Origin: an uncultured Spartobacteria bacterium
GTDB taxonomy: Bacteria > Verrucomicrobiota > Verrucomicrobiia > Chthoniobacterales > Chthoniobacteraceae
Length of the DNA stretch: 64,000 bases
NCBI GenBank assembly: GCA_903882875.1
Contig: CAIRYQ010000120.1
Location: 62,001-126,000, forward strand
Direction: 5' to 3'
The notes beneath the pieces were generated by a model, which was given only the letters and a program-made list of their open reading frames with translations, was not told where the DNA came from and did not search any database. The first letter of the stretch is position 1; the number at the start of each line of letters is the position of its first letter. Below, piece by piece: positions 1 to 64,000 of this stretch. Made by a program: the position numbers and the translations under genes.

Positions 1-1520
1 GCCTGCTGCCTGATTTCCTCGCGCAGCTTCTCGCTCGATGAGATCGTCTGCTCGAGGATGTTCGGCACCGTTGGGCGGGCCTGGGCGCGGACGTAGATCT
101 GGTAGTTGAAGAGGCTGCGGATGATCGGGATGCGGCAGAGGAATCCATTGATCGCCATGATGATTTTTCCAACGACGCCGTTGCCGACGACTTTCGGAAA
201 CGGCGCGGGGATGCCGCGCATTTCGAGCACGTTGTAGCCGGTCTGCTCGAAGAGTTCGCGCAGCGAGCGCCAGGTGAAAAGACGGGTGTGCGTGCGATCG
301 AGGATGCCTTTGCGCCCGTAGTTGAACTGGCCGAAGAAGAGCATGAAGCGCGTGACGAAAAAGGCGATGTTTGCCGTGGTGAGGATGATCTCGGGGCGCT
401 TGTGAATCGCCTTTTCGCGGAGCATCTCCATGAAAACCTCCGGGTCCTTGAGGTGCTCGATGATGTCGAGCATGAATATCTGATCGTAGTCCGAGATGTC
501 CACCGGCACGGGCTCGGCCTCAATGTCCCACTTGCGATATTCGACGTTGGGCTTGCCGCCCTTGTCCGGCGAATACTGATCGAGTCCCGTGACCTGCGCG
601 GCCTTTTCCGCCATGAGTTCGGCCACGTAGCCGCGTCCGCAGCCGATATCGAGGACGCGAGCGCCGGGCTTCACGGACTTGATGGCGCGCTCATGCGAGC
701 TGTCGTAGCCGAGCTTCAGATCATAGGTCTCCTCGACGGGGCCGACATCGAACTTCCGATCGTAGAGAAGATTTTTGCTGTGGAGTTTCGCGCGCACGAC
801 GGCCTTGCAGCAGTCCCACGCGTATTTGATTCCGTTCACACGGCAGATTTCGTCGCCGTAAAAAGTGGGGATCGGCAGCTCCACGATCCGCATTCCCGCG
901 AAGTGGAGCTGGATAATGATGTCGGTGTCGAAGTGAAAGTCGTTCGCGTTCCGCTCGAACGGCAGCTTCTTCAGCGCAGCGACGGAGTAGAGCCGGTAGC
1001 CGCTGTGAAATTCGCTGAGCTTCGTGCCGAGCACGAAATTCTCAAACGAGGTGAGCACCTGGTTGCCGATCCATTTGTATAGCGGCATGCCGCCGGCGAG
1101 CGCGTCCTGCTTGCGCAACATGCGCGATCCGAAGACCGCGTCCGCCTCGCCCTTGATGAACGGCTCGATGAGGTCGGGCAATTTTTCCGGCGCATACTGC
1201 CCGTCGCCGTGGACGAGTGCGACGATGTCAAAGCCGTTGTCGATCGCGTACCGGTAGCCGAGCTTCTGGTTGCCGCCGTAGCGCTGGTTCTCGGGGTTGC
1301 GCAGGATCGTGACACGGAAGTCGCCCTCGCGATCCTCGTGCTTCAGCCCGGTCGCGAAAGTGCGATCCTTCGACGAGTCATCAATGATGAGCACCTCGAC
1401 GCCCGGTCGCCGGAGCGATGCGGGGATGCGGTCGAGGACGCTGGTGATGGTCGTCTCGGCGTTATAAGCGACGATGAAAATGAGGACGCGTTTCTGCGCC
1501 TGAGCGGGCGTGTCGGACAT
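1..1520 (-). CDS. GT2 glycosyltransferase fused to SAM methyltransferase (3' end cut)
   Basis: Starts at the ATG complementary to 1518-1520; about 506 residues are visible and the C-terminus lies before the window. Residues about 10-240 are a GT2 domain of the polyprenyl-phosphate mannose synthase type: VLIFIVAYNAE opening, the acidic motif LIIDDSSKD, HGDGQYAP, then FGSRM. Residues about 290-430 are a class I methyltransferase with the SAM motif VLDIGCGRG and the later acidic motif MLDIIEHLKDPE. A C-terminal stretch follows with hydrophobic patches. The GT part probably makes a lipid-linked sugar for the membrane glycosyltransferases just upstream on the same strand (inferred). The domain order is the reverse of the fusion at 7504-9258. 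The exact sugar and the methyl acceptor cannot be told. Confidence 0.85.
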   Translation of the reverse strand, partial: MSDTPAQAQKRVLIFIVAYNAETTITSVLDRIPASLRRPGVEVLIIDDSSKDRTFATGLKHEDREGDFRVTILRNPENQRYGGNQKLGYRYAIDNGFDIVALVHGDGQYAPEKLPDLIEPFIKGEADAVFGSRMLRKQDALAGGMPLYKWIGNQVLTSFENFVLGTKLSEFHSGYRLYSVAALKKLPFERNANDFHFDTDIIIQLHFAGMRIVELPIPTFYGDEICRVNGIKYAWDCCKAVVRAKLHSKNLLYDRKFDVGPVEETYDLKLGYDSSHERAIKSVKPGARVLDIGCGRGYVAELMAEKAAQVTGLDQYSPDKGGKPNVEYRKWDIEAEPVPVDISDYDQIFMLDIIEHLKDPEVFMEMLREKAIHKRPEIILTTANIAFFVTRFMLFFGQFNYGRKGILDRTHTRLFTWRSLRELFEQTGYNVLEMRGIPAPFPKVVGNGVVGKIIMAINGFLCRIPIIRSLFNYQIYVRAQARPTVPNILEQTISSSEKLREEIRQQ

Positions 1521-1579
1521 GGTTGGGCAAAGGGAGAATAGCGGGATGCGTGCCGCGGTCGAGCTTCGCGTCAATGGGC

Positions 1580-2998
1580 TCACGGCGCGCACTTGATCAC
1601 ATTCTGCAGCCGCAGCAAATCCGCCGTGACCGTCTCGTAAAGCGGTAGCGAAGGGTTCGTCGCGAGAATCGTGTATTGGCGGACTTCGTAGCCGCAGAGC
1701 GCGACGACGGCGACGGTGGTGACGAGCCATTGCCGCGAGCCGAAGCGCGCGCACAGCTCCCACACCATCACGAACGCGGCGGCACGCAGCGGAAGCTCCC
1801 AGATGGACGCATAGCGGAGGTTCATTCCGTAGCGCACATTGCACATGATGAGATAGCTCGCGGCGACGAAGACGGCGAAGAATGCGAGTTCCCGGCGGCG
1901 CGGTACGACGGCGAAAAGTGCGCCGAGCGCAAGACACACGACGATCGGACTCACGGTGAGCAAATCAATGAGGTAACGGTGCCACGGGCCGTCGCCGGTG
2001 AGTTTCGCATAGGCGAGGTTCTGCGCCTTTGCGACGAGCGTCTGATACACTTCGACGAACGGCCCGATTCCGCCCGAGAGCGTAGTGAGAACGGCCACGC
2101 CGAGCAGCGGCCCTGCGATGCTCAACAGCACGAATCGCCGCGTAACCGTGCCGAATTTCAGCCAGACGTTTGCGATGACCACGGCGACGAGCGCGCAGTA
2201 CACGAAGAACGCGTTCTCCTTCGTCATCACCATCAGCGCGAGGCATGCGGTGTGCGCGGCGAACCATCCACCGCGCGGATGGCGCGATCCCTCGCTGCAC
2301 GGATTGCGCAGGCATTCCCACGTCGTCCACATGCACATCACGGCCCAGAACGTGAAGAAGCCATCAATCAGCGCGTGCTGGCTGAAGTGAATCTGCAGCG
2401 GGTCGCATGCCATGAGCGCGAGCACGCCGAGACCCGCGGCCTTGCCGAGCATCCGCATCGCGAAGATGCCGCCGGCGATCATCAGCAGCACGGAGAAAAG
2501 GCACGACACACGGTGCAGCGACGCGAGCGCAGGGTCGCGGTGATCGGCATCCTGCGAACGGTCGTCCGTGATCGGCTTCTGCATCTCCGCCATCGAGAGC
2601 GGCGGTTGTGATCCAAACTGCACATTTTTCCAAAGCCACGACGTGTAGATGTAGAGGAAGCGCGTGGGTGGAAGCTCGCATTCGGAGCCGGGCTTGCGCT
2701 GCGTCTGGAGGAAAAAATCCACGAGGTCGGGCATCGCCGCCGCGCCGGTGCCGCGCACATTGTAGGCGTAGCCGCGCATGGACATGTCCTGCTGAAATGT
2801 GCCGACTGCCTGCCTGCCGCCGTCCATCATGTTCACATAGCGGCGGTAGAGGACTTCATCGAAACCCGTCCGCCGGAACGCCGCGGAGTCCGCGATGCGG
2901 ATGCCCGCGCCGACGATGGCGATGAGGGCGAAGAGTATCCAAAAGACGCGCGCAGTGAGGACGGGTGGCTGCGCGCCAGGTTGGGCGATGGCGTTCAT
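1580..2998 (-). CDS. GT-C membrane glycosyltransferase (GT39/ArnT-like)
   Basis: 472 residues, polytopic. A first membrane helix (residues about 17-36) is followed by an acidic loop with GFDEVLYRRYV, the position where ArnT/PMT-type enzymes carry their catalytic acidic residues. Many further hydrophobic segments follow, including the ALMACDPLQIHFSQHALID loop typical of the GT39 family. Such enzymes move a sugar from a polyprenyl-phosphate carrier to an acceptor on the outer face of the cytoplasmic membrane. It lies between another GT-C gene (24 bp upstream) and the GT2-methyltransferase fusion (59 bp downstream), all on the minus strand, so the three probably form an operon. The acceptor is unknown. 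Confidence 0.75.
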   Translation of the reverse strand: MNAIAQPGAQPPVLTARVFWILFALIAIVGAGIRIADSAAFRRTGFDEVLYRRYVNMMDGGRQAVGTFQQDMSMRGYAYNVRGTGAAAMPDLVDFFLQTQRKPGSECELPPTRFLYIYTSWLWKNVQFGSQPPLSMAEMQKPITDDRSQDADHRDPALASLHRVSCLFSVLLMIAGGIFAMRMLGKAAGLGVLALMACDPLQIHFSQHALIDGFFTFWAVMCMWTTWECLRNPCSEGSRHPRGGWFAAHTACLALMVMTKENAFFVYCALVAVVIANVWLKFGTVTRRFVLLSIAGPLLGVAVLTTLSGGIGPFVEVYQTLVAKAQNLAYAKLTGDGPWHRYLIDLLTVSPIVVCLALGALFAVVPRRRELAFFAVFVAASYLIMCNVRYGMNLRYASIWELPLRAAAFVMVWELCARFGSRQWLVTTVAVVALCGYEVRQYTILATNPSLPLYETVTADLLRLQNVIKCAP

Positions 2999-3022
2999 GG
3001 TTGGGCTGATGGATGGGTGCTT

Positions 3023-4276
3023 CTAAGCAGGCACTGCGCCAGAAGCAGTCTTGCGTGATGTCCACGCCTCGCGCGAGAGCCACGCGAGGCACGCGATGAG
3101 CGCGAGCCACGGAAGCAACTGCCACGGCCCCCATAGCGCGATGTGAGGGTTGTCGGACTTCGCGAGATTCCAAGGGTGCTGCCAGGGCGACGCCCACGGA
3201 TCGCCGCGCACGATTCGCGTGCCGTCGGTGATCACGTTTGCAGTGACGTTGTAAAATACGAACACGAACACCGAGGCCGCTGCAGTGACCACGGCAGCCC
3301 AGCGTGGCGCGACGACGAGAAGGAATGGCGCGAGCCACACAAAATACTGCGGCGCTATCCCGGCGGCACAGACGAAAAACAGCACCCACACCCACGCGAG
3401 CGACACGAAAAGTCCGTGCGCGTCCGCCCTTCTGCGCCACCACGCGACCGTACACGTCGCCGCGATGATGAGCCATTTGCATACGCCCATCACGGCAAGC
3501 TGCGCTGAACTGAGCTGCTCGAAGCCGACCTTTTGAAATGCGTCCACACCCGTCTGCTTCAAGCACCAGCTCACGCCCCATATGCCCCAGTAGCCCTGGT
3601 AGCCGAGCACATTTCCGAGAAATGCACGCGGTGCGCCGACCAGCGCAGGCGACCAGCCGGCAAGCGTGACGAGCGACACGGCGAGCGCGAACACACGCCA
3701 TGCGCGGCGATCCACACGCCCGAACCACCATAGGAAAAATACCGGCCCGAGCAGCAGCGGCGCCACCTTCACATTGCACGCGAGGCCGAGCGCGAGGCCG
3801 CACAGCGCGGGCTTTTCCTCCACTGCGAGCCACGCGGCGGTGAGCAGAAAAAATGCGAGCAGCGAATCCACATTCCCGTGAAATCCCGACACCATGAACG
3901 CGACCGGACTCAGCGCAAACAGCCCGATCGCCCACCACGGCGGGCCGCCGATTTTCGTGCGCAGCCGCATGAGCACAAAGACCGAAAGGAAATCCGCGAC
4001 GATTCCCGGCAGACGCAGGTAAAACGGGAGCAGCTCCATCCTCATCTGTGAACCCGGCTCCGTGCGCTGCAACAGCGACGCGTACGCGCCCACGAGCGGC
4101 GTGTGGTTGAAAATCGAGACGTGCTCGTACGTCCACGCGAGCCCGTGCTGATTGATCATTTTTCCAAAGCCGTAGAAGAACACCGTGTCGTTCGTGCCGA
4201 CCGTCGTGGCCGCGCAATAGAGCTTGGCCGCGAGCGCGACGAGAGCCGCGAGCAGGACGATTCGGTTGGGACGCAT
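3023..4276 (-). CDS. GT-C membrane glycosyltransferase (GT87/mannosyltransferase-like)
   Basis: 417 residues with about ten hydrophobic segments. The N-terminal helix is followed by a periplasmic loop with TNDTVFFYGFG. The motif GFHGNVDSLLAFFLL near residue 130 resembles the HxNVD/S loop of ALG6/PIG-M-like and GT87 mannosyltransferases. The C-terminal half is a run of helices with AGIAPQYFVWLAPFLL, also usual in that group. Likely role: transfer of a hexose from a polyprenyl-phosphate donor during envelope glycan or glycolipid assembly. First gene of a probable minus-strand operon ending before the window. The divergent gap to the plus-strand gene at 4411 should hold promoters for both directions. 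Confidence 0.7.
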   Translation of the reverse strand: MRPNRIVLLAALVALAAKLYCAATTVGTNDTVFFYGFGKMINQHGLAWTYEHVSIFNHTPLVGAYASLLQRTEPGSQMRMELLPFYLRLPGIVADFLSVFVLMRLRTKIGGPPWWAIGLFALSPVAFMVSGFHGNVDSLLAFFLLTAAWLAVEEKPALCGLALGLACNVKVAPLLLGPVFFLWWFGRVDRRAWRVFALAVSLVTLAGWSPALVGAPRAFLGNVLGYQGYWGIWGVSWCLKQTGVDAFQKVGFEQLSSAQLAVMGVCKWLIIAATCTVAWWRRRADAHGLFVSLAWVWVLFFVCAAGIAPQYFVWLAPFLLVVAPRWAAVVTAAASVFVFVFYNVTANVITDGTRIVRGDPWASPWQHPWNLAKSDNPHIALWGPWQLLPWLALIACLAWLSREAWTSRKTASGAVPA

Positions 4277-4410
4277 GTACTGCGGGCTTTAGCAGACGGT
4301 GTGCCGCGGGAGAACGTCCAACGTCGGAGTTCGCCGTATGACCGTTCTCATCTTTGGACATCGGACGTTTTTCCTCCACACCTCACCCTCGCCGCCTACT
4401 CTGCGCGCCC

Positions 4411-7400
4411 GTGAATTTGCTCCGACGCCTCGCCTTTCCAAGCCTGCTGATCGGACTCATCACCACATTCCTGCTGCAAGTCCGCCCGTTCTCCGCGGTG
4501 AAAAAATTCCGAGTCCTCGTGCCCGTGGAGTCCGACGCCGAGGGGCGCGCACGGCTCACCTGGCGCAGCGCGAATGGCACGGTGCAGCCGGACACCGCGA
4601 CCGCGTTCGTGGCGAAAGGCCGCCAGATGCTGTCATTCACGCTGCCTTTCACGACCACATACAGTTTCCGCTTCCGCGCGAAGGACGCGCTCACCTCGCT
4701 GCGCCTAGACCCGCTGAATCGCATCGGGCATATCACGCTTGGGAAAATGACCGTGATCGATCCTGATGAAAAAGTAGCCGCGGCTTTCCAACCTTCCGAG
4801 TTCTCCGCGACGAAGTCCGGACCCAAACTCAAGCCTGATGGCGACACGGTGACATTCACAAACCATCCGGGCGACGGCCTGACAATCTCGCCGGAACAGC
4901 CGCTGCAATTCGCGCGGTGCGCGTTCCCATTTGAGCCGCGTTCCGCCGCTCTGCAATTTGGCATCGCCACTTTCGCCACCGCATTCGTTGTGTTCCTCGC
5001 GGGCTTCATTCCGGTGGCAGGACGGACACGACTCACCACCTCACTCGCGAAACTCCGCGACGACCACGCCGCATGGCCCGCACTCACGCTCTTCCTCGCC
5101 GCGGCCCTCGCGACGGCAGCGAGCTGCTACCCGATCATTTTTTGCGGAAAGAGTTTCCTCTCGCCGAACTTGAGCCCGACCCAGACGCTCACCAACCCTT
5201 CGTCCGAGTCCGTCGAAGAAAGCCGTGGCGTGGACACCGCCGCAGCGATCCGCACGCAACTGCCGTACAGCGTGATCCAGCACCGCGCGGTTTTCAAAAA
5301 TCATGAGCTGCCGCTCTGGAACCGCTACATGTTCTGCGGCACACCGCTGCTCGCGCAGGGGCAGTCCATGCTCGGCGATCCGCTGCACTGGATCGCGATC
5401 ACCGCCGGCGGCGCGACATGGGCGTGGGATGTGAAATTTTGCATCGCCAGGCTGCTCTTCGCATTCGGCACCGGGCTGGCCGCGTTCGCCGCCACACGCC
5501 GGCTCTGGGTCGCTGCGCTGCTCGCGGCCTCCTCGTCGTTCATCGGTTTCTTCGCGTTCCGCTTCGGCCACGCCGCGTATTTCAGCCTCTGCTACTCGCC
5601 ATGGATCCTCCTGTGCTGGCTGCGCGCCGCGCAGACCGCGGGCCGCGTGTGGCCGTGGGCGCTCGCACTCGCCGCGGCAAATTTCTGGGAGCTGAACAGC
5701 GGCACCGTGGAGGAATCCACCATGCTGCTCGCAGGGCTGAACCTCACCGGATTCCTGATCGTGCTGACCTCCACGCAAGTCTGGCGCGAACGCCTCGCGC
5801 GACTCGGGCTGATGCTCACCGGAGTGCTCCTCTTCGCGATGCTCAGCGCGCCGCACTGGATGCTCTTCCTCGATGCGCTGCGGCATTCGTGGATCACCTC
5901 CGCCACGTTGGAATTCACACAGCTCCCGCCGAATCTCGCGCCTGGAATTTTCGACGATCTCTTCTTTGCACAAGTCCTGCCCGGCGAAATCGTATCGAAC
6001 CCGAGCACGAACTTCCTTGTGCTCCTCGGCTGCCTGTGGGTCATCGTGGATTTCCGACGTTTGCTCGCCGACCGAATTTTTGTCGCCGTCCTCCTCGGGG
6101 CCGTGCTCCCCGCCTCGCTCGCATTCGGCATCATCCCGGCAGAGCTTCTCACGCAGATGAAGTGGATCGGAAACATCGGCCCTGTTGCGAACACCTTTTC
6201 TTGCGTGCTGATCATTCAACTGTTCGTCATCGCAGCATTCGGCCTGCGCTCGCTGTGGGATCGATCGGTCGGGGAAAGGGCGCGGGCGGACATGCTCATC
6301 GCGGCGCTCTGTGTGACATTGCTCGCGGCGTTTTTCCTCCCGTACGTCCGTTCCACTCACGAGCCAGGAACAATGAGCGACTTCTTTTGTGCCTACGCAT
6401 CCGTGCTTGGTGCGGCGCTGCTTGCGATGCCGTGCATCGTCCGGGGCATCCGTCTGCGACCGTCCGCGGCACACTTCATTGCAGGCGGACTCTGCCTGTT
6501 CGTCTTTCATTTCCGACACGGCCTTTGGACGGAGACAAAATTTGACGGCTACGTCACGACCCCACGCACGCGCACCAGCCTCTCCGCAATCTCTCCCGCC
6601 GCTGGCATCATCCGCGCATCGTTCGCGGACACCGGTCATCCCGCGCGCGTCACCGGATTCGGCGATGTGCTCGCGCCGGGCTTCAACGCAGTGCCCGGTT
6701 TGGAAAATTTCGACGGCGCCGACGCGCTCGTGAACCGCTGGCAGCACGAACTCCTTGAACAGGCATCGGGGCCCCTCGTGCGAGACCGGCACATGTTTCT
6801 GTATCGCGCCAGTTTCCCGCGCACTCGGAGTTTCGGCGATCTCTGGAACACACGCTTTTACCTCGGAGATCCCGCCGACACGCCGCGCGAAGTGAAGGGT
6901 ATCGAACTCGTGAAGACGCTCGATCTGGACATTTACGTGAGCCACCGCGCGTGGCCCCGCGCCTTTTTCACCGACCGCCTCGCAGAGTGCTCCTCGCTGA
7001 AAAATTTCACCGCCCTGCTCTGCAACGGCGACGGGAAACCGTTTGCCGCAATCGTTCCCGACAAGCCAACCGATGCCGAGCCCGCAAAGCTCGCCTCGCT
7101 GAGCGGCAGGATCGTCGTCGCCGCCGACAACTACCGGCTCACGGAAAACTCCACCACCTTCACCATTGATGCGCCCGCAGCCGGAGTCGCGGTGCTCGGC
7201 AATTCCTTCGAGCCCGGCAACTGGCGCGTGACGCTCGACGGAAATCCCGCCGAGTATTTCCGCGTGAACCACGCCTTCCTCGGCGTGAAGGTGCCCGCGC
7301 CCGGCGTCCACACGCTCCGCTTTTCGTACTGGCCCCGCCTGCTCATGCGTGCCCTGTGGATTTCGCTGGGCGGCGTGATGTTTTTTCTCGCCATGATTTT

Positions 7401-7473
7401 CGGAGGGCTGTCGAGACGACCATACGTTGTCGCCATTCCCAAAAATGCCCTCCCGTCCGCGTCGGGCACGTAG
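4411..7473 (+). CDS. YfhO-like large membrane protein
   Basis: Read from GTG 4411 it is 1020 residues and begins with a membrane helix. An upstream TTG at 4354 adds a stretch with no coding character, so GTG is preferred. After helix 1 comes an exported beta-rich region of about 150 residues, then about a dozen hydrophobic segments (for example FRFGHAAYFSLCYSPW), and a C-terminal exported domain with VAVLGNSFEPGNWRVTLDG, a signature of the YfhO membrane protein family, before a final helix. YfhO relatives are needed for glycosylation of envelope polymers in Gram-positives; the role here is inferred to be membrane-linked sugar transfer. It is followed after 30 bp by the methyltransferase-GT2 fusion on the same strand, suggesting co-transcription. 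Confidence 0.75.
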   Translation: MNLLRRLAFPSLLIGLITTFLLQVRPFSAVKKFRVLVPVESDAEGRARLTWRSANGTVQPDTATAFVAKGRQMLSFTLPFTTTYSFRFRAKDALTSLRLDPLNRIGHITLGKMTVIDPDEKVAAAFQPSEFSATKSGPKLKPDGDTVTFTNHPGDGLTISPEQPLQFARCAFPFEPRSAALQFGIATFATAFVVFLAGFIPVAGRTRLTTSLAKLRDDHAAWPALTLFLAAALATAASCYPIIFCGKSFLSPNLSPTQTLTNPSSESVEESRGVDTAAAIRTQLPYSVIQHRAVFKNHELPLWNRYMFCGTPLLAQGQSMLGDPLHWIAITAGGATWAWDVKFCIARLLFAFGTGLAAFAATRRLWVAALLAASSSFIGFFAFRFGHAAYFSLCYSPWILLCWLRAAQTAGRVWPWALALAAANFWELNSGTVEESTMLLAGLNLTGFLIVLTSTQVWRERLARLGLMLTGVLLFAMLSAPHWMLFLDALRHSWITSATLEFTQLPPNLAPGIFDDLFFAQVLPGEIVSNPSTNFLVLLGCLWVIVDFRRLLADRIFVAVLLGAVLPASLAFGIIPAELLTQMKWIGNIGPVANTFSCVLIIQLFVIAAFGLRSLWDRSVGERARADMLIAALCVTLLAAFFLPYVRSTHEPGTMSDFFCAYASVLGAALLAMPCIVRGIRLRPSAAHFIAGGLCLFVFHFRHGLWTETKFDGYVTTPRTRTSLSAISPAAGIIRASFADTGHPARVTGFGDVLAPGFNAVPGLENFDGADALVNRWQHELLEQASGPLVRDRHMFLYRASFPRTRSFGDLWNTRFYLGDPADTPREVKGIELVKTLDLDIYVSHRAWPRAFFTDRLAECSSLKNFTALLCNGDGKPFAAIVPDKPTDAEPAKLASLSGRIVVAADNYRLTENSTTFTIDAPAAGVAVLGNSFEPGNWRVTLDGNPAEYFRVNHAFLGVKVPAPGVHTLRFSYWPRLLMRALWISLGGVMFFLAMIFGGLSRRPYVVAIPKNALPSASGT

Positions 7474-7503
7474 GGTGCTTTAGCAGGCTGCACCCAACCA
7501 GCC

Positions 7504-9258
7504 ATGCAACCGACCGAAACGATCCCGCCCGCCTCCATCGCCGGCCCCTCCGCCGTGAAGCCACCGCTCCGCAGCCACTGCCCGATCTGCGACAGCAACC
7601 GCCTCCACTATTCCTTCTCGCACCAGTCGCACCGAGTCATGCGCTGTGAAAATTGCGCGCTCATGTTCCTCAATCCGCAGCCGTCGGATCGCGAGCTTTC
7701 CGAGATCTACACCGCCGAGTATTTCCTCGGCCATGACAGCGATGAGGGCCGTCGCAATTCCAGCGAACTCAAGCGCGCCACCGCACGGCAATATCTCGCC
7801 GAACTCACGCGCTACAACGGCACACCGTCGGGCCGCCTCATTGAGGTCGGCTGCGGCGAGGGTGACTTCCTCTGCGAGGCCGAAGCCTCGGGCTACGACG
7901 TGCTCGGTGTGGAATACGCGCCCGCCGCCTGCGCGACCGCCAACAAGCGACTCCAGCGCGGACGCGTCGAGCAGGGAGAACTCGCCGACGCAAAGCTGCC
8001 CGATTCGCACTTCGACGTGTGCGTCCTCAACGACGTCATCGAACACGTCCGTGATCCCCTCGCCTTCCTTCGCGAAATCCGCCGCATCCTCCGCCCCGGC
8101 GGCGCGCTCTTCATCGCCACGCCGTGCCTCGACTCGTGGAGCGCGAAGCTCATGAAGGAACGCTGGATGGAATGGAAGCCCGAGCACCTCACCTATTTCA
8201 ACAAGGCCAACATCCAGACCGCGCTGCTGAAAGCCGGCTTCGAGGACGTGATCGTCCAGCCCGGCTGGAAAATTCTCAGCTTCGACTACGTGCAGGCGCA
8301 CTTTGAAAAATTTCCCGTCCCGCTCTTTACGCCCGCGGTGCGGCTGCTCGGAAAAATGCTCCCGTCTTCGGTGAAAAGGAAACAGCGGCGCATCGTCGCG
8401 AGCGGCATGATGGTCTTCTCTCGCAAGGCTGAGGAAACCCGCGAACGTCTCTCGGTCATCGTCCCTGCCTTCAACGAGGCCAACACGATTCGCCCGATGA
8501 TGGACGCGCTCGTCGCGAAAGAAATCGCAGGAATGGAAATCGAGATCATCGTCGTCGAAAGCAACTCGACGGACGGCACGCGCGAAATCGTGAAGCAGTA
8601 CGCCGCGCATCCGCGTGTGAAAGTGATCCTCGAGGAAAAGCCGCGAGGAAAAGGCCGCGCAGTCCGAACCGGCCTCGCTGCTGCGACCGGGAAATACGTG
8701 CTCATCCAGGATGCCGATCTCGAGTATGACATGGAGGACTACGACACGCTCGTGGGCGCGCTCGTGAGCGGACGGCACGCCTTCGTCCTCGGCTCCCGGC
8801 ACGGCGGACGCAACCTCTGGAAGATGCGCCAGTTCACCGGCCAGCGCAGCCTCAGCTCATACCTGAACCTCGGCCACTGGCTCTTCACCACGATGATCAA
8901 CGTGCTCTTTTGGAAGCGGCTCCGCGATCCGTTCACGATGTTCAAAGTCTTCCGCCGCGACTGCCTCTACGGCCTGCGATTTGAGTGCAATCGTTTCGAC
9001 TTCGATTTCGAGTTGCTCATCCGCCTCATGCAAAAGGGCTACACGCCCGCCGAGATTCCCGTGAACTACCGCTCACGCTCGTTCAAGGAAGGCAAGAAAG
9101 TCTCCATGTGGCGCGACCCGCTCACATGGCTCGCCGCGCTCGCCAGGCTGCGCACATCGAAAGTGGATCCGCTTGCCGAGATCGCGCACAGCCGCACCGC
9201 ACAGCCCGCGACGGAAGCATCTCCGCTTTCCGCGGAACCGGCGCTCGCGCACCGGTAA
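7504..9258 (+). CDS. SAM methyltransferase fused to GT2 glycosyltransferase
   Basis: 584 residues. Residues 27-60 contain a CPIC...CENC pair typical of the zinc-binding N-terminus of methyltransferases acting on sugars or lipids. Residues about 100-260 form a class I methyltransferase with LIEVGCGEGDF, VCVLNDVIEHVRDPLAFL and LRPGGALFIATP. From residue about 315 a GT2 domain follows: LSVIVPAFNEANTI, EIIVVESNSTDGT, the KPRGKGRAVRTGL loop and the catalytic acidic run QDADLEYDMEDY, ending with RDPFTMFKVFRR and YRSRSFKEGKK. The GT half resembles polyprenyl-phosphate mannose/glucose synthases but lacks clear C-terminal membrane helices. The same two activities occur in reverse order in the gene at 1-1520, so both probably serve the GT-C enzymes between them. 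Confidence 0.85.
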   Translation: MQPTETIPPASIAGPSAVKPPLRSHCPICDSNRLHYSFSHQSHRVMRCENCALMFLNPQPSDRELSEIYTAEYFLGHDSDEGRRNSSELKRATARQYLAELTRYNGTPSGRLIEVGCGEGDFLCEAEASGYDVLGVEYAPAACATANKRLQRGRVEQGELADAKLPDSHFDVCVLNDVIEHVRDPLAFLREIRRILRPGGALFIATPCLDSWSAKLMKERWMEWKPEHLTYFNKANIQTALLKAGFEDVIVQPGWKILSFDYVQAHFEKFPVPLFTPAVRLLGKMLPSSVKRKQRRIVASGMMVFSRKAEETRERLSVIVPAFNEANTIRPMMDALVAKEIAGMEIEIIVVESNSTDGTREIVKQYAAHPRVKVILEEKPRGKGRAVRTGLAAATGKYVLIQDADLEYDMEDYDTLVGALVSGRHAFVLGSRHGGRNLWKMRQFTGQRSLSSYLNLGHWLFTTMINVLFWKRLRDPFTMFKVFRRDCLYGLRFECNRFDFDFELLIRLMQKGYTPAEIPVNYRSRSFKEGKKVSMWRDPLTWLAALARLRTSKVDPLAEIAHSRTAQPATEASPLSAEPALAHR

Positions 9259-9276
9259 AAAATTCCGCCGCTCATA

Positions 9277-10119
9277 CTACGATTTCAGATCGCGCCGGAG
9301 AAACACCGTGCAGCCGATCAGGATGAACGTCGCGTTCAGGCCGAACAGATACAGGTAGTCCTCTGCCATCTTTGAAAGCGGCACGGGACTGCGGAACACA
9401 TTCAGCCAGGTCACCATGTGGCTCGTCATGAACCACGGCTTGAACGACGCGAACTGCGGCCAGAAATCCAGGATGCGATCCACGAAGAGCACCGCGAGGC
9501 AAACGATCGTCGCGGAGGCAGGCTTCATGTTGCAGCACGACAGCATGAACGCGAGCGACACAATCGTGCAGAAGCTCAGGCCGAAGCACGGCATCGCAAT
9601 GAAATAGCGCACGAGACCTTCCCTCGGCGGATAGAACGCGAGCAGCTTCTCCTCGGGAATGAGCGCGCACAGGCTCCCGAGCCCCTGCCACGCGAGGCCC
9701 GTGAGCAACGCGGTGATGCCGATGAATGCGATGAGCACAAAACAGTAGAGCAATGCCGCGAGCAGCTTCACGCCGAGCACACGCAGCCGGCTCACGGGAC
9801 GCGAGAGCGTCATCCGCATGGTGCCGTCCTCGACCTCCTTGCTCACGATGTCGCCCGCGACGAGCGCGACGAAAATCGCGCCGAGAAGCGCGACCGTGAG
9901 CGCCATCATGTTGAACGCAAGCGTGAGCCCGCCGAAGTATTCGTCGAACATCGCGCCGTGGCTCTCGAGGAACGCGCGGAAGCCGCGCTTCGCCTTGTCC
10001 GTCTGCGAAAGCATGAGCACGAGCAGTTCCAGCGCGACGAAAGCGACGAAGCCGATCCATGTGCGCTTGCGCGCAAACATTTTCAGCAGCTCGGCGGAAA
10101 ACTGGCGGAGGAAAAGCAT
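9277..10119 (-). CDS. ABC-2 type transporter permease
   Basis: 280 residues, six predicted membrane segments. It opens with a cytoplasmic stretch (QFSAELLKMFARKRTWIG) and a first helix, then a large exported loop, and contains the ABC-2 permease signature VSKEVEDGTMRMTLSRPVSR near residue 110. It pairs with the ATPase gene at 10220-11110 directly upstream on the same strand. The two genes are separated by about 100 bp occupied by a palindromic AT-rich repeat. The substrate is unknown; ABC-2 exporters without an outer partner commonly move lipids, peptides or drugs. Last gene of the minus-strand unit starting at 12224. Confidence 0.85.
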   Translation of the reverse strand: MLFLRQFSAELLKMFARKRTWIGFVAFVALELLVLMLSQTDKAKRGFRAFLESHGAMFDEYFGGLTLAFNMMALTVALLGAIFVALVAGDIVSKEVEDGTMRMTLSRPVSRLRVLGVKLLAALLYCFVLIAFIGITALLTGLAWQGLGSLCALIPEEKLLAFYPPREGLVRYFIAMPCFGLSFCTIVSLAFMLSCCNMKPASATIVCLAVLFVDRILDFWPQFASFKPWFMTSHMVTWLNVFRSPVPLSKMAEDYLYLFGLNATFILIGCTVFLRRDLKS

Positions 10120-10124
10120 GGGCG

Positions 10125-10234
10125 AATTAAAGATTTAGGATTTCAGAATTAAGATTTCCGAGTCCGCACTGAATGCACGCTGTCGTCTGGATTGGGTTTC
10201 AAATCTTAAATCCAAAATCTTAAATCTTAAATCC
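10125..10234. repeat. AT-rich inverted repeat inside ABC operon
   Basis: Imperfect palindrome built from the unit AAATCTTAAATCC. The left arm is about 10127-10157 and the right arm about 10200-10234, with a GC-richer centre. It stands out from the surrounding GC-rich coding DNA. Its right arm supplies the last codons and the stop of the ABC ATPase, so the element reached or reshaped the 3' end of that gene. In RNA it would fold between the ATPase and permease cistrons. Confidence 0.7.
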
Positions 10235-11110
10235 GCCTACCTCCCGCAGGTAGAGTTCTTCGAGAGTCTGCTTCTCCGGTGTGACCGCGCGCAATTTGAC
10301 TCCCGCATTCACGATCCGCGCAACGATGTCCGCAATGTCCGCACCGGGCGGAAGCTCGATCACACCCGGCTCCACGACTGATGCGCCGTTCAACTGCGCA
10401 CCCACTTTTTCCCACGGCTCCGCCTCGATGCGGAAGCGCATGCCCTTCGACGCGAGATCGTGCCAGCGTCCGCAATAGATGAGGCTGCCCTTGTTCAAAA
10501 TCGCGACGCGATCGCAGAGCTGTTCGACCTCGCTGAGCAGGTGCGAGCAGAAGAGCACTGTGAAGCCGCGCTCGCGGTTCAGCCGCTGAATGAGCGCGCG
10601 CATCTCGGCGATGCCTTCGGGATCGAGGCCGTTCGTCGGCTCATCAAGCAGCACGACTTCTGGTTCCGGCAGTAGCGCCTGCGCAAGCCCGAGCCGCTGG
10701 CGCATGCCCTGGCTGTACGCGCCGACCTTGTCGTGGATGCGCGCGGTGAGGCCGACGAACTCCACCGCGTCCTGCATCTCCTTCCGCGAAACAAGCGCGC
10801 TGTAGCTCGTGAAGATTTCCAGATTCCGCCACCCGCTCAGGTAGTCGTAAAAACGCGGCGCCTCGAAAATAGCGCCCACTTTCGCGAGCGCGCGAGGCCG
10901 CTCCCGCTGCACGCTGATGCCGCCGATGAACGCCTCGCCCTCATCGGGAAAAACCATCCCGAGCAGAATGCCGAGCGCCGTGCTTTTCCCCGCGCCGTTG
11001 TGCCCGAGCAGGCCGAAGATTTCCCCGCGCTCCACGGCGAACGACAGTCCGTGCAGCGCGGGCTTGCCGGCGAAACTCTTTTTCAAATTCGCGAGCCGGA
11101 TCGCTTCCAT
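10220..11110 (-). CDS. ABC transporter ATP-binding protein
   Basis: 296 residues. Walker A GHNGAGKST near residue 36, Q-loop region, signature YSQGMRQRLGLAQAL near residue 135, Walker B VVLLDEPTNGLDPEG and switch histidine in LFCSHLLSEVEQLCD. This is the CcmA/DrrA-like class that drives ABC-2 permeases, and the permease gene lies directly downstream. The start ATG shares its A with the TGA stop of the pseudopilin gene (TGATG), indicating translational coupling. The last codons fall in a palindromic repeat, so the natural C-terminus may have been replaced. Confidence 0.92.
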   Translation of the reverse strand: MEAIRLANLKKSFAGKPALHGLSFAVERGEIFGLLGHNGAGKSTALGILLGMVFPDEGEAFIGGISVQRERPRALAKVGAIFEAPRFYDYLSGWRNLEIFTSYSALVSRKEMQDAVEFVGLTARIHDKVGAYSQGMRQRLGLAQALLPEPEVVLLDEPTNGLDPEGIAEMRALIQRLNRERGFTVLFCSHLLSEVEQLCDRVAILNKGSLIYCGRWHDLASKGMRFRIEAEPWEKVGAQLNGASVVEPGVIELPPGADIADIVARIVNAGVKLRAVTPEKQTLEELYLREVGGFKI

Positions 11111-11658
11111 CAGTTCTGCGGCAGAGTGCCGTTCACAAAGGTCAGCTCCTGCGACGCGTGGCCGTCGGCGTAGAGGACGTTCAGTTTGTTTTCGAGGTTC
11201 GGGTGGAAGCCCTCCTTGTCGCCCATCACCATGATGCGGCCCGGATCATCAATCGGACTCATCGCGAGGAAACTCACGCTCAGCGTCGCGAGCCGCTGAC
11301 CGTTGAGCCTGTTGTTCCAGAGGTAGCTCGTGCCGCTCGTCTCTGCGAGATGCTTGCTGTCGTCCGGGCAGGAAAAAATGCGCGGGTCCTGCACATAGGC
11401 GCGCAGCTCGGTGTCCATCGCCGGTGCTGAATCGGCGGTGGTCGCACGCGCCATCACAAGCTCGGGAAAAACACCGTCGTGCTCCGCGACATAGCGGGAA
11501 AGCCCCGCGCCGATCGCCCGCAAGTTCTGCATGCATGCGACCGAACGCGAGTATCGCTGCGAACGCTGCCATCCCGCAGTCCCGAGCACCGCGAGCACCG
11601 CGATGATCGCGATCACCGCAAGCAGCTCGATGAGGGTGAAGCCGGGCCGGGCGCGCAT
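11110..11658 (-). CDS. Type II secretion-type pseudopilin (H-X9-DG-like protein)
   Basis: 182 residues from ATG 11658, which places the short leader MRARPG directly before the prepilin motif FTLIELLAVIAII, cleaved after Gly6 by prepilin peptidase. An ATG at 11676 would lengthen the leader and overlap the upstream gene. The hydrophobic helix is followed by a soluble domain ending with VLYADGHASQEL, the aspartate-glycine motif of the prepilin-type N-cleavage/methylation proteins numerous in Verrucomicrobia and Planctomycetes. It starts 5 bp after the upstream gene and its stop overlaps the ABC ATPase start. No secretin or assembly ATPase lies nearby, so it probably uses a secretion machine encoded elsewhere. 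Confidence 0.85.
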   Translation of the reverse strand: MRARPGFTLIELLAVIAIIAVLAVLGTAGWQRSQRYSRSVACMQNLRAIGAGLSRYVAEHDGVFPELVMARATTADSAPAMDTELRAYVQDPRIFSCPDDSKHLAETSGTSYLWNNRLNGQRLATLSVSFLAMSPIDDPGRIMVMGDKEGFHPNLENKLNVLYADGHASQELTFVNGTLPQN

Positions 11659-11663
11659 GGGAA

Positions 11664-12224
11664 TCAGCGCGACCATTTTACCGTCTGCTCCAGTGCCTCG
11701 AGAAATGGCAGCGCATCCATCTTCGCATCAATCGTTGCGTCGCTGTAAAATGACTTCAGCCCCTGTTCGACGATCTTCTTGAAAGCCGGATCGTTCACAT
11801 CGCGCCGCTCCCGATCGCCGCCGTGCTCGCGGAGATCATCCACCGCCTTCTGCACCATCTTTTTGCGTTTGCCCGGCTCCATCTTGTTGAAGTTTTCCAT
11901 CATCTGCTTGAACCCCGACGGCAGCACGAGATCGAGGTAGCGCCCCTTTTCCTCGGCGTTGAGCGCAAGCCAGAATTTTTCCAGCTTCCGCTGCTTGTCC
12001 AGTTCGCGCCGCTGCTCGTATTCGAGGCCGTTCACGCGCTTGGCGACTTCCGCGATCAGCTTCGCGCGATCCGCGGGCGCCTTCCCGTCGAGACTGTTCG
12101 TCCCGACGAATTCCGCGATCCGCTCGGGCGTTGGCCGATTCTTCCGCACGATCCAAATCGCGCCTGCGATCGCGCCCCACACGAGGACAAGCAGCAGGGC
12201 GATTTTGATCCAATGCGGACGCAT
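11664..12224 (-). CDS. Membrane-anchored protein of unknown function
   Basis: 186 residues. One N-terminal membrane helix (residues 7-26, IALLLVLVWGAIAGAIWIV) is followed by a charged, mainly helical domain rich in Lys, Arg and Glu, with KMEPGKRKKMVQKAVDDLRE. No catalytic motif was recognised. It is the first gene of the four-gene minus-strand unit with the pseudopilin and ABC exporter and may be an accessory or scaffold protein for that unit, by context only. Confidence 0.75.
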   Translation of the reverse strand: MRPHWIKIALLLVLVWGAIAGAIWIVRKNRPTPERIAEFVGTNSLDGKAPADRAKLIAEVAKRVNGLEYEQRRELDKQRKLEKFWLALNAEEKGRYLDLVLPSGFKQMMENFNKMEPGKRKKMVQKAVDDLREHGGDRERRDVNDPAFKKIVEQGLKSFYSDATIDAKMDALPFLEALEQTVKWSR

Positions 12225-12301
12225 CCGGTTCTCTTAAGCGCGAAGCCCCTCACACTCAACCATCATGCGCCGTGAACGGAAAAAATCCGCGCGCCCAAGT
12301 C

Positions 12302-12317
12302 TGGCACGCCCGCTGCT
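12302..12317 (+). promoter_or_regulatory. Sigma-54 type promoter
   Basis: TGGCACGCCCGCTGCT matches the RpoN consensus TGGCACG-N4-TTGCW at almost every position, with GG (12303-12304) and GC (12315-12316) exactly ten bases apart as required for the -24/-12 elements. It faces the plus strand, while the genes on both sides are on the minus strand. Transcription would begin near 12328. An upstream enhancer site could not be recognised. Confidence 0.6.
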
Positions 12318-12327
12318 ATATCCAAAT

Positions 12328-12420
12328 GTGCAGAGCACGGAAGCCACGAAATTAACACACCATATTTCTCAAGAGTTCCAGTAGCCTCCGCAACGCGACC
12401 TTCGGGTCGCGTTCTTTTTT
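12328..12420 (+). ncRNA. Candidate sigma-54-dependent small RNA
   Basis: About 93 nt lie between the expected start of the sigma-54-type promoter and a strong intrinsic terminator, with no protein gene on this strand. The transcript would have an unstructured A/C-rich 5' half (including CCACGAAATTAACACACC) and a stable 3' hairpin with a U tail, a normal shape for a trans-acting small RNA. The 5' end is estimated from the promoter; no expression evidence exists. No match to a known RNA family was recognised. Confidence 0.45.
12392..12420 (+). terminator. Rho-independent terminator
   Basis: Perfect 9-bp stem AACGCGACC / GGTCGCGTT closed by a TTCG tetraloop (12392-12413) and followed by a C and six T. 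The T tract is on the plus strand only, so it does not terminate the minus-strand sulfatase genes. Confidence 0.85.
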
Positions 12421-12459
12421 CCGGGGAAAAACGACGACGATGCGAGACCGGGATCACCA

Positions 12460-13869
12460 CTACTTGTAGGGCACCGTGCCCGAGGCATCCACCGTGTATT
12501 TCCACTTCGCGATGTATTCCGCGGCGGGGCGGAAGTCATCGTGCTGTTCGGCGAGCTTCGCCTTCAGCATCGCGTCCATCTTCGCCTGCAATTCCGCGTG
12601 CTCCGGCTTGCCCACGAGATTGTCGAGCTGCCACGGATCCTTCTCGTTGTCGAAAAGCAGCCACGGCCATTCGAGTTCGCGGACGTAGGTGTAACGCACA
12701 GTGCGAACGCAGCGGTATTCCCTGCCGCCGGTGCGCCGCGCGAATTCGCCGAACGGCGCATCGCACTGCACGATCGCCGCGCCGCCGGAGAGATCTTTTC
12801 CGCCGCGCATGTAGTCTGTGAAATCAAAGCCCTCGACACTCTTCGGCGCCGCCACGCCGCACAGGCTGAGCAGCGTGGGCATCACGTCCTCGGTGTTGAT
12901 AGTCCCTTCGACGCGGCGCGGTGCGATGCCGAGCTTCGCGGGCACTCGGAACAGCATCGGCACTCGCGCGGATTCCTCGTAGGGCTTCTGCTTCCGCTGC
13001 ATCGCGTGCGACGAGAGCATGTCGCCGTGATCGGACGTGAAGACGATGATCGTGTTGTCGTCCACGCCGGCATTTTCCAAAGTACCGAGCAGATCGCCGA
13101 TGCAGTCATCCAGCGCCGTGCAGTGCGCGTAGTAGCCCGCGAGGTCCACGCGTGCGCGCGCCTGTGCGATGCCATCGGCGGGCACGTTGCCGCGGAGCTT
13201 CATGTTGTCCGGCGAATACATGTCGCGGTATTTTTGCGGCGCGGTCTCGTAGGGATTGTGCGGCGGGCCCCACGCGAGCCAGAGCAGGAAGGGCTTCCCC
13301 GTTTTCGCGCGCGACTCGATGTAGCCCTGCGCGTCGCGCGTCTGCGCGATGGCGTCGTAGCCCTGCCACTCCAGCTTCTCCGGGCCATCCGCGTAATACG
13401 GCGACTTGTTGTAGGCGTGCGTGCATTCGAGCACCTTCCAGTAGTCGAATCCCTGCCGCCGCTCGCGTGGGATGAAAGCCGCGCGCCCGTGTCCGTCCAC
13501 ATGCCACTTGCCGATGCAGCCCGTGTCGTAGCCAGCGCCCCTCAGCACCTTCGCGATCGTCACGGCCTCGGGATTCAGCGGCACGTCATTGATGAAAATC
13601 CCGTGCGTGAGCGGACGCTGCCCGGTGAGCAGCGAGGCGCGCGTGGGCGAGCACACCGGCATGCCCGACACGGCCTGCGTGAAATTCACGCACTGCTTCT
13701 CCAGGCGGTCGAGGTTCGGCGTCTTTACATTCGGATCTCCTGCGAACCCGAACGCCTGCGCGCGCCACTGGTCGGCGATGATGAGCAGGATGTTCGGCGG
13801 ACGCTCAGCCGCGACAGTGCTTGAGATGCCCGCGAGGAAAAGCGAGAGCGCAGTGAAGATGCGGGTCAT
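12460..13869 (-). CDS. Secreted sulfatase (formylglycine type)
   Basis: 469 residues from ATG 13869, which gives a signal peptide (TALSLFLAGISSTVAA); a longer open frame upstream lies inside the preceding gene. Family-S1 sulfatase fold: PNILLIIADQWR supplies the metal site, CSPTRASLLTG carries the Cys (residue 73) converted to formylglycine, then GKWH, and VFTSDHGDMLSSH for the second metal ligands. It removes sulfate esters, most likely from polysaccharides, outside the cytoplasm. The usual second aspartate after the first (DD) is Gln here, as in several S1 subfamilies. It follows another sulfatase by 5 bp in the same direction, so the two are probably co-transcribed. Maturation needs an FGE or anSME from outside this window. 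Confidence 0.9.
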   Translation of the reverse strand: MTRIFTALSLFLAGISSTVAAERPPNILLIIADQWRAQAFGFAGDPNVKTPNLDRLEKQCVNFTQAVSGMPVCSPTRASLLTGQRPLTHGIFINDVPLNPEAVTIAKVLRGAGYDTGCIGKWHVDGHGRAAFIPRERRQGFDYWKVLECTHAYNKSPYYADGPEKLEWQGYDAIAQTRDAQGYIESRAKTGKPFLLWLAWGPPHNPYETAPQKYRDMYSPDNMKLRGNVPADGIAQARARVDLAGYYAHCTALDDCIGDLLGTLENAGVDDNTIIVFTSDHGDMLSSHAMQRKQKPYEESARVPMLFRVPAKLGIAPRRVEGTINTEDVMPTLLSLCGVAAPKSVEGFDFTDYMRGGKDLSGGAAIVQCDAPFGEFARRTGGREYRCVRTVRYTYVRELEWPWLLFDNEKDPWQLDNLVGKPEHAELQAKMDAMLKAKLAEQHDDFRPAAEYIAKWKYTVDASGTVPYK

Positions 13870-13874
13870 GTTTT

Positions 13875-15536
13875 TCAATCTGCGTCCTCCCCCTTCTTCT
13901 TCTTCGCGTTCGGTTTGTTGCCCGCGTCCGGTGGCAAATCTTTCAGCGCGAGCGCGCGGAATTCCTCGGCGTGCTTCTCCCACGTCGCGGCCATCTCCTT
14001 CACGCGCTCGGGCTGCTTCGCTGCGAGGTCGCTCGACTCCGCGCGGTCGGTGCGCAGGTCGTAGAGTTCCCACGGCGAATCCTTTCCGGCAGCGACGATC
14101 TTCCAGTCGCCCACACGCAACGCGCGGTTCGCCTCGTGCATCCACCACAGGTAATCGTGGGGCACCGTGTGGTCCTTCGCAAACGTCGGCACGAGGCTCC
14201 TGCCCGGCGCGGCAGGCACAGGCTTGCCCTCCCAATTTTCCAGCGGCTTGCCGCCGGCGATGTCGAGCACCGTCGGCACGATGTCAATCAAGTGCGCGGG
14301 ATTGTGCCGCAATTCGCCGCGCGCGGCGATGCCCTTCGGCCACTGCACGATGAATGGCGTCGCGATGCCGCCCTCATGCACCCACGTCTTGTGACGGCGG
14401 AACGGCGTGTTCGATGCGCTCGAAAATCCGGGCCCGAGGCACAGGAAACTGTCCGCCGAACCGAGCGCCGCGCCCGGCGCATTGCCGTCGCCGCGCACCA
14501 TGATCTCCGCGCTCGCGCCGTTGTCGGAGAGAAAAATCACGAGCGTGTTTTCCTCCGCGCTCATCGCCTTCACCTGCGCGAGCACGCGGCCGATTTCCTG
14601 ATCCATCCGATCCACCATCGCCGCGTGGATCGCCATTTTCGTCGCCTGAAACTCCCGCTGCACCGTCGTGAGTTCCGTCCACGGCATCGGGCGGTCCACC
14701 TCGCCGGGATGAATCTTCGCGAGGTCGCCCCTGAACGGATACGGCGGCCCCACCTCGCGCTCCAGCGCCGAGAGCGTCGTGTTCACGATGCCCTCCTTTG
14801 TCTGCCTCGCGTAACGCTCCTCGCGCGTGACATCCCATCCCTTGAGATATTTGTCCTTGTAGCGCGCGATGTCCTCTGCCGGCGCCTGCAACGGAAAGTG
14901 CGGCACGGTGAACGCGAGATACTCGAAGAACGGCTGGTCCGCGTATTTCTCCGCGTGCTCCTTCAGGCACTTGATCGCGTGATCCGCGAACGCTGTCGTC
15001 GTGTAGTAGCCCGTGCCCGGCGTGACGGGCGGCAGCGGCTTGTCGTCCTCGGAAAGATTGCGCGGTGCGAAGTTGTGGTTGTGATCATCGAGCACGTAGC
15101 TGTGGTCGAATCCGCACTCCGTCGGCTTTCCATCCACATGCCATTTGCCCGACTGATACGCGCGGTAGCCGAGCGGCTTCAGCATCTGCGAAAGCAACGG
15201 CGCCCACTGCGGACGCTGCCCGCGCGCGCCAGAGCCCGGCACGCCTGGCATCGCATCGCGCCGCACCGCCTGCGCGTAGTAGCCCGTGAGGATGGCCGCG
15301 CGCGAAGGCCAGCAGCGCGCGGTGTTGTAAAATTGCGTGAAGCGCAGACCGTTCGCCGCGAGCGAATCGAGATTCGGAGTCCGCACATCACCGCCGTAGC
15401 ACCCGGCATCCGAGTAGCCCATGTCATCGGCGAGGATCAGGAGGATGTTCGGACGCGCAGGGTTCGCCGCAGGCAGCAGTGCGGACGAAAGCGCGATACC
15501 GACAAGCAGGAGGAGGAACGAAATGGGGCGTTTCAT
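13875..15536 (-). CDS. Secreted arylsulfatase (formylglycine type)
   Basis: 553 residues from ATG 15536 with a signal peptide (FLLLLVGIALSSALLPAA). Motifs in order: NILLILADDMGYSD (metal ligands), CWPSRAAILTG with the formylglycine Cys at residue 75, SGKWHVDG, and LVIFLSDNGASAE. The C-terminus is Lys/Asp-rich. Closest type is the AtsA-like arylsulfatases of the PVC group. First gene of a two-sulfatase unit; different active-site neighbourhoods (CWPSR versus CSPTR) suggest different sulfated substrates. The start lies 109 bp from the divergent gene at 15646. Confidence 0.92.
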   Translation of the reverse strand: MKRPISFLLLLVGIALSSALLPAANPARPNILLILADDMGYSDAGCYGGDVRTPNLDSLAANGLRFTQFYNTARCWPSRAAILTGYYAQAVRRDAMPGVPGSGARGQRPQWAPLLSQMLKPLGYRAYQSGKWHVDGKPTECGFDHSYVLDDHNHNFAPRNLSEDDKPLPPVTPGTGYYTTTAFADHAIKCLKEHAEKYADQPFFEYLAFTVPHFPLQAPAEDIARYKDKYLKGWDVTREERYARQTKEGIVNTTLSALEREVGPPYPFRGDLAKIHPGEVDRPMPWTELTTVQREFQATKMAIHAAMVDRMDQEIGRVLAQVKAMSAEENTLVIFLSDNGASAEIMVRGDGNAPGAALGSADSFLCLGPGFSSASNTPFRRHKTWVHEGGIATPFIVQWPKGIAARGELRHNPAHLIDIVPTVLDIAGGKPLENWEGKPVPAAPGRSLVPTFAKDHTVPHDYLWWMHEANRALRVGDWKIVAAGKDSPWELYDLRTDRAESSDLAAKQPERVKEMAATWEKHAEEFRALALKDLPPDAGNKPNAKKKKGEDAD

Positions 15537-15645
15537 TCCGCGGATGAAAACCGCGGGCGGTGCGTTTGTCCCGCAAGAAACTGAATCTCGCGCGGAGAGC
15601 GCGGGCTTTCCATCCAGGACCCTGTGCGACACAAGACCCGTGCTC

Positions 15646-16008
15646 ATGAATCCCGAATTTGAAACCGTCTTCACCAGCCTGCGCGACATCCTGCGCAGGC
15701 ATTCAAAAGGCCTCACCGTCGCAGATGACACGCCGACGCGTTACACTCTGAAAGGCGGCTGCCATCCCGCCCACAAGAAGCCGATGGACATCGCCTGGAT
15801 CCGAGTCGGAAAAAATTACGTCAGCTTCCACCACATGGGCGTCTATGCGTGTGAAGCACTGCGCGACAGCCTGTCGCCCGCGTTGAAGGCCCGGATGCAG
15901 GGCAAGGCGTGCTTCAATTTCAAGAAGCCCGACGAAGCGCTGTTCAAGGAGCTGGAGCAGATGACCGTGGACGGCTTCGCGGCATTTCGGAAAGCCGGGT
16001 ACCTCTGA
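15646..16008 (+). CDS. Small DUF1801-like protein
   Basis: 120 residues from ATG 15646; longer upstream starts overlap the sulfatase promoter region. It contains IAWIRVGKNYVSFHHMGVY near the middle and a C-terminal AAFRKAGYL, the layout of the small alpha/beta DUF1801 (YdhG-like) proteins, whose biochemical role is not established. No signal peptide. It is 99 bp upstream of the dihydrouridine synthase gene on the same strand and may share its transcript. Confidence 0.65.
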   Translation: MNPEFETVFTSLRDILRRHSKGLTVADDTPTRYTLKGGCHPAHKKPMDIAWIRVGKNYVSFHHMGVYACEALRDSLSPALKARMQGKACFNFKKPDEALFKELEQMTVDGFAAFRKAGYL

Positions 16009-16107
16009 CGCCAAGCTGCCCGCGCTCCGCCCGTCGCGCACGAAACCGCTGCCCGCACCGTGCGCCCTGCGCTCGCACATTTCCAAACCCGCGCTACGCT
16101 GCACGCC

Positions 16108-17103
16108 ATGCTCCCGTGGTTCCAAGACCGATTCCCGCTCTACCTCGCGCCGATGGCGGGGATCACGGACACCACTTTCCGCCAGCTCTGCAAGGGCTAC
16201 GGCGCGGATGTCATGGTCTCGGAGTTCGTCTCCGCCGAGGGCATTTTCCGGAAAAACGAGCGCACGATGGAATACCTCGACTTCGAGGAATCCGAACGCC
16301 CGCTCGGCGTGCAGCTCTTCGGCGGCGACCCGGACCATCTCGCCGAGGCCGCGAAGATCGTCCTCGACTGGAAGCGGCCCTATTTTATAGACATCAATTT
16401 CGGCTTCCCGGTGAACAAGGTCGTGAGCAAGAACGGCGGCTCCTCGATCCTCCGCGACTGCCCGCTGCTCGCGCGCATCGCGGGCGCGATCGTGAAGGCC
16501 GTCGCGCCGCATCCCGTCACCGCGAAGATCCGCATCGGCTGGAGCGCAGAGACGATCAACGCCACGACCACCGCGCGCATCCTCGAGGACTGCGGCATCC
16601 AGGCCGTCGCCGTCCACGGGCGCACGAAGGAGCAGGGTTACAGCGGCGAGGCGGATTGGAATGTGATTGCGCAGGTCGCGGAGGCCGTGCGCATCCCGGT
16701 GATCGGCAATGGCGACATCGCCACCGCGCACGACGTGGAGCGCCGGAAAAACTCCACGCGCATCGCGGGCATCATGATCGGCCGCACCGCCATGCAGCAC
16801 CCGTGGGTCTTCCGCGAGATCCGCCATTACCTCGACACCGGCACACACCTCGCGCCGCCACCGCTCGCGGAAATCTGGGCGCACATCCGCCGCCATTGCG
16901 CGATGGAGATCGCCCGCAACGGCAGCGAACTCCACGCCATGCAGTCCATGCGCACGCAGCTCATGGCCTACTCGCGCGGCATGGAAGGCGCGCGTCACTT
17001 GCGGGAAAAATTCGCGCACGTCGCCTCCCTCGCGCAGCTCGACGACATCGCCGCGGAGAACATCGCGCAAAGTTCCGCGGGCCCGCAGCTCGCGGCTGTG
17101 TAG
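16108..17103 (+). CDS. tRNA-dihydrouridine synthase homologue, catalytic Cys missing
   Basis: 331 residues from ATG 16108, giving the standard N-terminus LYLAPMAGITDTTFRQLC. TIM-barrel flavoenzyme of the Dus family: FMN-binding residues in LAPMAGIT and VIGNGDIAT, substrate-side KIRIGW, AVHGRTKEQGYSGEADW and MIGRTAMQHPWVF, and a C-terminal helical domain. In DusB/DusC and eukaryotic Dus2 the motif GCP holds the Cys that protonates uridine; here it reads INFGFPVNKV, with Phe100 in its place (codon TTC, 16405-16407). The rest of the site is intact. Either another Cys (Cys118 in RDCPLL) substitutes, or the protein has changed activity. Ordinary length; downstream lies a repeat array. Confidence 0.88.
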   Translation: MLPWFQDRFPLYLAPMAGITDTTFRQLCKGYGADVMVSEFVSAEGIFRKNERTMEYLDFEESERPLGVQLFGGDPDHLAEAAKIVLDWKRPYFIDINFGFPVNKVVSKNGGSSILRDCPLLARIAGAIVKAVAPHPVTAKIRIGWSAETINATTTARILEDCGIQAVAVHGRTKEQGYSGEADWNVIAQVAEAVRIPVIGNGDIATAHDVERRKNSTRIAGIMIGRTAMQHPWVFREIRHYLDTGTHLAPPPLAEIWAHIRRHCAMEIARNGSELHAMQSMRTQLMAYSRGMEGARHLREKFAHVASLAQLDDIAAENIAQSSAGPQLAAV

Positions 17104-17260
17104 TCCGCCGGGGTGTGACGGGCGGCCGGCGAGTCCCATTCCGCCGCGGGCGGAGTCCTGCGAGGTGCCACGGAGAACCCCGCGCACCGCGGGCCGGGCG
17201 CCGGCATGGTGCGGCCATTCGCTCCGCCTTTGCGGAGCTTCGCTGGATGCTTCAGGGCAT

Positions 17261-17617
17261 CCCCCGGTTTCTCCGGGGGCTTCGCCGGCTCGTTCGGCGA
17301 CGCTCCCGGCTGCCCCGGCGAACCCCCCGGATTTTCCGGGGGGTTCCTCGGATCGTTCAGTGAATCCCCCAGCTTCTCCGGGGGATTCCCCGTCTGGCCC
17401 GACGAAGCCCCCAGTGTTTCCCGGGGTTTCCCCCGCTGGATCGGCGAATCCCCCAGTCTTTCCGGGGGCTTCCACGGATGGCTCTGTGAACCCCCCTCCC
17501 TATCCGGGGGATTCCCTCGCTGGTTCGACGAAGCCCCCACTTTCTCCGGGGACTTCCACGGATGGGCGGATGGAGCCCCCATTTTATCCGGGGGCTTATT
17601 TTCTGGACTTTTTGAAG
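17261..17617. repeat. 42-bp tandem hairpin repeat array
   Basis: Eight 42-bp units, each opening with CCCCC, and one 21-bp half unit at 17303-17323. Full units start at 17261, 17324, 17366, 17408, 17450, 17492, 17534 and 17576. Most contain a local palindrome such as CCCCCGG-N5-CCGGGGG, so the strand would fold into a row of evenly spaced hairpins. All three plus-strand frames are almost open and code for 14-residue repeats (for example PSLSGGF plus HGWLCEP), a by-product of the 42-bp period. The remaining DNA in the 17104-17715 gap shows no gene. The array precedes the gene at 17716. Confidence 0.9.
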
Positions 17618-17715
17618 CCGCCGGGGCATTTTCCGTGGCAATTCCGCCTCCCGGCGGCACACACGAACCCGCGGGCGGCCTCCCCGGCTCATCCCGCTCT
17701 TCTTCTCCATCATCC

Positions 17716-18414
17716 ATGAAACGACAGGACTACTACCCCAGCATCGTCTCGGAACAGGTGCTCTGGCTCGGCCGCTTCGCCCGCGAGCTGCCTGGCCAGG
17801 CCGCCGAACTCCCGCTCACCGCCGAAGTGGTCGCCGGTGCCGTGGCGGACGCACTCTGGGTCGCCTACACGCTCGGCCCGTGGCGCACGGCCATCCGCAT
17901 GCTTTCCAAGACCGCCACCGCCGCGATGGAGGCGGTGCAGACGGGCACCGGCGACGATGCTCACGAGCTGCCCTCCATCATCGCCCCGGTGCCCGGCGAT
18001 GCCGTGCCGCGCCCGCCCGGCGCGCTGAAACGCATCTTCCGCCTCGTGCAAATCCTCAAGGCCAGCCCCGGCTACAACGAAGCCATCGGCAGGCACCTCG
18101 GCCTCCTCACCCTCACCGACGCGCGCGAACACCCCGCGCCTTCGCTGGCGGTGAAAGTGGAGCGCGGCGCGACCAGCGAAGTCGCCGTGCTGAAGATGGA
18201 AAAATGGGGCCGCATCGCGCTCCACATCGAGTCCCGGCGCGGCGGGGGCGATTGGGAAAAGCTGGGCCTCACCTCGCGGATCCGGTTCACCGACGCCCGC
18301 CCGCTGCTCGACCCCGCCCGCCCCGAGATCCGCGAATACCGCGTGCGCTACTACGAAGGCAACGGCCCCACCGGCGAATGGAGCAACGTGGTGAAGGTGA
18401 CGCTCTCGCCCTGA
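17716..18414 (+). CDS. Uncharacterised protein, MKRQDYYPS type
   Basis: 232 residues from ATG 17716; the frame stays open upstream through the repeat array, but the ATG follows it and the sequence changes to normal coding character there. It opens MKRQDYYPSIVSEQVLWL, then a helical region with AVADALWVAYTLGPWRTAI, a central Pro-rich linker, and a C-terminal beta-rich part ending EYRVRYYEGNGPTGEWSNV, which looks like the last strands of a fibronectin type III-like fold. No signal peptide or enzyme motif. It may be linked with the repeat array immediately upstream. Function not recognised. Confidence 0.75.
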   Translation: MKRQDYYPSIVSEQVLWLGRFARELPGQAAELPLTAEVVAGAVADALWVAYTLGPWRTAIRMLSKTATAAMEAVQTGTGDDAHELPSIIAPVPGDAVPRPPGALKRIFRLVQILKASPGYNEAIGRHLGLLTLTDAREHPAPSLAVKVERGATSEVAVLKMEKWGRIALHIESRRGGGDWEKLGLTSRIRFTDARPLLDPARPEIREYRVRYYEGNGPTGEWSNVVKVTLSP

Positions 18415-18544
18415 GCCCGCGCCGGTGGAGCGCGCCGCCCCGCGCGCGCTTCCTCCATCCGCAAGCAAGCCATCCATTCCCCGCCGAAACGCGCGCGGAG
18501 CGACGCGTTCCACCATGCAAGGCGTGAGCAGGCTGCCGCATTAT

Positions 18545-18695
18545 GGAGTGCGCTGGCAGAGCGCAGCGGCGACAGCGCTTTGGGATGCGCCGGAGGCGTG
18601 CAGCGGTCTTCCGGTGCGCCCTCGCGCGAAAGCCCCGCCGCGTCGCTCCGCTCCTGCCAAAGCGGCGTCGGCGCTGCACTCTGCCGCCGCACTCC
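18545..18695. repeat. Long inverted repeat, REP/MITE-like
   Basis: Two 39-nt arms, 18545-18583 and 18657-18695, are inverted copies with six mismatches; both begin or end with GGAGTGCG and close with CTTTGG. The 73-nt centre is itself partly palindromic (GCGCCGGAGG...TTCCGGTGCGC). The element sits in the 303-bp gap between the convergent genes ending at 18414 and 18718, just beyond the stop of the TIR-FGE gene. It codes for nothing convincing. A clear target duplication was not seen. Confidence 0.8.
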
Positions 18696-18717
18696 AAAAG
18701 CCCGCCGTTCCACGTGC

Positions 18718-21471
18718 CTACCACGCAGACTTGGCCAGCACGCAGCGGAAGCCGCTGCGGTTGTCGTGAAATGAAGCGGGAGCGTGACCGCGGCTGGATG
18801 ACAGCAGAGAACCGCGACTATGGTTGATGAACGAAGCGCCGCGCATCACCCGGTATTTGTGTTCCGCGTTCAACCAGTCCTCGCACCACTGCGACACGTT
18901 ACCCCCCATATCGTAAAGGCCATACGCATTGGCGGGGAAGCTCCCCACCGGTGAGGTCGTCGCAAAGCGATCTGTGTAGCCTTCGATCCAGGGCTGATCC
19001 TTCGTTTTGTCTTTGTCGTCCTTCGGAAATTTCGCGTGAAACGTCTCGTCCGCGTAATTCCCAACAATTGTTGTTGGCGGCCAGTCCTTGCCCCACGGGA
19101 AATCCACCGTGTTTTCCCCGCTCTTCTCCGCAGGCGTCGCGCCCACCTCGGGCGGCAGGCCCACGGCCCAACTCCATTCCTCATCGGTCGGCAGCCGATA
19201 CCTCAGCCCCGGCGGCAGTATCCCCCCGATGGTTTCCTTTGCCGTGAGCCACCGGCAGAACGCCTGCGCGTCCTCCCAGCTCACGCCGACGACGGGATGA
19301 TCCGGTTCCCGCCCAACGGGCACGCCGTCCCGCTCCTGCGTCTTCCATGAGTCGTCCGCCTTCGGGGTCACAGCCGCATACGCCGCATAGTCCACCATCC
19401 GCACATCCCACACGCTGAAGAGCACGTCCGTGCCGGGCACGGGGACGAATTTTATGCCGCGGGAATTGACAAACGGGGCGTCCTTGGTCGCGGCGGGAAG
19501 GTGCGCGGCGCCGGGCTTGTCCAGCGGCGTATAATCGATGTCGCGGAAGTAGCTATTGGCTGTGGCCGTTACTTGCACCATGCCCGGTTCGGTGACCGTG
19601 CTGTCGTGCATGGTGCCCAAGATTGCACCATCGAGCGAGGCCGTGATTTCTTCTCCGATTGTTCTCAGTTCCAATTTCACCCATTCGTCCGGCCCGTAAT
19701 CGCGAGGCAGCGGCCATGATTGGAGCTCCCGCGCCAGTCCATCATTCATCACCCTCAGGCGGACCAGCTTTTTCTGAAAATCGAGAACCAGATTGTAATT
19801 GCGCTCTCGATTTTCGGGCGTGCCAAATCGTAAAGACAGGCGCGGGGCGATGGCATCCGGGTTGGTCCGGATGGATGCGCGGACGATGGCATCGCGGCTC
19901 CTGTTCGAGGCCCAGTTGAGGCCACCCTTTTTAAGGTGCAACGCGTTGTCCACCCACTCGATTCCGGGCATAGGATTGATGAACTGCACCGGCGAATCAA
20001 AGAGCCTGATCGCACCGCGTTCGAGAATGGCGGCGGAGGTTGGAGGCGAGGAGACTTGGGGACTGGGAGGCGGGGAGACGGCGGAAGATGCCTGCGAGGA
20101 TGGCGCGAGGACGCAGCGGAAGCCGATGTAGAGATAGCGAGATGCGGATGCGAGGTGAAAGCGATGCGAAGAGAGGAGAAAGCCGCGGACGCCACCATCC
20201 CATGGGGAACCGCGGACCACACGGTCCTTGTGATCCTTGTCGTACCAATCCTCGCACCACTGCCACACGTTGCCTCCGACGTCGTAAAGGCCATACGCAT
20301 TCGCAGGGAAACTCCCCACCGGCGAGGTCGTCGCATAGCCATCGTCGTATCCCGCGATCCAAGGCTGATCCTTCTCTTTGTATTTCGAGTCCTTCGGAAA
20401 TTTCGTGTGAAACGTCTCGTCCGCGTAGTTGCCCACCTTCCCGGTGGGCGGCCAGTCCTTGCCCCACGGAAAATCCACGCTGTTCTTCTCGTTCTTTTCT
20501 TCCGGCGTCGCGCCCAGCTCGCGCGGCAGTCCCACCGCCCAGCTCCATTCCTCATCGCTCGGCAGCCGATATTTGAAGCCTTTCGGCAGCTTGCCTTCGG
20601 CGCTCTCCTTTTCCGTCAGCCATTGGCAGAAGCCCTGCGCATCCTCCCAGCTCACGCCCACCACGGGGTGGTCCGGTTCGCGCCCTACAGGCACGCCGTC
20701 CCTCTGCATCGTCATCCATGCGCCGTCCACCTTGTTCATCCGCGCATACGCCGCGTAGTCCACCACCCGCGTGTCCCACACGCTGAAGAGCGCCTGCGTG
20801 CCGGGCACGGGGACGAATTTCATGCCCAGCGTGTTCACGAATGGCGTATCCTTCGTGGCTGTGGCAGGCGAGACTGCGGTCGCCGTGGCAGCCTGCGGTG
20901 CCTGCGCTGCCCGCCCGCCCTTGTCCCTTTTCATGCGCCAGATGATTCCGCCGACCAGGAGCAAAGCCGCAAGGAGCAACGTTCCGATGAGCGCGAATTT
21001 GCCGCCGCGGCGCGGCTGCTTCCCGGAGGCAGTGCCGGCGGGAATGGCAGCCGCCGGTGCGGATTCACGCGCGCGCCCGAGGGAGCCGAGAATCGTGCCC
21101 GCCAGCTTCTCCAAGTGGATTTGCAGCGGAGGAGGAAAGCCATCCATCCGATGGGCGGCGGAGATGAAATACTCCATGGCCTTCGTCGGCGACACGTCCT
21201 CGATGCGAAAGGGAATGATGGTCATCCCTCTTGCAACCGCCCGCTCCACTTCGCGACGGACGTGAGGGGATTCATTCGCATGACGGGAGAAGACGATCAC
21301 CATGACCCGGCAGGCCGCAATGCCACGCAGGATTCCATCGGCCCATTCCTCACCGGGCAGGATGTCCCGCGGGGCCACCCAGCACCTCAGCCCATGCTGC
21401 TCCAAGACCGCGCAGGCGGCACCCGCCGCCGCCTTGTCCTTGGATGAATAGCTGATGAAGACCTCGGGCAT
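18718..21471 (-). CDS. TIR - membrane helix - FGE-like - lectin-like - FGE-like protein
   Basis: 917 residues. Residues 1-130 are a TIR domain (EVFISYSSKDKAAAG, RCWVAPRDILPGEEWADGI, VMVIVFSRHA). A Gly/Arg-rich linker leads to one membrane helix (about 155-180). Residues about 210-455 and 664-912 are two formylglycine-generating-enzyme-like (SUMF1, C-type-lectin-fold) domains, each with HPVVGVSWEDAQ.FC and WCEDW, ending GFRCVLA. Between them (about 485-660) is a concanavalin-like beta domain. Both FGE domains lack the catalytic cysteine pair, so they are probably binding modules displayed outside, with the TIR inside. Their last loops differ strongly from each other. A truncated kinase gene lies just upstream. 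Confidence 0.88.
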   Translation of the reverse strand: MPEVFISYSSKDKAAAGAACAVLEQHGLRCWVAPRDILPGEEWADGILRGIAACRVMVIVFSRHANESPHVRREVERAVARGMTIIPFRIEDVSPTKAMEYFISAAHRMDGFPPPLQIHLEKLAGTILGSLGRARESAPAAAIPAGTASGKQPRRGGKFALIGTLLLAALLLVGGIIWRMKRDKGGRAAQAPQAATATAVSPATATKDTPFVNTLGMKFVPVPGTQALFSVWDTRVVDYAAYARMNKVDGAWMTMQRDGVPVGREPDHPVVGVSWEDAQGFCQWLTEKESAEGKLPKGFKYRLPSDEEWSWAVGLPRELGATPEEKNEKNSVDFPWGKDWPPTGKVGNYADETFHTKFPKDSKYKEKDQPWIAGYDDGYATTSPVGSFPANAYGLYDVGGNVWQWCEDWYDKDHKDRVVRGSPWDGGVRGFLLSSHRFHLASASRYLYIGFRCVLAPSSQASSAVSPPPSPQVSSPPTSAAILERGAIRLFDSPVQFINPMPGIEWVDNALHLKKGGLNWASNRSRDAIVRASIRTNPDAIAPRLSLRFGTPENRERNYNLVLDFQKKLVRLRVMNDGLARELQSWPLPRDYGPDEWVKLELRTIGEEITASLDGAILGTMHDSTVTEPGMVQVTATANSYFRDIDYTPLDKPGAAHLPAATKDAPFVNSRGIKFVPVPGTDVLFSVWDVRMVDYAAYAAVTPKADDSWKTQERDGVPVGREPDHPVVGVSWEDAQAFCRWLTAKETIGGILPPGLRYRLPTDEEWSWAVGLPPEVGATPAEKSGENTVDFPWGKDWPPTTIVGNYADETFHAKFPKDDKDKTKDQPWIEGYTDRFATTSPVGSFPANAYGLYDMGGNVSQWCEDWLNAEHKYRVMRGASFINHSRGSLLSSSRGHAPASFHDNRSGFRCVLAKSAW

Positions 21472-21498
21472 GTTCGGACGGAGCAGGCTGTCAAACTT

Positions 21499-21636
21499 TC
21501 ACACTCGCCACGGGCTTTGATGCGCCACCGTGCGCCGCAGCGAGGCCTGCCGCGCCTTGTACACGGCACCCATGCCGCCCTGCCCGAGGCGTTCCAGGAT
21601 TTCAAATTCGCCGAGGCGCTGGCCTTCGAGACTCAT
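21499..21636 (-). pseudogene. Truncated Ser/Thr protein kinase N-terminus
   Basis: 45-codon frame from ATG 21636. Residues 1-38 match the start of a bacterial Hanks-type kinase, including the complete glycine-rich ATP loop LGQGGMGAVYKAR, but the sequence breaks right where the catalytic lysine (VALK) should appear and stops after HQSPWRV. The remainder of the kinase domain is absent and the TIR-FGE gene begins 27 bp downstream. Full-length kinases fused to FGE-like domains are common in the PVC group, so this is probably the leftover 5' end of such a gene after recombination. Confidence 0.75.
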
Positions 21637-21747
21637 GCGGCGCGAACGCTAGCGGGCATGAAGGGATGCAAGCGAGATGAAAATGGATGCGTGCCCGGAA
21701 GACCGCACATGCGCCGACAAGCCTTCCGCAACGCCGCGCTTTTCGCG

Positions 21748-23682
21748 CTACTTCGATCCGCCGTTCGTCACGCCGCCGTTGAGCTGGAGATAGGTGTAGC
21801 CCTTCAGCGCGCGCTCGTAGCTGTTCAGCATTCGGATGGCCTCGGCGGGCTTGAGCCGGTCGCCGCGGATCGCGGCGTCCACCTGCGCCTTCATCTTGCG
21901 GTTCAGCTCGGCCTCGTCCCATTGCGTCATGTTCAGCACGCTCGCGATAGTGCTGCCCTCGATGGTCTCCTCGATGTACCAGCCGCAATCCTCGTCGTCG
22001 TCGAGGTAGATGTGCGCCTCGTTCACGCGGCCGAAGAGGTTGTGAAAGTCGCCCATGATGTCCTGATACGCGCCCATCAGAAAGAAGCCGATGTAGTAGG
22101 GCACGCCGGCCTGCATGCGGTGGAGCGGCAGCGTGTCGCGCACGTCCTGGAGATCAATGAACTTGCTCACCTTGCCGTCCGAGTCGCAGGTGATGTCCAC
22201 GAGCGTGGCCTCGCGGTCGGGCGCCACATTAAGACGATGCACAGGCATTATCGGAAAAAGCTGACCGAGCGCCCAGTGGTCGAGCATGCTTTGGAACACG
22301 GAGAAATTACAGAGGTACTGATCCGCGATGGACACGCCGAGATCCTTGATTTCATCCGGCACGTATTTCATCCCCGCACTGAGCTGCACAATCTTCCGCG
22401 CGATCTGCCAGAATACGGTTTCGATGCGCGCCTTCGCGTCCAGCTCCATGAGGCCGAGGTCAAACATGCTCTGCGCCTTTTCCTTCAGCTCCAGCGCGTC
22501 GTGCAGCGTCTCGCGGCGGTTCTGTTTGTTGAGGCTGCTTTTGAGTTCGAGAATGTTTTTGACGAGCTTCGGATCACCGGCCTTCGCCTCCACAGCGGCC
22601 TCCTGATCCTTCTCGATGGAACCGAACGCCTCGACGATGAGCACGCTGTGGTGGGCGACGATCGCGCGCCCGCTCTCGCTCACGATGGTGGGATGCGCGA
22701 CTTTCTCGTCGTCGCAGATTTCCATGATGTTCCAGACGACATCGCGCGCGTATTCCTTCAACGAGTAGTTCGTCGAGCTGTCGAACGCGCTGCGCGAGCC
22801 GTCGTAGTCCACGCCGAGTCCGCCGCCGACGTCGAGGTAATCAATCTGATGCCCGAGCTTGAGCATCTTCGCGTAAAAGCGCGCCGCCTCGCGGACGGCG
22901 CGTTTGATGGTGCCGATGTCCGGCACCTGCGAGCCGACGTGGAAATGCACGAGCTTCAGGCAATGCGCGAGGCCCGCGGCCTTCAGCGTCTCGCTCGCGA
23001 TGAGCAGGTCCGAAGTACTCAGCCCAAACTTCGCATTCTCGCCGCCGCTCAGCGCCCACTTGCCCGCGCCTTTTGCATTCAGCCGCACGCGGACGCCGAT
23101 CCACGGCTCCGTGCCGACTTCGCGCGACACGGCGAGGATCTGCTGAAGCTCCTCGATTTTCTCGACGACCAAAATCACGCGCTTGCCGAGCTTCGTGCCG
23201 AGCAGCGCATTCTGGATCAGCGACGCGTCCTTGTAGCCATTGCAGATGATCAGCGACTCAGGATCCTCATGCACCGAAAGCGCCGCGAGCAACTCCGGTT
23301 TGCTCCCCGCCTCGATGCCGAAATGGAACGGCGCGCCCGCCGACATGATCTCCTCCACGACTTCCTGGAGCTGGTTCACCTTGATCGGAAACACGCCGCG
23401 ATAGACGCCTTGGTATTTGAAATCCTCGATCGCGCTCGCGAACGCGCGGTTGATCGTCTCGACGCGGTTCCTCAGCAGATCGTGAAAGCGCAGCACCATC
23501 GGAAACGTGAGCCCCTGCGCCTGCGCCTCGGCAACAGCCTCCATGATGTCCACCGGCGTCCTCTCATCGAGCGTCGGAAAAACCTGCACATTCCCCTTCT
23601 CATTGATCCCGAAGTATCCGCCGCCCCAGCGGTCCACGTTGTAAAGCGAAGTTGCCGCTGCGATGTCCCAGTTTTGCTGCAT
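21748..23682 (-). CDS. speA: Biosynthetic arginine decarboxylase
   Basis: 644 residues from ATG 23682 (E. coli SpeA is 658); an earlier start at 23715 is possible but the conserved N-terminus WDIAAATSLYNVDRWGGGYF begins just after the chosen ATG. Fold III PLP enzyme: the PLP lysine lies in GVFPIKVNQLQEVVEEI, the phosphate-binding glycine loop in DVGGGLGVDYDGS, and the second-subunit motif in VDITCDSDGKVSKFI. It converts arginine to agmatine for putrescine and spermidine synthesis in the cytoplasm. No agmatinase or agmatine deiminase gene is adjacent, so it stands alone in this window. Confidence 0.96.
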   Translation of the reverse strand: MQQNWDIAAATSLYNVDRWGGGYFGINEKGNVQVFPTLDERTPVDIMEAVAEAQAQGLTFPMVLRFHDLLRNRVETINRAFASAIEDFKYQGVYRGVFPIKVNQLQEVVEEIMSAGAPFHFGIEAGSKPELLAALSVHEDPESLIICNGYKDASLIQNALLGTKLGKRVILVVEKIEELQQILAVSREVGTEPWIGVRVRLNAKGAGKWALSGGENAKFGLSTSDLLIASETLKAAGLAHCLKLVHFHVGSQVPDIGTIKRAVREAARFYAKMLKLGHQIDYLDVGGGLGVDYDGSRSAFDSSTNYSLKEYARDVVWNIMEICDDEKVAHPTIVSESGRAIVAHHSVLIVEAFGSIEKDQEAAVEAKAGDPKLVKNILELKSSLNKQNRRETLHDALELKEKAQSMFDLGLMELDAKARIETVFWQIARKIVQLSAGMKYVPDEIKDLGVSIADQYLCNFSVFQSMLDHWALGQLFPIMPVHRLNVAPDREATLVDITCDSDGKVSKFIDLQDVRDTLPLHRMQAGVPYYIGFFLMGAYQDIMGDFHNLFGRVNEAHIYLDDDEDCGWYIEETIEGSTIASVLNMTQWDEAELNRKMKAQVDAAIRGDRLKPAEAIRMLNSYERALKGYTYLQLNGGVTNGGSK

Positions 23683-23796
23683 GTCGTTTTGTGTGCGCGC
23701 GAATAAGGGAATCACCGCGCGTGCGCAATGCGCGTTGTGAAAAAAATCACCGCGCGGAAAAATGCGCGCGCAATGCGTGCGGGAGATCGTTGCAAT

Positions 23797-24870
23797 TCAC
23801 CGCTGGTAGATCGGCAGAAAGTGGTTCTTCACCGACAGAGCAAGCACCGCGAGCGCGGTCGCATACACCTTGCCACCCTGCCTCTCCTCGCCGCCCACGC
23901 CATCCCACCAGCCTTCGCGCGATTGAATCGGAATCAGCAAATCGGCCATCTGCTTTCGCGCCGCGGCCGCGTGCTTGTCGCCGCGCTGATACATCCCCTG
24001 CGCGTAGTAGTACGCCGTGTAGAAAAACCAGCGGTCGCCGACGCGCAGGCCGGTTTTCATCAGGCGATCCGATGAGACTTTCACCTCCTCGGAATCATAG
24101 TCGCCGCACACCTGCAGCGCGAGCAGGCCCTCGGCAGTCGTCGAGGGCTCACTGCCACGGCTGCTGTATCCGAAGCCACCGTAGCCGCGCCCGTGGTTGC
24201 CGGAATCGTAGAGCCCCTTGATGTAGCGCACCGCGAGGTCAATGGATTCCTTCGGCACATCGAGCCCCGCGTTGCGCGCCGCGCGCAGCGCCATCGTCTG
24301 CCAGCACGTCACCGACATGTCGCTGTCACTCGCGTCCGGCGTGTAGCGCCAGCCGCCGCGGTTCGCCTCGTTCTTCGGCACGCGCTGCGCGCGAATGATG
24401 AGATCGATCGCCTTTCGGCAACGCTCGCGAATGAGCGTGTCCTGCGCCTCGCTCGTCCCCATGCCGAGCATCTCGGCGAGCGCGAGCGTGATGATGCCGT
24501 GCCCGTACATCCGCGAGCCGTCGGCCTTTCCGAAATATCCCGTCGCGTCCTGGTTCTCCGGCAGCAGCACGAAGTCGAGCGCGCGTTTCATCGAGCGGCC
24601 CTCGGGCGTCGGATCGGACGGCTGATGCCCCATCGCCGCAAACGAAAGAATCGCCAGCGCAGTCATCGTCGTCTCATTGCGCAGCCGGTTGTGAATCGCC
24701 CCCGTCGCCGGATCCTGACAGGTGATGAGAAACTGCCCCGCACGCTTGAACGCCTCATTCACCCGCGCACTGTCGGCCTCCTCCTGTGCGGTGGCCGGGC
24801 GGATCGCCGTGGTGAAAATGAGCGCCGCCACGAGGCACGCACCCGTCATTTTTTTGATTTGGAAAATCAT
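23797..24870 (-). CDS. Secreted prenyltransferase/squalene-cyclase-fold repeat protein
   Basis: 357 residues from ATG 24870 with a signal peptide (LVAALIFTTAIRPATA); an earlier start at 24906 would bury it. The mature part is alpha-alpha repeats with periodic Gly-rich turns: GAIHNRLRNETTMTALAIL, GGWRYTPDASDSDMSVTCWQTMAL, GYGGFGYSSRGSEPSTTAEGLLAL and GWWDGVGGEERQGGKVYATALAVLAL. This is the terpenoid-cyclase/prenyltransferase repeat fold, but the DxDD and DCTAE cyclase motifs are missing, so an exported binding role is more likely than catalysis. Such proteins are frequent in Planctomycetes and Verrucomicrobia. It is encoded 102 bp downstream of the giant gene at 24973-30951's 3' end, same strand. 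Confidence 0.8.
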   Translation of the reverse strand: MIFQIKKMTGACLVAALIFTTAIRPATAQEEADSARVNEAFKRAGQFLITCQDPATGAIHNRLRNETTMTALAILSFAAMGHQPSDPTPEGRSMKRALDFVLLPENQDATGYFGKADGSRMYGHGIITLALAEMLGMGTSEAQDTLIRERCRKAIDLIIRAQRVPKNEANRGGWRYTPDASDSDMSVTCWQTMALRAARNAGLDVPKESIDLAVRYIKGLYDSGNHGRGYGGFGYSSRGSEPSTTAEGLLALQVCGDYDSEEVKVSSDRLMKTGLRVGDRWFFYTAYYYAQGMYQRGDKHAAAARKQMADLLIPIQSREGWWDGVGGEERQGGKVYATALAVLALSVKNHFLPIYQR

Positions 24871-24972
24871 GTCAGTCAGTGAATGCGAACCCGCCCCGCG
24901 TTGCAAACGAGTCCCTCATTCGCGGCAAAAACTCCGTTGGACGTTGGGCGTTCAAATTTTGCGCGCAGCACA

Positions 24973-27900
24973 TCACGGCCGCTTCTTCGTCTTCTCCGCG
25001 ATCACTCGATAGTACGTCTCCACCGCCTGCCGGTAATCGCCGGCGATGGATTCCTGCGAACCCTTCGTGAGCTGCTCCGCGAGCTTCTTCGGCAGCTTGC
25101 CCCAGTCGCCGCGCTTGAGACCGTTTGCATCCGGCAAATCTTTGGCATTCATCGCGGTGCCCTCGGCCTTTGCGCCGCCGAGCGACTTGTCGCTCTGGCT
25201 CCCGCTCAAAAGCGAGCCCGGCTGCGGCGAGGAATTCTCCGCACGGCTCTGGCGCATCGAATCCGCAGCGGCCTGCGCCGCCGCCGCCATCGCGGATTGC
25301 GAAGCGGACTGCTGCCCCGGCTGGCCTTGTTGCCCCGGTTGCCCCGGCTGATTTCCGGGCTGGCCCGGCTGGCCCGGTTGATTTCCCGCCTGCTGACCTT
25401 GCGGGCCCGGTTGTTGTCCCTGCTGCCCCGGCTGCCCCGGCTGCTGGCCCTGCTGCCCCTCGGCATTGCCAGCCTGCTGCGCGGTGGAAGGATTCAACTG
25501 CTGATCGAGCGCATCAAGAGCGCGCGCCATCGCCTGCTGCTCCGCTGGAGTGGCAGGAGCCGCAGCCTGCTGGCCTGCGGGCTGCGATGAGGGCTGCGCC
25601 GCCTGTTGTCCCGCGGGCTGACCGGAAGGCTGCGCCGCCTGCTGACCGGCCGGTTGCCCGGATGGCTGTGCGGCATTTTCACCGGCAGGCTGAGCTGCGG
25701 GCTGACCCGCGGGTTGTCCCGCAGGCTGGCCATCGGGCTGGCTGGCTGGCTGCGCATTCGCCTGCGCACCCTGCGGCGGCTGCGGCTGCGCGGGCTGGCC
25801 GTTCGCCTGATTGTTCAAAGCATTGAGTTCCGCGGCGAGCTGCGCGTTCGCCTCGCCGACCGGCGCGGCGGCCTGCGCGGCGGCCTTCGCATTGTTCAGC
25901 GCCTTCTGCGCCGCGGGAACCGCGTTGTCGGCAGTCGCTGCGATCTGCTCGCCGAGCTTCGAAAGCTGCTCGCCTGCGGGCTGGTTGCCGAGACGCTGCT
26001 CATGGCGCCCTGCACGCGCGACCTCCGAACCCGCGTCGGCGGCGTTCGCTGCGATCGGCTGCTGCTGTTTCGCGGCTTGAGCGAGCTGCGGATTTTGCTG
26101 CGCAATCGCGCCGGCTTCCTGCGCGGCCTGTTGCGCGGCGGCCTGTGCCTGACGCGCCGCCTGTGCCGCAGCCTGAGCCTGTTTCGCGGCCTCGCCAGCC
26201 TGCTGTGCGGCCTGCTGATTCGCGGGCTGCTGCGCGCCGCCCTTCGCCGCGGCCTGCTGCGCGTTTGCCTGCGCGCCTTGCGCATCGTTCGCGGCTGCAT
26301 CCGCGGCCTTCGCCGCTTCGCCCGCCTTGTTCGCCGCCTGCTGCGCGGCTTGTGCGGCCTGCTGCGCGTCACCGGTCGCCGCGGCTTTTTCCGCGGCCTG
26401 CGCGGCCTGCTGTGCATCCTGCGCGGCGGCACCGGCTTCGTTCGCGGCCTTTGCGGCCTGCTGCGCGGCCTGCGGATTTGCGGCGTTGTTCGCCTGCTGC
26501 TGCGCGGCTTGCGCGGCCTGCTGTGCGGCCTGCGCTGCCTGAGCTGCCTGCTTCGCGGCCTGCGCGGCATTGTTCGCGGCCTGCTGCGGAGTGTTGTCGG
26601 GCTTCGCGGGCTGGGCCTTCGCCAGCGCGGCGGCGTCGTTCGCGGCGGCCTGTGCGAGATTCTGCGCCTGCTTCGCGGCCTGCGCGGCCTTGTCCGCCTG
26701 CTGCGCGGCCTCGGCGGACTTCTCACCGGATTTCTGATTGTTCGCCTGCTTGTCACCGCCCTGCTGTGCGGCCTGCTGTGCATTTGCCTGCGCCTGCTTC
26801 GCATCGCCGGAAGCCTGTTCCGCCGCCTTCGCCGCTTCGCCCGCCTTGTTCGCCGCCTGTTGTGCGGCCTGTGCGGCCTGCGCGGGAGTTTTCGCCTTGG
26901 CCATCTGCTCGGCGGCCTTCCCGGCCTCCTGCGCATCTTGCGCAGCGGCGGCGGCTTCGTTCGCGGCTTTCGCGGCTTGCTGTTCGGCCTGCGGGTTGCC
27001 CGCGGCCTTTGCCTCCTGTTGCGCGATCTCGGCAGCTTTCTGCGCGGCCTGTGCGGCCTGCTCCGCCTGCTTCGCTGCCTCGGCCGCATTTTTCTGCGCG
27101 GCCTGCGCCTTTGCGGCGTCCTGCTTAGCCTGTTCGCCGACCTGCTGCGCAACCTTGTTCTCCTGCTTCGCGGCGTTCTCAAGTTTCTGTCCCGCGTCGG
27201 CGAGCGTGTCCTTCGTGATCGAACTCAGCTCCTTCTGCATCGCTGGGTTGTCCGGCAGTTTGGCCTCGAGTTCCTTGAGGAGCTGCTGCGGATCTTTCTG
27301 CGCCATCTCGGCAAGCATCTGCGCGTGGGCCTGCTGCGCGTCGAGCTGCTCCTTGATGCCGAGTTCCTTCTCCGCCTCGCGCAGCGCGGTGCGCGTGTCG
27401 TCGGCAGGCTCGCCCTTTTCCGTTTTTTCAAAGTGCTCCGCGATTTGCTTCAACGCATCGGCGAGCTTCTGCTGCTGTTCCGCAGCGCGGGCGAGATCGG
27501 CCTTCTGCTGCTCCGGTGCGCTCGCGGCGGCGTCCTGGAGCGCCTGCTCCGCGCGCGGCGGCGGATCCTTCAGCATCGCGAGCGCGTCGTCGGCATCGCG
27601 CATTTTTTCGCGCTGCTCCTTCTGCAAGATGTCCTGCTTGTTCGCCTCCGCGCGGACGAGATCCTTCAGCGTCTCGACCTTCTGGTTGAGCTGCTGCTGC
27701 TGCGCGATCTGCTTTTCCGCCTCCGCCTTCGCGTCCTCGGGATTTTTTTCCTTCGCGGTCTCGGCGCGCTTTTCGGTCTCCTTCTTCACCTCGGTCTGCT
27801 CCTTCGCGAGCGCCGCGGCGAGCTGGCTCACGGTCGGTGAAAGTTGTGCCAGCCGCTTGCGCGCGTCGGCCATCGCCTTGCGGAAAAGATCGAGCGCGAG

Positions 27901-30900
27901 CTTCACCTGCCCGGCGAGCTGCTCGGCATCCTTGCGCGCGGTCACGGGCAGGTACTCAAAATTCGCGCGCCCGCCCATCTCGCGCTCCAGCGAACGCCAC
28001 GCCTCGATCTGCTGCGCCTTCGCGAGAATCTGCCACGCATCCGTGAACACCTTTGCCAGTTCCGCATCCGCCTTCGCAGGCTTCGCCTTCGCCAGCTCAC
28101 CGGGAAACTCCCGCACCCGGCATTCCAGCCAGCGCCAGTCGCGCGGCGCGTCCGTGCGCGAGGCGAGTTCGCGCAGCTCCCACCGCTCGCTCGACGCGAG
28201 CTGCGTGAAGCCGTCCATCGTCTCCTGCAAATTGTGCCCGCTCTCCAGCACGCGGAAAATCGCGTCCATCTCGTCCAGCTTCGCGCGCATTTCCGCGGGA
28301 TCGGTGCCCGGCGCGACCGCGTGCAGCGCCTCGATCGCCGCGACCGTCTGCCGCACGTCGGACACAAACTGATTGTCCGCGTGATGGCGGATCTCCTCGA
28401 GATCGCCGTTCGTCTTGAAAAGCTCGGAGCACACTTTCCAACGCGCATCGGTGAGCATCGCGCGAGCCTCCGCGGAGAACGCCTGCTCCTTCCGGATCGG
28501 CTCCAGCGATTCCGCGAGCTTTCCCACCGCCGCATACGCGGGCCCGGACTCCAATGCGGCATCGCGCATCAGCGCCACGGGGCGCAGACCGAACTCGCGG
28601 TTCCAGTCATTGAACGCCCGTGCCGCGCCCTCAATCGTTCGGTTGAAATCCGCGAGCTTGTAGGCCGCAGTTTTCAAAAGTGCCTTCTTGTCGGTGCCCT
28701 CCTCAGACGGGAGCGACTTCACGAGCCCCTCGCGATGTTTCGCGAGAAGCTGCGCCGTGAGTTTGGAACGCTCCTTGCCGACCCCGGCGCGCGTGCCCAT
28801 CGGCGCGAGGATGTCCTCGATCACCTTCGTCTGCGAGGCCGTGACCTTCAGCCTGCTCGAAAGCGACGCCCACCGGGCCTCGTCGCTTCCCGCGGCGGAC
28901 GCCAGTTCCATCAGCCGCTTCTGCTCACGCACGAGGATCAGCCCGTTCTCTGCAAGCACCGCGGACTCCTCGGAAAGCGTGATCGCCTCCGCCAGCGACT
29001 CCGCGGATCTTGCACGGTGCGAGAGTGAGGCCGCCGATTCCACCACGGCCGACTGAGTCCTGTGCGCTCCGGGTGAAAGTGTGATCGTCCCGGCTTCCGC
29101 ACGCGCCATCTTCGCCGTATCAAATCCGATGTGCGCCAGCTCGCGTCCGAGCATCACGAGTTCCGCCGTAAGATGTCCGCCCTTCGCCTCGCGCAGCGCT
29201 GCGCCGAGCGCCGTCCACGACTCGGTGAACTTCCCGTCGAACTCCGCCGCCGCACCCGTGATCGCGACACTCGCCTGCTTCAACGCAGCCTCGTCGGCGT
29301 TCTTCACGCCACCCGTGGCCTCCATCGCCTTGCGCACCGCGGCGTGAAATTGCGACGATTGTTCCGCGAGCGTACGCACGCTCTCGTTCAGCGCGCGCAG
29401 CGAATCGAGCGCCTGCACGCGCCGCATCTCAAATCCCGACGCCGTGATCGTGACCTGCAACGGGCGCGACTCCGCCTTGCTGCCCTTCAGATCCGTCGCG
29501 ACCAGTTTCATCGTCAGCAAATCGCCCGGCTTCACACCCGCCTGGAAAAGATCCCACTTGTCCTCGATGCGCACCTGCTTGCCCGCCTTCTTCGCGAGAA
29601 CAGTTTCCTTCCAGCCGCCGGAATTGATCTTCACGAGCCGCGACACCTTCGCGAGTCCGAAATCGTCCGTCGCATTTCCGCTGATGTCCACCATCTCGTT
29701 CGCGGGAAGGATGAGATCGGTCTTCGGCTTCTCCAGTTCCACCACGGGCAGCAGATCGGGCTCGGCGCGGATTTCATTCTCCGGCGAAAACTTGTTTTCA
29801 AAACCGGTCTCCGCGCCGACCAGATGCACACGGTAGCTGCCGCTCGCGTTCATCGTGATTTTTCCCGAAAGCGATCCGTCCGCGCCAACCGTGAGCGGCA
29901 CGGTGGCGCTCGTCTTGCCCTGCTCGATGAGCAGTTCCGCGCGCTGCACTGGCTGGTTCGTCTTCAGCTTCAGCTCAACCTCCGTGCCTTCGAGCGCGGC
30001 AATCGCGCCGTCCTTCTCGGTCACGATGCGGTCCGGCAGCTCGCTGTATTTGGGAAAATGGAACGTCTTTGCGAATTCGGTCACGTAAGGCCGCTCGCGC
30101 GCATCGAGCAGGTATTTCCGAGTGAGCGCATCGCCGGCCTTGATGCGGTAACGCACGCTCGCGCGACTCACCTGCACGGTCGCCGCGAAGCGATCATTTC
30201 CGAGCGGCTCCATTTCCATCACCTGCCAGCCGCCTCCGTCCTTTCCATCGCCCATCGTCTCGATCCGTGCGCGGTTCGCGGGCTGGCCCGCGAGCAAAAT
30301 TTCCACACGCACCGTGTCACCCTGCGGCACGATGTGGTCGCCGCCCTCGGGCACCTGCACGATCACCTTCGTGCGCGACACGCGCTCGGTGTTCGCCCAC
30401 GGCGCGAGCGCGCGCAGCAGCAGCGCCTGGAGATTCCAGCCGCTCGCGATCATCATCGCCACCGCCGTCGCCCCGATCGCAAATGCCCAGCCGATCGTCC
30501 GCCGAATCAGCGACACGGGAAGCAGCGACTTCATCTCCACGCCGCCCATCCGCCGCGCGACATCCGCCTGCAACAGCGCACGAAATTGTTCCGAATCAAA
30601 CACCTCGCCCGGCGTCCGCCCGAGTTCCACGGCCGAAAGCAGATCCTCGCGAAGCCCCGGCTCCGCGTGCTCGATCAGCCGCGCGAGCTGCCGTTCGTCC
30701 GGCGCGTGCAGGAGCTGCCGCAGGCACTGCCGCCACAGCACGATCAGCGTCGCGAGATACGCCGTGCCGCTCAACGTCCAGCGCACCCACTCGGGCAGCA
30801 TCCACGTCAGATCCACCCGCGCGACCACGAGAAGCGTGAGCACCAGCGCCGCGACTGCCGCAAGCACGCCCTTGATGATGATGAGCCGCCTGCGCCGCCG

Positions 30901-30951
30901 TGCAAATGCGTTCAGTTTCTGTGAAATCAGCGGGTCGAGGTTGGCGCTCAT
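24973..30951 (-). CDS. Giant DUF4175-like membrane protein with Ala/Gln-rich repeats
   Basis: 1992 residues from ATG 30951. Two membrane helices near residues 23-43 and 57-73 and a third at about 150-171 are followed by an exported beta-rich region (about 200-520), then a long charged helical region with many Lys/Glu/Gln (about 520-1260). Residues about 1270-1640 are almost pure Ala, Gln, Lys and Asn, including an approximately 80-residue unit present twice (each with QAAKAANEA and QAANKAGEAAKAA). Then come Gln/Pro/Ala (about 1715-1830) and Gln/Gly/Pro runs, and a conserved-looking end KGSQESIAGDYRQAVETYYRVI. The N-terminal layout resembles DUF4175 proteins. A cell-envelope structural role is inferred. 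Confidence 0.8.
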   Translation of the reverse strand: MSANLDPLISQKLNAFARRRRRLIIIKGVLAAVAALVLTLLVVARVDLTWMLPEWVRWTLSGTAYLATLIVLWRQCLRQLLHAPDERQLARLIEHAEPGLREDLLSAVELGRTPGEVFDSEQFRALLQADVARRMGGVEMKSLLPVSLIRRTIGWAFAIGATAVAMMIASGWNLQALLLRALAPWANTERVSRTKVIVQVPEGGDHIVPQGDTVRVEILLAGQPANRARIETMGDGKDGGGWQVMEMEPLGNDRFAATVQVSRASVRYRIKAGDALTRKYLLDARERPYVTEFAKTFHFPKYSELPDRIVTEKDGAIAALEGTEVELKLKTNQPVQRAELLIEQGKTSATVPLTVGADGSLSGKITMNASGSYRVHLVGAETGFENKFSPENEIRAEPDLLPVVELEKPKTDLILPANEMVDISGNATDDFGLAKVSRLVKINSGGWKETVLAKKAGKQVRIEDKWDLFQAGVKPGDLLTMKLVATDLKGSKAESRPLQVTITASGFEMRRVQALDSLRALNESVRTLAEQSSQFHAAVRKAMEATGGVKNADEAALKQASVAITGAAAEFDGKFTESWTALGAALREAKGGHLTAELVMLGRELAHIGFDTAKMARAEAGTITLSPGAHRTQSAVVESAASLSHRARSAESLAEAITLSEESAVLAENGLILVREQKRLMELASAAGSDEARWASLSSRLKVTASQTKVIEDILAPMGTRAGVGKERSKLTAQLLAKHREGLVKSLPSEEGTDKKALLKTAAYKLADFNRTIEGAARAFNDWNREFGLRPVALMRDAALESGPAYAAVGKLAESLEPIRKEQAFSAEARAMLTDARWKVCSELFKTNGDLEEIRHHADNQFVSDVRQTVAAIEALHAVAPGTDPAEMRAKLDEMDAIFRVLESGHNLQETMDGFTQLASSERWELRELASRTDAPRDWRWLECRVREFPGELAKAKPAKADAELAKVFTDAWQILAKAQQIEAWRSLEREMGGRANFEYLPVTARKDAEQLAGQVKLALDLFRKAMADARKRLAQLSPTVSQLAAALAKEQTEVKKETEKRAETAKEKNPEDAKAEAEKQIAQQQQLNQKVETLKDLVRAEANKQDILQKEQREKMRDADDALAMLKDPPPRAEQALQDAAASAPEQQKADLARAAEQQQKLADALKQIAEHFEKTEKGEPADDTRTALREAEKELGIKEQLDAQQAHAQMLAEMAQKDPQQLLKELEAKLPDNPAMQKELSSITKDTLADAGQKLENAAKQENKVAQQVGEQAKQDAAKAQAAQKNAAEAAKQAEQAAQAAQKAAEIAQQEAKAAGNPQAEQQAAKAANEAAAAAQDAQEAGKAAEQMAKAKTPAQAAQAAQQAANKAGEAAKAAEQASGDAKQAQANAQQAAQQGGDKQANNQKSGEKSAEAAQQADKAAQAAKQAQNLAQAAANDAAALAKAQPAKPDNTPQQAANNAAQAAKQAAQAAQAAQQAAQAAQQQANNAANPQAAQQAAKAANEAGAAAQDAQQAAQAAEKAAATGDAQQAAQAAQQAANKAGEAAKAADAAANDAQGAQANAQQAAAKGGAQQPANQQAAQQAGEAAKQAQAAAQAARQAQAAAQQAAQEAGAIAQQNPQLAQAAKQQQPIAANAADAGSEVARAGRHEQRLGNQPAGEQLSKLGEQIAATADNAVPAAQKALNNAKAAAQAAAPVGEANAQLAAELNALNNQANGQPAQPQPPQGAQANAQPASQPDGQPAGQPAGQPAAQPAGENAAQPSGQPAGQQAAQPSGQPAGQQAAQPSSQPAGQQAAAPATPAEQQAMARALDALDQQLNPSTAQQAGNAEGQQGQQPGQPGQQGQQPGPQGQQAGNQPGQPGQPGNQPGQPGQQGQPGQQSASQSAMAAAAQAAADSMRQSRAENSSPQPGSLLSGSQSDKSLGGAKAEGTAMNAKDLPDANGLKRGDWGKLPKKLAEQLTKGSQESIAGDYRQAVETYYRVIAEKTKKRP

Positions 30952-31286
30952 AATTGGGTCGGGGTCAGCGAATCGTATCGCAGGACTACCCGCTGGCCAG
31001 CCTGCACTTTGGCAGTCATGCAGGAAAAACCACGCTCGTCCGGCTGTTTGCAAAAAACCGCGTGAGGCAGACGGCGGTGGATTAAATCGTTCGCGCCGGA
31101 CTCGACCGGGATTTTCAAGCCGAGCGATGACCGTCCGAGAGCAATCCCGCGCAGCCCAGCTCGCCGCAGGCGGGAAATGAGATCACCTGCACCATTTACA
31201 TTGCCCGGCCTCGCGCGCACGGTGCGCCGCCATTCGGAGAAACCAACGTGCCGGAGGCGAGCCAACCCGCAGAAGAAAACAAAACC

Positions 31287-31415
31287 ATGGGCGACAAATC
31301 CCCGAAAGCCAACCAGAAGAAATCCTCCCAGAAACAGGCGCAGCAGAGCAGTGCCGACAAGCAGAAACAGCAGGCCCTCGACGCGAAATTGGCCGCCGCC
31401 AAGAAGAAAAAATAA
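31287..31415 (+). CDS. 42-residue basic MGDKSPK-type protein
   Basis: Starts ATG 31287 and ends TAA 31415. MGDKSPKANQKKSSQKQ opens a peptide made almost only of Lys, Gln, Ala and Ser, ending AKKKK. Short proteins with this start are found widely in Verrucomicrobia (recalled from family knowledge) and have no assigned function; the composition suggests a disordered nucleic-acid-binding peptide. It stands alone on the plus strand in a gap between two large genes. Confidence 0.65.
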   Translation: MGDKSPKANQKKSSQKQAQQSSADKQKQQALDAKLAAAKKKK

Positions 31416-31786
31416 CCGGCCGCCGCAGCCGCCCCCGACACGATCGCAGGTCACGCAGGCTCGCAGCCCCATCGGTGCAGGCGTGATTTTTCGCGGAAAT
31501 TTCAGGCTGATCGCTGTTGATTTTCTAGCTCATGCTCGTCCCGCTCGATCAGGAATTTGAAGGGACGGACGTGCAATGAAAACACATACGGAAGGCCGCG
31601 CGGCGCTCCGAATCCTGTCGGCTGCCGACATGAGGCGCCGCCGCGCCAACCGCGAATCACTATCGCCTCGCCTTTCGCGCGCCGCTCCCCATCATCCCGT
31701 CCCGCCATGAAGAGCCGGACAGCCAATCTCGCACGCATCGCTTCCCCGGAAACGGCCCCGCGCGCCCGCCGGAAATTGCCCCCCTC
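31416..31786. other. Gap without recognised gene
   Basis: 371 bp between the small basic protein and the SLOG-SLATT gene. Short open frames occur but have no start context, conserved motif or coupling. A promoter for the plus-strand genes that follow probably lies here, but no box is clear enough to mark. Confidence 0.5.
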
Positions 31787-33418
31787 ATGAGCCACGGCCA
31801 TTCCACGGAGGCACCCGCTTCGCCGCTTGTCGTCCAGGTCGGCTTCGCGGGTTCGCGGAGGCTTCTCGATCGCGCGGCATGTCCCGGCTTCGACGAAGCG
31901 AGCCTGCACAAGCAGATCGAGGATCACTTTGTCGCGACACTTGAGAGGCTTCCCGAAACGCTCGGCCTTACTGCGCATCACTTCCTCTGCGGCGTCTCCC
32001 AGATCGCCATCGGCGGAGACACGCTCTTCAGCCGCGCGTGTGCGCGTCTCGGCATCGCGCAACGCGTATTCCTCCCGCAGCACCGCGACGGGTACCTAAC
32101 CGCGAGCGGTGAAAATGAAGAGCCTGACTTCACTCCGGCACAGGCGACGGTCGCGCGGGAACTGCTCGCAGGCGATCACATCATCGAGTCCCGCGTCGTC
32201 AGCGACTCGATGGAAAGGGAAGCGCAGTTCGAGGATGTGAATCTCGAAATCGTCCGCGTGAGCGACATCGTGATCGCCCTGCGCCGCGAAGATGCCGGCG
32301 GCAAGCCCGGCGGCACCGGCCACCTGATCGAACGGGCGCTCGTCCGGAAAAAGGTCGTGCTCGAAATCATCGTCTCCGTCCGCGAGGGCCGCGTCCATTT
32401 TCGCAACGACTGGCATCCCGTCCACCCGCACACCGAGCCCGGAGGCAGGCCGCCCTTCGAGGCGCCCGGCGTTCCGCCGGTCATCAGCCGCTTCGAGCAC
32501 TCCGGCGAGATGGCATACGCTGCGAAGCTCAGGCAATTCACCGGCGCGGTGGCCAAGAAGAAGCGCGCATACTTCCGGTTCGCCGCGCTCGCCATCATCG
32601 GCACGCACGTCCTCGCCACGATTTGCGCCGCCGCGATCACCATCTTCCACGATGACCTGCACGATGTTCTCGCACGGCTGCTCGGCATCGAACTGCTCCT
32701 GCTCGGCTCGGGTCTTTTCGTCCACTGGAACCTGCACCATTCCGCCGCCGCGGAGCGATGGGCCACCGCGCGGCTCATTTCGGAAATCACCCGCTCCGTC
32801 ATGGCGCTCTCCGGTGTGCGCGGCTACCTCGGCCATCTTTTCCAGCCCCACTTGCCGGAAAGCCTCCGCCACGTTTTGCGGACGCTGAACGTCTTTCATC
32901 TCAAGGCCACGCGAAGCCTGCCCGCCGAATCGTGGGCCGAACGGCGCGCATCCTACGTCGTCTCGCGCCTCGACGATCCACAGAACGGCCAGATTCCGTA
33001 TTACACGCGCAGGCAGCGGAGCGCGCACTTCTGGCTGCTCATGAGCCGCGTCGGATTTTACCTCGGGAGCGGTCTCACGATCCTCGGCACCGTGGCGAAG
33101 CTCCTCCTCGGCTTTCACATTCACATCCTCGCGTTTCTCCATCTCGAAGACACCGCCTTGGAGCACGGACTTGGATTCTTCGGCATCGTGCTCCCTGTGC
33201 TCGCCGTGGCCGCCCTCTCGCTTGCCGCATCCTTCGACATCGAGGCCCGTGAGCACACTTACACGGAGATGCGCGAGGCATTGGAACGCCAGCGCGAGTT
33301 TCTGCTCGCCGCCATTTCCCAGCGGGAGTTCGAGGTGCTCGCGATGCAGACGGAGACGCGCCTCGTCGGTGAAAATGCGCGCTGGTTCGCGCGCCGCTTT
33401 TTCACCGGCGTCAGCTAG
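31787..33418 (+). CDS. SLOG-domain protein fused to SLATT-like membrane effector
   Basis: 543 residues. Residues about 15-215 look like a SLOG (DprA/LOG-related) nucleotide-sensing Rossmann domain: VGFAGSRRLL, QIAIGGDTLFSRACARLGI (where relatives have GADtla...A...Gi), and VSDIVIALR with GGTGHLIERAL. The C-terminal half has four hydrophobic segments (near 265, 300, 430 and 465); between them AERWATARLISEI and at the end a long amphipathic helix, as in SLATT/DUF4231 effectors. SLOG-SLATT proteins are proposed by comparative genomics to sense a nucleotide signal and disturb the membrane. No nucleotidyltransferase is adjacent. The next gene, 63 bp downstream, is a DUF4062-TPR protein. Confidence 0.68.
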   Translation: MSHGHSTEAPASPLVVQVGFAGSRRLLDRAACPGFDEASLHKQIEDHFVATLERLPETLGLTAHHFLCGVSQIAIGGDTLFSRACARLGIAQRVFLPQHRDGYLTASGENEEPDFTPAQATVARELLAGDHIIESRVVSDSMEREAQFEDVNLEIVRVSDIVIALRREDAGGKPGGTGHLIERALVRKKVVLEIIVSVREGRVHFRNDWHPVHPHTEPGGRPPFEAPGVPPVISRFEHSGEMAYAAKLRQFTGAVAKKKRAYFRFAALAIIGTHVLATICAAAITIFHDDLHDVLARLLGIELLLLGSGLFVHWNLHHSAAAERWATARLISEITRSVMALSGVRGYLGHLFQPHLPESLRHVLRTLNVFHLKATRSLPAESWAERRASYVVSRLDDPQNGQIPYYTRRQRSAHFWLLMSRVGFYLGSGLTILGTVAKLLLGFHIHILAFLHLEDTALEHGLGFFGIVLPVLAVAALSLAASFDIEAREHTYTEMREALERQREFLLAAISQREFEVLAMQTETRLVGENARWFARRFFTGVS

Positions 33419-33481
33419 CCCCGCTGTGCGCTTGCCCCGGCTTGCCAACACCGCACGGCCCGGCGCACACTGCGCGACGGA

Positions 33482-36136
33482 ATGACTTCCCGGCCCGTCA
33501 TCTTCATCTCCGCGGTCAGCAAGGAACTGAGCAGCGCGCGCGATCTCGTGGCGAAGGTCGTCCACCTCCTCGGCTACGAACCCAAGTGGCAGGACATCGC
33601 CGCGACCGGGCAGGGCGATCTCCGCGGCGTGCTTCGGAAGTGGGTGGATGATTCGCAGGCCGTCATCCAGCTCGTCGGCAAATGCTACGGTGCGGAGCCC
33701 CGCGATCCGGATTCCGACTTCGGCCGCGTGAGCTACACGCAGTATGAGGCGATGCACGCGCGCAAGAGTGGAAAGCCTGTCTGGTATTTTTTCGAGGACG
33801 AAGGCTTTGCCCCCGACCCGCACGAGCCCGAGCCCGAGGAACTGCGCGCGCTCCAGCAGTCCTATCACGACCGCGTGCGCGCCAGCGGCGACCTGCGGCA
33901 CCGCTTTTCCAATCTCCTCGAACTCGAAAACTCCATCCTCAAGCTCCGCGACGATCTCGGCCAGCTCCGCCGCCGCGGCAGACAGTGGGCCGCGCTGGTG
34001 CTCGCGCTCCTGTTGCTCGCGGTGGGTGGCGTCGTGTGGACGAAAATCGGCCAGCACAGGCAGGATGACGCCATCAGCAACGTCAGGAAACAGAACGAAG
34101 ATCTCGCCGGTCAGAATGAGAAACTCCTCAGCGCGCTGCGCGACCTGCCGCAGGCGCTCTCGCAGTCCGCGCAAGCCGGCGGCAAGGACGACGATCCCGC
34201 ACGCCTCGCCGCCGCATACGCGGCATTGGAAAAAAAGTACAAGCTCGATCCCGGCAGCCTCGCCGAGGAACTCCCGCGCTTCGCGAAGCAGCTCAGCATG
34301 CGCACAGATGCGAATCCGCTCGACCGCGCCAGCGCATTCTACGCTGTGGGAAATTACTCCGCCGCCGAGCAGCAGGCCCTGCTCGGCAAGGACGCATCGC
34401 TCGCCGCCGGCAAGCCCGCCCGCGAGGCGATCGGCGCGCTCTCACTCGCTGGCCGTTGCGCAGAGGCGCAGTACCGTTACGCCGACGCCATGCGGCATTA
34501 CCTCGAGGCAGCCGCGCTCACGGATGTGAAACGCGATCCGCTGGAATGGGCACACACGCAGGAGGACATCGCCTTCACGCACTTTCACGAGGGCCGGTTC
34601 CGCGACGCAGAGCAGATCTTCCGCAAGGTGAGCGCCGTCCGCGCGCAGGTGCAGGGATCTGAGCATCCCTCCACCCTTTTCAGCCGCAGCGATGTCGCGC
34701 GCATGCTCGACGACCAGGGCCGGCACGCCGAGGCCGAAAAGGAACACCGCGACGTGCTGGCCATCCGCACGCGCGTGCTCGGCCCCGGCAATCTCGACAC
34801 CCTCGCCAATCACAAGGATCTCGCGCGGTCGCTCGACGGCCAGGGAAGGCACGCCGAGGCCGAGAACGAAAGGCGCACGGCCCGCGAAGCCACGCTGAAC
34901 GGAATCCGCGAACTCCTCGTCATCGCGGAAAGAATGCAGGGTCCCGAACACCCCGACACGCTGAACAACCGCAACCAAGTCGCCATCGCGCTGGCCAAGG
35001 ACGGCAGCTTCGCCGAGGCGGAAAAGGAATTCCGCACGGTGCTCGCCGTCCGCCTCCGCACCCTCGGCCCCGAGCACCGCGACACCCTCGTGAGCCGCAG
35101 CCAGGTGGCGAACACGCTCACGGATCAGGGCCGTGCGGCCGAGGCCGAACGCGAACATCGCGACGTGCTGGCCATCCGCCTCCGCGTGCTCGGCGCGGAG
35201 CATCACGACACGCTCGTCGGGCGGGGCGACCTGATCCGTTCGCTCGGTCGGCAGCAAAAGCACGCCGAGGCCGAAACGGAAATCCGCACTCTGCTCGAAG
35301 CCCAGCAGCGCGTGCTCGGATCGGAGCATCCCGACACGATCAATACACAGTACAATCTCGCCGACTCGCTGCGCGCCCAGCACAAATACCCGGAAGCGGA
35401 GCGGGTCTTCCGCGCCATCCTCGCCATTTGCGAACACACCCTCGGCCCGGATCATCCCGGCACCCTTGCGATGCGGAACGATGTCGCAGGAGCACTCGCC
35501 GATCAGCACAGGCACGCCGACGCGGAAAAGGAGCTTCGCACCGTCCTCACGAGCCGCGAACGCACCCTCGGCCCCGAGCATCCCGACACTCTCTTCGCCC
35601 GCGGGAACATCGCCCGCGCGCTCGCTGATCAGGGAAAGGACGCCGAGGCGGAAAAGGAATTGCGCCAGCTCCTCGCAGACCGCATCCGCGTCCTCGGAGC
35701 CGAGGATCCCGATACACTGGACACCCGGAACCGCCTCGCCAATTCGCTCGCAGCGCAGGGTAACCACACTGGCGCGGAGCAGGAATTCCGCACCATTCTT
35801 GCCGTCCGGCAGCGCGAACTCATCGCCGACCATCCCGACATCCTCAGCAGCAGGATTGACGTGGCGCTCGAACTCGACGCCCAGGGAAAGCACGCCGAAG
35901 CCGAAGCGGAACACCGCGCCGTGCTCGCCATTCGCGAACGCCAGCCCGGCGAGGCGCGCCCCGAGGTCTTCGACAGTTGTTATCACCTCGCGGAATGCCT
36001 CGAGGATCAGGCGCGCTTTCGGGAGGCCCTCGCATTCGCACAGCGCGCCCTCAAGGGCTACGACCGTGTGTACGGCAAGGATGACTCGTACACAGACGAC
36101 GCCCGCAAGCTGGTCGCCCGCCTGCAGGGAAAGTGA
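33482..36136 (+). CDS. DUF4062 - membrane helix - TPR protein
   Basis: 884 residues. Residues 5-115 are a DUF4062 domain, a TIR-like fold found in NTPase/TPR signalling proteins: VIFISAVSKELSSARD, LLGYEPKWQDIAATGQGDLR, VIQLVGKCYGAEP and GRVSYTQYEAMHAR. A membrane helix follows at about 170-190, then a short coil, then from about 285 a series of roughly 42-residue TPRs of the kinesin-light-chain type (repeated AEAEKE.R.vLa.R.r.LGpeHpdTL). The many near-identical repeats suggest recent internal duplication. The helix places the DUF4062 part and the TPR part on opposite sides of the membrane. With the SLOG-SLATT gene upstream it may form a sensing pair. Confidence 0.8.
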   Translation: MTSRPVIFISAVSKELSSARDLVAKVVHLLGYEPKWQDIAATGQGDLRGVLRKWVDDSQAVIQLVGKCYGAEPRDPDSDFGRVSYTQYEAMHARKSGKPVWYFFEDEGFAPDPHEPEPEELRALQQSYHDRVRASGDLRHRFSNLLELENSILKLRDDLGQLRRRGRQWAALVLALLLLAVGGVVWTKIGQHRQDDAISNVRKQNEDLAGQNEKLLSALRDLPQALSQSAQAGGKDDDPARLAAAYAALEKKYKLDPGSLAEELPRFAKQLSMRTDANPLDRASAFYAVGNYSAAEQQALLGKDASLAAGKPAREAIGALSLAGRCAEAQYRYADAMRHYLEAAALTDVKRDPLEWAHTQEDIAFTHFHEGRFRDAEQIFRKVSAVRAQVQGSEHPSTLFSRSDVARMLDDQGRHAEAEKEHRDVLAIRTRVLGPGNLDTLANHKDLARSLDGQGRHAEAENERRTAREATLNGIRELLVIAERMQGPEHPDTLNNRNQVAIALAKDGSFAEAEKEFRTVLAVRLRTLGPEHRDTLVSRSQVANTLTDQGRAAEAEREHRDVLAIRLRVLGAEHHDTLVGRGDLIRSLGRQQKHAEAETEIRTLLEAQQRVLGSEHPDTINTQYNLADSLRAQHKYPEAERVFRAILAICEHTLGPDHPGTLAMRNDVAGALADQHRHADAEKELRTVLTSRERTLGPEHPDTLFARGNIARALADQGKDAEAEKELRQLLADRIRVLGAEDPDTLDTRNRLANSLAAQGNHTGAEQEFRTILAVRQRELIADHPDILSSRIDVALELDAQGKHAEAEAEHRAVLAIRERQPGEARPEVFDSCYHLAECLEDQARFREALAFAQRALKGYDRVYGKDDSYTDDARKLVARLQGK

Positions 36137-36321
36137 TCTCGGCATCGCCGGATGCGCGGCCACACGATGCTTGGAGCTGGTTTGGACTGTGCAGCCTTCA
36201 GCTCGGAGGCCAGGCCGCGGCTGAGTGCGGAATGCGAATGCCAACCGACGCCCGGCCCATCGTGTTGCTTCGCCCCGGCCAGCTTGCACAAGAGTCAGCG
36301 AGTTGTTCTGTTCGCGAAATC

Positions 36322-39300
36322 ATGCGCCACTTTCTCCCGCTGCTGCTCACCACCGCCCTCGCCTTCTCCGCCGACGAGGTGGACACGCCGAAGTCGCCGA
36401 AGAGAAACGACGACAAGACTCCGAAAGGCAACGCGTCGCTGCAGACCCCGGAGGCCGCGATGAAAAACTTCGCCGTCGCGCCGGGACTGCGCGTGGACGT
36501 GTGGGCCGCGGAGCCGCTGCTGGAAAATCCCATCGCGCTTTCATTCGACGCACAGGGCCGCGCATTTGTCGCTGTGACGGAACGCCGCCGCACTTCCGTG
36601 CCGGACATCCGCAAGCACGAGGACTGGCAGATCGAAAACCTCTCGCTGCGCACAGTCGAGGCGCGCATCGCATTTTTGAAGACGAAGATGCCCGAGTCGC
36701 CTGCGGTGAAACCGAAGAAGCCCGAGGAGGACATCAACAAGGACGGGCAACTCGACTGGCGCGACTGGGCGGTGGAGTCGGAGGAGATTCGCGTCGTCGA
36801 GGACAGCACGGGTTCGGGCCGCGCGGACAAGTCGCGCGTGCTCGCGAGCGGCTTCAACTCACTCGAAACCGGCCTCGGCGCGGGCGTGCTCGCGATGCCG
36901 GACGGCGGCGCGATTTACACCTGCGCACCGGACCTCTGGCGCATCACGCGCGACGGCACGAAGACGAAGCTCGCGACGGGATTCGGCGTCCACGTCGCCT
37001 TCGGCGGGCACGACATGCACGGCGTGAAGATGGGGCCGGATGGTCGCATCTATTTCACCATCGCCGACTGCGGCGCGCACGTCGTGTCGAAGGAGGGAAA
37101 AGTGATCGACATGCCGGACAGCGGCGCGGTCTATCGCTGCTGGCCGAATGGCGACGCGCTCGAACTTTACGCCTGGGGCCTGCGCAATCCGCAGTGCCTC
37201 GCCTTCAACGACGTGGGCGATCTCTTCACCGGCGACAACAACGCCGACGGCGGCGACAAGGCGCGCTGGGTTCACGTCGTCGAGGGCGCGGACTACGGCT
37301 GGCGCATCGGCTGGCAGTTCCTGCCGAAGCTCGGCGCATGGAACAGCGAGGGCATGTGGCACCTCGACGTGGCGGAGACGAACGCCGCCATCCTCCCGCC
37401 CGTCGCGCACATCACGCACGGCCCCGCGGGCATCTCGTTTTATCCCGGCACCGGACTGCCGGAAAAATATCGCGGCCACTTTTTCGTCGCCGATTTCCCC
37501 GGCGGCGTGCGCCACTTCGCGCTGAAGCAAAAAGGCGCGAGCTACGAAGTGGACGGCATGGCCGGCGACGATCCGATTTTGCAAAACAACTCGCCGAGCG
37601 AGATGCGAAACAAACTGCTGTGGAACCTGTATCCGAGCGACGTGCAGTTCCCGCCCGGCGGCGGCGTGTGCGTGCTCGACTGGGTCTATGGCTGGGAAAA
37701 AACTGGCAAGGGCCGCATCTACCGCGTGCACGATGTGGCAGTGGACGAAAGCGTGCCCGTGCAGGAAACGAAGCGCCTGCTCGCCGATGGAATGTCGAAG
37801 CGCAAACCCGAGGAACTTGCGAAGCTGCTCGGGCACGTGGATCGGCGCGTGCGGATTGCGGCACAGTTTGAACTCGTGCTCCGCGGCGATCCCATTCCGC
37901 TCGCGCAAGCAACGCTCGACACAAACCCGCGCATCATGCGGCTCCACGGAATCTGGGGCATCACGCAACTCGCGCACACGAAGCCCGACGCCGCGCAGAA
38001 ACTCATGCCGCTCGCGATGGGTGCCGACGCCGAAGTGCGCGCGCAGTGGGCGAAATTTGTCGGCGAGACGCGGCTCGGCGGTGAAAGCGATTTGCTTGTC
38101 CGGTTGCTCGGCGACAAGGAGCCGCGCGTGCGGTTCTTTGCAGTGCAAAGCCTCGGAAAATTGAAAGCGCACGATGCGGTGCCTGCATTGTTCGGCGCGT
38201 TGAAAGCAAACGCGGATCGCGACCCGATGCTGCGTCACGCTCTTGTCGCCGTGCTCGCCCAATGCGCCGACGCGGCGGAACTTTCCGCGAAGCAATCGGA
38301 TCCCTCGGAATCCGTCCGTCTCAGCGTGCTGCTCGCGCTCCGTCGCACCGGCTGCATGGACGCCGTGAATTTCCTGAACGACAAAAGCCCGCGTCTCCGT
38401 CTCGAAGCCGTGCGCGCGATCCATGATGCACCAATCCCCGGTGTACTGCCCGCGCTGGCAGCGCTGGATTTGAGCAAGCTGAACCTCAAGCCAGCCGCAC
38501 CGCCTGTCCCGAAGCAACCATCGAAAACCGCAGAGACACCGAAGACAAAGGACGCAAACGCATCCAAAAAGCCGAAGGACGCGACCGCTCGCCCGAGTGA
38601 TGAAGCGCTCGCTCGCCGCGTCATCAATGCGAACTACCGCATCGGCACTGCCGAAACAGCGAAGCGTCTCGCGACCATCGCTGCGAACAGTGCGATTGCG
38701 GAATCCGTACGGCTCGATGCACTCGAAGCACTCTCGCAGTGGCCGGTGAAACTCGGACGCGATCGCGTGCTCGGCATCGTCATCGCTGGCGACGGACAAC
38801 GGAATGCCAAGGATGCGGCGGCGCTCGCACCACTCCTCGTCACGCTGCTCGGCGAAAACAGCGACGACATCCGCATCGCCGCGCTGAATGCGGCGGGCGC
38901 GAACAAACTCACCGCGGCGGCGGAAACGATCACGATGCTCGCGACAAACTCGAACGCCTCGGGTGCCGTCCGCGCCGCCACGCTCGATGCGCTCGCGGCG
39001 ATGGATTCGCCGAAGCTCGGGCCGCTCGTCATCGCGTCGCTCGAATCCAGCGACAAGACGCTCGCGGAAGCCGCGCGGAAACTCGCTGGGAAAATTTCAC
39101 CGGCGGCAGCGGTGAAAGCCAATGCGGCGGTTCTCGGCAAAGGCGGTGTGCGCGAGCAACAGCAGGCGCTCGCGACCATTGCCGCGGAGACCTGCCCCGA
39201 GGCGGATGCCGTCATCGCGAAGCAACTCGATCTTCTGCTCGCGGGAAAAGTGAAGCCGGGACTCGTGCTCGATTTGCTCGAAGCCGCGGCTGAGAGGAAG

Positions 39301-39810
39301 GACGCAGCAATTCAAAAGAAGCTCGCCGCATTTGAAGCCGCGCGGAAGGCGGACGATCCCCTCGCCCGCTGGCGCGAATGCATCGAGGGCGGCGACTCGA
39401 AGGCGGGGAAACAAATTTTTTCCGAGAAGGCCGAGGCCGCGTGCATGCGCTGCCACAAGGTGAAGGGCGAAGGCGGCGACGTCGGCCCCGACCTCGCGGA
39501 AGTCGGTAAAAAGATGGGCCGCGAGTATGTTCTTCAAAGCATCGTGGACCCGAACGCCGTAATCGCGAAAGGCTACGACAACATCATGGTGACGCTGAAA
39601 AATGGCGACATCATCGCGGGATTGCTGAGCAATGAAACCGGCGATGAAATCGCCCTGAAAAATCCCGCCGATGCAAAATTGCAACGCGTGAAAAAAGCCG
39701 ACGTGAAGGAGCGCATGTCGCTGCCGAGCGCGATGCCACCGGGCATGGGCGAAATCCTGACGAAGCGCGAACTGCGCGACGTGGTGCAATATCTCTCGGC
39801 CCTGAAGTGA
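36322..39810 (+). CDS. PVC-type haem-binding dehydrogenase-like protein with HEAT repeats
   Basis: 1162 residues from ATG 36322, which gives a signal peptide (FLPLLLTTALAFSA); the open frame extends farther upstream without coding signs. Residues about 45-480 form a beta-propeller of the membrane-bound dehydrogenase type (FAVAPGLRVDVWAAEPLLENP, HDMHGVKMGPDGRIYF, GDNNADGGDKARWVHVVEGADYGWR). HEAT-like helical repeats cover about 490-1000 with a Lys/Pro-rich linker inside. The C-terminal domain has the haem c motif CMRCH at residue 1041 and VGPDLAEVG, as in the TIGR02603 family. Likely an exported electron-transfer or sugar-oxidation protein; this family is much expanded in PVC bacteria. The substrate is unknown. 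Confidence 0.9.
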   Translation: MRHFLPLLLTTALAFSADEVDTPKSPKRNDDKTPKGNASLQTPEAAMKNFAVAPGLRVDVWAAEPLLENPIALSFDAQGRAFVAVTERRRTSVPDIRKHEDWQIENLSLRTVEARIAFLKTKMPESPAVKPKKPEEDINKDGQLDWRDWAVESEEIRVVEDSTGSGRADKSRVLASGFNSLETGLGAGVLAMPDGGAIYTCAPDLWRITRDGTKTKLATGFGVHVAFGGHDMHGVKMGPDGRIYFTIADCGAHVVSKEGKVIDMPDSGAVYRCWPNGDALELYAWGLRNPQCLAFNDVGDLFTGDNNADGGDKARWVHVVEGADYGWRIGWQFLPKLGAWNSEGMWHLDVAETNAAILPPVAHITHGPAGISFYPGTGLPEKYRGHFFVADFPGGVRHFALKQKGASYEVDGMAGDDPILQNNSPSEMRNKLLWNLYPSDVQFPPGGGVCVLDWVYGWEKTGKGRIYRVHDVAVDESVPVQETKRLLADGMSKRKPEELAKLLGHVDRRVRIAAQFELVLRGDPIPLAQATLDTNPRIMRLHGIWGITQLAHTKPDAAQKLMPLAMGADAEVRAQWAKFVGETRLGGESDLLVRLLGDKEPRVRFFAVQSLGKLKAHDAVPALFGALKANADRDPMLRHALVAVLAQCADAAELSAKQSDPSESVRLSVLLALRRTGCMDAVNFLNDKSPRLRLEAVRAIHDAPIPGVLPALAALDLSKLNLKPAAPPVPKQPSKTAETPKTKDANASKKPKDATARPSDEALARRVINANYRIGTAETAKRLATIAANSAIAESVRLDALEALSQWPVKLGRDRVLGIVIAGDGQRNAKDAAALAPLLVTLLGENSDDIRIAALNAAGANKLTAAAETITMLATNSNASGAVRAATLDALAAMDSPKLGPLVIASLESSDKTLAEAARKLAGKISPAAAVKANAAVLGKGGVREQQQALATIAAETCPEADAVIAKQLDLLLAGKVKPGLVLDLLEAAAERKDAAIQKKLAAFEAARKADDPLARWRECIEGGDSKAGKQIFSEKAEAACMRCHKVKGEGGDVGPDLAEVGKKMGREYVLQSIVDPNAVIAKGYDNIMVTLKNGDIIAGLLSNETGDEIALKNPADAKLQRVKKADVKERMSLPSAMPPGMGEILTKRELRDVVQYLSALK

Positions 39811-39828
39811 TGCGGGCTCTGCGTTCGC

Positions 39829-41070
39829 TCACCGCGCGGGCTGCGGCGGCACCTCAAATTCCACGCGCAGTCCGAGCTTTTTGACGAACGCAGAAAAATC
39901 CGCGGTGAGCTTTTCATCACTGCGTCCGCGGCGGATGAAATCGGCGGCCGCCTTTTTTGCGATCTCGGACACCGGCGTCCCCGAGACCATCCGATAGCCG
40001 GAGGTCATGAATACGACCCTCGGGCGATTCAGCCCGCGGCGAATCGTGTCGAGGAAGCCGGCAATCTCCGTACCGTCGCCTGCGCCATCGTGCCGGAGGA
40101 GGAAATACACGAAGAGCGCGGCGGAATTGTAGAGATCGTAGGCGGACCGGCTGGCGACGCGTTCCTCCCACGACGACACGGTGAAATCCATGAGCTGCGC
40201 CGGCTGGATGATGTTGAGCGGCTTGGTGTCGCCGGGGCTCCGCCATTTCTGCACGTAGGCGGCGACCGCGGTGTCCATCGAGGTGAATGCGTAGCGGCCG
40301 CGCGCGTACGGCGTCGCGGCGATGACTTCGGCGAGCCCTTCACCAAACCACACGGGGAGTGCGTCGCCCCATCGCATGAGGAGCTGATGCGTGACCTCAT
40401 GCTTCACGACAAAGAGATTCTTCTGGTGGTCGTATGTCCTCGCGAAGCCCGTCGCGCGGATGCCGAGGTTTGGAAGCAGCAGCAACATGCGCCCGGTTTC
40501 GCCCTGAAAATATCCGCCGCTCTCCGGGACACCGCCAGCCTCGGCGTACTGCTCGGCGGTGGAGAAAAAGGACACGGAATATTTCTCCTTCTCGCCTCCG
40601 CGGTGCAGGCCGAGCGGCAGCGCCATCAGTGCGGCGCGCGTGGCCTCGAAGACGCCGTTCAGATCGCGTACGACATCGAGCGGGAGGCTCACGTCCGACT
40701 GCATGATGAAATGCGCGCCCTCGTACGCGAACGCTGCGGCCTTCGGGTCTTCGGTCTTCAGCTTCACGTCGAAGTCCGTGGCCACAGCCTCGGGCGGCCA
40801 CGGCGCGAGGCGCTGCGGATCCACGAGCGGCGCGGTCGGATTTGCCGAGCGCCATGCGGTCACGAAATTCAGATCGGCGGGGCTCAGTTGCGCGAGCCCG
40901 AGCACCGCCTTGCTGCGGTCGGGCAGCGCGAAAGTCGCGCGCCACGCGTCGGTCGCGATAATCTCTGCGGTAAATTTTCGTCCCGCCCGATCCGTCCACT
41001 CGCGCATCTCCGCGCACGCCGCGCCGCGGAGGAAAATCAGCGAAAGCAGGAGCGGCGCGGCGCGGCTCAC
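39829..41070 (-). CDS. Secreted SLA1-domain zincin-like peptidase
   Basis: 413 residues with a signal peptide (PLLLSLIFLRGAACA). Residues 22-75 match the SLA1 homology domain 1 found at the N-terminus of many planctomycete and verrucomicrobial exported proteins (REWTDRAGRKFTAEI). The catalytic region has HEVTH (224-228) and WFGEGLAEV (241-249), the metal ligand layout of gluzincin/DUF1570-type peptidases. Last gene of a three-gene minus-strand operon; its start overlaps the upstream stop by 4 bp (ATGA). It ends 18 bp from the convergent haem-protein gene. Confidence 0.75.
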   Translation of the reverse strand: MSRAAPLLLSLIFLRGAACAEMREWTDRAGRKFTAEIIATDAWRATFALPDRSKAVLGLAQLSPADLNFVTAWRSANPTAPLVDPQRLAPWPPEAVATDFDVKLKTEDPKAAAFAYEGAHFIMQSDVSLPLDVVRDLNGVFEATRAALMALPLGLHRGGEKEKYSVSFFSTAEQYAEAGGVPESGGYFQGETGRMLLLLPNLGIRATGFARTYDHQKNLFVVKHEVTHQLLMRWGDALPVWFGEGLAEVIAATPYARGRYAFTSMDTAVAAYVQKWRSPGDTKPLNIIQPAQLMDFTVSSWEERVASRSAYDLYNSAALFVYFLLRHDGAGDGTEIAGFLDTIRRGLNRPRVVFMTSGYRMVSGTPVSEIAKKAAADFIRRGRSDEKLTADFSAFVKKLGLRVEFEVPPQPAR

Positions 41071-42305
41071 AGGTGCGGATAGTAGGCCATGTAAGACGTG
41101 CCTTCCATCTCCTCGATGCGCATCCGGCGATTCCGCACGCGCTCGCCCCAGCTCTCGGTGAAAATGACCTCACGCCGCGCGAGATTGTAGCCGGTGACGA
41201 GCGAGGAATGCGAGAAGCTGTCCTTCGTCGGCCACGTTTTCCGGTCGTTGAGATCGGGCTTCGGCAGTGTCGCCGCAGGATCGTTTTGAAAGCGTTCGGC
41301 AAATGCGCCGTGCAGGAAATCGCGCTCCTGGCTCCAATGCCGGAAGACGACGACGGGGATGCCCGCGTCAATCGCCGCGCGCGCCTTCTCAAATTCAAAC
41401 TGCGTGGTGCGCGCGAGTTTCAGCTTCGCCGCGTCCGCCGCGGCGTCGAAGACCGCGCGGATGTCCGAGTGGTACGTGCTTCCGAATTTGATGCCCGCTC
41501 CACCCGCGTAATCCTCCGTGTCGAGCCGCAGCCCGAGGTATTGCATCTCCATCGCGAGCGTCGCCACGCCGCAGTACGCGCGATCTCCCTGCGTGAAAAT
41601 GGGCACGCCTTCGAGCAGACGATCACCGTTCGGGGCATTCATCACGCGCGATGCGAACGCATGAGCCTGATCGTCCTTTTTCACGGAGCGACGCGACGCG
41701 CTGAGAGGGCTCACGGCATCCGGCTCCGTGCGCGTCACCGTGAATTTCACGAGCTGGTTGTCGCGGAGCGTCAGCCGCGTCCACAGGTCGCCCGTGTGAA
41801 AGACGAGCACGTCCTGCTTGAGCACGCCCTTGTCCACGAACGCCACCTTGCGCCCCGCGCTGCCCGCGAGTGTGGCGAGGCCGCGCTCCACGTCCGCCGC
41901 GGTCTGCTTGTAGAGCGCGGTGAATTGCGGACCCTTCGTCGCGGCCACGCGTTTCGCATCGGCATCCGGCACGAAGCCAAACCACGCGCCCGAATCGAGC
42001 ACGACCACGGTGATGCCCGTGAGCTTGCCGCGCTCGAACACGCCACGCACTGAGTAGGCCGCATGGCTGAAGACGTCGCACGGCCCGGAAAAATTCCGGT
42101 GCTCCTCAGCCGCGGCCGCGGGCACCGCGCCCCAGCCGTTGAGAAAATCGGGTGCGTCCCACACGGCGGAATTTTTCAGTGCATCCGGCACGGGAAACGT
42201 GCGGGTCGCCGGCTTGAGCGAAAGCTGGAATTGCGCAGACGCCGGAAGCGCCGTCCCGCACAGCAGCACCGCAGCACAGAACCATCGGGCGGCGCGCGCG
42301 TTCAC
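41067..42305 (-). CDS. Secreted C39-like cysteine peptidase homologue
   Basis: 412 residues with a signal peptide ending SASAQ. The N-terminal half is unassigned. The C-terminal half resembles bacteriocin-type C39 papain-fold peptidases: the nucleophile in DRAYCGVATLAMEM (Cys245), a histidine in SHSSLVTGYN and the third-site region ESWG, which normally carries Asp or Asn near this point. It begins within the stop of the upstream gene (4-bp overlap) and its own stop overlaps the next start, so translation of the three exported proteins is coupled. Substrate unknown. Confidence 0.7.
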   Translation of the reverse strand: MNARAARWFCAAVLLCGTALPASAQFQLSLKPATRTFPVPDALKNSAVWDAPDFLNGWGAVPAAAAEEHRNFSGPCDVFSHAAYSVRGVFERGKLTGITVVVLDSGAWFGFVPDADAKRVAATKGPQFTALYKQTAADVERGLATLAGSAGRKVAFVDKGVLKQDVLVFHTGDLWTRLTLRDNQLVKFTVTRTEPDAVSPLSASRRSVKKDDQAHAFASRVMNAPNGDRLLEGVPIFTQGDRAYCGVATLAMEMQYLGLRLDTEDYAGGAGIKFGSTYHSDIRAVFDAAADAAKLKLARTTQFEFEKARAAIDAGIPVVVFRHWSQERDFLHGAFAERFQNDPAATLPKPDLNDRKTWPTKDSFSHSSLVTGYNLARREVIFTESWGERVRNRRMRIEEMEGTSYMAYYPHL

Positions 42306-42808
42306 TTCGCGGGGGTGAAATCCACGATTACTTCCTTCCCGCCCGACTTGCGCGCGGTGATGAGCGAGGATTCGTAGCGGAATGATTTTTCACCGCCAGG
42401 CGACGACTGCCTGGCATCGCCCGCAAGTGCGGTGATGTTTGCGATCACCTGCGCGTAAAGCCCTCCTGGATTCGACTTCGCGTTCTTCAATTTCGCCTCG
42501 TCGAACCGCACCGTGATCCGCCGCACGACGCCAGCCGTGCGCTCGGCGGAAACCTGCGCCGCGGGAATCCCGAACACGATCGCCTCGGCCGCAAGATCGA
42601 GATTTTCGACGTCACCCTTTTTTCCCGCACGCGCCTTCCAGTCTCCCTTGAGTTCCGCGCCCTGCGCCCACAGATCGGGAGACGCCGCGTATTTTTCAAA
42701 GGCCACGCCAACGGCACCGAAGATGCCATTGCCGATGGTCTGCGGAACGGCCTGGGCGGATCTTGCAAGGAGGAATGCGACAGCGAGAGCGGAGAGGATT
42801 GCTTTCAT
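42302..42808 (-). CDS. Secreted protein of unknown function
   Basis: 168 residues from ATG 42808, giving a signal peptide (LSALAVAFLLARSAQA). The mature part is mixed alpha/beta with no recognised motif. It leads the operon of three exported proteins and overlaps the next start by 4 bp. The divergent gap to 42942 is the likely promoter region. A partner or regulator of the downstream peptidases is plausible by context alone. Confidence 0.75.
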   Translation of the reverse strand: MKAILSALAVAFLLARSAQAVPQTIGNGIFGAVGVAFEKYAASPDLWAQGAELKGDWKARAGKKGDVENLDLAAEAIVFGIPAAQVSAERTAGVVRRITVRFDEAKLKNAKSNPGGLYAQVIANITALAGDARQSSPGGEKSFRYESSLITARKSGGKEVIVDFTPAK

Positions 42809-42941
42809 GAGAAGGAGGGGTTGCAGGAAAGGTGTGCCGTTCGTGCGGGCGTTCAAGTCCGAAGGTTGGTGCACCGGCACAAACTCGCACGCCCCCCATT
42901 TCTCGAATTGCGCAACCGGCGACTCCCGGCCCTACTGCCGC

Positions 42942-44480
42942 ATGAAAAGCGCGAACACGAGCAAGGAACTTTACCGGCAGTTGCGCGCGCTGCCGTGGGA
43001 GCGGCTTTGGAAAGACGAAGTGCAGAAATTTGATCGCGCCGCGGCGAGGGATCGCTTCGAGCGCGTGTCCGTCGTGCGCGCAGTCGGCGTAGTTTTCCCG
43101 GAGTCCGGCCCCGCCGCGCAGCGCGACGAAGTTCGGGAGTGGCTGCGCAGGCTGCTCCATGATCCCGAGGAAAAAATCCGCCGTTACGCAATGGCGGCGC
43201 TTCCAAAAATCGGCGCAGGCGCAGGCGATGAGGCCGAGCTTCTCACGCTGCTGCGCACCGGCGCGGGCGAGCGCGAGAAAAAATATCTGGGCCGGACACT
43301 CGACAAGATCGGCGGCGAGGCGACGCTTGAGGCGCTCGCGGAAACCGGTGCGCTCGGCGTCCGCACCGAGCAGAAAGTGAAGGCGAGCATCGCGCGCAGC
43401 CAGGCTCCAAGTGCGGTCGTCCTCGGTGCGGAGATTGCAGATTTTCGCGGACTGCGCATCCACCTGCGCGGACGCGCGGGACTCGAAGAAATCGTGCGCG
43501 AGGAAGTGGAAGCAAACGGGAAATTTTCCGTGCTCGACGTGCAGCCGGGGCTCGTCGCGATCACGGCGCAGGCTCCTTTCGCGCTTTCGGATATTTTTGC
43601 GCTCCGCTGCTTCGGCACCGTGGGCATCGTTCTCGGCGTCGCGAAATCCGGTGGCGGATCCGTGTCGCCGGACGCGTTTGCGGCAGTAATCGCCTCGCCG
43701 CAGTCCCGGCGGCTGCTCGGTGCGCTCACGCGCGGCACGATCCGCTACCGTCTCGAATTCGTCGCAAAAGGCCACCAGCGCGCCGCGGTGCGCGAGATCG
43801 CAAACCGTGCCTACGCGCTCTGCCCGCAGATTCTCAACGATGCGCGCGAGGCGCCGTGGGCGGTGGACATTCACCCGGCTGCGGACGGCGAGTCCGTCGA
43901 GCTGCGTCCGCGCATCTCGCCCGATCCGCGGCACGCGTACCGGCTCGACGATGTCCCAGCCGCGTCGCATCCGCCGCTCGCGGCGTGCATGGCCCGGCTC
44001 GCCGGGCGTCAGGAAAATGAGAGCGTCTGGGATCCATTTTGCGGCTCCGGCCTCGAGCTGATCGAGCGCACGCGGCTCGGCGGAGTGAAGCGCGTATTCG
44101 GCAGCGACCTCAGCGCCGAGGCGATTGCGATTGCGGGACGGAATTTTTCCGCCGCTCAACTTGGTGCGGTCGCGACACGTTTTGCACGGTGCGACTTCCG
44201 GGATTTCCCCGATCTCGAAAAACTCCCGCCTCACAGTCTCACGCTGATCATCAGCAATCCGCCGCTCGGCAGGCGCATCCCGATCCGAAATCTCCGCGGG
44301 CTCTTCGAGGATCTCTTCGCCACTGCGGCAAAGCTGCTCGCTCCGGGCGGACGGCTCGTTTTCACAAACCCGTTCCACATGGAAAGCCCCGAGCCTTCGC
44401 TGAAGCTCCAGTCGCGGCGAAGCGTGGATCTCGGGGGCTTCGAGTGCAGGCTGGAGTCGTATCTCAAGCGCGCGCGGTGA
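42942..44480 (+). CDS. THUMP-domain RNA methyltransferase with N-terminal HEAT-like region
   Basis: 512 residues from ATG 42942; the frame is open upstream but there overlaps the opposite gene. Residues about 1-150 contain HEAT-like helical repeats (HDPEEKIRRYAMAALPKIG). Residues about 165-290 resemble a THUMP-like RNA-binding region, and 300-512 a class I methyltransferase of the TrmN/RlmL group: SVWDPFCGSGLELIERTR, FGSDLSAEAIAIA, and the catalytic ISNPPLGRRIP in place of the usual NPPY/F. Predicted to make N2-methylguanosine in tRNA or rRNA. The HEAT extension is unusual for this family. It ends 3 bp before the convergent rsgA stop. Confidence 0.82.
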   Translation: MKSANTSKELYRQLRALPWERLWKDEVQKFDRAAARDRFERVSVVRAVGVVFPESGPAAQRDEVREWLRRLLHDPEEKIRRYAMAALPKIGAGAGDEAELLTLLRTGAGEREKKYLGRTLDKIGGEATLEALAETGALGVRTEQKVKASIARSQAPSAVVLGAEIADFRGLRIHLRGRAGLEEIVREEVEANGKFSVLDVQPGLVAITAQAPFALSDIFALRCFGTVGIVLGVAKSGGGSVSPDAFAAVIASPQSRRLLGALTRGTIRYRLEFVAKGHQRAAVREIANRAYALCPQILNDAREAPWAVDIHPAADGESVELRPRISPDPRHAYRLDDVPAASHPPLAACMARLAGRQENESVWDPFCGSGLELIERTRLGGVKRVFGSDLSAEAIAIAGRNFSAAQLGAVATRFARCDFRDFPDLEKLPPHSLTLIISNPPLGRRIPIRNLRGLFEDLFATAAKLLAPGGRLVFTNPFHMESPEPSLKLQSRRSVDLGGFECRLESYLKRAR

Positions 44481-44483
44481 GCC

Positions 44484-45599
44484 TCATTGATCCCTCCGCC
44501 AGCGCGGCTCTTCCTCGTGTTCGCGCTCGCTGCGCTCGGTGAATCTCCGCGCCTTCTTCTGCTCCTCGCGGCGCGCGACACGTTCGCCGGTCATCTGACG
44601 TTTCTTCCGGCTGAGGCGCAGCTTTTGGATTTCGTCCTCGAGCTTTTGGAATCCCTCGAAGCGCGCCGCGCTCATTTTCCCGGCTGCCATTGCCGCGCGG
44701 ATCGCGCAACCGGCGTCGGTGCCGTGCTTGCAATCATGGAACCTGCACTGCGCCGCGAGTTCCGAGATGTCGGCGAAACGCTCGCGCAACGTGCCCTCAT
44801 CCGTCCACATGTGGACTTCGCGGATGCCAGGATTATCAATCAGAATTCCGCCGCCGCGCAGGACGAACAGCTCGCGCGCAGTCGTGCTGTGCCGGCCTTT
44901 GCCGGTCGTCTCGTTGACCTCGTCGGTCCACTGGTATTCGTCACCGAGGATGTGGTTCAAGATGGACGATTTTCCGACGCCGCTCGATCCCACGAGCGTG
45001 ATCGAGATGCCGCGCCGCAGGTATTTTTTGAGCACCTTGAGGCTCGTGCCTTTTGCCGCACTCGTGATGTGAACGTCGGCCTCGGGATTCAGCGCGCGGA
45101 TCGCATCCGCGACTTCGCTGTTTTTTCCGTCTGAAAAAAGGTCGGCCTTGTTCACGAGCACGACGGCCTTCGCACGGCTGCGCGAAATGATTGCGAAATA
45201 CCGCTCCATCCTGCGCAGGCTGAAATCCGGTCCGGCATCCGTGACGACCGCGACGACATCCACATTCGCCGCGATCACCTGCTCCTCCGTGCTGCGCCCG
45301 GACATTTTCCGCGAGAGGCACGTCTGCCGCGCGAGGCGCGCGCGGATCATCGTCTCGCCATCTTCGCCGCCGAGGTCGAGCGCGACCCAGTCGCCGACGG
45401 CGGGCAGCTCGGCATCCGTCGCCGCGTCGTGATACACCTTGCCGCTCATCGTGACTTCGAGTTCCTCGCCGTCCGCAAGCAACGCACCGTAGCTGATCTT
45501 GTTGTCACGGATCAGCCGCGCCGGCTTCCATCCCTCGCCGTGATAGGGGGCGAATTCGCTCTCAAATTCCGCATTCCATCCGAGATCCGCGAGAGTCAT
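44484..45599 (-). CDS. rsgA: Ribosome small subunit-dependent GTPase A
   Basis: 371 residues. N-terminal OB fold, then a circularly permuted GTPase in the order G4 (LVNKADLF), G5 (TSAAKG), G1 (GSSGVGKSS), G2 region (TTGKGRHST), G3 (IDNPGIRE), followed by the zinc site CRFHDCKHGTDAGCAI. The C-terminus is an Arg/Glu-rich tail (SERSEREHEEE-like) that could contact RNA. RsgA checks the decoding centre of the 30S subunit during late assembly. Converges with the RNA methyltransferase gene. Confidence 0.95.
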   Translation of the reverse strand: MTLADLGWNAEFESEFAPYHGEGWKPARLIRDNKISYGALLADGEELEVTMSGKVYHDAATDAELPAVGDWVALDLGGEDGETMIRARLARQTCLSRKMSGRSTEEQVIAANVDVVAVVTDAGPDFSLRRMERYFAIISRSRAKAVVLVNKADLFSDGKNSEVADAIRALNPEADVHITSAAKGTSLKVLKKYLRRGISITLVGSSGVGKSSILNHILGDEYQWTDEVNETTGKGRHSTTARELFVLRGGGILIDNPGIREVHMWTDEGTLRERFADISELAAQCRFHDCKHGTDAGCAIRAAMAAGKMSAARFEGFQKLEDEIQKLRLSRKKRQMTGERVARREEQKKARRFTERSEREHEEEPRWRRDQ

Positions 45600-45839
45600 C
45601 GTGCGCTGGAAAAACGGCGCGTGTCGCGCATGAGCTTGGCGGAGGCCAGTCTGCTGGTGGAAAAATCGTTCACGGATTCGAGGACGAAGAGCTTATGCCC
45701 AATCTGTGCGTTTGGAAATGCCCGTCGTCGCGAATTCTGGCGCAGCAGATCAAAGGCGTGAAATTGCCGGACGCGCAACCTCCCGGCGTTTCGCGAGGAG
45801 TTTCTTGCGGTGCGCGACAATGATGCGTTCCTTCTGAGC

Positions 45840-46814
45840 ATGTTCACACGTTCATCGGGCAGTCCCATTTCGGTCGTCACAGGTTCCGCAGGTTTCCTTG
45901 GCTCGCATCTCACCGACCGCCTCCTCGCGGAAGGCCATCGCGTCATCGGCATAGACAATTTCATCACCGGCAACGTCGCCAACTTCTCGCACCTCGCCGG
46001 CAACGGGAACTTCCGCTTCATCAAGCACGACGTCTCGAATTTCATCTACCTGCCCGATGATGTGGACTTCGTCTTCCACTTCGCGTCGCCCGCGTCGCCG
46101 ATTGATTACCTCGAGTTCCCGATCCAGACGCTGAAAGTCGGCTCGCTCGGCACGCACAACACGCTCGGCCTCGCGAAGGACAAGGGTGCCGGCTACCTCA
46201 TCGCAAGCACGAGCGAATGCTACGGGGACCCGCTCGAACATCCGCAAAAGGAAAGCTACTGGGGCAACGTGAATCCCGTCGGCCCGCGCGGCTGCTACGA
46301 CGAGGCGAAGCGCTTCGCCGAGGCGATGACGATGGCCTACCACCGCTTCCACAAGGTCAACACCCACATCGTCCGCATCTTCAACACCTATGGCCCCCGC
46401 ATGAGGCTCCGCGACGGCCGCGTCGTCCCCGCCTTCATCTGCCAGGCGCTCACGGACAAGCCGCTCACCGTCTTCGGCGACGGCTCGCAGACGCGCTCGT
46501 TCTGCTACTGCACCGACCTCATTGACGGCATCTTCAGGCTCTCGCAATCCGACTACCACGAGCCCGTGAACATCGGCAACCCGCGCGAGATGACCATCAA
46601 GGAATTCGGCGAACACATCATCCAGTTCACAGGCACAAAGTCGTCCTTCGACTTCAAGCCCATCCCGGTGGACGACCCGAAAGTCCGCCGCCCCGACATC
46701 ACGCTCGCCAAGAAACTCCTCGGCTGGGAGCCGCGCGTTTCGTTTGAGGAAGGCATCGCGAAGACCATCGAGTTCTTCCGAGGCCGCATCGCCGCCGGCG
46801 ATCCGGTCGCCTAG
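45840..46814 (+). CDS. UDP-glucuronate decarboxylase (UXS-type SDR)
   Basis: 324 residues from ATG 45840; GTG 45810 is an alternative start. Extended short-chain dehydrogenase: NAD-binding [12 protein letters not shown], the family hallmark [25 protein letters not shown], catalytic YDEAKR, and substrate-side [10 protein letters not shown] and [14 protein letters not shown] turns UDP-glucuronate into UDP-xylose for polysaccharides. ECYG where most homologues have EVYG is a mild change. No other xylose gene is adjacent. It may feed the glycosyltransferases at the start of the window or others elsewhere. Confidence 0.9.
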
Positions 46815-46916
46815 CTGCAAGAAGAAAGGCACGCCCGCGTTCTTGGGGTGCATGAGCGGATGCCCAAACACGGCATTGCCGGATGAACCGCACCGAACTA
46901 TCCCATACCGCTTCCC

Positions 46917-47657
46917 ATGAAATTCCTCCTGCTCCCCGCGTTCTCCATTCTTTCCGCATCTACACTTGCCGCGGACCCGCACCCGCTTCCAACCGCACAC
47001 ACCAACCGCAACATCGAAGGCTGGAACGTGCGCGTGGACGACCGGCTCCTGCATGGTGAAGCTGCACCGACGGGCGAACGCGCGCTGAAACTCCTCACCG
47101 CACGCCTCGTCGCCATCACCATCGTCGTGCCGGAAAAATCCCTCGCAAAGCTGCGTGCGATCACCATCGAGCTGGATCTCGACTACGGCGACCTCCATGT
47201 GATGCAGTATCACCCGAATGCAGGCTGGCTGAAAGGCCACGGCTACAGCGAGGCTCTCGCAAAATGCGTTCACATTCCCGAAGCGGAGGCATTCCTGTCG
47301 CCCTATGAAAACCACCGCATGCCCTGGGTCGTGCTTCACGAGCTTGCGCACGGGTTTCACGATCAGGTGATTGGATTCGAGGAGCCGCGCGTGACCGCGG
47401 CATGGAAGAAATTTTGCGACAGCGGGAAATACAAGTCCGTGCTCACGAGCCCCGGCCACATGCGCGAGCACTATGGGCTGACGAATCAGAAGGAGTTTTT
47501 CGCCGAGATGACCGAGGCCTATTTTGGCTCGAATGATTTCTATCCGTTCGTCACCGGCGAACTGAAGCAGGCCGAGCCCGACATTTTTTCGCTGCTCGAG
47601 GAAATATGGGGCCCGCTGCCTTCCCGCACCAAGTCCAAGCCCGAATCAAAAAAGTGA
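46917..47657 (+). CDS. Secreted zinc metallopeptidase-like protein (HELAH)
   Basis: 246 residues with a signal peptide (LLLPAFSILSASTLAA). The zincin motif HELAH is at residues 141-145, and EFFAEMTEAYFGSNDFYPF near 205 offers the third metal ligand Glu, a layout seen in anthrax lethal-factor-like (ATLF-like) peptidases. The N-terminal part holds a beta-rich prodomain-like region. Its TGA stop overlaps the GTG start of the next gene (GTGA), so the two are co-translated. Confidence 0.75.
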   Translation: MKFLLLPAFSILSASTLAADPHPLPTAHTNRNIEGWNVRVDDRLLHGEAAPTGERALKLLTARLVAITIVVPEKSLAKLRAITIELDLDYGDLHVMQYHPNAGWLKGHGYSEALAKCVHIPEAEAFLSPYENHRMPWVVLHELAHGFHDQVIGFEEPRVTAAWKKFCDSGKYKSVLTSPGHMREHYGLTNQKEFFAEMTEAYFGSNDFYPFVTGELKQAEPDIFSLLEEIWGPLPSRTKSKPESKK

Positions 47658-50600
47658 AACGGATTACCCTCTTCCTGCTGCTGCTCTTCGTCGCAACCTC
47701 CGGCACGTACCACGCGGCTGCACAGACAGACTCAGCCAGCAGTGCATACAGAAATTGGCCGCACTCCGGTGCGCTCACGATTCTGACGACCCCGGATGGC
47801 GCAGATTTGCCAAAAGGAACAATCGTCGAGGAATTCCCACTGCTCATTCGGCTAAACAAGGAATGGTTCGACTTCACGCAGGCTAAGGCAGGCGGTGAAG
47901 ATATCCGCTTTTCGACTGAAACGGGCAAAGTTCTGACGTACGAGATCGAGGAATGGGATGCGGCAAAGGGCACCGCGACCATCTGGGTGCGCATCCCGCA
48001 CATCGAAGGCAATTCCCGGCAGACGCTACACATCCACTGGGGCAAGGCGGATGCAGCGAGCGAATCGAGTGCGAAGGCGGTCTTCAATGAATCGAACGGC
48101 TACGTCAGCGTGTGGCACATGGGCGACACGGTGCGCGATGAAGTCGGCACGCTGGAATCGAAAGACACCGGCACTGCGCCGATCACAGGGATGATCGGCA
48201 AGGCCCGGCACTTTCCCGGAAAGGCGGGTATCTTCTGCGGGGATAAGATCACAAGCTATCCTTCGGCGGATGCCCCGCACACGACCGAGGCATGGTTTCG
48301 CGCGGAACAGGCCAATAGCACGATCATCGGGTGGGGCAACGAGGGCGGCGGCCGGGGAAGCAAGATACGCATGCAACTCCCCAGTCCGCCACATGTGCGG
48401 ATTGACAGTGACTTTTCCAATGTCGAAGCCAGCAGCAGCCTGCCCCTCCGCGAGTGGATCCATGTCGTTCATACCTACGGCAACGGGCCGCGGCGTATCT
48501 ATATCAATGGCAAGCTAGATGGCGAAGCCACGACCAAATTGGATATCAAGAACCCTGCGCGCCTTTGGCTCGGGGGTTGGTATCACAACTATGATTTCGT
48601 GGGCGACCTCGACGAAGTGCGGATATCAAAGGTCGCGCGTTCTGCCGAATGGGTGCGTCTCCAATACGAGAATCAGAAACCGCTGCAAACACTCGTGGGC
48701 CCGATGCCGCAGCCCGGCGCCGCATTTTTGGTGACACCTGCACAGGCGACCGTCCTCGAAGGAAAGACGCAGCAATTCACAGCGCAGGCAGGCGGAGCGC
48801 AGAAAGTGTATTGGATCCTGAAACGCGACGGTCAGGAATCGGTCGTGGCGACGGACACGTTCAAGTATGACTTCAACGCAGGCCGGATCAGCGGGGACAA
48901 GAGCGCCACGCTGACCTTCAAGGCGGTCTATCGAAACGAAGTCAAGACCAGCGCAATTCCGATTGCTGTGAAAGAGGACATCGAGGAACCGGTCTTTGTG
49001 CTCAAAGCTCCTGCTGCATGGGATGGCCGGACGAGGATAGAAATCGTTCCGCAAGTGACTAACCTTGCCGCGATGCAGGCAAAGGGTGCCGGGGAACTGA
49101 AGATTGAATGGAAGGTCGCCGACATCGCAACGATCAAGGAAATAGTACCTGGAAAACTGCTCCTGAGGCGCGCACAGAACAGTGGCACCATGACTGTGAC
49201 GGCAACGGTGAGCAATGGCGGCGAGCCGATCACTCACACGGCAAGTATCGCCGTGACAGAACCAAAGAGTGACCCGTGGCTGGTGCGAACGCCAGGAACG
49301 GATGAGAAGCCGGAAGAAGGGCAATTCTTTGCGCGCGACGATAAGAATGAAGGGACGCTTTATTACAATGGCACGCTCACCGAGGCTTCGGACTCCGTCT
49401 TTCTGAAAGTCTATGCGGACGACAAGCCTTACAGGAGCGAGACGGCCAAAGTCGCAGCGGATAAAACTTATGCGCTGTCGGCAAAGCTCAAGCCGGGGCT
49501 GATCAAATACAAGGTTGAGTTTGGCACCAAGACGAACGGGCGCGAGACCATCATGCAGACCGTTGGCAATCTTGTTTGCGGCGATGCCTATCTCATTGAC
49601 GGGCAATCCAACGCACTCGCCACCGACACCCGCGAGGTGTCACCGCCGGAGACGAACGAATGGATTCGCAGCTATGGCCGTCCGCCTGGAAATCCGAAGG
49701 ACGCTGCGGGGAATCTCTGGTGCTATCCCGTCTGGAAAGCACAGAAGGGCGAGAAGGCGGAACTCGGCTGGTGGGGCATGGAACTGGCAAAGCGCCTGCT
49801 CGAAAGCCAGAAGGTGCCCATCTTCATCATCAATGCGGCCGTCGGCGGGACGCGCATTGACCAGCATCAGCGGAATGAATCCGATCCCGCTGACCTGACC
49901 ACCATCTATGGCCGGATGCTCTGGCGTGTGCGGCAGGCGAAGCTTACCCACGGCATTCGCGGCATCCTATGGCATCAGGGGGAAAATAACCAGGGCACCG
50001 CGGGGCCGACTGGAGACTATGATTGGAAGGCGTACGAGGATTACTTCGTCGAGATGTCCGCAGGGTGGAAGCGGGACTTCCCGAATGTGCGGCACTACTA
50101 TGTGTTCCAAATCTGGCCGAACTCTTGCAGCATGGCGGGCAACACCGGGGCCGGGGACATGATCCGCGAAATCCAGCGCAGTCTGCCCCGCCTCTATTCA
50201 AACATGGGAGCCATGTCCACACTCGGCATCAAGCCGCCGGGCGGATGCCACTTCCCGCTCATCGGCTGGACGGAATTCGCGCGCTTGATCCAGCCTTTGA
50301 TTGAGCGGGATCACTATGCACGCCAATTTGCCGAGCCGATCACGCCACCGAATCTCCTGCGGGCCTCGTTTGCCAGCCCGGCGAAAGATGCGATCACGCT
50401 GGAATTCGATCAGCCGATTGTCTGGAGGGACGACCTCGCAGGTCAGTTCTATCTCGATGGCGAGAAGGACAAGGTGGCGTCGGGTTCGCTGAAAGGAAGC
50501 AAGCTGACGCTGAAACTCACGGAACCGTCCGCTGCGACAAAAATCACTTATCTCAAGGAATCCTCTTGGAGTCAGGACAAGCTGATTGTCGGGGCAAACG

Positions 50601-50665
50601 GGATCGCGGCCCTGACTTTCTGCAATGTGCCCGTATTGGATTTTCGTGCATCCGGTTTCCGGTAG
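47654..50665 (+). CDS. Secreted DUF2341 - LamG - sialate O-acetylesterase protein
   Basis: 1003 residues from GTG 47654 with a signal peptide (ITLFLLLLFVATSGTYHAAA). Residues about 30-130 are a DUF2341 domain (FPLLIRLNKEWFDF), about 140-345 a LamG/concanavalin-like domain, about 360-560 Ig-like beta domains, and about 630-900 an SGNH-hydrolase of the SASA type with YLIDGQSNALA carrying the catalytic Ser, GILWHQGENN and a histidine in GGCHFPLIGW. A short beta domain closes it. Likely removes acetyl groups from complex glycans outside the cell. Base use looks less GC-rich than neighbouring genes, which may indicate a transferred gene. Confidence 0.85.
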   Translation: MKRITLFLLLLFVATSGTYHAAAQTDSASSAYRNWPHSGALTILTTPDGADLPKGTIVEEFPLLIRLNKEWFDFTQAKAGGEDIRFSTETGKVLTYEIEEWDAAKGTATIWVRIPHIEGNSRQTLHIHWGKADAASESSAKAVFNESNGYVSVWHMGDTVRDEVGTLESKDTGTAPITGMIGKARHFPGKAGIFCGDKITSYPSADAPHTTEAWFRAEQANSTIIGWGNEGGGRGSKIRMQLPSPPHVRIDSDFSNVEASSSLPLREWIHVVHTYGNGPRRIYINGKLDGEATTKLDIKNPARLWLGGWYHNYDFVGDLDEVRISKVARSAEWVRLQYENQKPLQTLVGPMPQPGAAFLVTPAQATVLEGKTQQFTAQAGGAQKVYWILKRDGQESVVATDTFKYDFNAGRISGDKSATLTFKAVYRNEVKTSAIPIAVKEDIEEPVFVLKAPAAWDGRTRIEIVPQVTNLAAMQAKGAGELKIEWKVADIATIKEIVPGKLLLRRAQNSGTMTVTATVSNGGEPITHTASIAVTEPKSDPWLVRTPGTDEKPEEGQFFARDDKNEGTLYYNGTLTEASDSVFLKVYADDKPYRSETAKVAADKTYALSAKLKPGLIKYKVEFGTKTNGRETIMQTVGNLVCGDAYLIDGQSNALATDTREVSPPETNEWIRSYGRPPGNPKDAAGNLWCYPVWKAQKGEKAELGWWGMELAKRLLESQKVPIFIINAAVGGTRIDQHQRNESDPADLTTIYGRMLWRVRQAKLTHGIRGILWHQGENNQGTAGPTGDYDWKAYEDYFVEMSAGWKRDFPNVRHYYVFQIWPNSCSMAGNTGAGDMIREIQRSLPRLYSNMGAMSTLGIKPPGGCHFPLIGWTEFARLIQPLIERDHYARQFAEPITPPNLLRASFASPAKDAITLEFDQPIVWRDDLAGQFYLDGEKDKVASGSLKGSKLTLKLTEPSAATKITYLKESSWSQDKLIVGANGIAALTFCNVPVLDFRASGFR

Positions 50666-50733
50666 CGTTCCGGCACGCCACGCTGCCTTGTCCGCTGGCG
50701 GACTTCCGATTCCTCAAAGGCGAGAATAGAAAC

Positions 50734-50956
50734 CATGCCTATTCGGTTTGTTGACAAAGCGACTTTGACAATAGCCCAGCGATTCATCGCTGGGTTTGCG
50801 GAGTGATTCAGACAAAGTCCCGTAGGGGACGACAGAGGAGATTCTTCCGTCCCTGCGGGACTTGTTTTGCTCATCGGGCCATTTTCCCAGCGATGAATCG
50901 CTGGGCTATTTTCACCATGATTTCCCGTAGCGTTGTCAACAAACCGGATAGGCATG
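50734..50956. mobile_element. 223-bp MITE with 8-bp target duplication
   Basis: Terminal inverted repeats of 24 bp (50734-50757 and 50933-50956) differ at one base. Both ends are bounded by the same 8 bp, ATAGAAAC (50726-50733 and 50957-50964), the footprint of a DNA transposition. Inside, two copies of the palindrome around CAGCGATTCATCGCTG and a GTCCCGTAGGGGAC/GTCCCTGCGGGAC pair make the whole unit one nested inverted repeat. No transposase is encoded, so it is non-autonomous. The rest of the 50666-51080 gap shows no gene. Confidence 0.9.
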
Positions 50957-51080
50957 ATAGAAACTGTCCCATACCCGGTGCCGCTGCGGCGTCCGAGGCA
51001 TCCCCGCTGGTGTGCCTTGCTCCACATGCGCCGATGAAATTCAGATGGTCATGCAGGAAGAAGTGAGTCGAGGGCGTTCC

Positions 51081-51380
51081 TTACGTTTCTCGCGTTCCAG
51101 GCTCTTTCTTCACTTCCCTGCCTTCGCCTTGTCCGGCGGGAAAAAGCCGTCCCGCACTCGATACACAGCCTCCATGTCGTGCTTCTCGCCGGCGAAAATG
51201 ATCTGAGGCCTCTGCGAAAATAGCCGGGGAACTGGGCAGCGTGGGATCGAAAAGCACATGGGGACACACGCTGATTGATCCCATTTTCCAATCCGACAAC
51301 GCGATGCCTTCGTCGCTGCCCGCGATGGCGATGGGTATCAGGGTAATCGCGAGGAGGAGCGTTCCGATGTTCTTTTTCAC
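51081..51380 (-). CDS. Small secreted protein, probably frameshifted
   Basis: 99 residues as read, from ATG 51380, 5 bp after the L,D-transpeptidase stop, with a clean signal peptide (IGTLLLAITLIPIAIAG). The first 57 residues look protein-like; after about 51205 this frame turns Arg-rich while another minus frame reads QIIFAGEKHDMEAVYRVRDG and ends with TGA at 51110. A one-base change therefore probably shifted a gene whose true end is at 51110. No known family was recognised. Confidence 0.5.
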   Translation of the reverse strand: MKKNIGTLLLAITLIPIAIAGSDEGIALSDWKMGSISVCPHVLFDPTLPSSPAIFAEASDHFRRREARHGGCVSSAGRLFPAGQGEGREVKKEPGTRET

Positions 51381-51385
51381 GGTGT

Positions 51386-51889
51386 TCAGGGCCGTATCGT
51401 AACCGGGGTTCCAATCTGACTGGCACCGTAAAACTGCTTCGCCATCCGCGACGACAGACGGACGCAGCCGTGGGAAGCAGGATAGCCGGGACGGTTTCCC
51501 TCGTGCAGTCCGTAGCCGGGGCTGAACTCCAGAAAGTAAGGCATGGAGGCGCCGAGATAATGCGAGTTCGGCGGCTTCGGATTTTTTCTCACATCCACAT
51601 TCGTCATGACGGTGCGCCCCTCCTCATCCACGTATTCGCCGTAGATGCTGGAGCGGTGGGCGATGTCCTTGCGGATGACATGAAAATTGCCCGTCGGCGT
51701 GGAGTGGCCCTCACGACCGGTGGAGATGGAGGTCTCTGCGATGCGCTCGCCGCCTTGCGTGAGCACTGCACGCTGTTCACTCAGAACGATGAGGATGGCG
51801 GTTTTGCCGCCGTGAGGACGTGCTGTTTCACAACTGTATAGACAGTATGTGGCGGCGAGGAGCAGGATGGATTTGTGGAGTGGGCTCAT
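51386..51889 (-). CDS. L,D-transpeptidase (YkuD domain), probable lipoprotein
   Basis: 167 residues from ATG 51889. The signal sequence ends in a lipobox-like LYSC with Cys20. The YkuD domain carries GHSTPTGNF, the histidine in HYLGASMPYF and the active site SHGCVRLS (Cys142). Such enzymes cross-link peptidoglycan or attach proteins to it in the periplasm. It precedes the small secreted protein by 5 bp in a probable operon. Confidence 0.88.
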   Translation of the reverse strand: MSPLHKSILLLAATYCLYSCETARPHGGKTAILIVLSEQRAVLTQGGERIAETSISTGREGHSTPTGNFHVIRKDIAHRSSIYGEYVDEEGRTVMTNVDVRKNPKPPNSHYLGASMPYFLEFSPGYGLHEGNRPGYPASHGCVRLSSRMAKQFYGASQIGTPVTIRP

Positions 51890-52072
51890 GGCTGGTTTGC
51901 GAATGCGGGCGTTTCTTGCCGTTGCCCGCGTGTGTGCGGATGGAAGGCAGGCTTGAACTCCCATGAATCGCATCCCGACCGGTTCCCGGTTGTCTTCGGG
52001 CGGACGAATCCAAGGAAAAGGACTGATCAGTCCGGTCAAGATGAACCAAAGACCCGATGCGTCCGCATTGCG

Positions 52073-53134
52073 TCAGTTCTGCGAACTTCCCCAGACACCG
52101 GCAAGATGATGGATCAATCGCAGTTTCTGCGCGACGCGAGCCGAGATGACGAATGGATAGAGCGCGGGTTCGCCGAGGCTCATGGATATCTCGTTGAGCG
52201 CGGTGGAAAGACTGATCCATCGCTGAAGCCACAGCAGGAATGCCGCGTCCAGCCCGGCCGATTGAGCGAGGCTTGCCGGCAATGCACCGGCCTCGGCGGG
52301 GAGCTGCACCACAGGCAGCGTGATTCGCGGAACCTCGATGCCGAGGCTCTCGCATGTCTCCAGGCCCTCGATAATCTGCAGGTAGTGCGCCCACGTCTCG
52401 GCCCAGTCCTCCCATGGATGCGATGCGGCATACGGGGTGATGAACGCCTGCTGCCAGTCTTTCGGCGCACCATTCCGGTAGTGCGATTGGAGCGACGCCG
52501 CATAGTCAATCCATTCATTCCCGAAGCGTTCACGAAACGCGATGCGATGCGGGTGCTCCCACGGCAGATCGGTGAGCCACCGCTGCCACGCGTAGTGCCC
52601 GCTCTCGTGGCGGAAATGGCCGAGCAAAGTGCGGCTGTTTTCGCCGAGCTGCTGCCGGTGGATCTGGCGGTAAGTGTCGTCGGCCTCCTCAAGATTCACG
52701 GTGATCACGCCGTTGAGATGGCCCGTGGTCACCGTGGGATTCGACATGGTGCTGACGATGTCGAACGCAAGTCCCGCCTTCGGGTTCTCAGTCTTGGAAG
52801 GCAGCTTCATCCCAAGGCCGAGCAGCGTGTAAATCAGCCGTCGCTTTGCCAGTTCCATGCGTCCCCAGAGCATCACGTTCCGCGCGTCGCGCAGATCCGG
52901 GATGGTCCGGTTCAGCCTGCATGAAGGGCACAGCGTCCTGCCTCCGAAGACGGGCACGATCCAGTTGCACACCGCATGTCTGACTCCGTTCTCGCAACGC
53001 CTCAACGGGCCGCCCGGCTGGATCGCAGTCATCGCCTGTCTCTCGGCATCAAAGCCCACATCCCTCTTGCACCGAAGGCATCGTGAACTTCCAAAGAAAA
53101 GCGTGTTGCCGCATTCGCAGAGGAATTGTCGCAT
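52073..53134 (-). CDS. Putative zinc-binding metallopeptidase
   Basis: 353 residues. The N-terminus is a zinc-ribbon-like region with CECGN, CLRC and CPSC. The catalytic region has HFRHESGHYAW (HESGH at 176-180) and downstream acidic residues (WEDWAETWAHYL), the layout of the Zn_peptidase_2 family (PF15887). No signal peptide, so probably cytoplasmic. Relatives commonly lie near transglutaminase-like genes, as here. Function in the cell is not known. Confidence 0.85.
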   Translation of the reverse strand: MRQFLCECGNTLFFGSSRCLRCKRDVGFDAERQAMTAIQPGGPLRRCENGVRHAVCNWIVPVFGGRTLCPSCRLNRTIPDLRDARNVMLWGRMELAKRRLIYTLLGLGMKLPSKTENPKAGLAFDIVSTMSNPTVTTGHLNGVITVNLEEADDTYRQIHRQQLGENSRTLLGHFRHESGHYAWQRWLTDLPWEHPHRIAFRERFGNEWIDYAASLQSHYRNGAPKDWQQAFITPYAASHPWEDWAETWAHYLQIIEGLETCESLGIEVPRITLPVVQLPAEAGALPASLAQSAGLDAAFLLWLQRWISLSTALNEISMSLGEPALYPFVISARVAQKLRLIHHLAGVWGSSQN

Positions 53135-53369
53135 TAAAAAAGAAGGCGGCTGTGCTTGGTTGGTTTTCCCGGCTCAAGACCGGGCGTCGGGCGCGGAAGG
53201 CGCAGCGTCCGGGTGATGCGATGCCTGGTCAAGCCGCAGGCGCGACTCTCGCTTCGCACCGCCGTGGAAGAATGTCGTCGCGGGAACGGGGGATTTTTTC
53301 AGCAGCGCCAGATTGGGCTTTTCCGAAATGGGCATCGGCATGGATTTGTTTGCGCCAGATGTCGTCCTG

Positions 53370-54154
53370 TCAGTCCGTTGTGGGCATCACGGAGACCACC
53401 AGACTCGTCAGCATGAGCAGGCCGAATTGGGTGACGAAGGCGACGTCGGTCGCATCGCGTCCATAGGCGATTGCGATGCGGTTGCCGGTGGTCCGTGCCT
53501 GTGAAGCGTCAAAGACAAACCAGCGCCCGCCGACGTATGCCTCGAACCACGCATGAATGTCCGGCACCTGGAGCTGGTGCTTGTAGCCGACGACCATCCG
53601 GGCGGGGATGTTCAGCGCACGGCACAGTGCGATTCCGAGATGCGCGAAATCGCGGCACACACCCACGCGTGATTTTGCCGTATCGAGGGCCGTCGTCGCG
53701 GTCGTGCTGGTGCCGTAGCGGTAGGCCACATGCGAATGGATCCACGCACGGATGCCTCCACCTGTGGGTAGCCGGTGACTGTTCCCTGCACAATCTCCGC
53801 GGCCAGCTCCGCAAGCTGATCGGACGGGCAGTAGCGGCTCGGGGAAAGAAAGTGCAGCACGAACTCCGGGAGATTCTGCGGCCAGACGAGGGCCGCGTTC
53901 ACATCCGCATCCACCTCATCGGGAGTCTCCACGGTGCAACTTGCGCGCAGCTTCGTCTCGCCCGGCGGGATGACCACGCGCTGGCAGAGGTTTCCGAAAA
54001 TGTCCGTGAACTCAATGACCGGAATCCTCGGCTGGATCGAATACTCCTCCCGTGCGACCCACTGTCCCCAGCCGCTGCGTGGGCGGAGCATGAGGATGGC
54101 GGGCACGAATACATTGGTCTGAAAGGCAATCGCACAGGAGGCAACGAGGCGCAT
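53370..54154 (-). pseudogene. Transglutaminase-like protein, frameshifted
   Basis: The N-terminal half reads from ATG 54154 (SIQPRIPVIEFTDIFGNLCQR, typical of the bacterial transglutaminase N domain) up to about 53750. The C-terminal half continues in another frame from WIHSHVAYRYG to the stop at 53370 and holds the whole catalytic triad: Cys in GVCRDFAHLGIALCR, His in DIHAWFEAYV and Asp in FVFDAS. One base lost or gained near the CAGGTGGAGGC at about 53750 explains the break. It could be a decaying gene or a sequence error. The 235 bp between its stop and the next gene hold nothing recognised. Confidence 0.8.
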
Positions 54155-54245
54155 GGGTCACTTTGGGTTTCCTCCGCATTCGTCGCGCAAGGCGCGACTG
54201 GCCGTGTGGATGTAAAAAACGATCGATCCGAACGCCCAACCGATG

Positions 54246-54404
54246 AATCCCTTCGGCAATCCGGTGAATCCTCTTGCCAATCCGACTAGTCCTTTTCCCA
54301 ATCCGACCATTCGGTTCGGCAATCCGACTAGTCCCTTTCCCAATCCGATCATTCGGTTGGCCAATTCGACTATTCCTTTTCCCAATCCGATGAATCCTTT
54401 TCGG
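54246..54404. repeat. 21-bp tandem array with 42-bp higher order
   Basis: Seven 21-bp units starting AATCC (54258, 54279, 54300, 54321, 54342, 54363, 54384) and a partial unit at 54246. Two unit types alternate (ending CCTTTTCCC and CGGTTCGGC), making a 42-bp super-repeat. Plus-frame translation is NPTSPFP/NPTIRFG, minus-frame GLGKGLVGLPNRMV; neither is coupled to a gene. The array lies in a 544-bp gap with no other gene and precedes a decayed TIR gene. Confidence 0.9.
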
Positions 54405-54698
54405 GGTGCTTTTCGGCATCTTGTCAAGAAAACGCCCGTTTTCTGCATCTTTCCACGGCGGACATCGCATGGCGGCAGCCGGACTCGGATTTCGCAGCCA
54501 TGGACCGGCGTATCCCCGGCGCAACCTGACCGCATGGAACGCCTGCGGGCTTCCCCCTTTGCGCCCTTCGTGTCCTTCGCAGTTCAATCCCGACCCCCCT
54601 ACCCACGGAATCCGGGGCTTGCATTCCGCCCGCCCGCCCTGCCATACACCCCGCGTCCGCAGGCTGGAATCCACGATTGAATCCCACTCCCCAGAGCC

Positions 54699-54998
54699 AT
54701 GTCATCCGAACCGCAACGCTTAGACTACGACGTCTTCCTGAGCCACAGCGCCAAGGACAAGCCGGTCGTGCGCGACGTGGCGGAGGGCATGAGGAAGGAC
54801 GGGCGGGTGCCCAAGGCGGAAGGATCAAGGATGAAGGCCAAAGTGCCACTTCATCCTTCTGCCTTCATCCTTCATCCTTTCCCCGACTGGGCGCAGTTGG
54901 AGTCCGGCACGTTCCGCTTCCGCGACCCGCTGAACAAGGAGCGCCGCTTTCTTCCCTTGCGGGTCGAAGAATTGCCAAAACCTTCCAATACACGCTAG
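54699..54998 (+). pseudogene. TIR-domain gene remnant with internal replacement
   Basis: 99 codons. The start YDVFLSHSAKDKPVV is a TIR strand A/box 1, and later DWAQLESGTFRFRDPLNKERRF matches the later part of the same domain. The roughly 40 residues that normally sit between (box 2 with the WxDxW-like region and the catalytic Glu) are replaced by a short palindromic DNA segment. The frame then ends soon after, so the rest of the protein is lost. The next gene begins 9 bp downstream. Confidence 0.75.
54820..54879. repeat. Palindrome inserted in TIR gene
   Basis: AAGGATCAAGGATGAAG (54820-54836) is followed after 26 nt by CTTCATCCTTCATCCTT (54863-54879), inverted copies with one mismatch. It occupies the place of the TIR core and appears to be a mobile palindrome or the scar of a repeat-mediated deletion. 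Confidence 0.75.
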
Positions 54999-55007
54999 CT
55001 ACAATCC

Positions 55008-55817
55008 ATGACTCCAGAGGAAGCTGAAAAGTTCGCACACCTAATTCCACCCGAGCTTGCGGACAAGCTGCGTGCTGGGAGTAAAATGGGAATTGTCGGT
55101 TTCTTTGACATACTCGGATACCAAAGCTTTCTCGAGAATAATGACGTAGGAATGGCGGTTCGGGCGGTCTTGGAAGCTCTCAGTGCCGAAGACATTGCCG
55201 TGCGCGAGAATGTGAAAAAGTTCTTTGCTGGCGGAACGAATGAAGAATTTGTATCGCAGGTTCTTAGCGAAATGGAGTCGCTCGTTTTTTCAGACACAAT
55301 CCTACTTACATCTCCTTACGGTCTGGCAGATCACGTCGACAAAAAGAGCATTCATTGGCTCATCTACCTCATTTATGTCGCTACACTTCAGAACCGATTG
55401 TTCAAATTCGGGCTGCCCATCAGAGGGGCAATTGCGGTCGGAGAATACATTGTAATTGGAACCTGTTTCGCGGGACGGCCAATAGTGGAAGCCTTCCGTC
55501 AAACCTCTGACATTGACGCGGCTATGATCCTCGTTGCGGAAAGTGCCCAGAAGGATCTGGAATCTTATGTCAAGCCGTCGACGGAGTTGGTGATTCAATA
55601 TCTTGCGCCTCTCAAGAAAGGAATACCGCGCAGGTTTTGGGCAATAAATTTTGCGAGCTTCCCGATTGGCTTGGGCGAGTTGTTACACGGAGATGAGCGG
55701 CGAGAAGTCGCAGAGTGCTTCTGGAAGCACAACAAGGACATTGAGCCCGCGGCACTGACCAAACTCGCCAATACGGAATTGTTTCTCCGTTTCTTGAAGT
55801 CAAAGCGCGGATATTGA
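55008..55817 (+). CDS. Class III nucleotide-cyclase-like protein
   Basis: 269 residues, base composition visibly less GC-rich than its neighbours. The layout follows a class III cyclase core: GFFDILGYQSFL (Asp34 at the first metal position), LVFSDTILL (Asp96 at the second), FGLPIRGAIAVGEYI (the RxGIxxG segment) and FAGRPIVEAFRQTSDIDAA (the G...nxAa segment). Transition-state Asn/Arg residues are not obvious, so activity is uncertain. It directly follows the TIR remnant (9 bp). In Pycsar defence a stand-alone cyclase is paired with a TIR or membrane effector, but this comparison is an inference. It was probably acquired by transfer. Confidence 0.5.
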   Translation: MTPEEAEKFAHLIPPELADKLRAGSKMGIVGFFDILGYQSFLENNDVGMAVRAVLEALSAEDIAVRENVKKFFAGGTNEEFVSQVLSEMESLVFSDTILLTSPYGLADHVDKKSIHWLIYLIYVATLQNRLFKFGLPIRGAIAVGEYIVIGTCFAGRPIVEAFRQTSDIDAAMILVAESAQKDLESYVKPSTELVIQYLAPLKKGIPRRFWAINFASFPIGLGELLHGDERREVAECFWKHNKDIEPAALTKLANTELFLRFLKSKRGY

Positions 55818-55881
55818 CGGCGTTCCGAATCCGACGGTGCCAACGTGCGACTACCGTCTGTAAGGATCGATGGGCTCTTCA

Positions 55882-55976
55882 GGCCAACGGCCTGACGCAA
55901 GCCAGCCCAGGGCAAGCGAGGAACGAGCGCCGCCCTGGGTCTGGAAACCAAGAATGACCAAAGCCCCAACGGGGCG
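55882..55976 (+). repeat. REP-like copy A
   Basis: Opens GGCCAACGGCC, carries the core GGCAAGCGAGGAACGAGCGC and closes with the short hairpin GCCCCAACGGGGC. It is the inverse of copy C to the right of the transposase over its whole length. Confidence 0.8.
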
Positions 55977-55995
55977 TCACAAAGACGGATTGCCG

Positions 55996-56103
55996 CGCCC
56001 CGTTGGGGCTTTTGCCTTGTTACCGTGCAAGTCCCAAGGCGGCGCGACTTCGACTTCGTCTCCGTCGCTTGCCTTGGGCTGGCTTGTGAAGGGCCTTTGG
56101 CCC
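55996..56103 (-). repeat. REP-like copy B
   Basis: Inverted relative to copy A, starting with the hairpin GCCCCGTTGGGGC and ending CTTTGGCCC. The core is more diverged than in A and C. The hairpin followed by TTTTGCC could also terminate transcription of the plus-strand gene ending at 55817. Confidence 0.7.
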
Positions 56104-56176
56104 ATGACGTTTGGAAACAAAAGAATGGGCAAGGCCCCAATGGAGCATGACAATATTTCACCTTATTCCCTCCGCC

Positions 56177-56632
56177 ATGCCGCAGTCACTCGCCCGCGTC
56201 GTCCTTCATGTCGTCTTCAGCACGAAGAACCGTGTGCCCTTTCTCAAAGACCCGGACATCCGCGCCCGGCTGCACGCTTACATGGCGGGCGTGCTCATAA
56301 AGATCGGGTGCGAACCGATCCTCATCAACGGGGCTGAGGATCATGTTCACATCCTCTGCAATCTTTCCCGCACCATCACCATCGCCGGGCTTGTGGAAGA
56401 GGCGAAGACGAGTCCATCGAGATGGATGAAGGAACAGGGTCCGGCGTATCGGGACTTTTTCTGGCAGGGCGGATACGGCTCGTTCTCCGTGAGCCAATCG
56501 AACGTCGAGCAGGTCCGTGCTTATGTCGCGGCGCAGGAGGAGCATCATCGGAAGGTGTCGTTTCAGGATGAGTTCCGCGCGCTCTGCCGGAAGCATGGCG
56601 TGGAGATTGATGAGCGATATGTCTGGGATTGA
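56177..56632 (+). CDS. REP-associated tyrosine transposase (IS200/IS605-like)
   Basis: 151 residues from ATG 56177. Y1 HUH-type single-domain enzyme: ARVVLHVVFSTKNRVPFL start, the metal-binding HVHIL (His56, His58), and the C-terminal YVAAQEEHHRKVSFQDEF with the likely nucleophile Tyr116. RAYTs cut single-stranded REP palindromes and are usually single-copy and domesticated rather than selfish. Its repeats flank it on both sides. The frame is intact, so the protein is probably active. Confidence 0.92.
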   Translation: MPQSLARVVLHVVFSTKNRVPFLKDPDIRARLHAYMAGVLIKIGCEPILINGAEDHVHILCNLSRTITIAGLVEEAKTSPSRWMKEQGPAYRDFFWQGGYGSFSVSQSNVEQVRAYVAAQEEHHRKVSFQDEFRALCRKHGVEIDERYVWD

Positions 56633-56651
56633 TCGGCTTTGGGAATTGTCG

Positions 56652-56750
56652 CGCCCCGTCGGGGCTTGGATTTTCTTTTTGCCCGCGAACCCAGGGCGGC
56701 GCTCGTTCCTCGCTTGCCGCTGGGCTGGCTTGTGGATGGACCTTTGGCCC
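56652..56750 (-). repeat. REP-like copy C
   Basis: Inverted partner of copy A on the right side of the transposase. It begins CGCCCCGTCGGGGC and holds the inverse core GCTCGTTCCTCGCTTGCC. Confidence 0.8.
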
Positions 56751-56787
56751 TCGGCATCGAAACCGCGCTGGGTGAAGACGCGGACGA

Positions 56788-57026
56788 ACCGGCCGCCTCC
56801 CGTGATGCTCGTGATCGGCACTTTCCCCGAGGAAGACGGGCGCGGCACCGGCAGTGCGAAGCAGGAGTTCGCCGACGTGCGCTGGATGGAGATCACGAGC
56901 GTGCTCCAGCGCGAAAGCGCGAACGGCACGAAGCCGGTGAAGCAGATCGAGTTTGCAGGCGAACGGCTGGACCTCGCGAGTGTGAGGCGGTGGCGGGAGC
57001 GGGTGATCGCGGCGAAACCCGACTGA
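56788..57026 (+). pseudogene. 3' remnant of an unknown gene
   Basis: An open frame ending with TGA 57026 reads PPPVMLVIGTFPEEDGRG, WMEITSVLQRES and ending KQIEFAGERLDLASVRRW, with protein-like composition. It has no start of its own and begins just beyond REP copy C, so it looks like the C-terminal end of a gene whose 5' part was lost or displaced by the element. The family was not recognised. The remaining 205 bp to the next gene hold nothing clear. Confidence 0.5.
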
Positions 57027-57231
57027 GGGCCACCGCGCGGGAAGGTGCGGCTCAAGAGCGGTTCCTTCGCGCATTCCGCCTGCGCTCGCAACAAACTCAC
57101 ACCGCTTTTACAAAAGGATCACAACTGCGCCGATGGATCCGCTAAGAACTTCGGCACGCTGCGCGTCATTGCATCCGCGCCATTGCATCCAACCTCACAG
57201 CCCTTCACGATTCACCACAACCCTTCGTCCC

Positions 57232-60200
57232 ATGAAAACACGCACCTCCCTCCCCGCGGCCATCGCCCTCGTCACCACGCTCGTCCTGCCCGTCTGCTCG
57301 TGGGCGGAGAATGAGATCGGCTTCATCGAGAAATTCGCGCTCGCGCCGGATCGCGAGAAGGTGCTCGGCGAACTCGTCCCCGGCACCGAGGACTATTATT
57401 TTTTCCACGCGCTGCACTACCAGAACACGCGCGACGGCGCGAAGCTCGCGGACATTCTCGCGCAGTGGGGCAAGCGGTTTCCCAATGAGAGCGCGCAGCG
57501 CCGGATCATCCTGAACCGCGAGGCGCTGCTGGCCTACGATGCGACTCCGCAGCAGACGCTCGCGTATCTGCGCGAACGGCTGGGCCTGCAGTTCAACCAC
57601 CAGCAGGAGGTGCGCGACAAGAAGCCCGACCTGCCGACGACGCTCGACCCGAAGCGCGTGGCGCGGGAGATCTTCGAGCGCGATTCGCTGAACAACGATC
57701 GCGGCCTCGGGAGTTTCTCCGAAGAGGCGCTGGAGTCGCTGGTGAAATATTCAGTCCAGCTCGATCAGCAGCAGCGTCGCGCGCTGCTCTCTCGGCTCGC
57801 GCGGCCGGATGTGCGGGATCTCGTTGCACTGATCGCGCTCGATTTGAAAACAAAGGAGTCGCGTGGCTTCGGCGAGTTCAACATCCACCGCGCGCTGCTG
57901 CCCGCGCAGCTCGACGCGCTCGCAAAATTGATCCCCGGCCTCGCCACGCAGCAGGCATTCGTCTTTGCGAAGCTGCGCAAGCTCGCGCCGTCGGCGGATG
58001 TGGACATCGAGTTCGACGCGACGGAGCGCGAGGCGTGGCTGGATCGCGTGTCGGCCTACGTGCAGACGCTGCCGCCGGCCTTCAACACGCTGAAGTCGCG
58101 CACGCTTTACCTCCGCCTCGAACACGACCGGAAGAAGGGCGTGTATGACGCGGCGCGCTTCCTCGAATACCTCAAGCTCCCGCGCAACATCCACTATGTG
58201 AATCCCAAGTGGCTCGAGCGCACGCGCGACACGGTGCCGCTCTCGAATCTCAACGAGGACCTCAGCGATCCCCTGCTCCACGCCCCGCCGGTGAACAACG
58301 ACGAGGCGCTCGTGCGCGATTATTTCCTGAACCTCTGGCAGCGCGCCGCCGCGCAGAATCTCGGCGAGATCGGCACCGGGATGATGGCGCCCTACACGGA
58401 CTACGTGCGCGACACCTGGATGAAGCCGGTGCTCGCCGAGGCGCTCATCACGAGCGGCCAGGGCCATCCCGAGCAGTGGGCTTCGCTCATCACGCCCGCG
58501 GAATTTCAAAAGCTGAAGGAGCGCGTGGACATCGAATTCCCGGCGACGAATGCGCCGCTGTTCAAGCCCGCGAGCGAGGGGCACGCGGGCGACGATGTGC
58601 AGTTCGACGTGGTGGTGAAGAACACGCCGAAGGTCATCGTGAAAATCTACGAGGTGAACGCGCTGAACTTTTTCCTCACGCAGCACCGGCAGCTCAACAC
58701 GGACGTGAACCTCGACGGCCTCGTGGCGAACAGCGAGCAGACGCACACGTTCGACAGCGGGCCGTTCAAGCGCACGCGGCAGACGTTCAAGTTCCCCGCG
58801 CTCACCGGCAAGCGCGGCGCGTGGATCGTGGAGTTCATCGGCGGCGGGCGCAGCAGCCGCGCGCTCGTGCGGACGGGGCAGTGGCAGGTGCTGCAAAGCT
58901 CCGGGCCGAGCGGCGACATGCTCGCGGTGATTGACGAGCGCGGCGATCAGGTGAAGGACGCGGTCGCATGGCTCGACGGACGCAAGCTCGTGCGCGACGA
59001 GAAGCTCGGCCGCATCGTGGTGCCGTTCACGGCGCATGGCGGCATGAGGCCGATCGTGGTCGCGGATCCCGAGGGCACGTTTGCAACGCTCACGCAGTTC
59101 GAGCATCACTCGGAGGCCTACACGCTCGACGCGAAATTTCACATCGAGCGCGAGCAGCTCCTCGCGCGCCGCGAGGCGACGCTCGCCGTGCGCACCGCGC
59201 TGATGATCGGCGAGACGCACCTCGATCCCGCACTGCTCACCGAGCCGAAGCTCACGATCACCTCGCAGACGCTCGACGGCATCTCCACGACGCGCGAAGT
59301 GAAGGGCCTAAAGCTCACCGCGGGCGGCGTGCTCGTGCATGACCTCAGCGTTCCCGAACGGCTCGCGAAACTGACCGTCACGCTCTCGGGCAAAGTGGAC
59401 ATGCTCAGCGCGGGCGGCGAGAAGCGCGATGTCTCGGCGAGCCACACGTGGACGCTGAACGGAATCGAGCGCACCGACTTTGCGAGCGACGGTTACCTCT
59501 CGAAGATGGGCAACGACTACGTCTTCGAACTGCTCGGCCGCAACGGCGAGCCGCTCGCCGACCAGCAGGCGGTCTTCACGATCAAGCACCGCGAATTTGC
59601 ACGCACGCAGACCGTGTCGCTGCGCACGGACGAGAAGGGTCGCGTCGTGCTCGGTGCGCTGCCCGGCATCGCGAGCGTCGCCGCGCAGATTCCGAACGCA
59701 CGGCGCAGCTCGTGGGATCTCGACACATTCGAGCGCACATGGCCCGCGGAAATCCACACCGGCGCAGAGCAGCCGATCCGTGTGCCCGCAACGCCACGCA
59801 TCACGGAAATATTTTCCCAATTGGGCCTGGTGCCGAAAGAATGGCTCTCGACGGAAGTTTCGCTGCTACGGCAGAGCGCAGGCACCTTCACCGCGGATGA
59901 ATCCGCCAAGGTGAAGCTCGATGGCGGCTTCCTCGTCATCGAGGGACTCGCGCCGGGCGACTACGCGCTGCGGCTGCGCGAGGAGAAGCGCGACATCGCA
60001 ATCAAGGTGAGCGGTGGCAAGCCAAGCCACGGGTGGTATCTCGGCCACGCGCGCAATTTGCAGGCAAAGGCGGAAGCGCCGCTGCACATCACGGATGTCG
60101 CGACGACGCCCGACGCGATCACCGTGAAGATCGCAAACACCTCGCCGTTCACGCGCGTGCATATCGCCGCGTCGCGCTTCGAGCCGGGACGCGGAATCTT

Positions 60201-63200
60201 CGGCGACTTCGGCGGCTTCGTGCGCTTCGGCGCATCGTCGGGCACGCCATCACGGCTCCCGAATCTCTACGCTGCGGGCCGCGAGATCGGCGACGAATAC
60301 CGCTACATCCTCGATCGCCGTTACCAGAAACTTTTCCCCGGCAACATGCTCACGCGTCCGGGCCTCCTGCTGAATCCGTGGGATCGCCGTTCGACCGACG
60401 TGCAAGAACTCGCGCAACAGGCATCCCAGGCGGCGAGTGCCACACGCGGTGAACGCGAGGCCGGCCTGCGCCGCGGACTTGCGGAGCAGCAGCAATTGCA
60501 GAACGCCGGCCCCGGCGGCGCTGCTGCAGACGCAAACATTGACTTCCTCGCGGCATCCTCGCCTGCGATCTACAATCTCATTCCGGACAAGGACGGCACC
60601 GTGAAGATCGAGCGCAAGCTCCTCGGCGACCGCCAGCACGTGCAAATCTACGCGGAGGATCTCGCGAATGCCGTGTGGCGCACGATCACGATGCCGGAGG
60701 CGCCGACGAAATTCACCGACCTGCGCCTCGTGCGGAACCTCGATCCGGTGAAGCCGTTCACGCAAAAAAAGGAGACGACCGTCGTGGAGCCGGGCAAGAC
60801 GCTCACGCTGGCGGACATCCTCACGAGCGAGTTCGAGACGTATGACACGCTCGGCGGCATCTACTCGCTGCTCACCACGCTGAACGGCGATGCGACGCTC
60901 GCGAAATTCGCGTGGGTGCTTGAGTGGCCGAAGCTCAAGGACGATGAGAAGCGCGCAAAGTATTCCGAGTTCGCCTGCCACGAGCTGAACCTCTTCCTCG
61001 CGAAAAAAGACCCCGCCTTTTTCGACAAGGTCATCAAGCCGTATCTCGCGAACAAAAAGGATCGGACGTTCATGGACGACTTCCTCCTCGGCAACGATCT
61101 CGCCGGCTACCTCCAGCCGTGGGCCTACGGGCGGCTGAACGTCGTCGAGCGCGCGCTGCTCGCGCAGCGCACGCCGGGCAACGCCGCAGACACCGCGCGG
61201 CACCTGCGCGAACTTTGGGAACTGATTCCGCCAAATCCCGACGCGCAGGACCGGCTCTTCGAGACCGCGCTGCGAGGACGCGCACTGCAGGGCGAAGGCG
61301 AGGGCAAGGGCGAAGGAGCCGATGCATTCAAGCGTGAAAAGAACAAGCAAGTGGATGCGCTCGCAGCCGCAACCGATCGAAAATTCGGCGCGCTCGCAAT
61401 GGCAGCAGCACCCGCCCCACCGATGGCACCGGCACCGGGCGGGATGGCTGGTGGCGGAGCTGGCAAGGCGAGCCGCTACCGCGATGGCAAGGAAATGGAT
61501 GACAAGGCTGGAGAGCAGCTCCAGGAGTTGCGCAAAGATCTCGCTTTCGCGAAATCGAAAGGCGCGAACAAGCTCCAGCAACGTGCGGAGAGCCTGAAGA
61601 AGGCGGCGGAATTTGCGGATCGTGATTCATCGGAAGCGAACGGCGCACGCGCGCTGGAAGTCGGCTTCATCGGTGCCGATGCCGCGAAGGATGCGCGCGC
61701 CGTGGTCCGCGCGTATTACCGCCAGATCGGCGCGACAAAGGAATGGGCCGAGAACAACTACTACCGCCTGACCATTGATCAGCAGAACGCGAATCTCGTG
61801 ACGGTGAACGCATTCTGGCGCGACTACGCCGAGTGGGTCGCCGGCGGCGCGAAGGGCGCATTCGTCTCGCCGAACATCGCCGAGGCGAGCCGCAATTTCA
61901 CCGAGATGCTGCTCGCGCTCGCCGTGCTCGATTTGCCGTTCGACGCGCCGAAGCACACGCAGAAGGCGGACGGCGGGCAGTTCCTCTTCACCGCGGGCGG
62001 CGCGGCGATCGTGTATCACAAGGAGATCAAGCCCGCCGCGCCCGCGAAGGCCGACGCGGGGCAGCTCCTCGTCTCGCAGAGTTTCTTCCGCCAGGGCGAC
62101 CGCTACCGGCAGCAGGGCAATGAGAAGTTTGAAAAATACGTCGCGGAGGAATTTCTCACCGGCGCGGTGTACGGCGCGAATGTCGTCGTCACGAACCCGA
62201 CGAGTTCGCCCGTGAAGGCCGAGGTGCTGCTGCAAATCCCGCAGGGCGCGCTGTCCGTCCACGGCAGCAAGCCGACCGATTCGCTGCGGCTGCGGCTCGA
62301 TCCCTACACGACGAAGACGTTCGAGTATTACTTCTACTTCCCCTCGGTGCCGCGCGCCGGGATGAAGTTTCCGCACTACCCGGTGAATGTCGCCGTCGCG
62401 GGCAACAGCGCGGCTGCGGCGAAGGCGTTCGAGTTCAACGTCGTCGCGAAGCTCACGCAGTTCGACAAGGCGTCGTGGGACTACGTCTCGCAGTACGGAA
62501 CGGACGCGGAGGTGTTTGACTTCCTCGCGCAGAACAATGTCGAGTCGCTGAACCTCGAGCGCATCGCATGGCGTTGCCGGCAGAGCGGCGACTTTTTCAA
62601 AAAGCTGATCGGTGTGATGCAGGCGCGGCATGTGTGGCAGCCCGTGATCTACAGCTACTCGGTCGTCCACAATGACACGCCGGCGCTGCGTGAATTCTTG
62701 AAGCACCGCGATGATTTCCTGAATGGCTGCGGGCCGTTCTTCTCCTCGAAACTCATCACGATCGATCCCATCGAGCGCCGCAGCTACGAGCATCTCGAAT
62801 ACAGCCCGCTCGTGAACCAGCGCGCGCACATGCTCGGCAACGAACGCCGCATCGCAAACCCGACGGTGCTCGGGCAATACCAGCACTTGCTCGACATCCT
62901 CGCACACAAGCCGCAGCTCGACGCGATGGACAGCATGAGCGTGACGTATCACCTCTTCCTGCAGGATCGCGTGGAGGATGCGCTCGCGCGTTTCCACGCC
63001 GTGGATGCGAAGGCGCTGCCGACAAAAATTCAGCACGACTACTTCCGCTGCTACGCGGATTTCTACGAGGGCAATCTCGCCGAGGCGCGCGGCATCGCGG
63101 CGAATTACACCGGGCATCCGGTCGCGCGCTGGCGGAATCTTTTCGCCGAAGTCGGCTCACAGCTCGACGAGATCGAAGGCAAGGCCGCGGCGAAGAAGGA

Positions 63201-63903
63201 CGACGACAAGCCGGATCGCGAGAAGCAGCAGGCCGAACTCGCGGCGACAGAGCCGACGTTCGACTTCAAGGTGGAGAACAAATCCATCGCGCTGACATGG
63301 AAGAATCTCGGCGACGTGACGATCAACTACTACCTCATGGATCCCGAGTTCTCGTTCAGCAGCAGCCCGTTCGTGAGCCAGGATTCGGGCCGCTTCAGCA
63401 TCATCAAGCCGAGCAGCAGCGCGAAGCACGCGCTGCCGCAGGGCAAGGACGCGCTCGACATTCCGCTGCCGGGTGAATTTGCGAAAGCAAATGTGCTCGT
63501 GGAGATCGTCGGCGCGGGAAAGCGCAAGGCGCAGCCGTATCACGCCAACACACTCAAGCTCACGCTCGCGGAAAACTATGGCCGCATCGAGGCGCTCGAC
63601 AGTGCCACCGGCAAGCCCGTCGCGAAGGCCTATGTGAAAGTGTACGCGCGGCTGAACAACGGCACGGTGCGCTTCTTCAAGGACGGCTACACCGACCTCC
63701 GCGGACGCTTCGACTACGCGAGCCTGAACGCGCCGGAAAACGTGGAGGCCATGCAATTCGGCGGCGAGCCCGCGCCAGCGAACGGCCTCGACTACCAGAT
63801 GCTCAAGCCCGCCGAACTCAACAGCGTGGAGAAACTCGCCATCCTGCTCCTCAGCGACACGAATGGTGCTGCCGTCCGCGAAGTGAATCCGCCGCGAAAT
63901 TGA
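57232..63903 (+). CDS. Giant secreted protein, macroglobulin-like beta domains
   Basis: 2223 residues from ATG 57232 with a signal peptide (AAIALVTTLVLPVCSWA); an earlier in-frame start precedes it without coding signs. The first 400 residues are helical. From about 430 a long run of Ig/macroglobulin-like beta domains begins (VKIYEVNALNFFL, GKRGAWIVEFIGGGRSSRALV). A Gly/Ala/Pro/Met-rich linker lies near 1415, and later TGAVYGANVVVTNPTSSPVKAEVLLQ marks another beta domain. The C-terminus has a carboxypeptidase-regulatory-like fold (KAYVKVYARLNNGTV, DGYTDLRGRFDYASLN). The thioester CxEQ of alpha-2-macroglobulins was not found. A surface or periplasmic structural role is inferred. The next gene starts 13 bp downstream. 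Confidence 0.7.
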   Translation: MKTRTSLPAAIALVTTLVLPVCSWAENEIGFIEKFALAPDREKVLGELVPGTEDYYFFHALHYQNTRDGAKLADILAQWGKRFPNESAQRRIILNREALLAYDATPQQTLAYLRERLGLQFNHQQEVRDKKPDLPTTLDPKRVAREIFERDSLNNDRGLGSFSEEALESLVKYSVQLDQQQRRALLSRLARPDVRDLVALIALDLKTKESRGFGEFNIHRALLPAQLDALAKLIPGLATQQAFVFAKLRKLAPSADVDIEFDATEREAWLDRVSAYVQTLPPAFNTLKSRTLYLRLEHDRKKGVYDAARFLEYLKLPRNIHYVNPKWLERTRDTVPLSNLNEDLSDPLLHAPPVNNDEALVRDYFLNLWQRAAAQNLGEIGTGMMAPYTDYVRDTWMKPVLAEALITSGQGHPEQWASLITPAEFQKLKERVDIEFPATNAPLFKPASEGHAGDDVQFDVVVKNTPKVIVKIYEVNALNFFLTQHRQLNTDVNLDGLVANSEQTHTFDSGPFKRTRQTFKFPALTGKRGAWIVEFIGGGRSSRALVRTGQWQVLQSSGPSGDMLAVIDERGDQVKDAVAWLDGRKLVRDEKLGRIVVPFTAHGGMRPIVVADPEGTFATLTQFEHHSEAYTLDAKFHIEREQLLARREATLAVRTALMIGETHLDPALLTEPKLTITSQTLDGISTTREVKGLKLTAGGVLVHDLSVPERLAKLTVTLSGKVDMLSAGGEKRDVSASHTWTLNGIERTDFASDGYLSKMGNDYVFELLGRNGEPLADQQAVFTIKHREFARTQTVSLRTDEKGRVVLGALPGIASVAAQIPNARRSSWDLDTFERTWPAEIHTGAEQPIRVPATPRITEIFSQLGLVPKEWLSTEVSLLRQSAGTFTADESAKVKLDGGFLVIEGLAPGDYALRLREEKRDIAIKVSGGKPSHGWYLGHARNLQAKAEAPLHITDVATTPDAITVKIANTSPFTRVHIAASRFEPGRGIFGDFGGFVRFGASSGTPSRLPNLYAAGREIGDEYRYILDRRYQKLFPGNMLTRPGLLLNPWDRRSTDVQELAQQASQAASATRGEREAGLRRGLAEQQQLQNAGPGGAAADANIDFLAASSPAIYNLIPDKDGTVKIERKLLGDRQHVQIYAEDLANAVWRTITMPEAPTKFTDLRLVRNLDPVKPFTQKKETTVVEPGKTLTLADILTSEFETYDTLGGIYSLLTTLNGDATLAKFAWVLEWPKLKDDEKRAKYSEFACHELNLFLAKKDPAFFDKVIKPYLANKKDRTFMDDFLLGNDLAGYLQPWAYGRLNVVERALLAQRTPGNAADTARHLRELWELIPPNPDAQDRLFETALRGRALQGEGEGKGEGADAFKREKNKQVDALAAATDRKFGALAMAAAPAPPMAPAPGGMAGGGAGKASRYRDGKEMDDKAGEQLQELRKDLAFAKSKGANKLQQRAESLKKAAEFADRDSSEANGARALEVGFIGADAAKDARAVVRAYYRQIGATKEWAENNYYRLTIDQQNANLVTVNAFWRDYAEWVAGGAKGAFVSPNIAEASRNFTEMLLALAVLDLPFDAPKHTQKADGGQFLFTAGGAAIVYHKEIKPAAPAKADAGQLLVSQSFFRQGDRYRQQGNEKFEKYVAEEFLTGAVYGANVVVTNPTSSPVKAEVLLQIPQGALSVHGSKPTDSLRLRLDPYTTKTFEYYFYFPSVPRAGMKFPHYPVNVAVAGNSAAAAKAFEFNVVAKLTQFDKASWDYVSQYGTDAEVFDFLAQNNVESLNLERIAWRCRQSGDFFKKLIGVMQARHVWQPVIYSYSVVHNDTPALREFLKHRDDFLNGCGPFFSSKLITIDPIERRSYEHLEYSPLVNQRAHMLGNERRIANPTVLGQYQHLLDILAHKPQLDAMDSMSVTYHLFLQDRVEDALARFHAVDAKALPTKIQHDYFRCYADFYEGNLAEARGIAANYTGHPVARWRNLFAEVGSQLDEIEGKAAAKKDDDKPDREKQQAELAATEPTFDFKVENKSIALTWKNLGDVTINYYLMDPEFSFSSSPFVSQDSGRFSIIKPSSSAKHALPQGKDALDIPLPGEFAKANVLVEIVGAGKRKAQPYHANTLKLTLAENYGRIEALDSATGKPVAKAYVKVYARLNNGTVRFFKDGYTDLRGRFDYASLNAPENVEAMQFGGEPAPANGLDYQMLKPAELNSVEKLAILLLSDTNGAAVREVNPPRN

Positions 63904-63916
63904 ACACGCGAACAAG

Positions 63917-64000
63917 ATGGAAGCCCACGGCTCACGGAAACACTGGCTGATTGGGTTTCTCGTGTTCTCGCTTGTGCTGGCGGTGACAAGACTATGCGAT
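63917..64000 (+). CDS. Start of a membrane protein (cut by window end)
   Basis: ATG 63917, 28 codons visible. MEAHGSRKHWLIGFLVF and the residues after it form a charged start followed by one hydrophobic helix, a signal anchor or signal peptide. Only 13 bp separate it from the giant secreted protein gene, so the two are probably co-transcribed. Product unknown. Confidence 0.55.
   Translation, partial: MEAHGSRKHWLIGFLVFSLVLAVTRLCD

What the first reader, a model, noticed from the sequence alone, without database searches (positions are those of the whole stretch)
18718..21471. TIR protein displaying two inactive FGE/C-type-lectin domains
TIR inside, one membrane helix, then FGE-like, concanavalin-like and FGE-like domains outside. 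Both FGE domains lack the catalytic cysteines. This looks like an outside-in sensor with a TIR output, an architecture not matching a known defence class.
Basis: partly seen in the sequence, partly recalled or inferred. Interest (0 to 1): 0.65.

Follow-up and report, generated by a model that had tools for sequence, protein, structure and literature searches.

The report
TIR receptor with DGR-written binding faces
A bacterial membrane protein joins an inside TIR domain, intact at the one catalytic residue checked, to two outside lectin-like domains whose binding faces carry the mutation fingerprint of a bacterial "diversity generator" (a DGR), although no such generator was found in this genome.

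Summary
In detail: one intact 917-aa ORF encodes TIR (Glu74 present), one transmembrane helix, an FGE-like domain, a concanavalin-like domain (nearest fold CBM66) and a second FGE-like domain. Both FGE domains lack the catalytic cysteines. Each FGE domain ends in a 40-residue segment matching, slot for slot, the variable regions that diversity-generating retroelements (DGRs) rewrite in related Verrucomicrobiota. At the 15 slots where a real template carries AAY/GAY codons, both segments have only pyrimidine-ending codons (30/30, P about 8e-10 against the rest of the gene) and no K/E/Q/M/W; the synonymous test alone also holds. Paralogues on kinase-type receptors in this genome share it; other FGE paralogues do not. 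No DGR reverse transcriptase or template was found in the 96%-complete genome, and constant positions have drifted, so the diversity looks inherited and probably frozen. The ectodomain belongs to a Ser/Thr-kinase receptor family, the TIR to a TIR-TM-X family; this was the only fusion of the two detected in 213 genomes of the order (limited-depth search). Most likely a receptor turning ligand binding into TIR NAD+ cleavage or signalling; ligand, activity and any defence role are untested. New variant of a known kind.

The parts
18718..21471 (-). whole gene: TIR-TM-FGE-ConA-FGE receptor, 917 aa
   Evidence: intact ORF; Pfam
21082..21471 (-). TIR domain, residues 1-130
   Evidence: Pfam TIR_2 E 5.9e-22; 19-member alignment
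21250..21252 (-). codon of Glu74, the putative catalytic Glu of the TIR NADase
   Evidence: invariant in 19 TIRs; aligned with Cat1 DELEQA Glu
20941..21000 (-). transmembrane helix, about residues 158-177
   Evidence: hydropathy, single peak
20098..20859 (-). FGE-like (C-type-lectin superfold) domain 1, residues 205-458
   Evidence: Pfam; AlphaFold2 pLDDT 96 and PDB matches incl. 2y3c
20104..20223 (-). VR1: DGR-type variable region of FGE1, residues 417-456 (RVVRG...GFRCVLA)
   Evidence: 15/15 Y-ending codons at template-A slots; synonymous test
19516..20031 (-). concanavalin-like (CBM66/LamG-like) domain, residues 481-652
   Evidence: profile match to CBM66; fold match; shared with kinase receptors
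18733..19491 (-). FGE-like domain 2, residues 661-913
   Evidence: Pfam
18733..18852 (-). VR2: DGR-type variable region of FGE2, residues 874-913 (RVMRG...GFRCVLA)
   Evidence: 15/15 Y-ending codons at template-A slots

Best explanation
It is a single-pass inner-membrane receptor. The ectodomain, two FGE/C-type-lectin domains around a CBM66-like domain, binds a ligand in the periplasm through the two variable faces; ligand-driven clustering brings the cytoplasmic TIR domains together, which then cleave NAD+ or make an NAD-derived signal, either to slow or kill the cell or to signal. The binding faces were written by a diversity-generating retroelement (adenine-directed mutagenesis from a template) in an ancestor and now look fixed, because no DGR reverse transcriptase or template was found and the constant positions have drifted. 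The gene arose by joining a TIR-TM module to the ectodomain of a Ser/Thr-kinase receptor family. Shown: domains, presence of Glu74, DGR codon signature, homology of ectodomain to kinase receptors, no detected RT/template. Inferred: topology, ligand binding, TIR activity, clustering, frozen state, biological outcome.
For: Domains and folds. Glu74. DGR signature: 30/30 Y-ending codons at template-A slots in VR1+VR2 (Fisher 8e-10 vs rest of gene; four-fold codons only, 12/12, Fisher 9e-5); five own-genome VRs 74/75 and four-fold 28/29 vs 34% in FGE bodies, Fisher 7.5e-12 (these five share ancestry, so P values overstate); dN in the VR several-fold above the FGE body. Bona fide DGRs with the same FGE subfamily and VR position: L144, L168, L172 have 16/31, 15/27, 22/26 mismatches at template-A sites and 0 at non-A sites; L144 FGE about 54% identical to the window's. 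Other paralogues without it: C35 8/15, C120b 6/15. No DGR RT; no template. Drift: VR1 vs VR2 differ at 22 of 72 bases of constant codons. Kinase kinship: G024 kinase 54% over residues 156-653.
Against: No TIR activity, ligand or phenotype tested. The charge rule does not decide topology for this protein. The genome is a 129-contig assembly, 96% complete, so a DGR could lie in the missing part. Slots were taken from one template (L144) and the five VRs are related. FGE loops may favour NNY residues by themselves (L045 scores 15/15 with no DGR known), although the synonymous test does not depend on that. Neighbourhood gives no defence support.
Confidence: 0.6

Rival explanations
1. Same receptor, but the DGR is still active: reverse transcriptase and template lie in the unassembled 4% of the genome and keep rewriting the two binding faces.
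For: Intact codon signature in both VRs; contigs of two VR-bearing kinase-type paralogues start abruptly in shared sequence, so repeats broke the assembly there; DGRs exist in the same taxonomic family.
Against: No DGR RT in own genome nor in the nine other sampled genomes of the genus; constant positions of VR1, VR2 and C110b differ from one another (22/72, 13/72 bases for VR1 vs VR2 and vs C110b), unlike bona fide pairs with 0 non-A mismatches in L144, L168, L172.
Confidence: 0.12
2. A receptor for ordinary environmental or envelope sugars: the TIR makes a regulatory NAD-derived signal in nutrient or cell-envelope sensing, not defence.
For: CBM66/galectin-like domain, kinase relatives with the same ectodomain, metabolic neighbours including two sulfatases.
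Against: TIR outputs known so far in bacteria are mostly defence or virulence (general knowledge); diversified faces fit a changing ligand better than a fixed nutrient.
Confidence: 0.3
3. The VR segments are simply fast-evolving lectin loops, and the Y-ending codons come from loop residue preference and codon usage; no DGR was ever involved.
For: Loop residues N, D, G, S, Y, H, F are all NNY-encodable; one relative scores 15/15 with no DGR known (L045).
Against: Synonymous third-base bias at four-fold codons, 28/29 vs 34% in bodies and 57% elsewhere in the VR; mismatches between VR1 and C110b at slots by codon position 9/8/1 against 20/30/54 in the body; exact slot correspondence with real DGR templates of the same FGE subfamily.
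Confidence: 0.08

Closest known systems
DGR variable proteins with kinase- or TIR-CLec architecture in cyanobacteria (PMC7517822) and Thiohalocapsa (PMC10907252)
   Same: CLec/FGE-type domain carrying a variable region, fused to Ser/Thr kinase, TIR or other signalling/effector domains
   Different: Here membrane-spanning, two VRs in one chain around a CBM66-like domain, Verrucomicrobiota, and no RT or template detected
Ser/Thr-kinase receptors of Verrucomicrobiota with TM-FGE-ConA ectodomain (G024:C18, L125)
   Same: Ectodomain 54% identical over residues 156-653
   Different: Output is a protein kinase (Pfam Pkinase E 8e-47), not TIR
TIR-TM-X proteins of Verrucomicrobiota (L060 TIR-TM-SBP_bac_3, L062 TIR-TM-Sel1, L076 TIR-TM-WD40)
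   Same: N-terminal TIR about 50% identical, Glu74 kept, one TM helix at the same place
   Different: Other ectodomains; none of the 22 TIR ORFs retrieved has FGE except the window's
Formylglycine-generating enzyme (SUMF1) and Treponema TvpA (2y3c)
   Same: Fold
   Different: Catalytic cysteines missing; like TvpA, a binding scaffold
Thoeris / CBASS / CRISPR TIR effectors
   Same: TIR domain with the conserved Glu
   Different: Soluble, partnered systems triggered by nucleotide signals or intracellular sensors; no partner genes here

Membership tests
DGR variable protein | variable region in a CLec-fold domain at the position DGRs rewrite | tested here: met
   slot-for-slot match with TR/VR of L144, L168, L172
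DGR variable protein | substitutions confined to template-adenine positions | tested here: inconclusive
   no template for this gene; indirect signature strong (30/30 NNY) but constant positions have also drifted
DGR variable protein | DGR reverse transcriptase and template repeat in the genome | tested here: not met
   only RT is C116, motif QGPLSS, not xGxxxSQ; no template; assembly 96% complete
TIR NADase | TIR fold with catalytic Glu | tested here: met
   Pfam E 5.9e-22; E74 invariant and aligned with Cat1
TIR NADase | NAD+ cleavage or cyclic product | not testable with these tools
   needs an assay
Formylglycine-generating enzyme | active-site CxxxxC cysteines | tested here: not met
   no cysteine in that segment of either domain; a gene with SWMCAENYC is elsewhere in the genome
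Known anti-phage defence system | match to a catalogued system with its partner genes | tested here: not met
   weak TIR-only PADLOC hits; no partner genes among nine flanking ORFs scanned
TIR-TM-X receptors of Verrucomicrobiota | N-terminal TIR, one TM helix, separate C-terminal domain | tested here: met
Kinase receptors with FGE-ConA ectodomain | N-terminal Hanks-type kinase | tested here: not met
   TIR in its place; ectodomain shared

The most novel reading that the evidence does not exclude
An adaptive TIR receptor: a still-active DGR outside the assembled contigs rewrites both periplasmic binding faces, and the same pool of diversified ectodomains is shared between kinase-output and TIR-output receptors, giving one diversified recognition repertoire with interchangeable outputs.
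Probability: 0.1. Interest if true: 0.85.

Novelty: new variant of a known kind. Interest (0 to 1): 0.6.

Why it matters
It shows a TIR output attached to the same DGR-marked ectodomain that sits on kinase receptors, so recognition and output look separately exchangeable in these bacteria. It also gives a clear case of DGR-written binding faces in a genome with no DGR detected: diversity made by the mutator may outlive it and be kept as fixed specificities, much as germline receptors are. The idea can be tested directly by ligand screens on the two VR domains and NADase assays. If confirmed, DGR surveys that start from the reverse transcriptase would miss such orphan targets.

Tried and rejected
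FGE enzyme for the neighbouring sulfatases: rejected, cysteines absent and a candidate true FGE lies elsewhere. Active DGR in this genome: not found by Pfam RVT_1, by a close DGR RT as query, or by DNA search for a template. The C116 RT as the DGR RT: rejected on its motif and best NCBIfam matches to group II/Drt-type models, all below cut-off. Known defence system: PADLOC gave only weak TIR-domain hits. Search for further TIR-FGE fusions: none seen in 213 genomes of the order, but only up to four candidates per genome were scored; a phylum search failed for a technical reason and was not repeated. A full-length structure model was not made; the two jobs went to the ConA and FGE1 domains.

Full report
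Observation. The ORF at 18718-21471 (-) is intact, 917 aa. Pfam finds TIR_2 at 4-95 (5.9e-22) and two FGE-sulfatase domains (2.2e-64). A single hydrophobic helix lies at about 158-177. The middle domain, which Pfam does not name, is concanavalin-like: its profile matches levanase CBM66 structures (2e-6), and its model (pLDDT 89.4) matches CBM66 and galectins. FGE1 folds with pLDDT 96 and matches FGE enzymes and the Treponema DGR variable protein. Neither FGE domain has the catalytic cysteine pair.

TIR and topology. Glu74 is invariant in 19 related TIRs and lines up with the Glu of Cat1; activity is not shown. The charge rule is ambiguous for this protein. Relatives decide for N-in: most have more positive N-flanks, kinase relatives need cytoplasmic ATP (general knowledge), and one TIR relative carries a periplasmic-type solute-binding domain. 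'Outside' is then most likely the periplasm.

Two parent families. The ectodomain is that of Ser/Thr-kinase receptors: the closest relative outside the genome is a kinase, 54% identical over residues 156-653, and the ConA module aligns with kinase receptors of other genomes. In the own genome the closest paralogues are on C110 and C111; both are cut at contig starts, so their kinase is inferred from the tail sequence only. The TIR is closest to TIR-TM-X proteins with other C-terminal domains. Of the ORFs retrieved up to, 22 hold this TIR and 182 an FGE domain; only the window's holds both. A search of 213 genomes of the order found no second one, with at most four candidates scored per genome.

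DGR signature. The FGE C-terminal segments RVxRG...GFRCVLA diverge much more than the rest: VR1 against VR2 has dN 0.78 in the segment and 0.16 in the body. In Verrucomicrobiota the same domain subfamily is a real DGR target: L144, L168 and L172 have template/variable pairs with 16/31, 15/27 and 22/26 mismatches at template adenines and none elsewhere, and L144 and L172 have a DGR-motif RT nearby. L144's FGE is about 54% identical to the window's. At the 15 slots where L144's template has AAY/GAY, VR1 and VR2 each have 15/15 pyrimidine-ending codons and no K/E/Q/M/W. Against the rest of the gene this is P about 8e-10; four-fold degenerate codons alone, 12/12, P 9e-5. For five VRs of the genome, 74/75, and 28/29 at four-fold codons against 34% in bodies. 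Those five are related, so pooled P values overstate. VR1 and C110b differ at slots 9, 8 and 1 times at codon positions 1, 2 and 3; in the body 20, 30 and 54. Non-DGR paralogues score 6-8 of 15. One caution: L045 scores 15 with no DGR known.

No generator. The only RT in the assembly is on C116, with motif QGPLSS rather than the DGR xGxxxSQ; a close DGR RT finds nothing better; no template turned up by protein or DNA. The genome is 96% complete. Constant codons differ between VR1 and VR2 at 22 of 72 bases and between VR1 and C110b at 13 of 72, whereas the three clean real pairs differ at none of their non-adenine sites. So the VRs were not recently rewritten from one template: most likely inherited and frozen, though separate templates or an unassembled DGR are not excluded.

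Mechanism and context. Best reading: periplasmic ligand binding by the two VR faces, clustering, TIR NAD+ cleavage or signalling. Binding, clustering, activity and outcome are inferences. Neighbours are arginine decarboxylase, two sulfatases and tRNA-dihydrouridine synthase; PADLOC shows no partner system, so a defence role is possible but unsupported by context.

Known work. Kinase-CLec and TIR-like DGR targets are reported in cyanobacteria (PMC7517822) and TIR-containing targets in Thiohalocapsa and relatives (PMC10907252); FGS domains with DGRs in ternary conflict systems (PMC7159879). No paper combining TIR, Verrucomicrobi-, receptor and NADase was found in the library. Hence a new variant of a known kind.

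Noticed in passing
L121 (G002:C71:74000-92000), TR 8748-8880, VRs 7069, 11571, 17845: A DGR in the same taxonomic family with three FGE variable regions, at least two on ORFs with a caspase-like N-terminal part (by eye, not scanned); 16-22 of 31 template adenines changed, 3 of 102 other sites.
   Followed up: partly
L060, L062, L071, L076, L061, L080: TIR proteins of Verrucomicrobiota with varied C-terminal parts: SBP_bac_3, Sel1, NADase_transloc F5/8C, WD40, FHA, protein kinase.
   Followed up: partly
L001:597-2657 (G000:C116): 686-aa reverse transcriptase, not DGR; weak matches to group II, Drt and AbiA models below cut-off; preceded by tandem repeats.
   Followed up: partly
window 12460-15731: Two sulfatase genes on the minus strand; a candidate true FGE with both cysteines lies on another contig (L028).
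   Followed up: partly
window 17255-17597: GC-rich tandem repeat array (periods 42/84/126) beside the dus gene.
   Followed up: no
L020 and L021 (G000:C110, C111): Both contigs begin inside the same near-identical sequence, an assembly break that cuts two VR-bearing paralogues.
   Followed up: no
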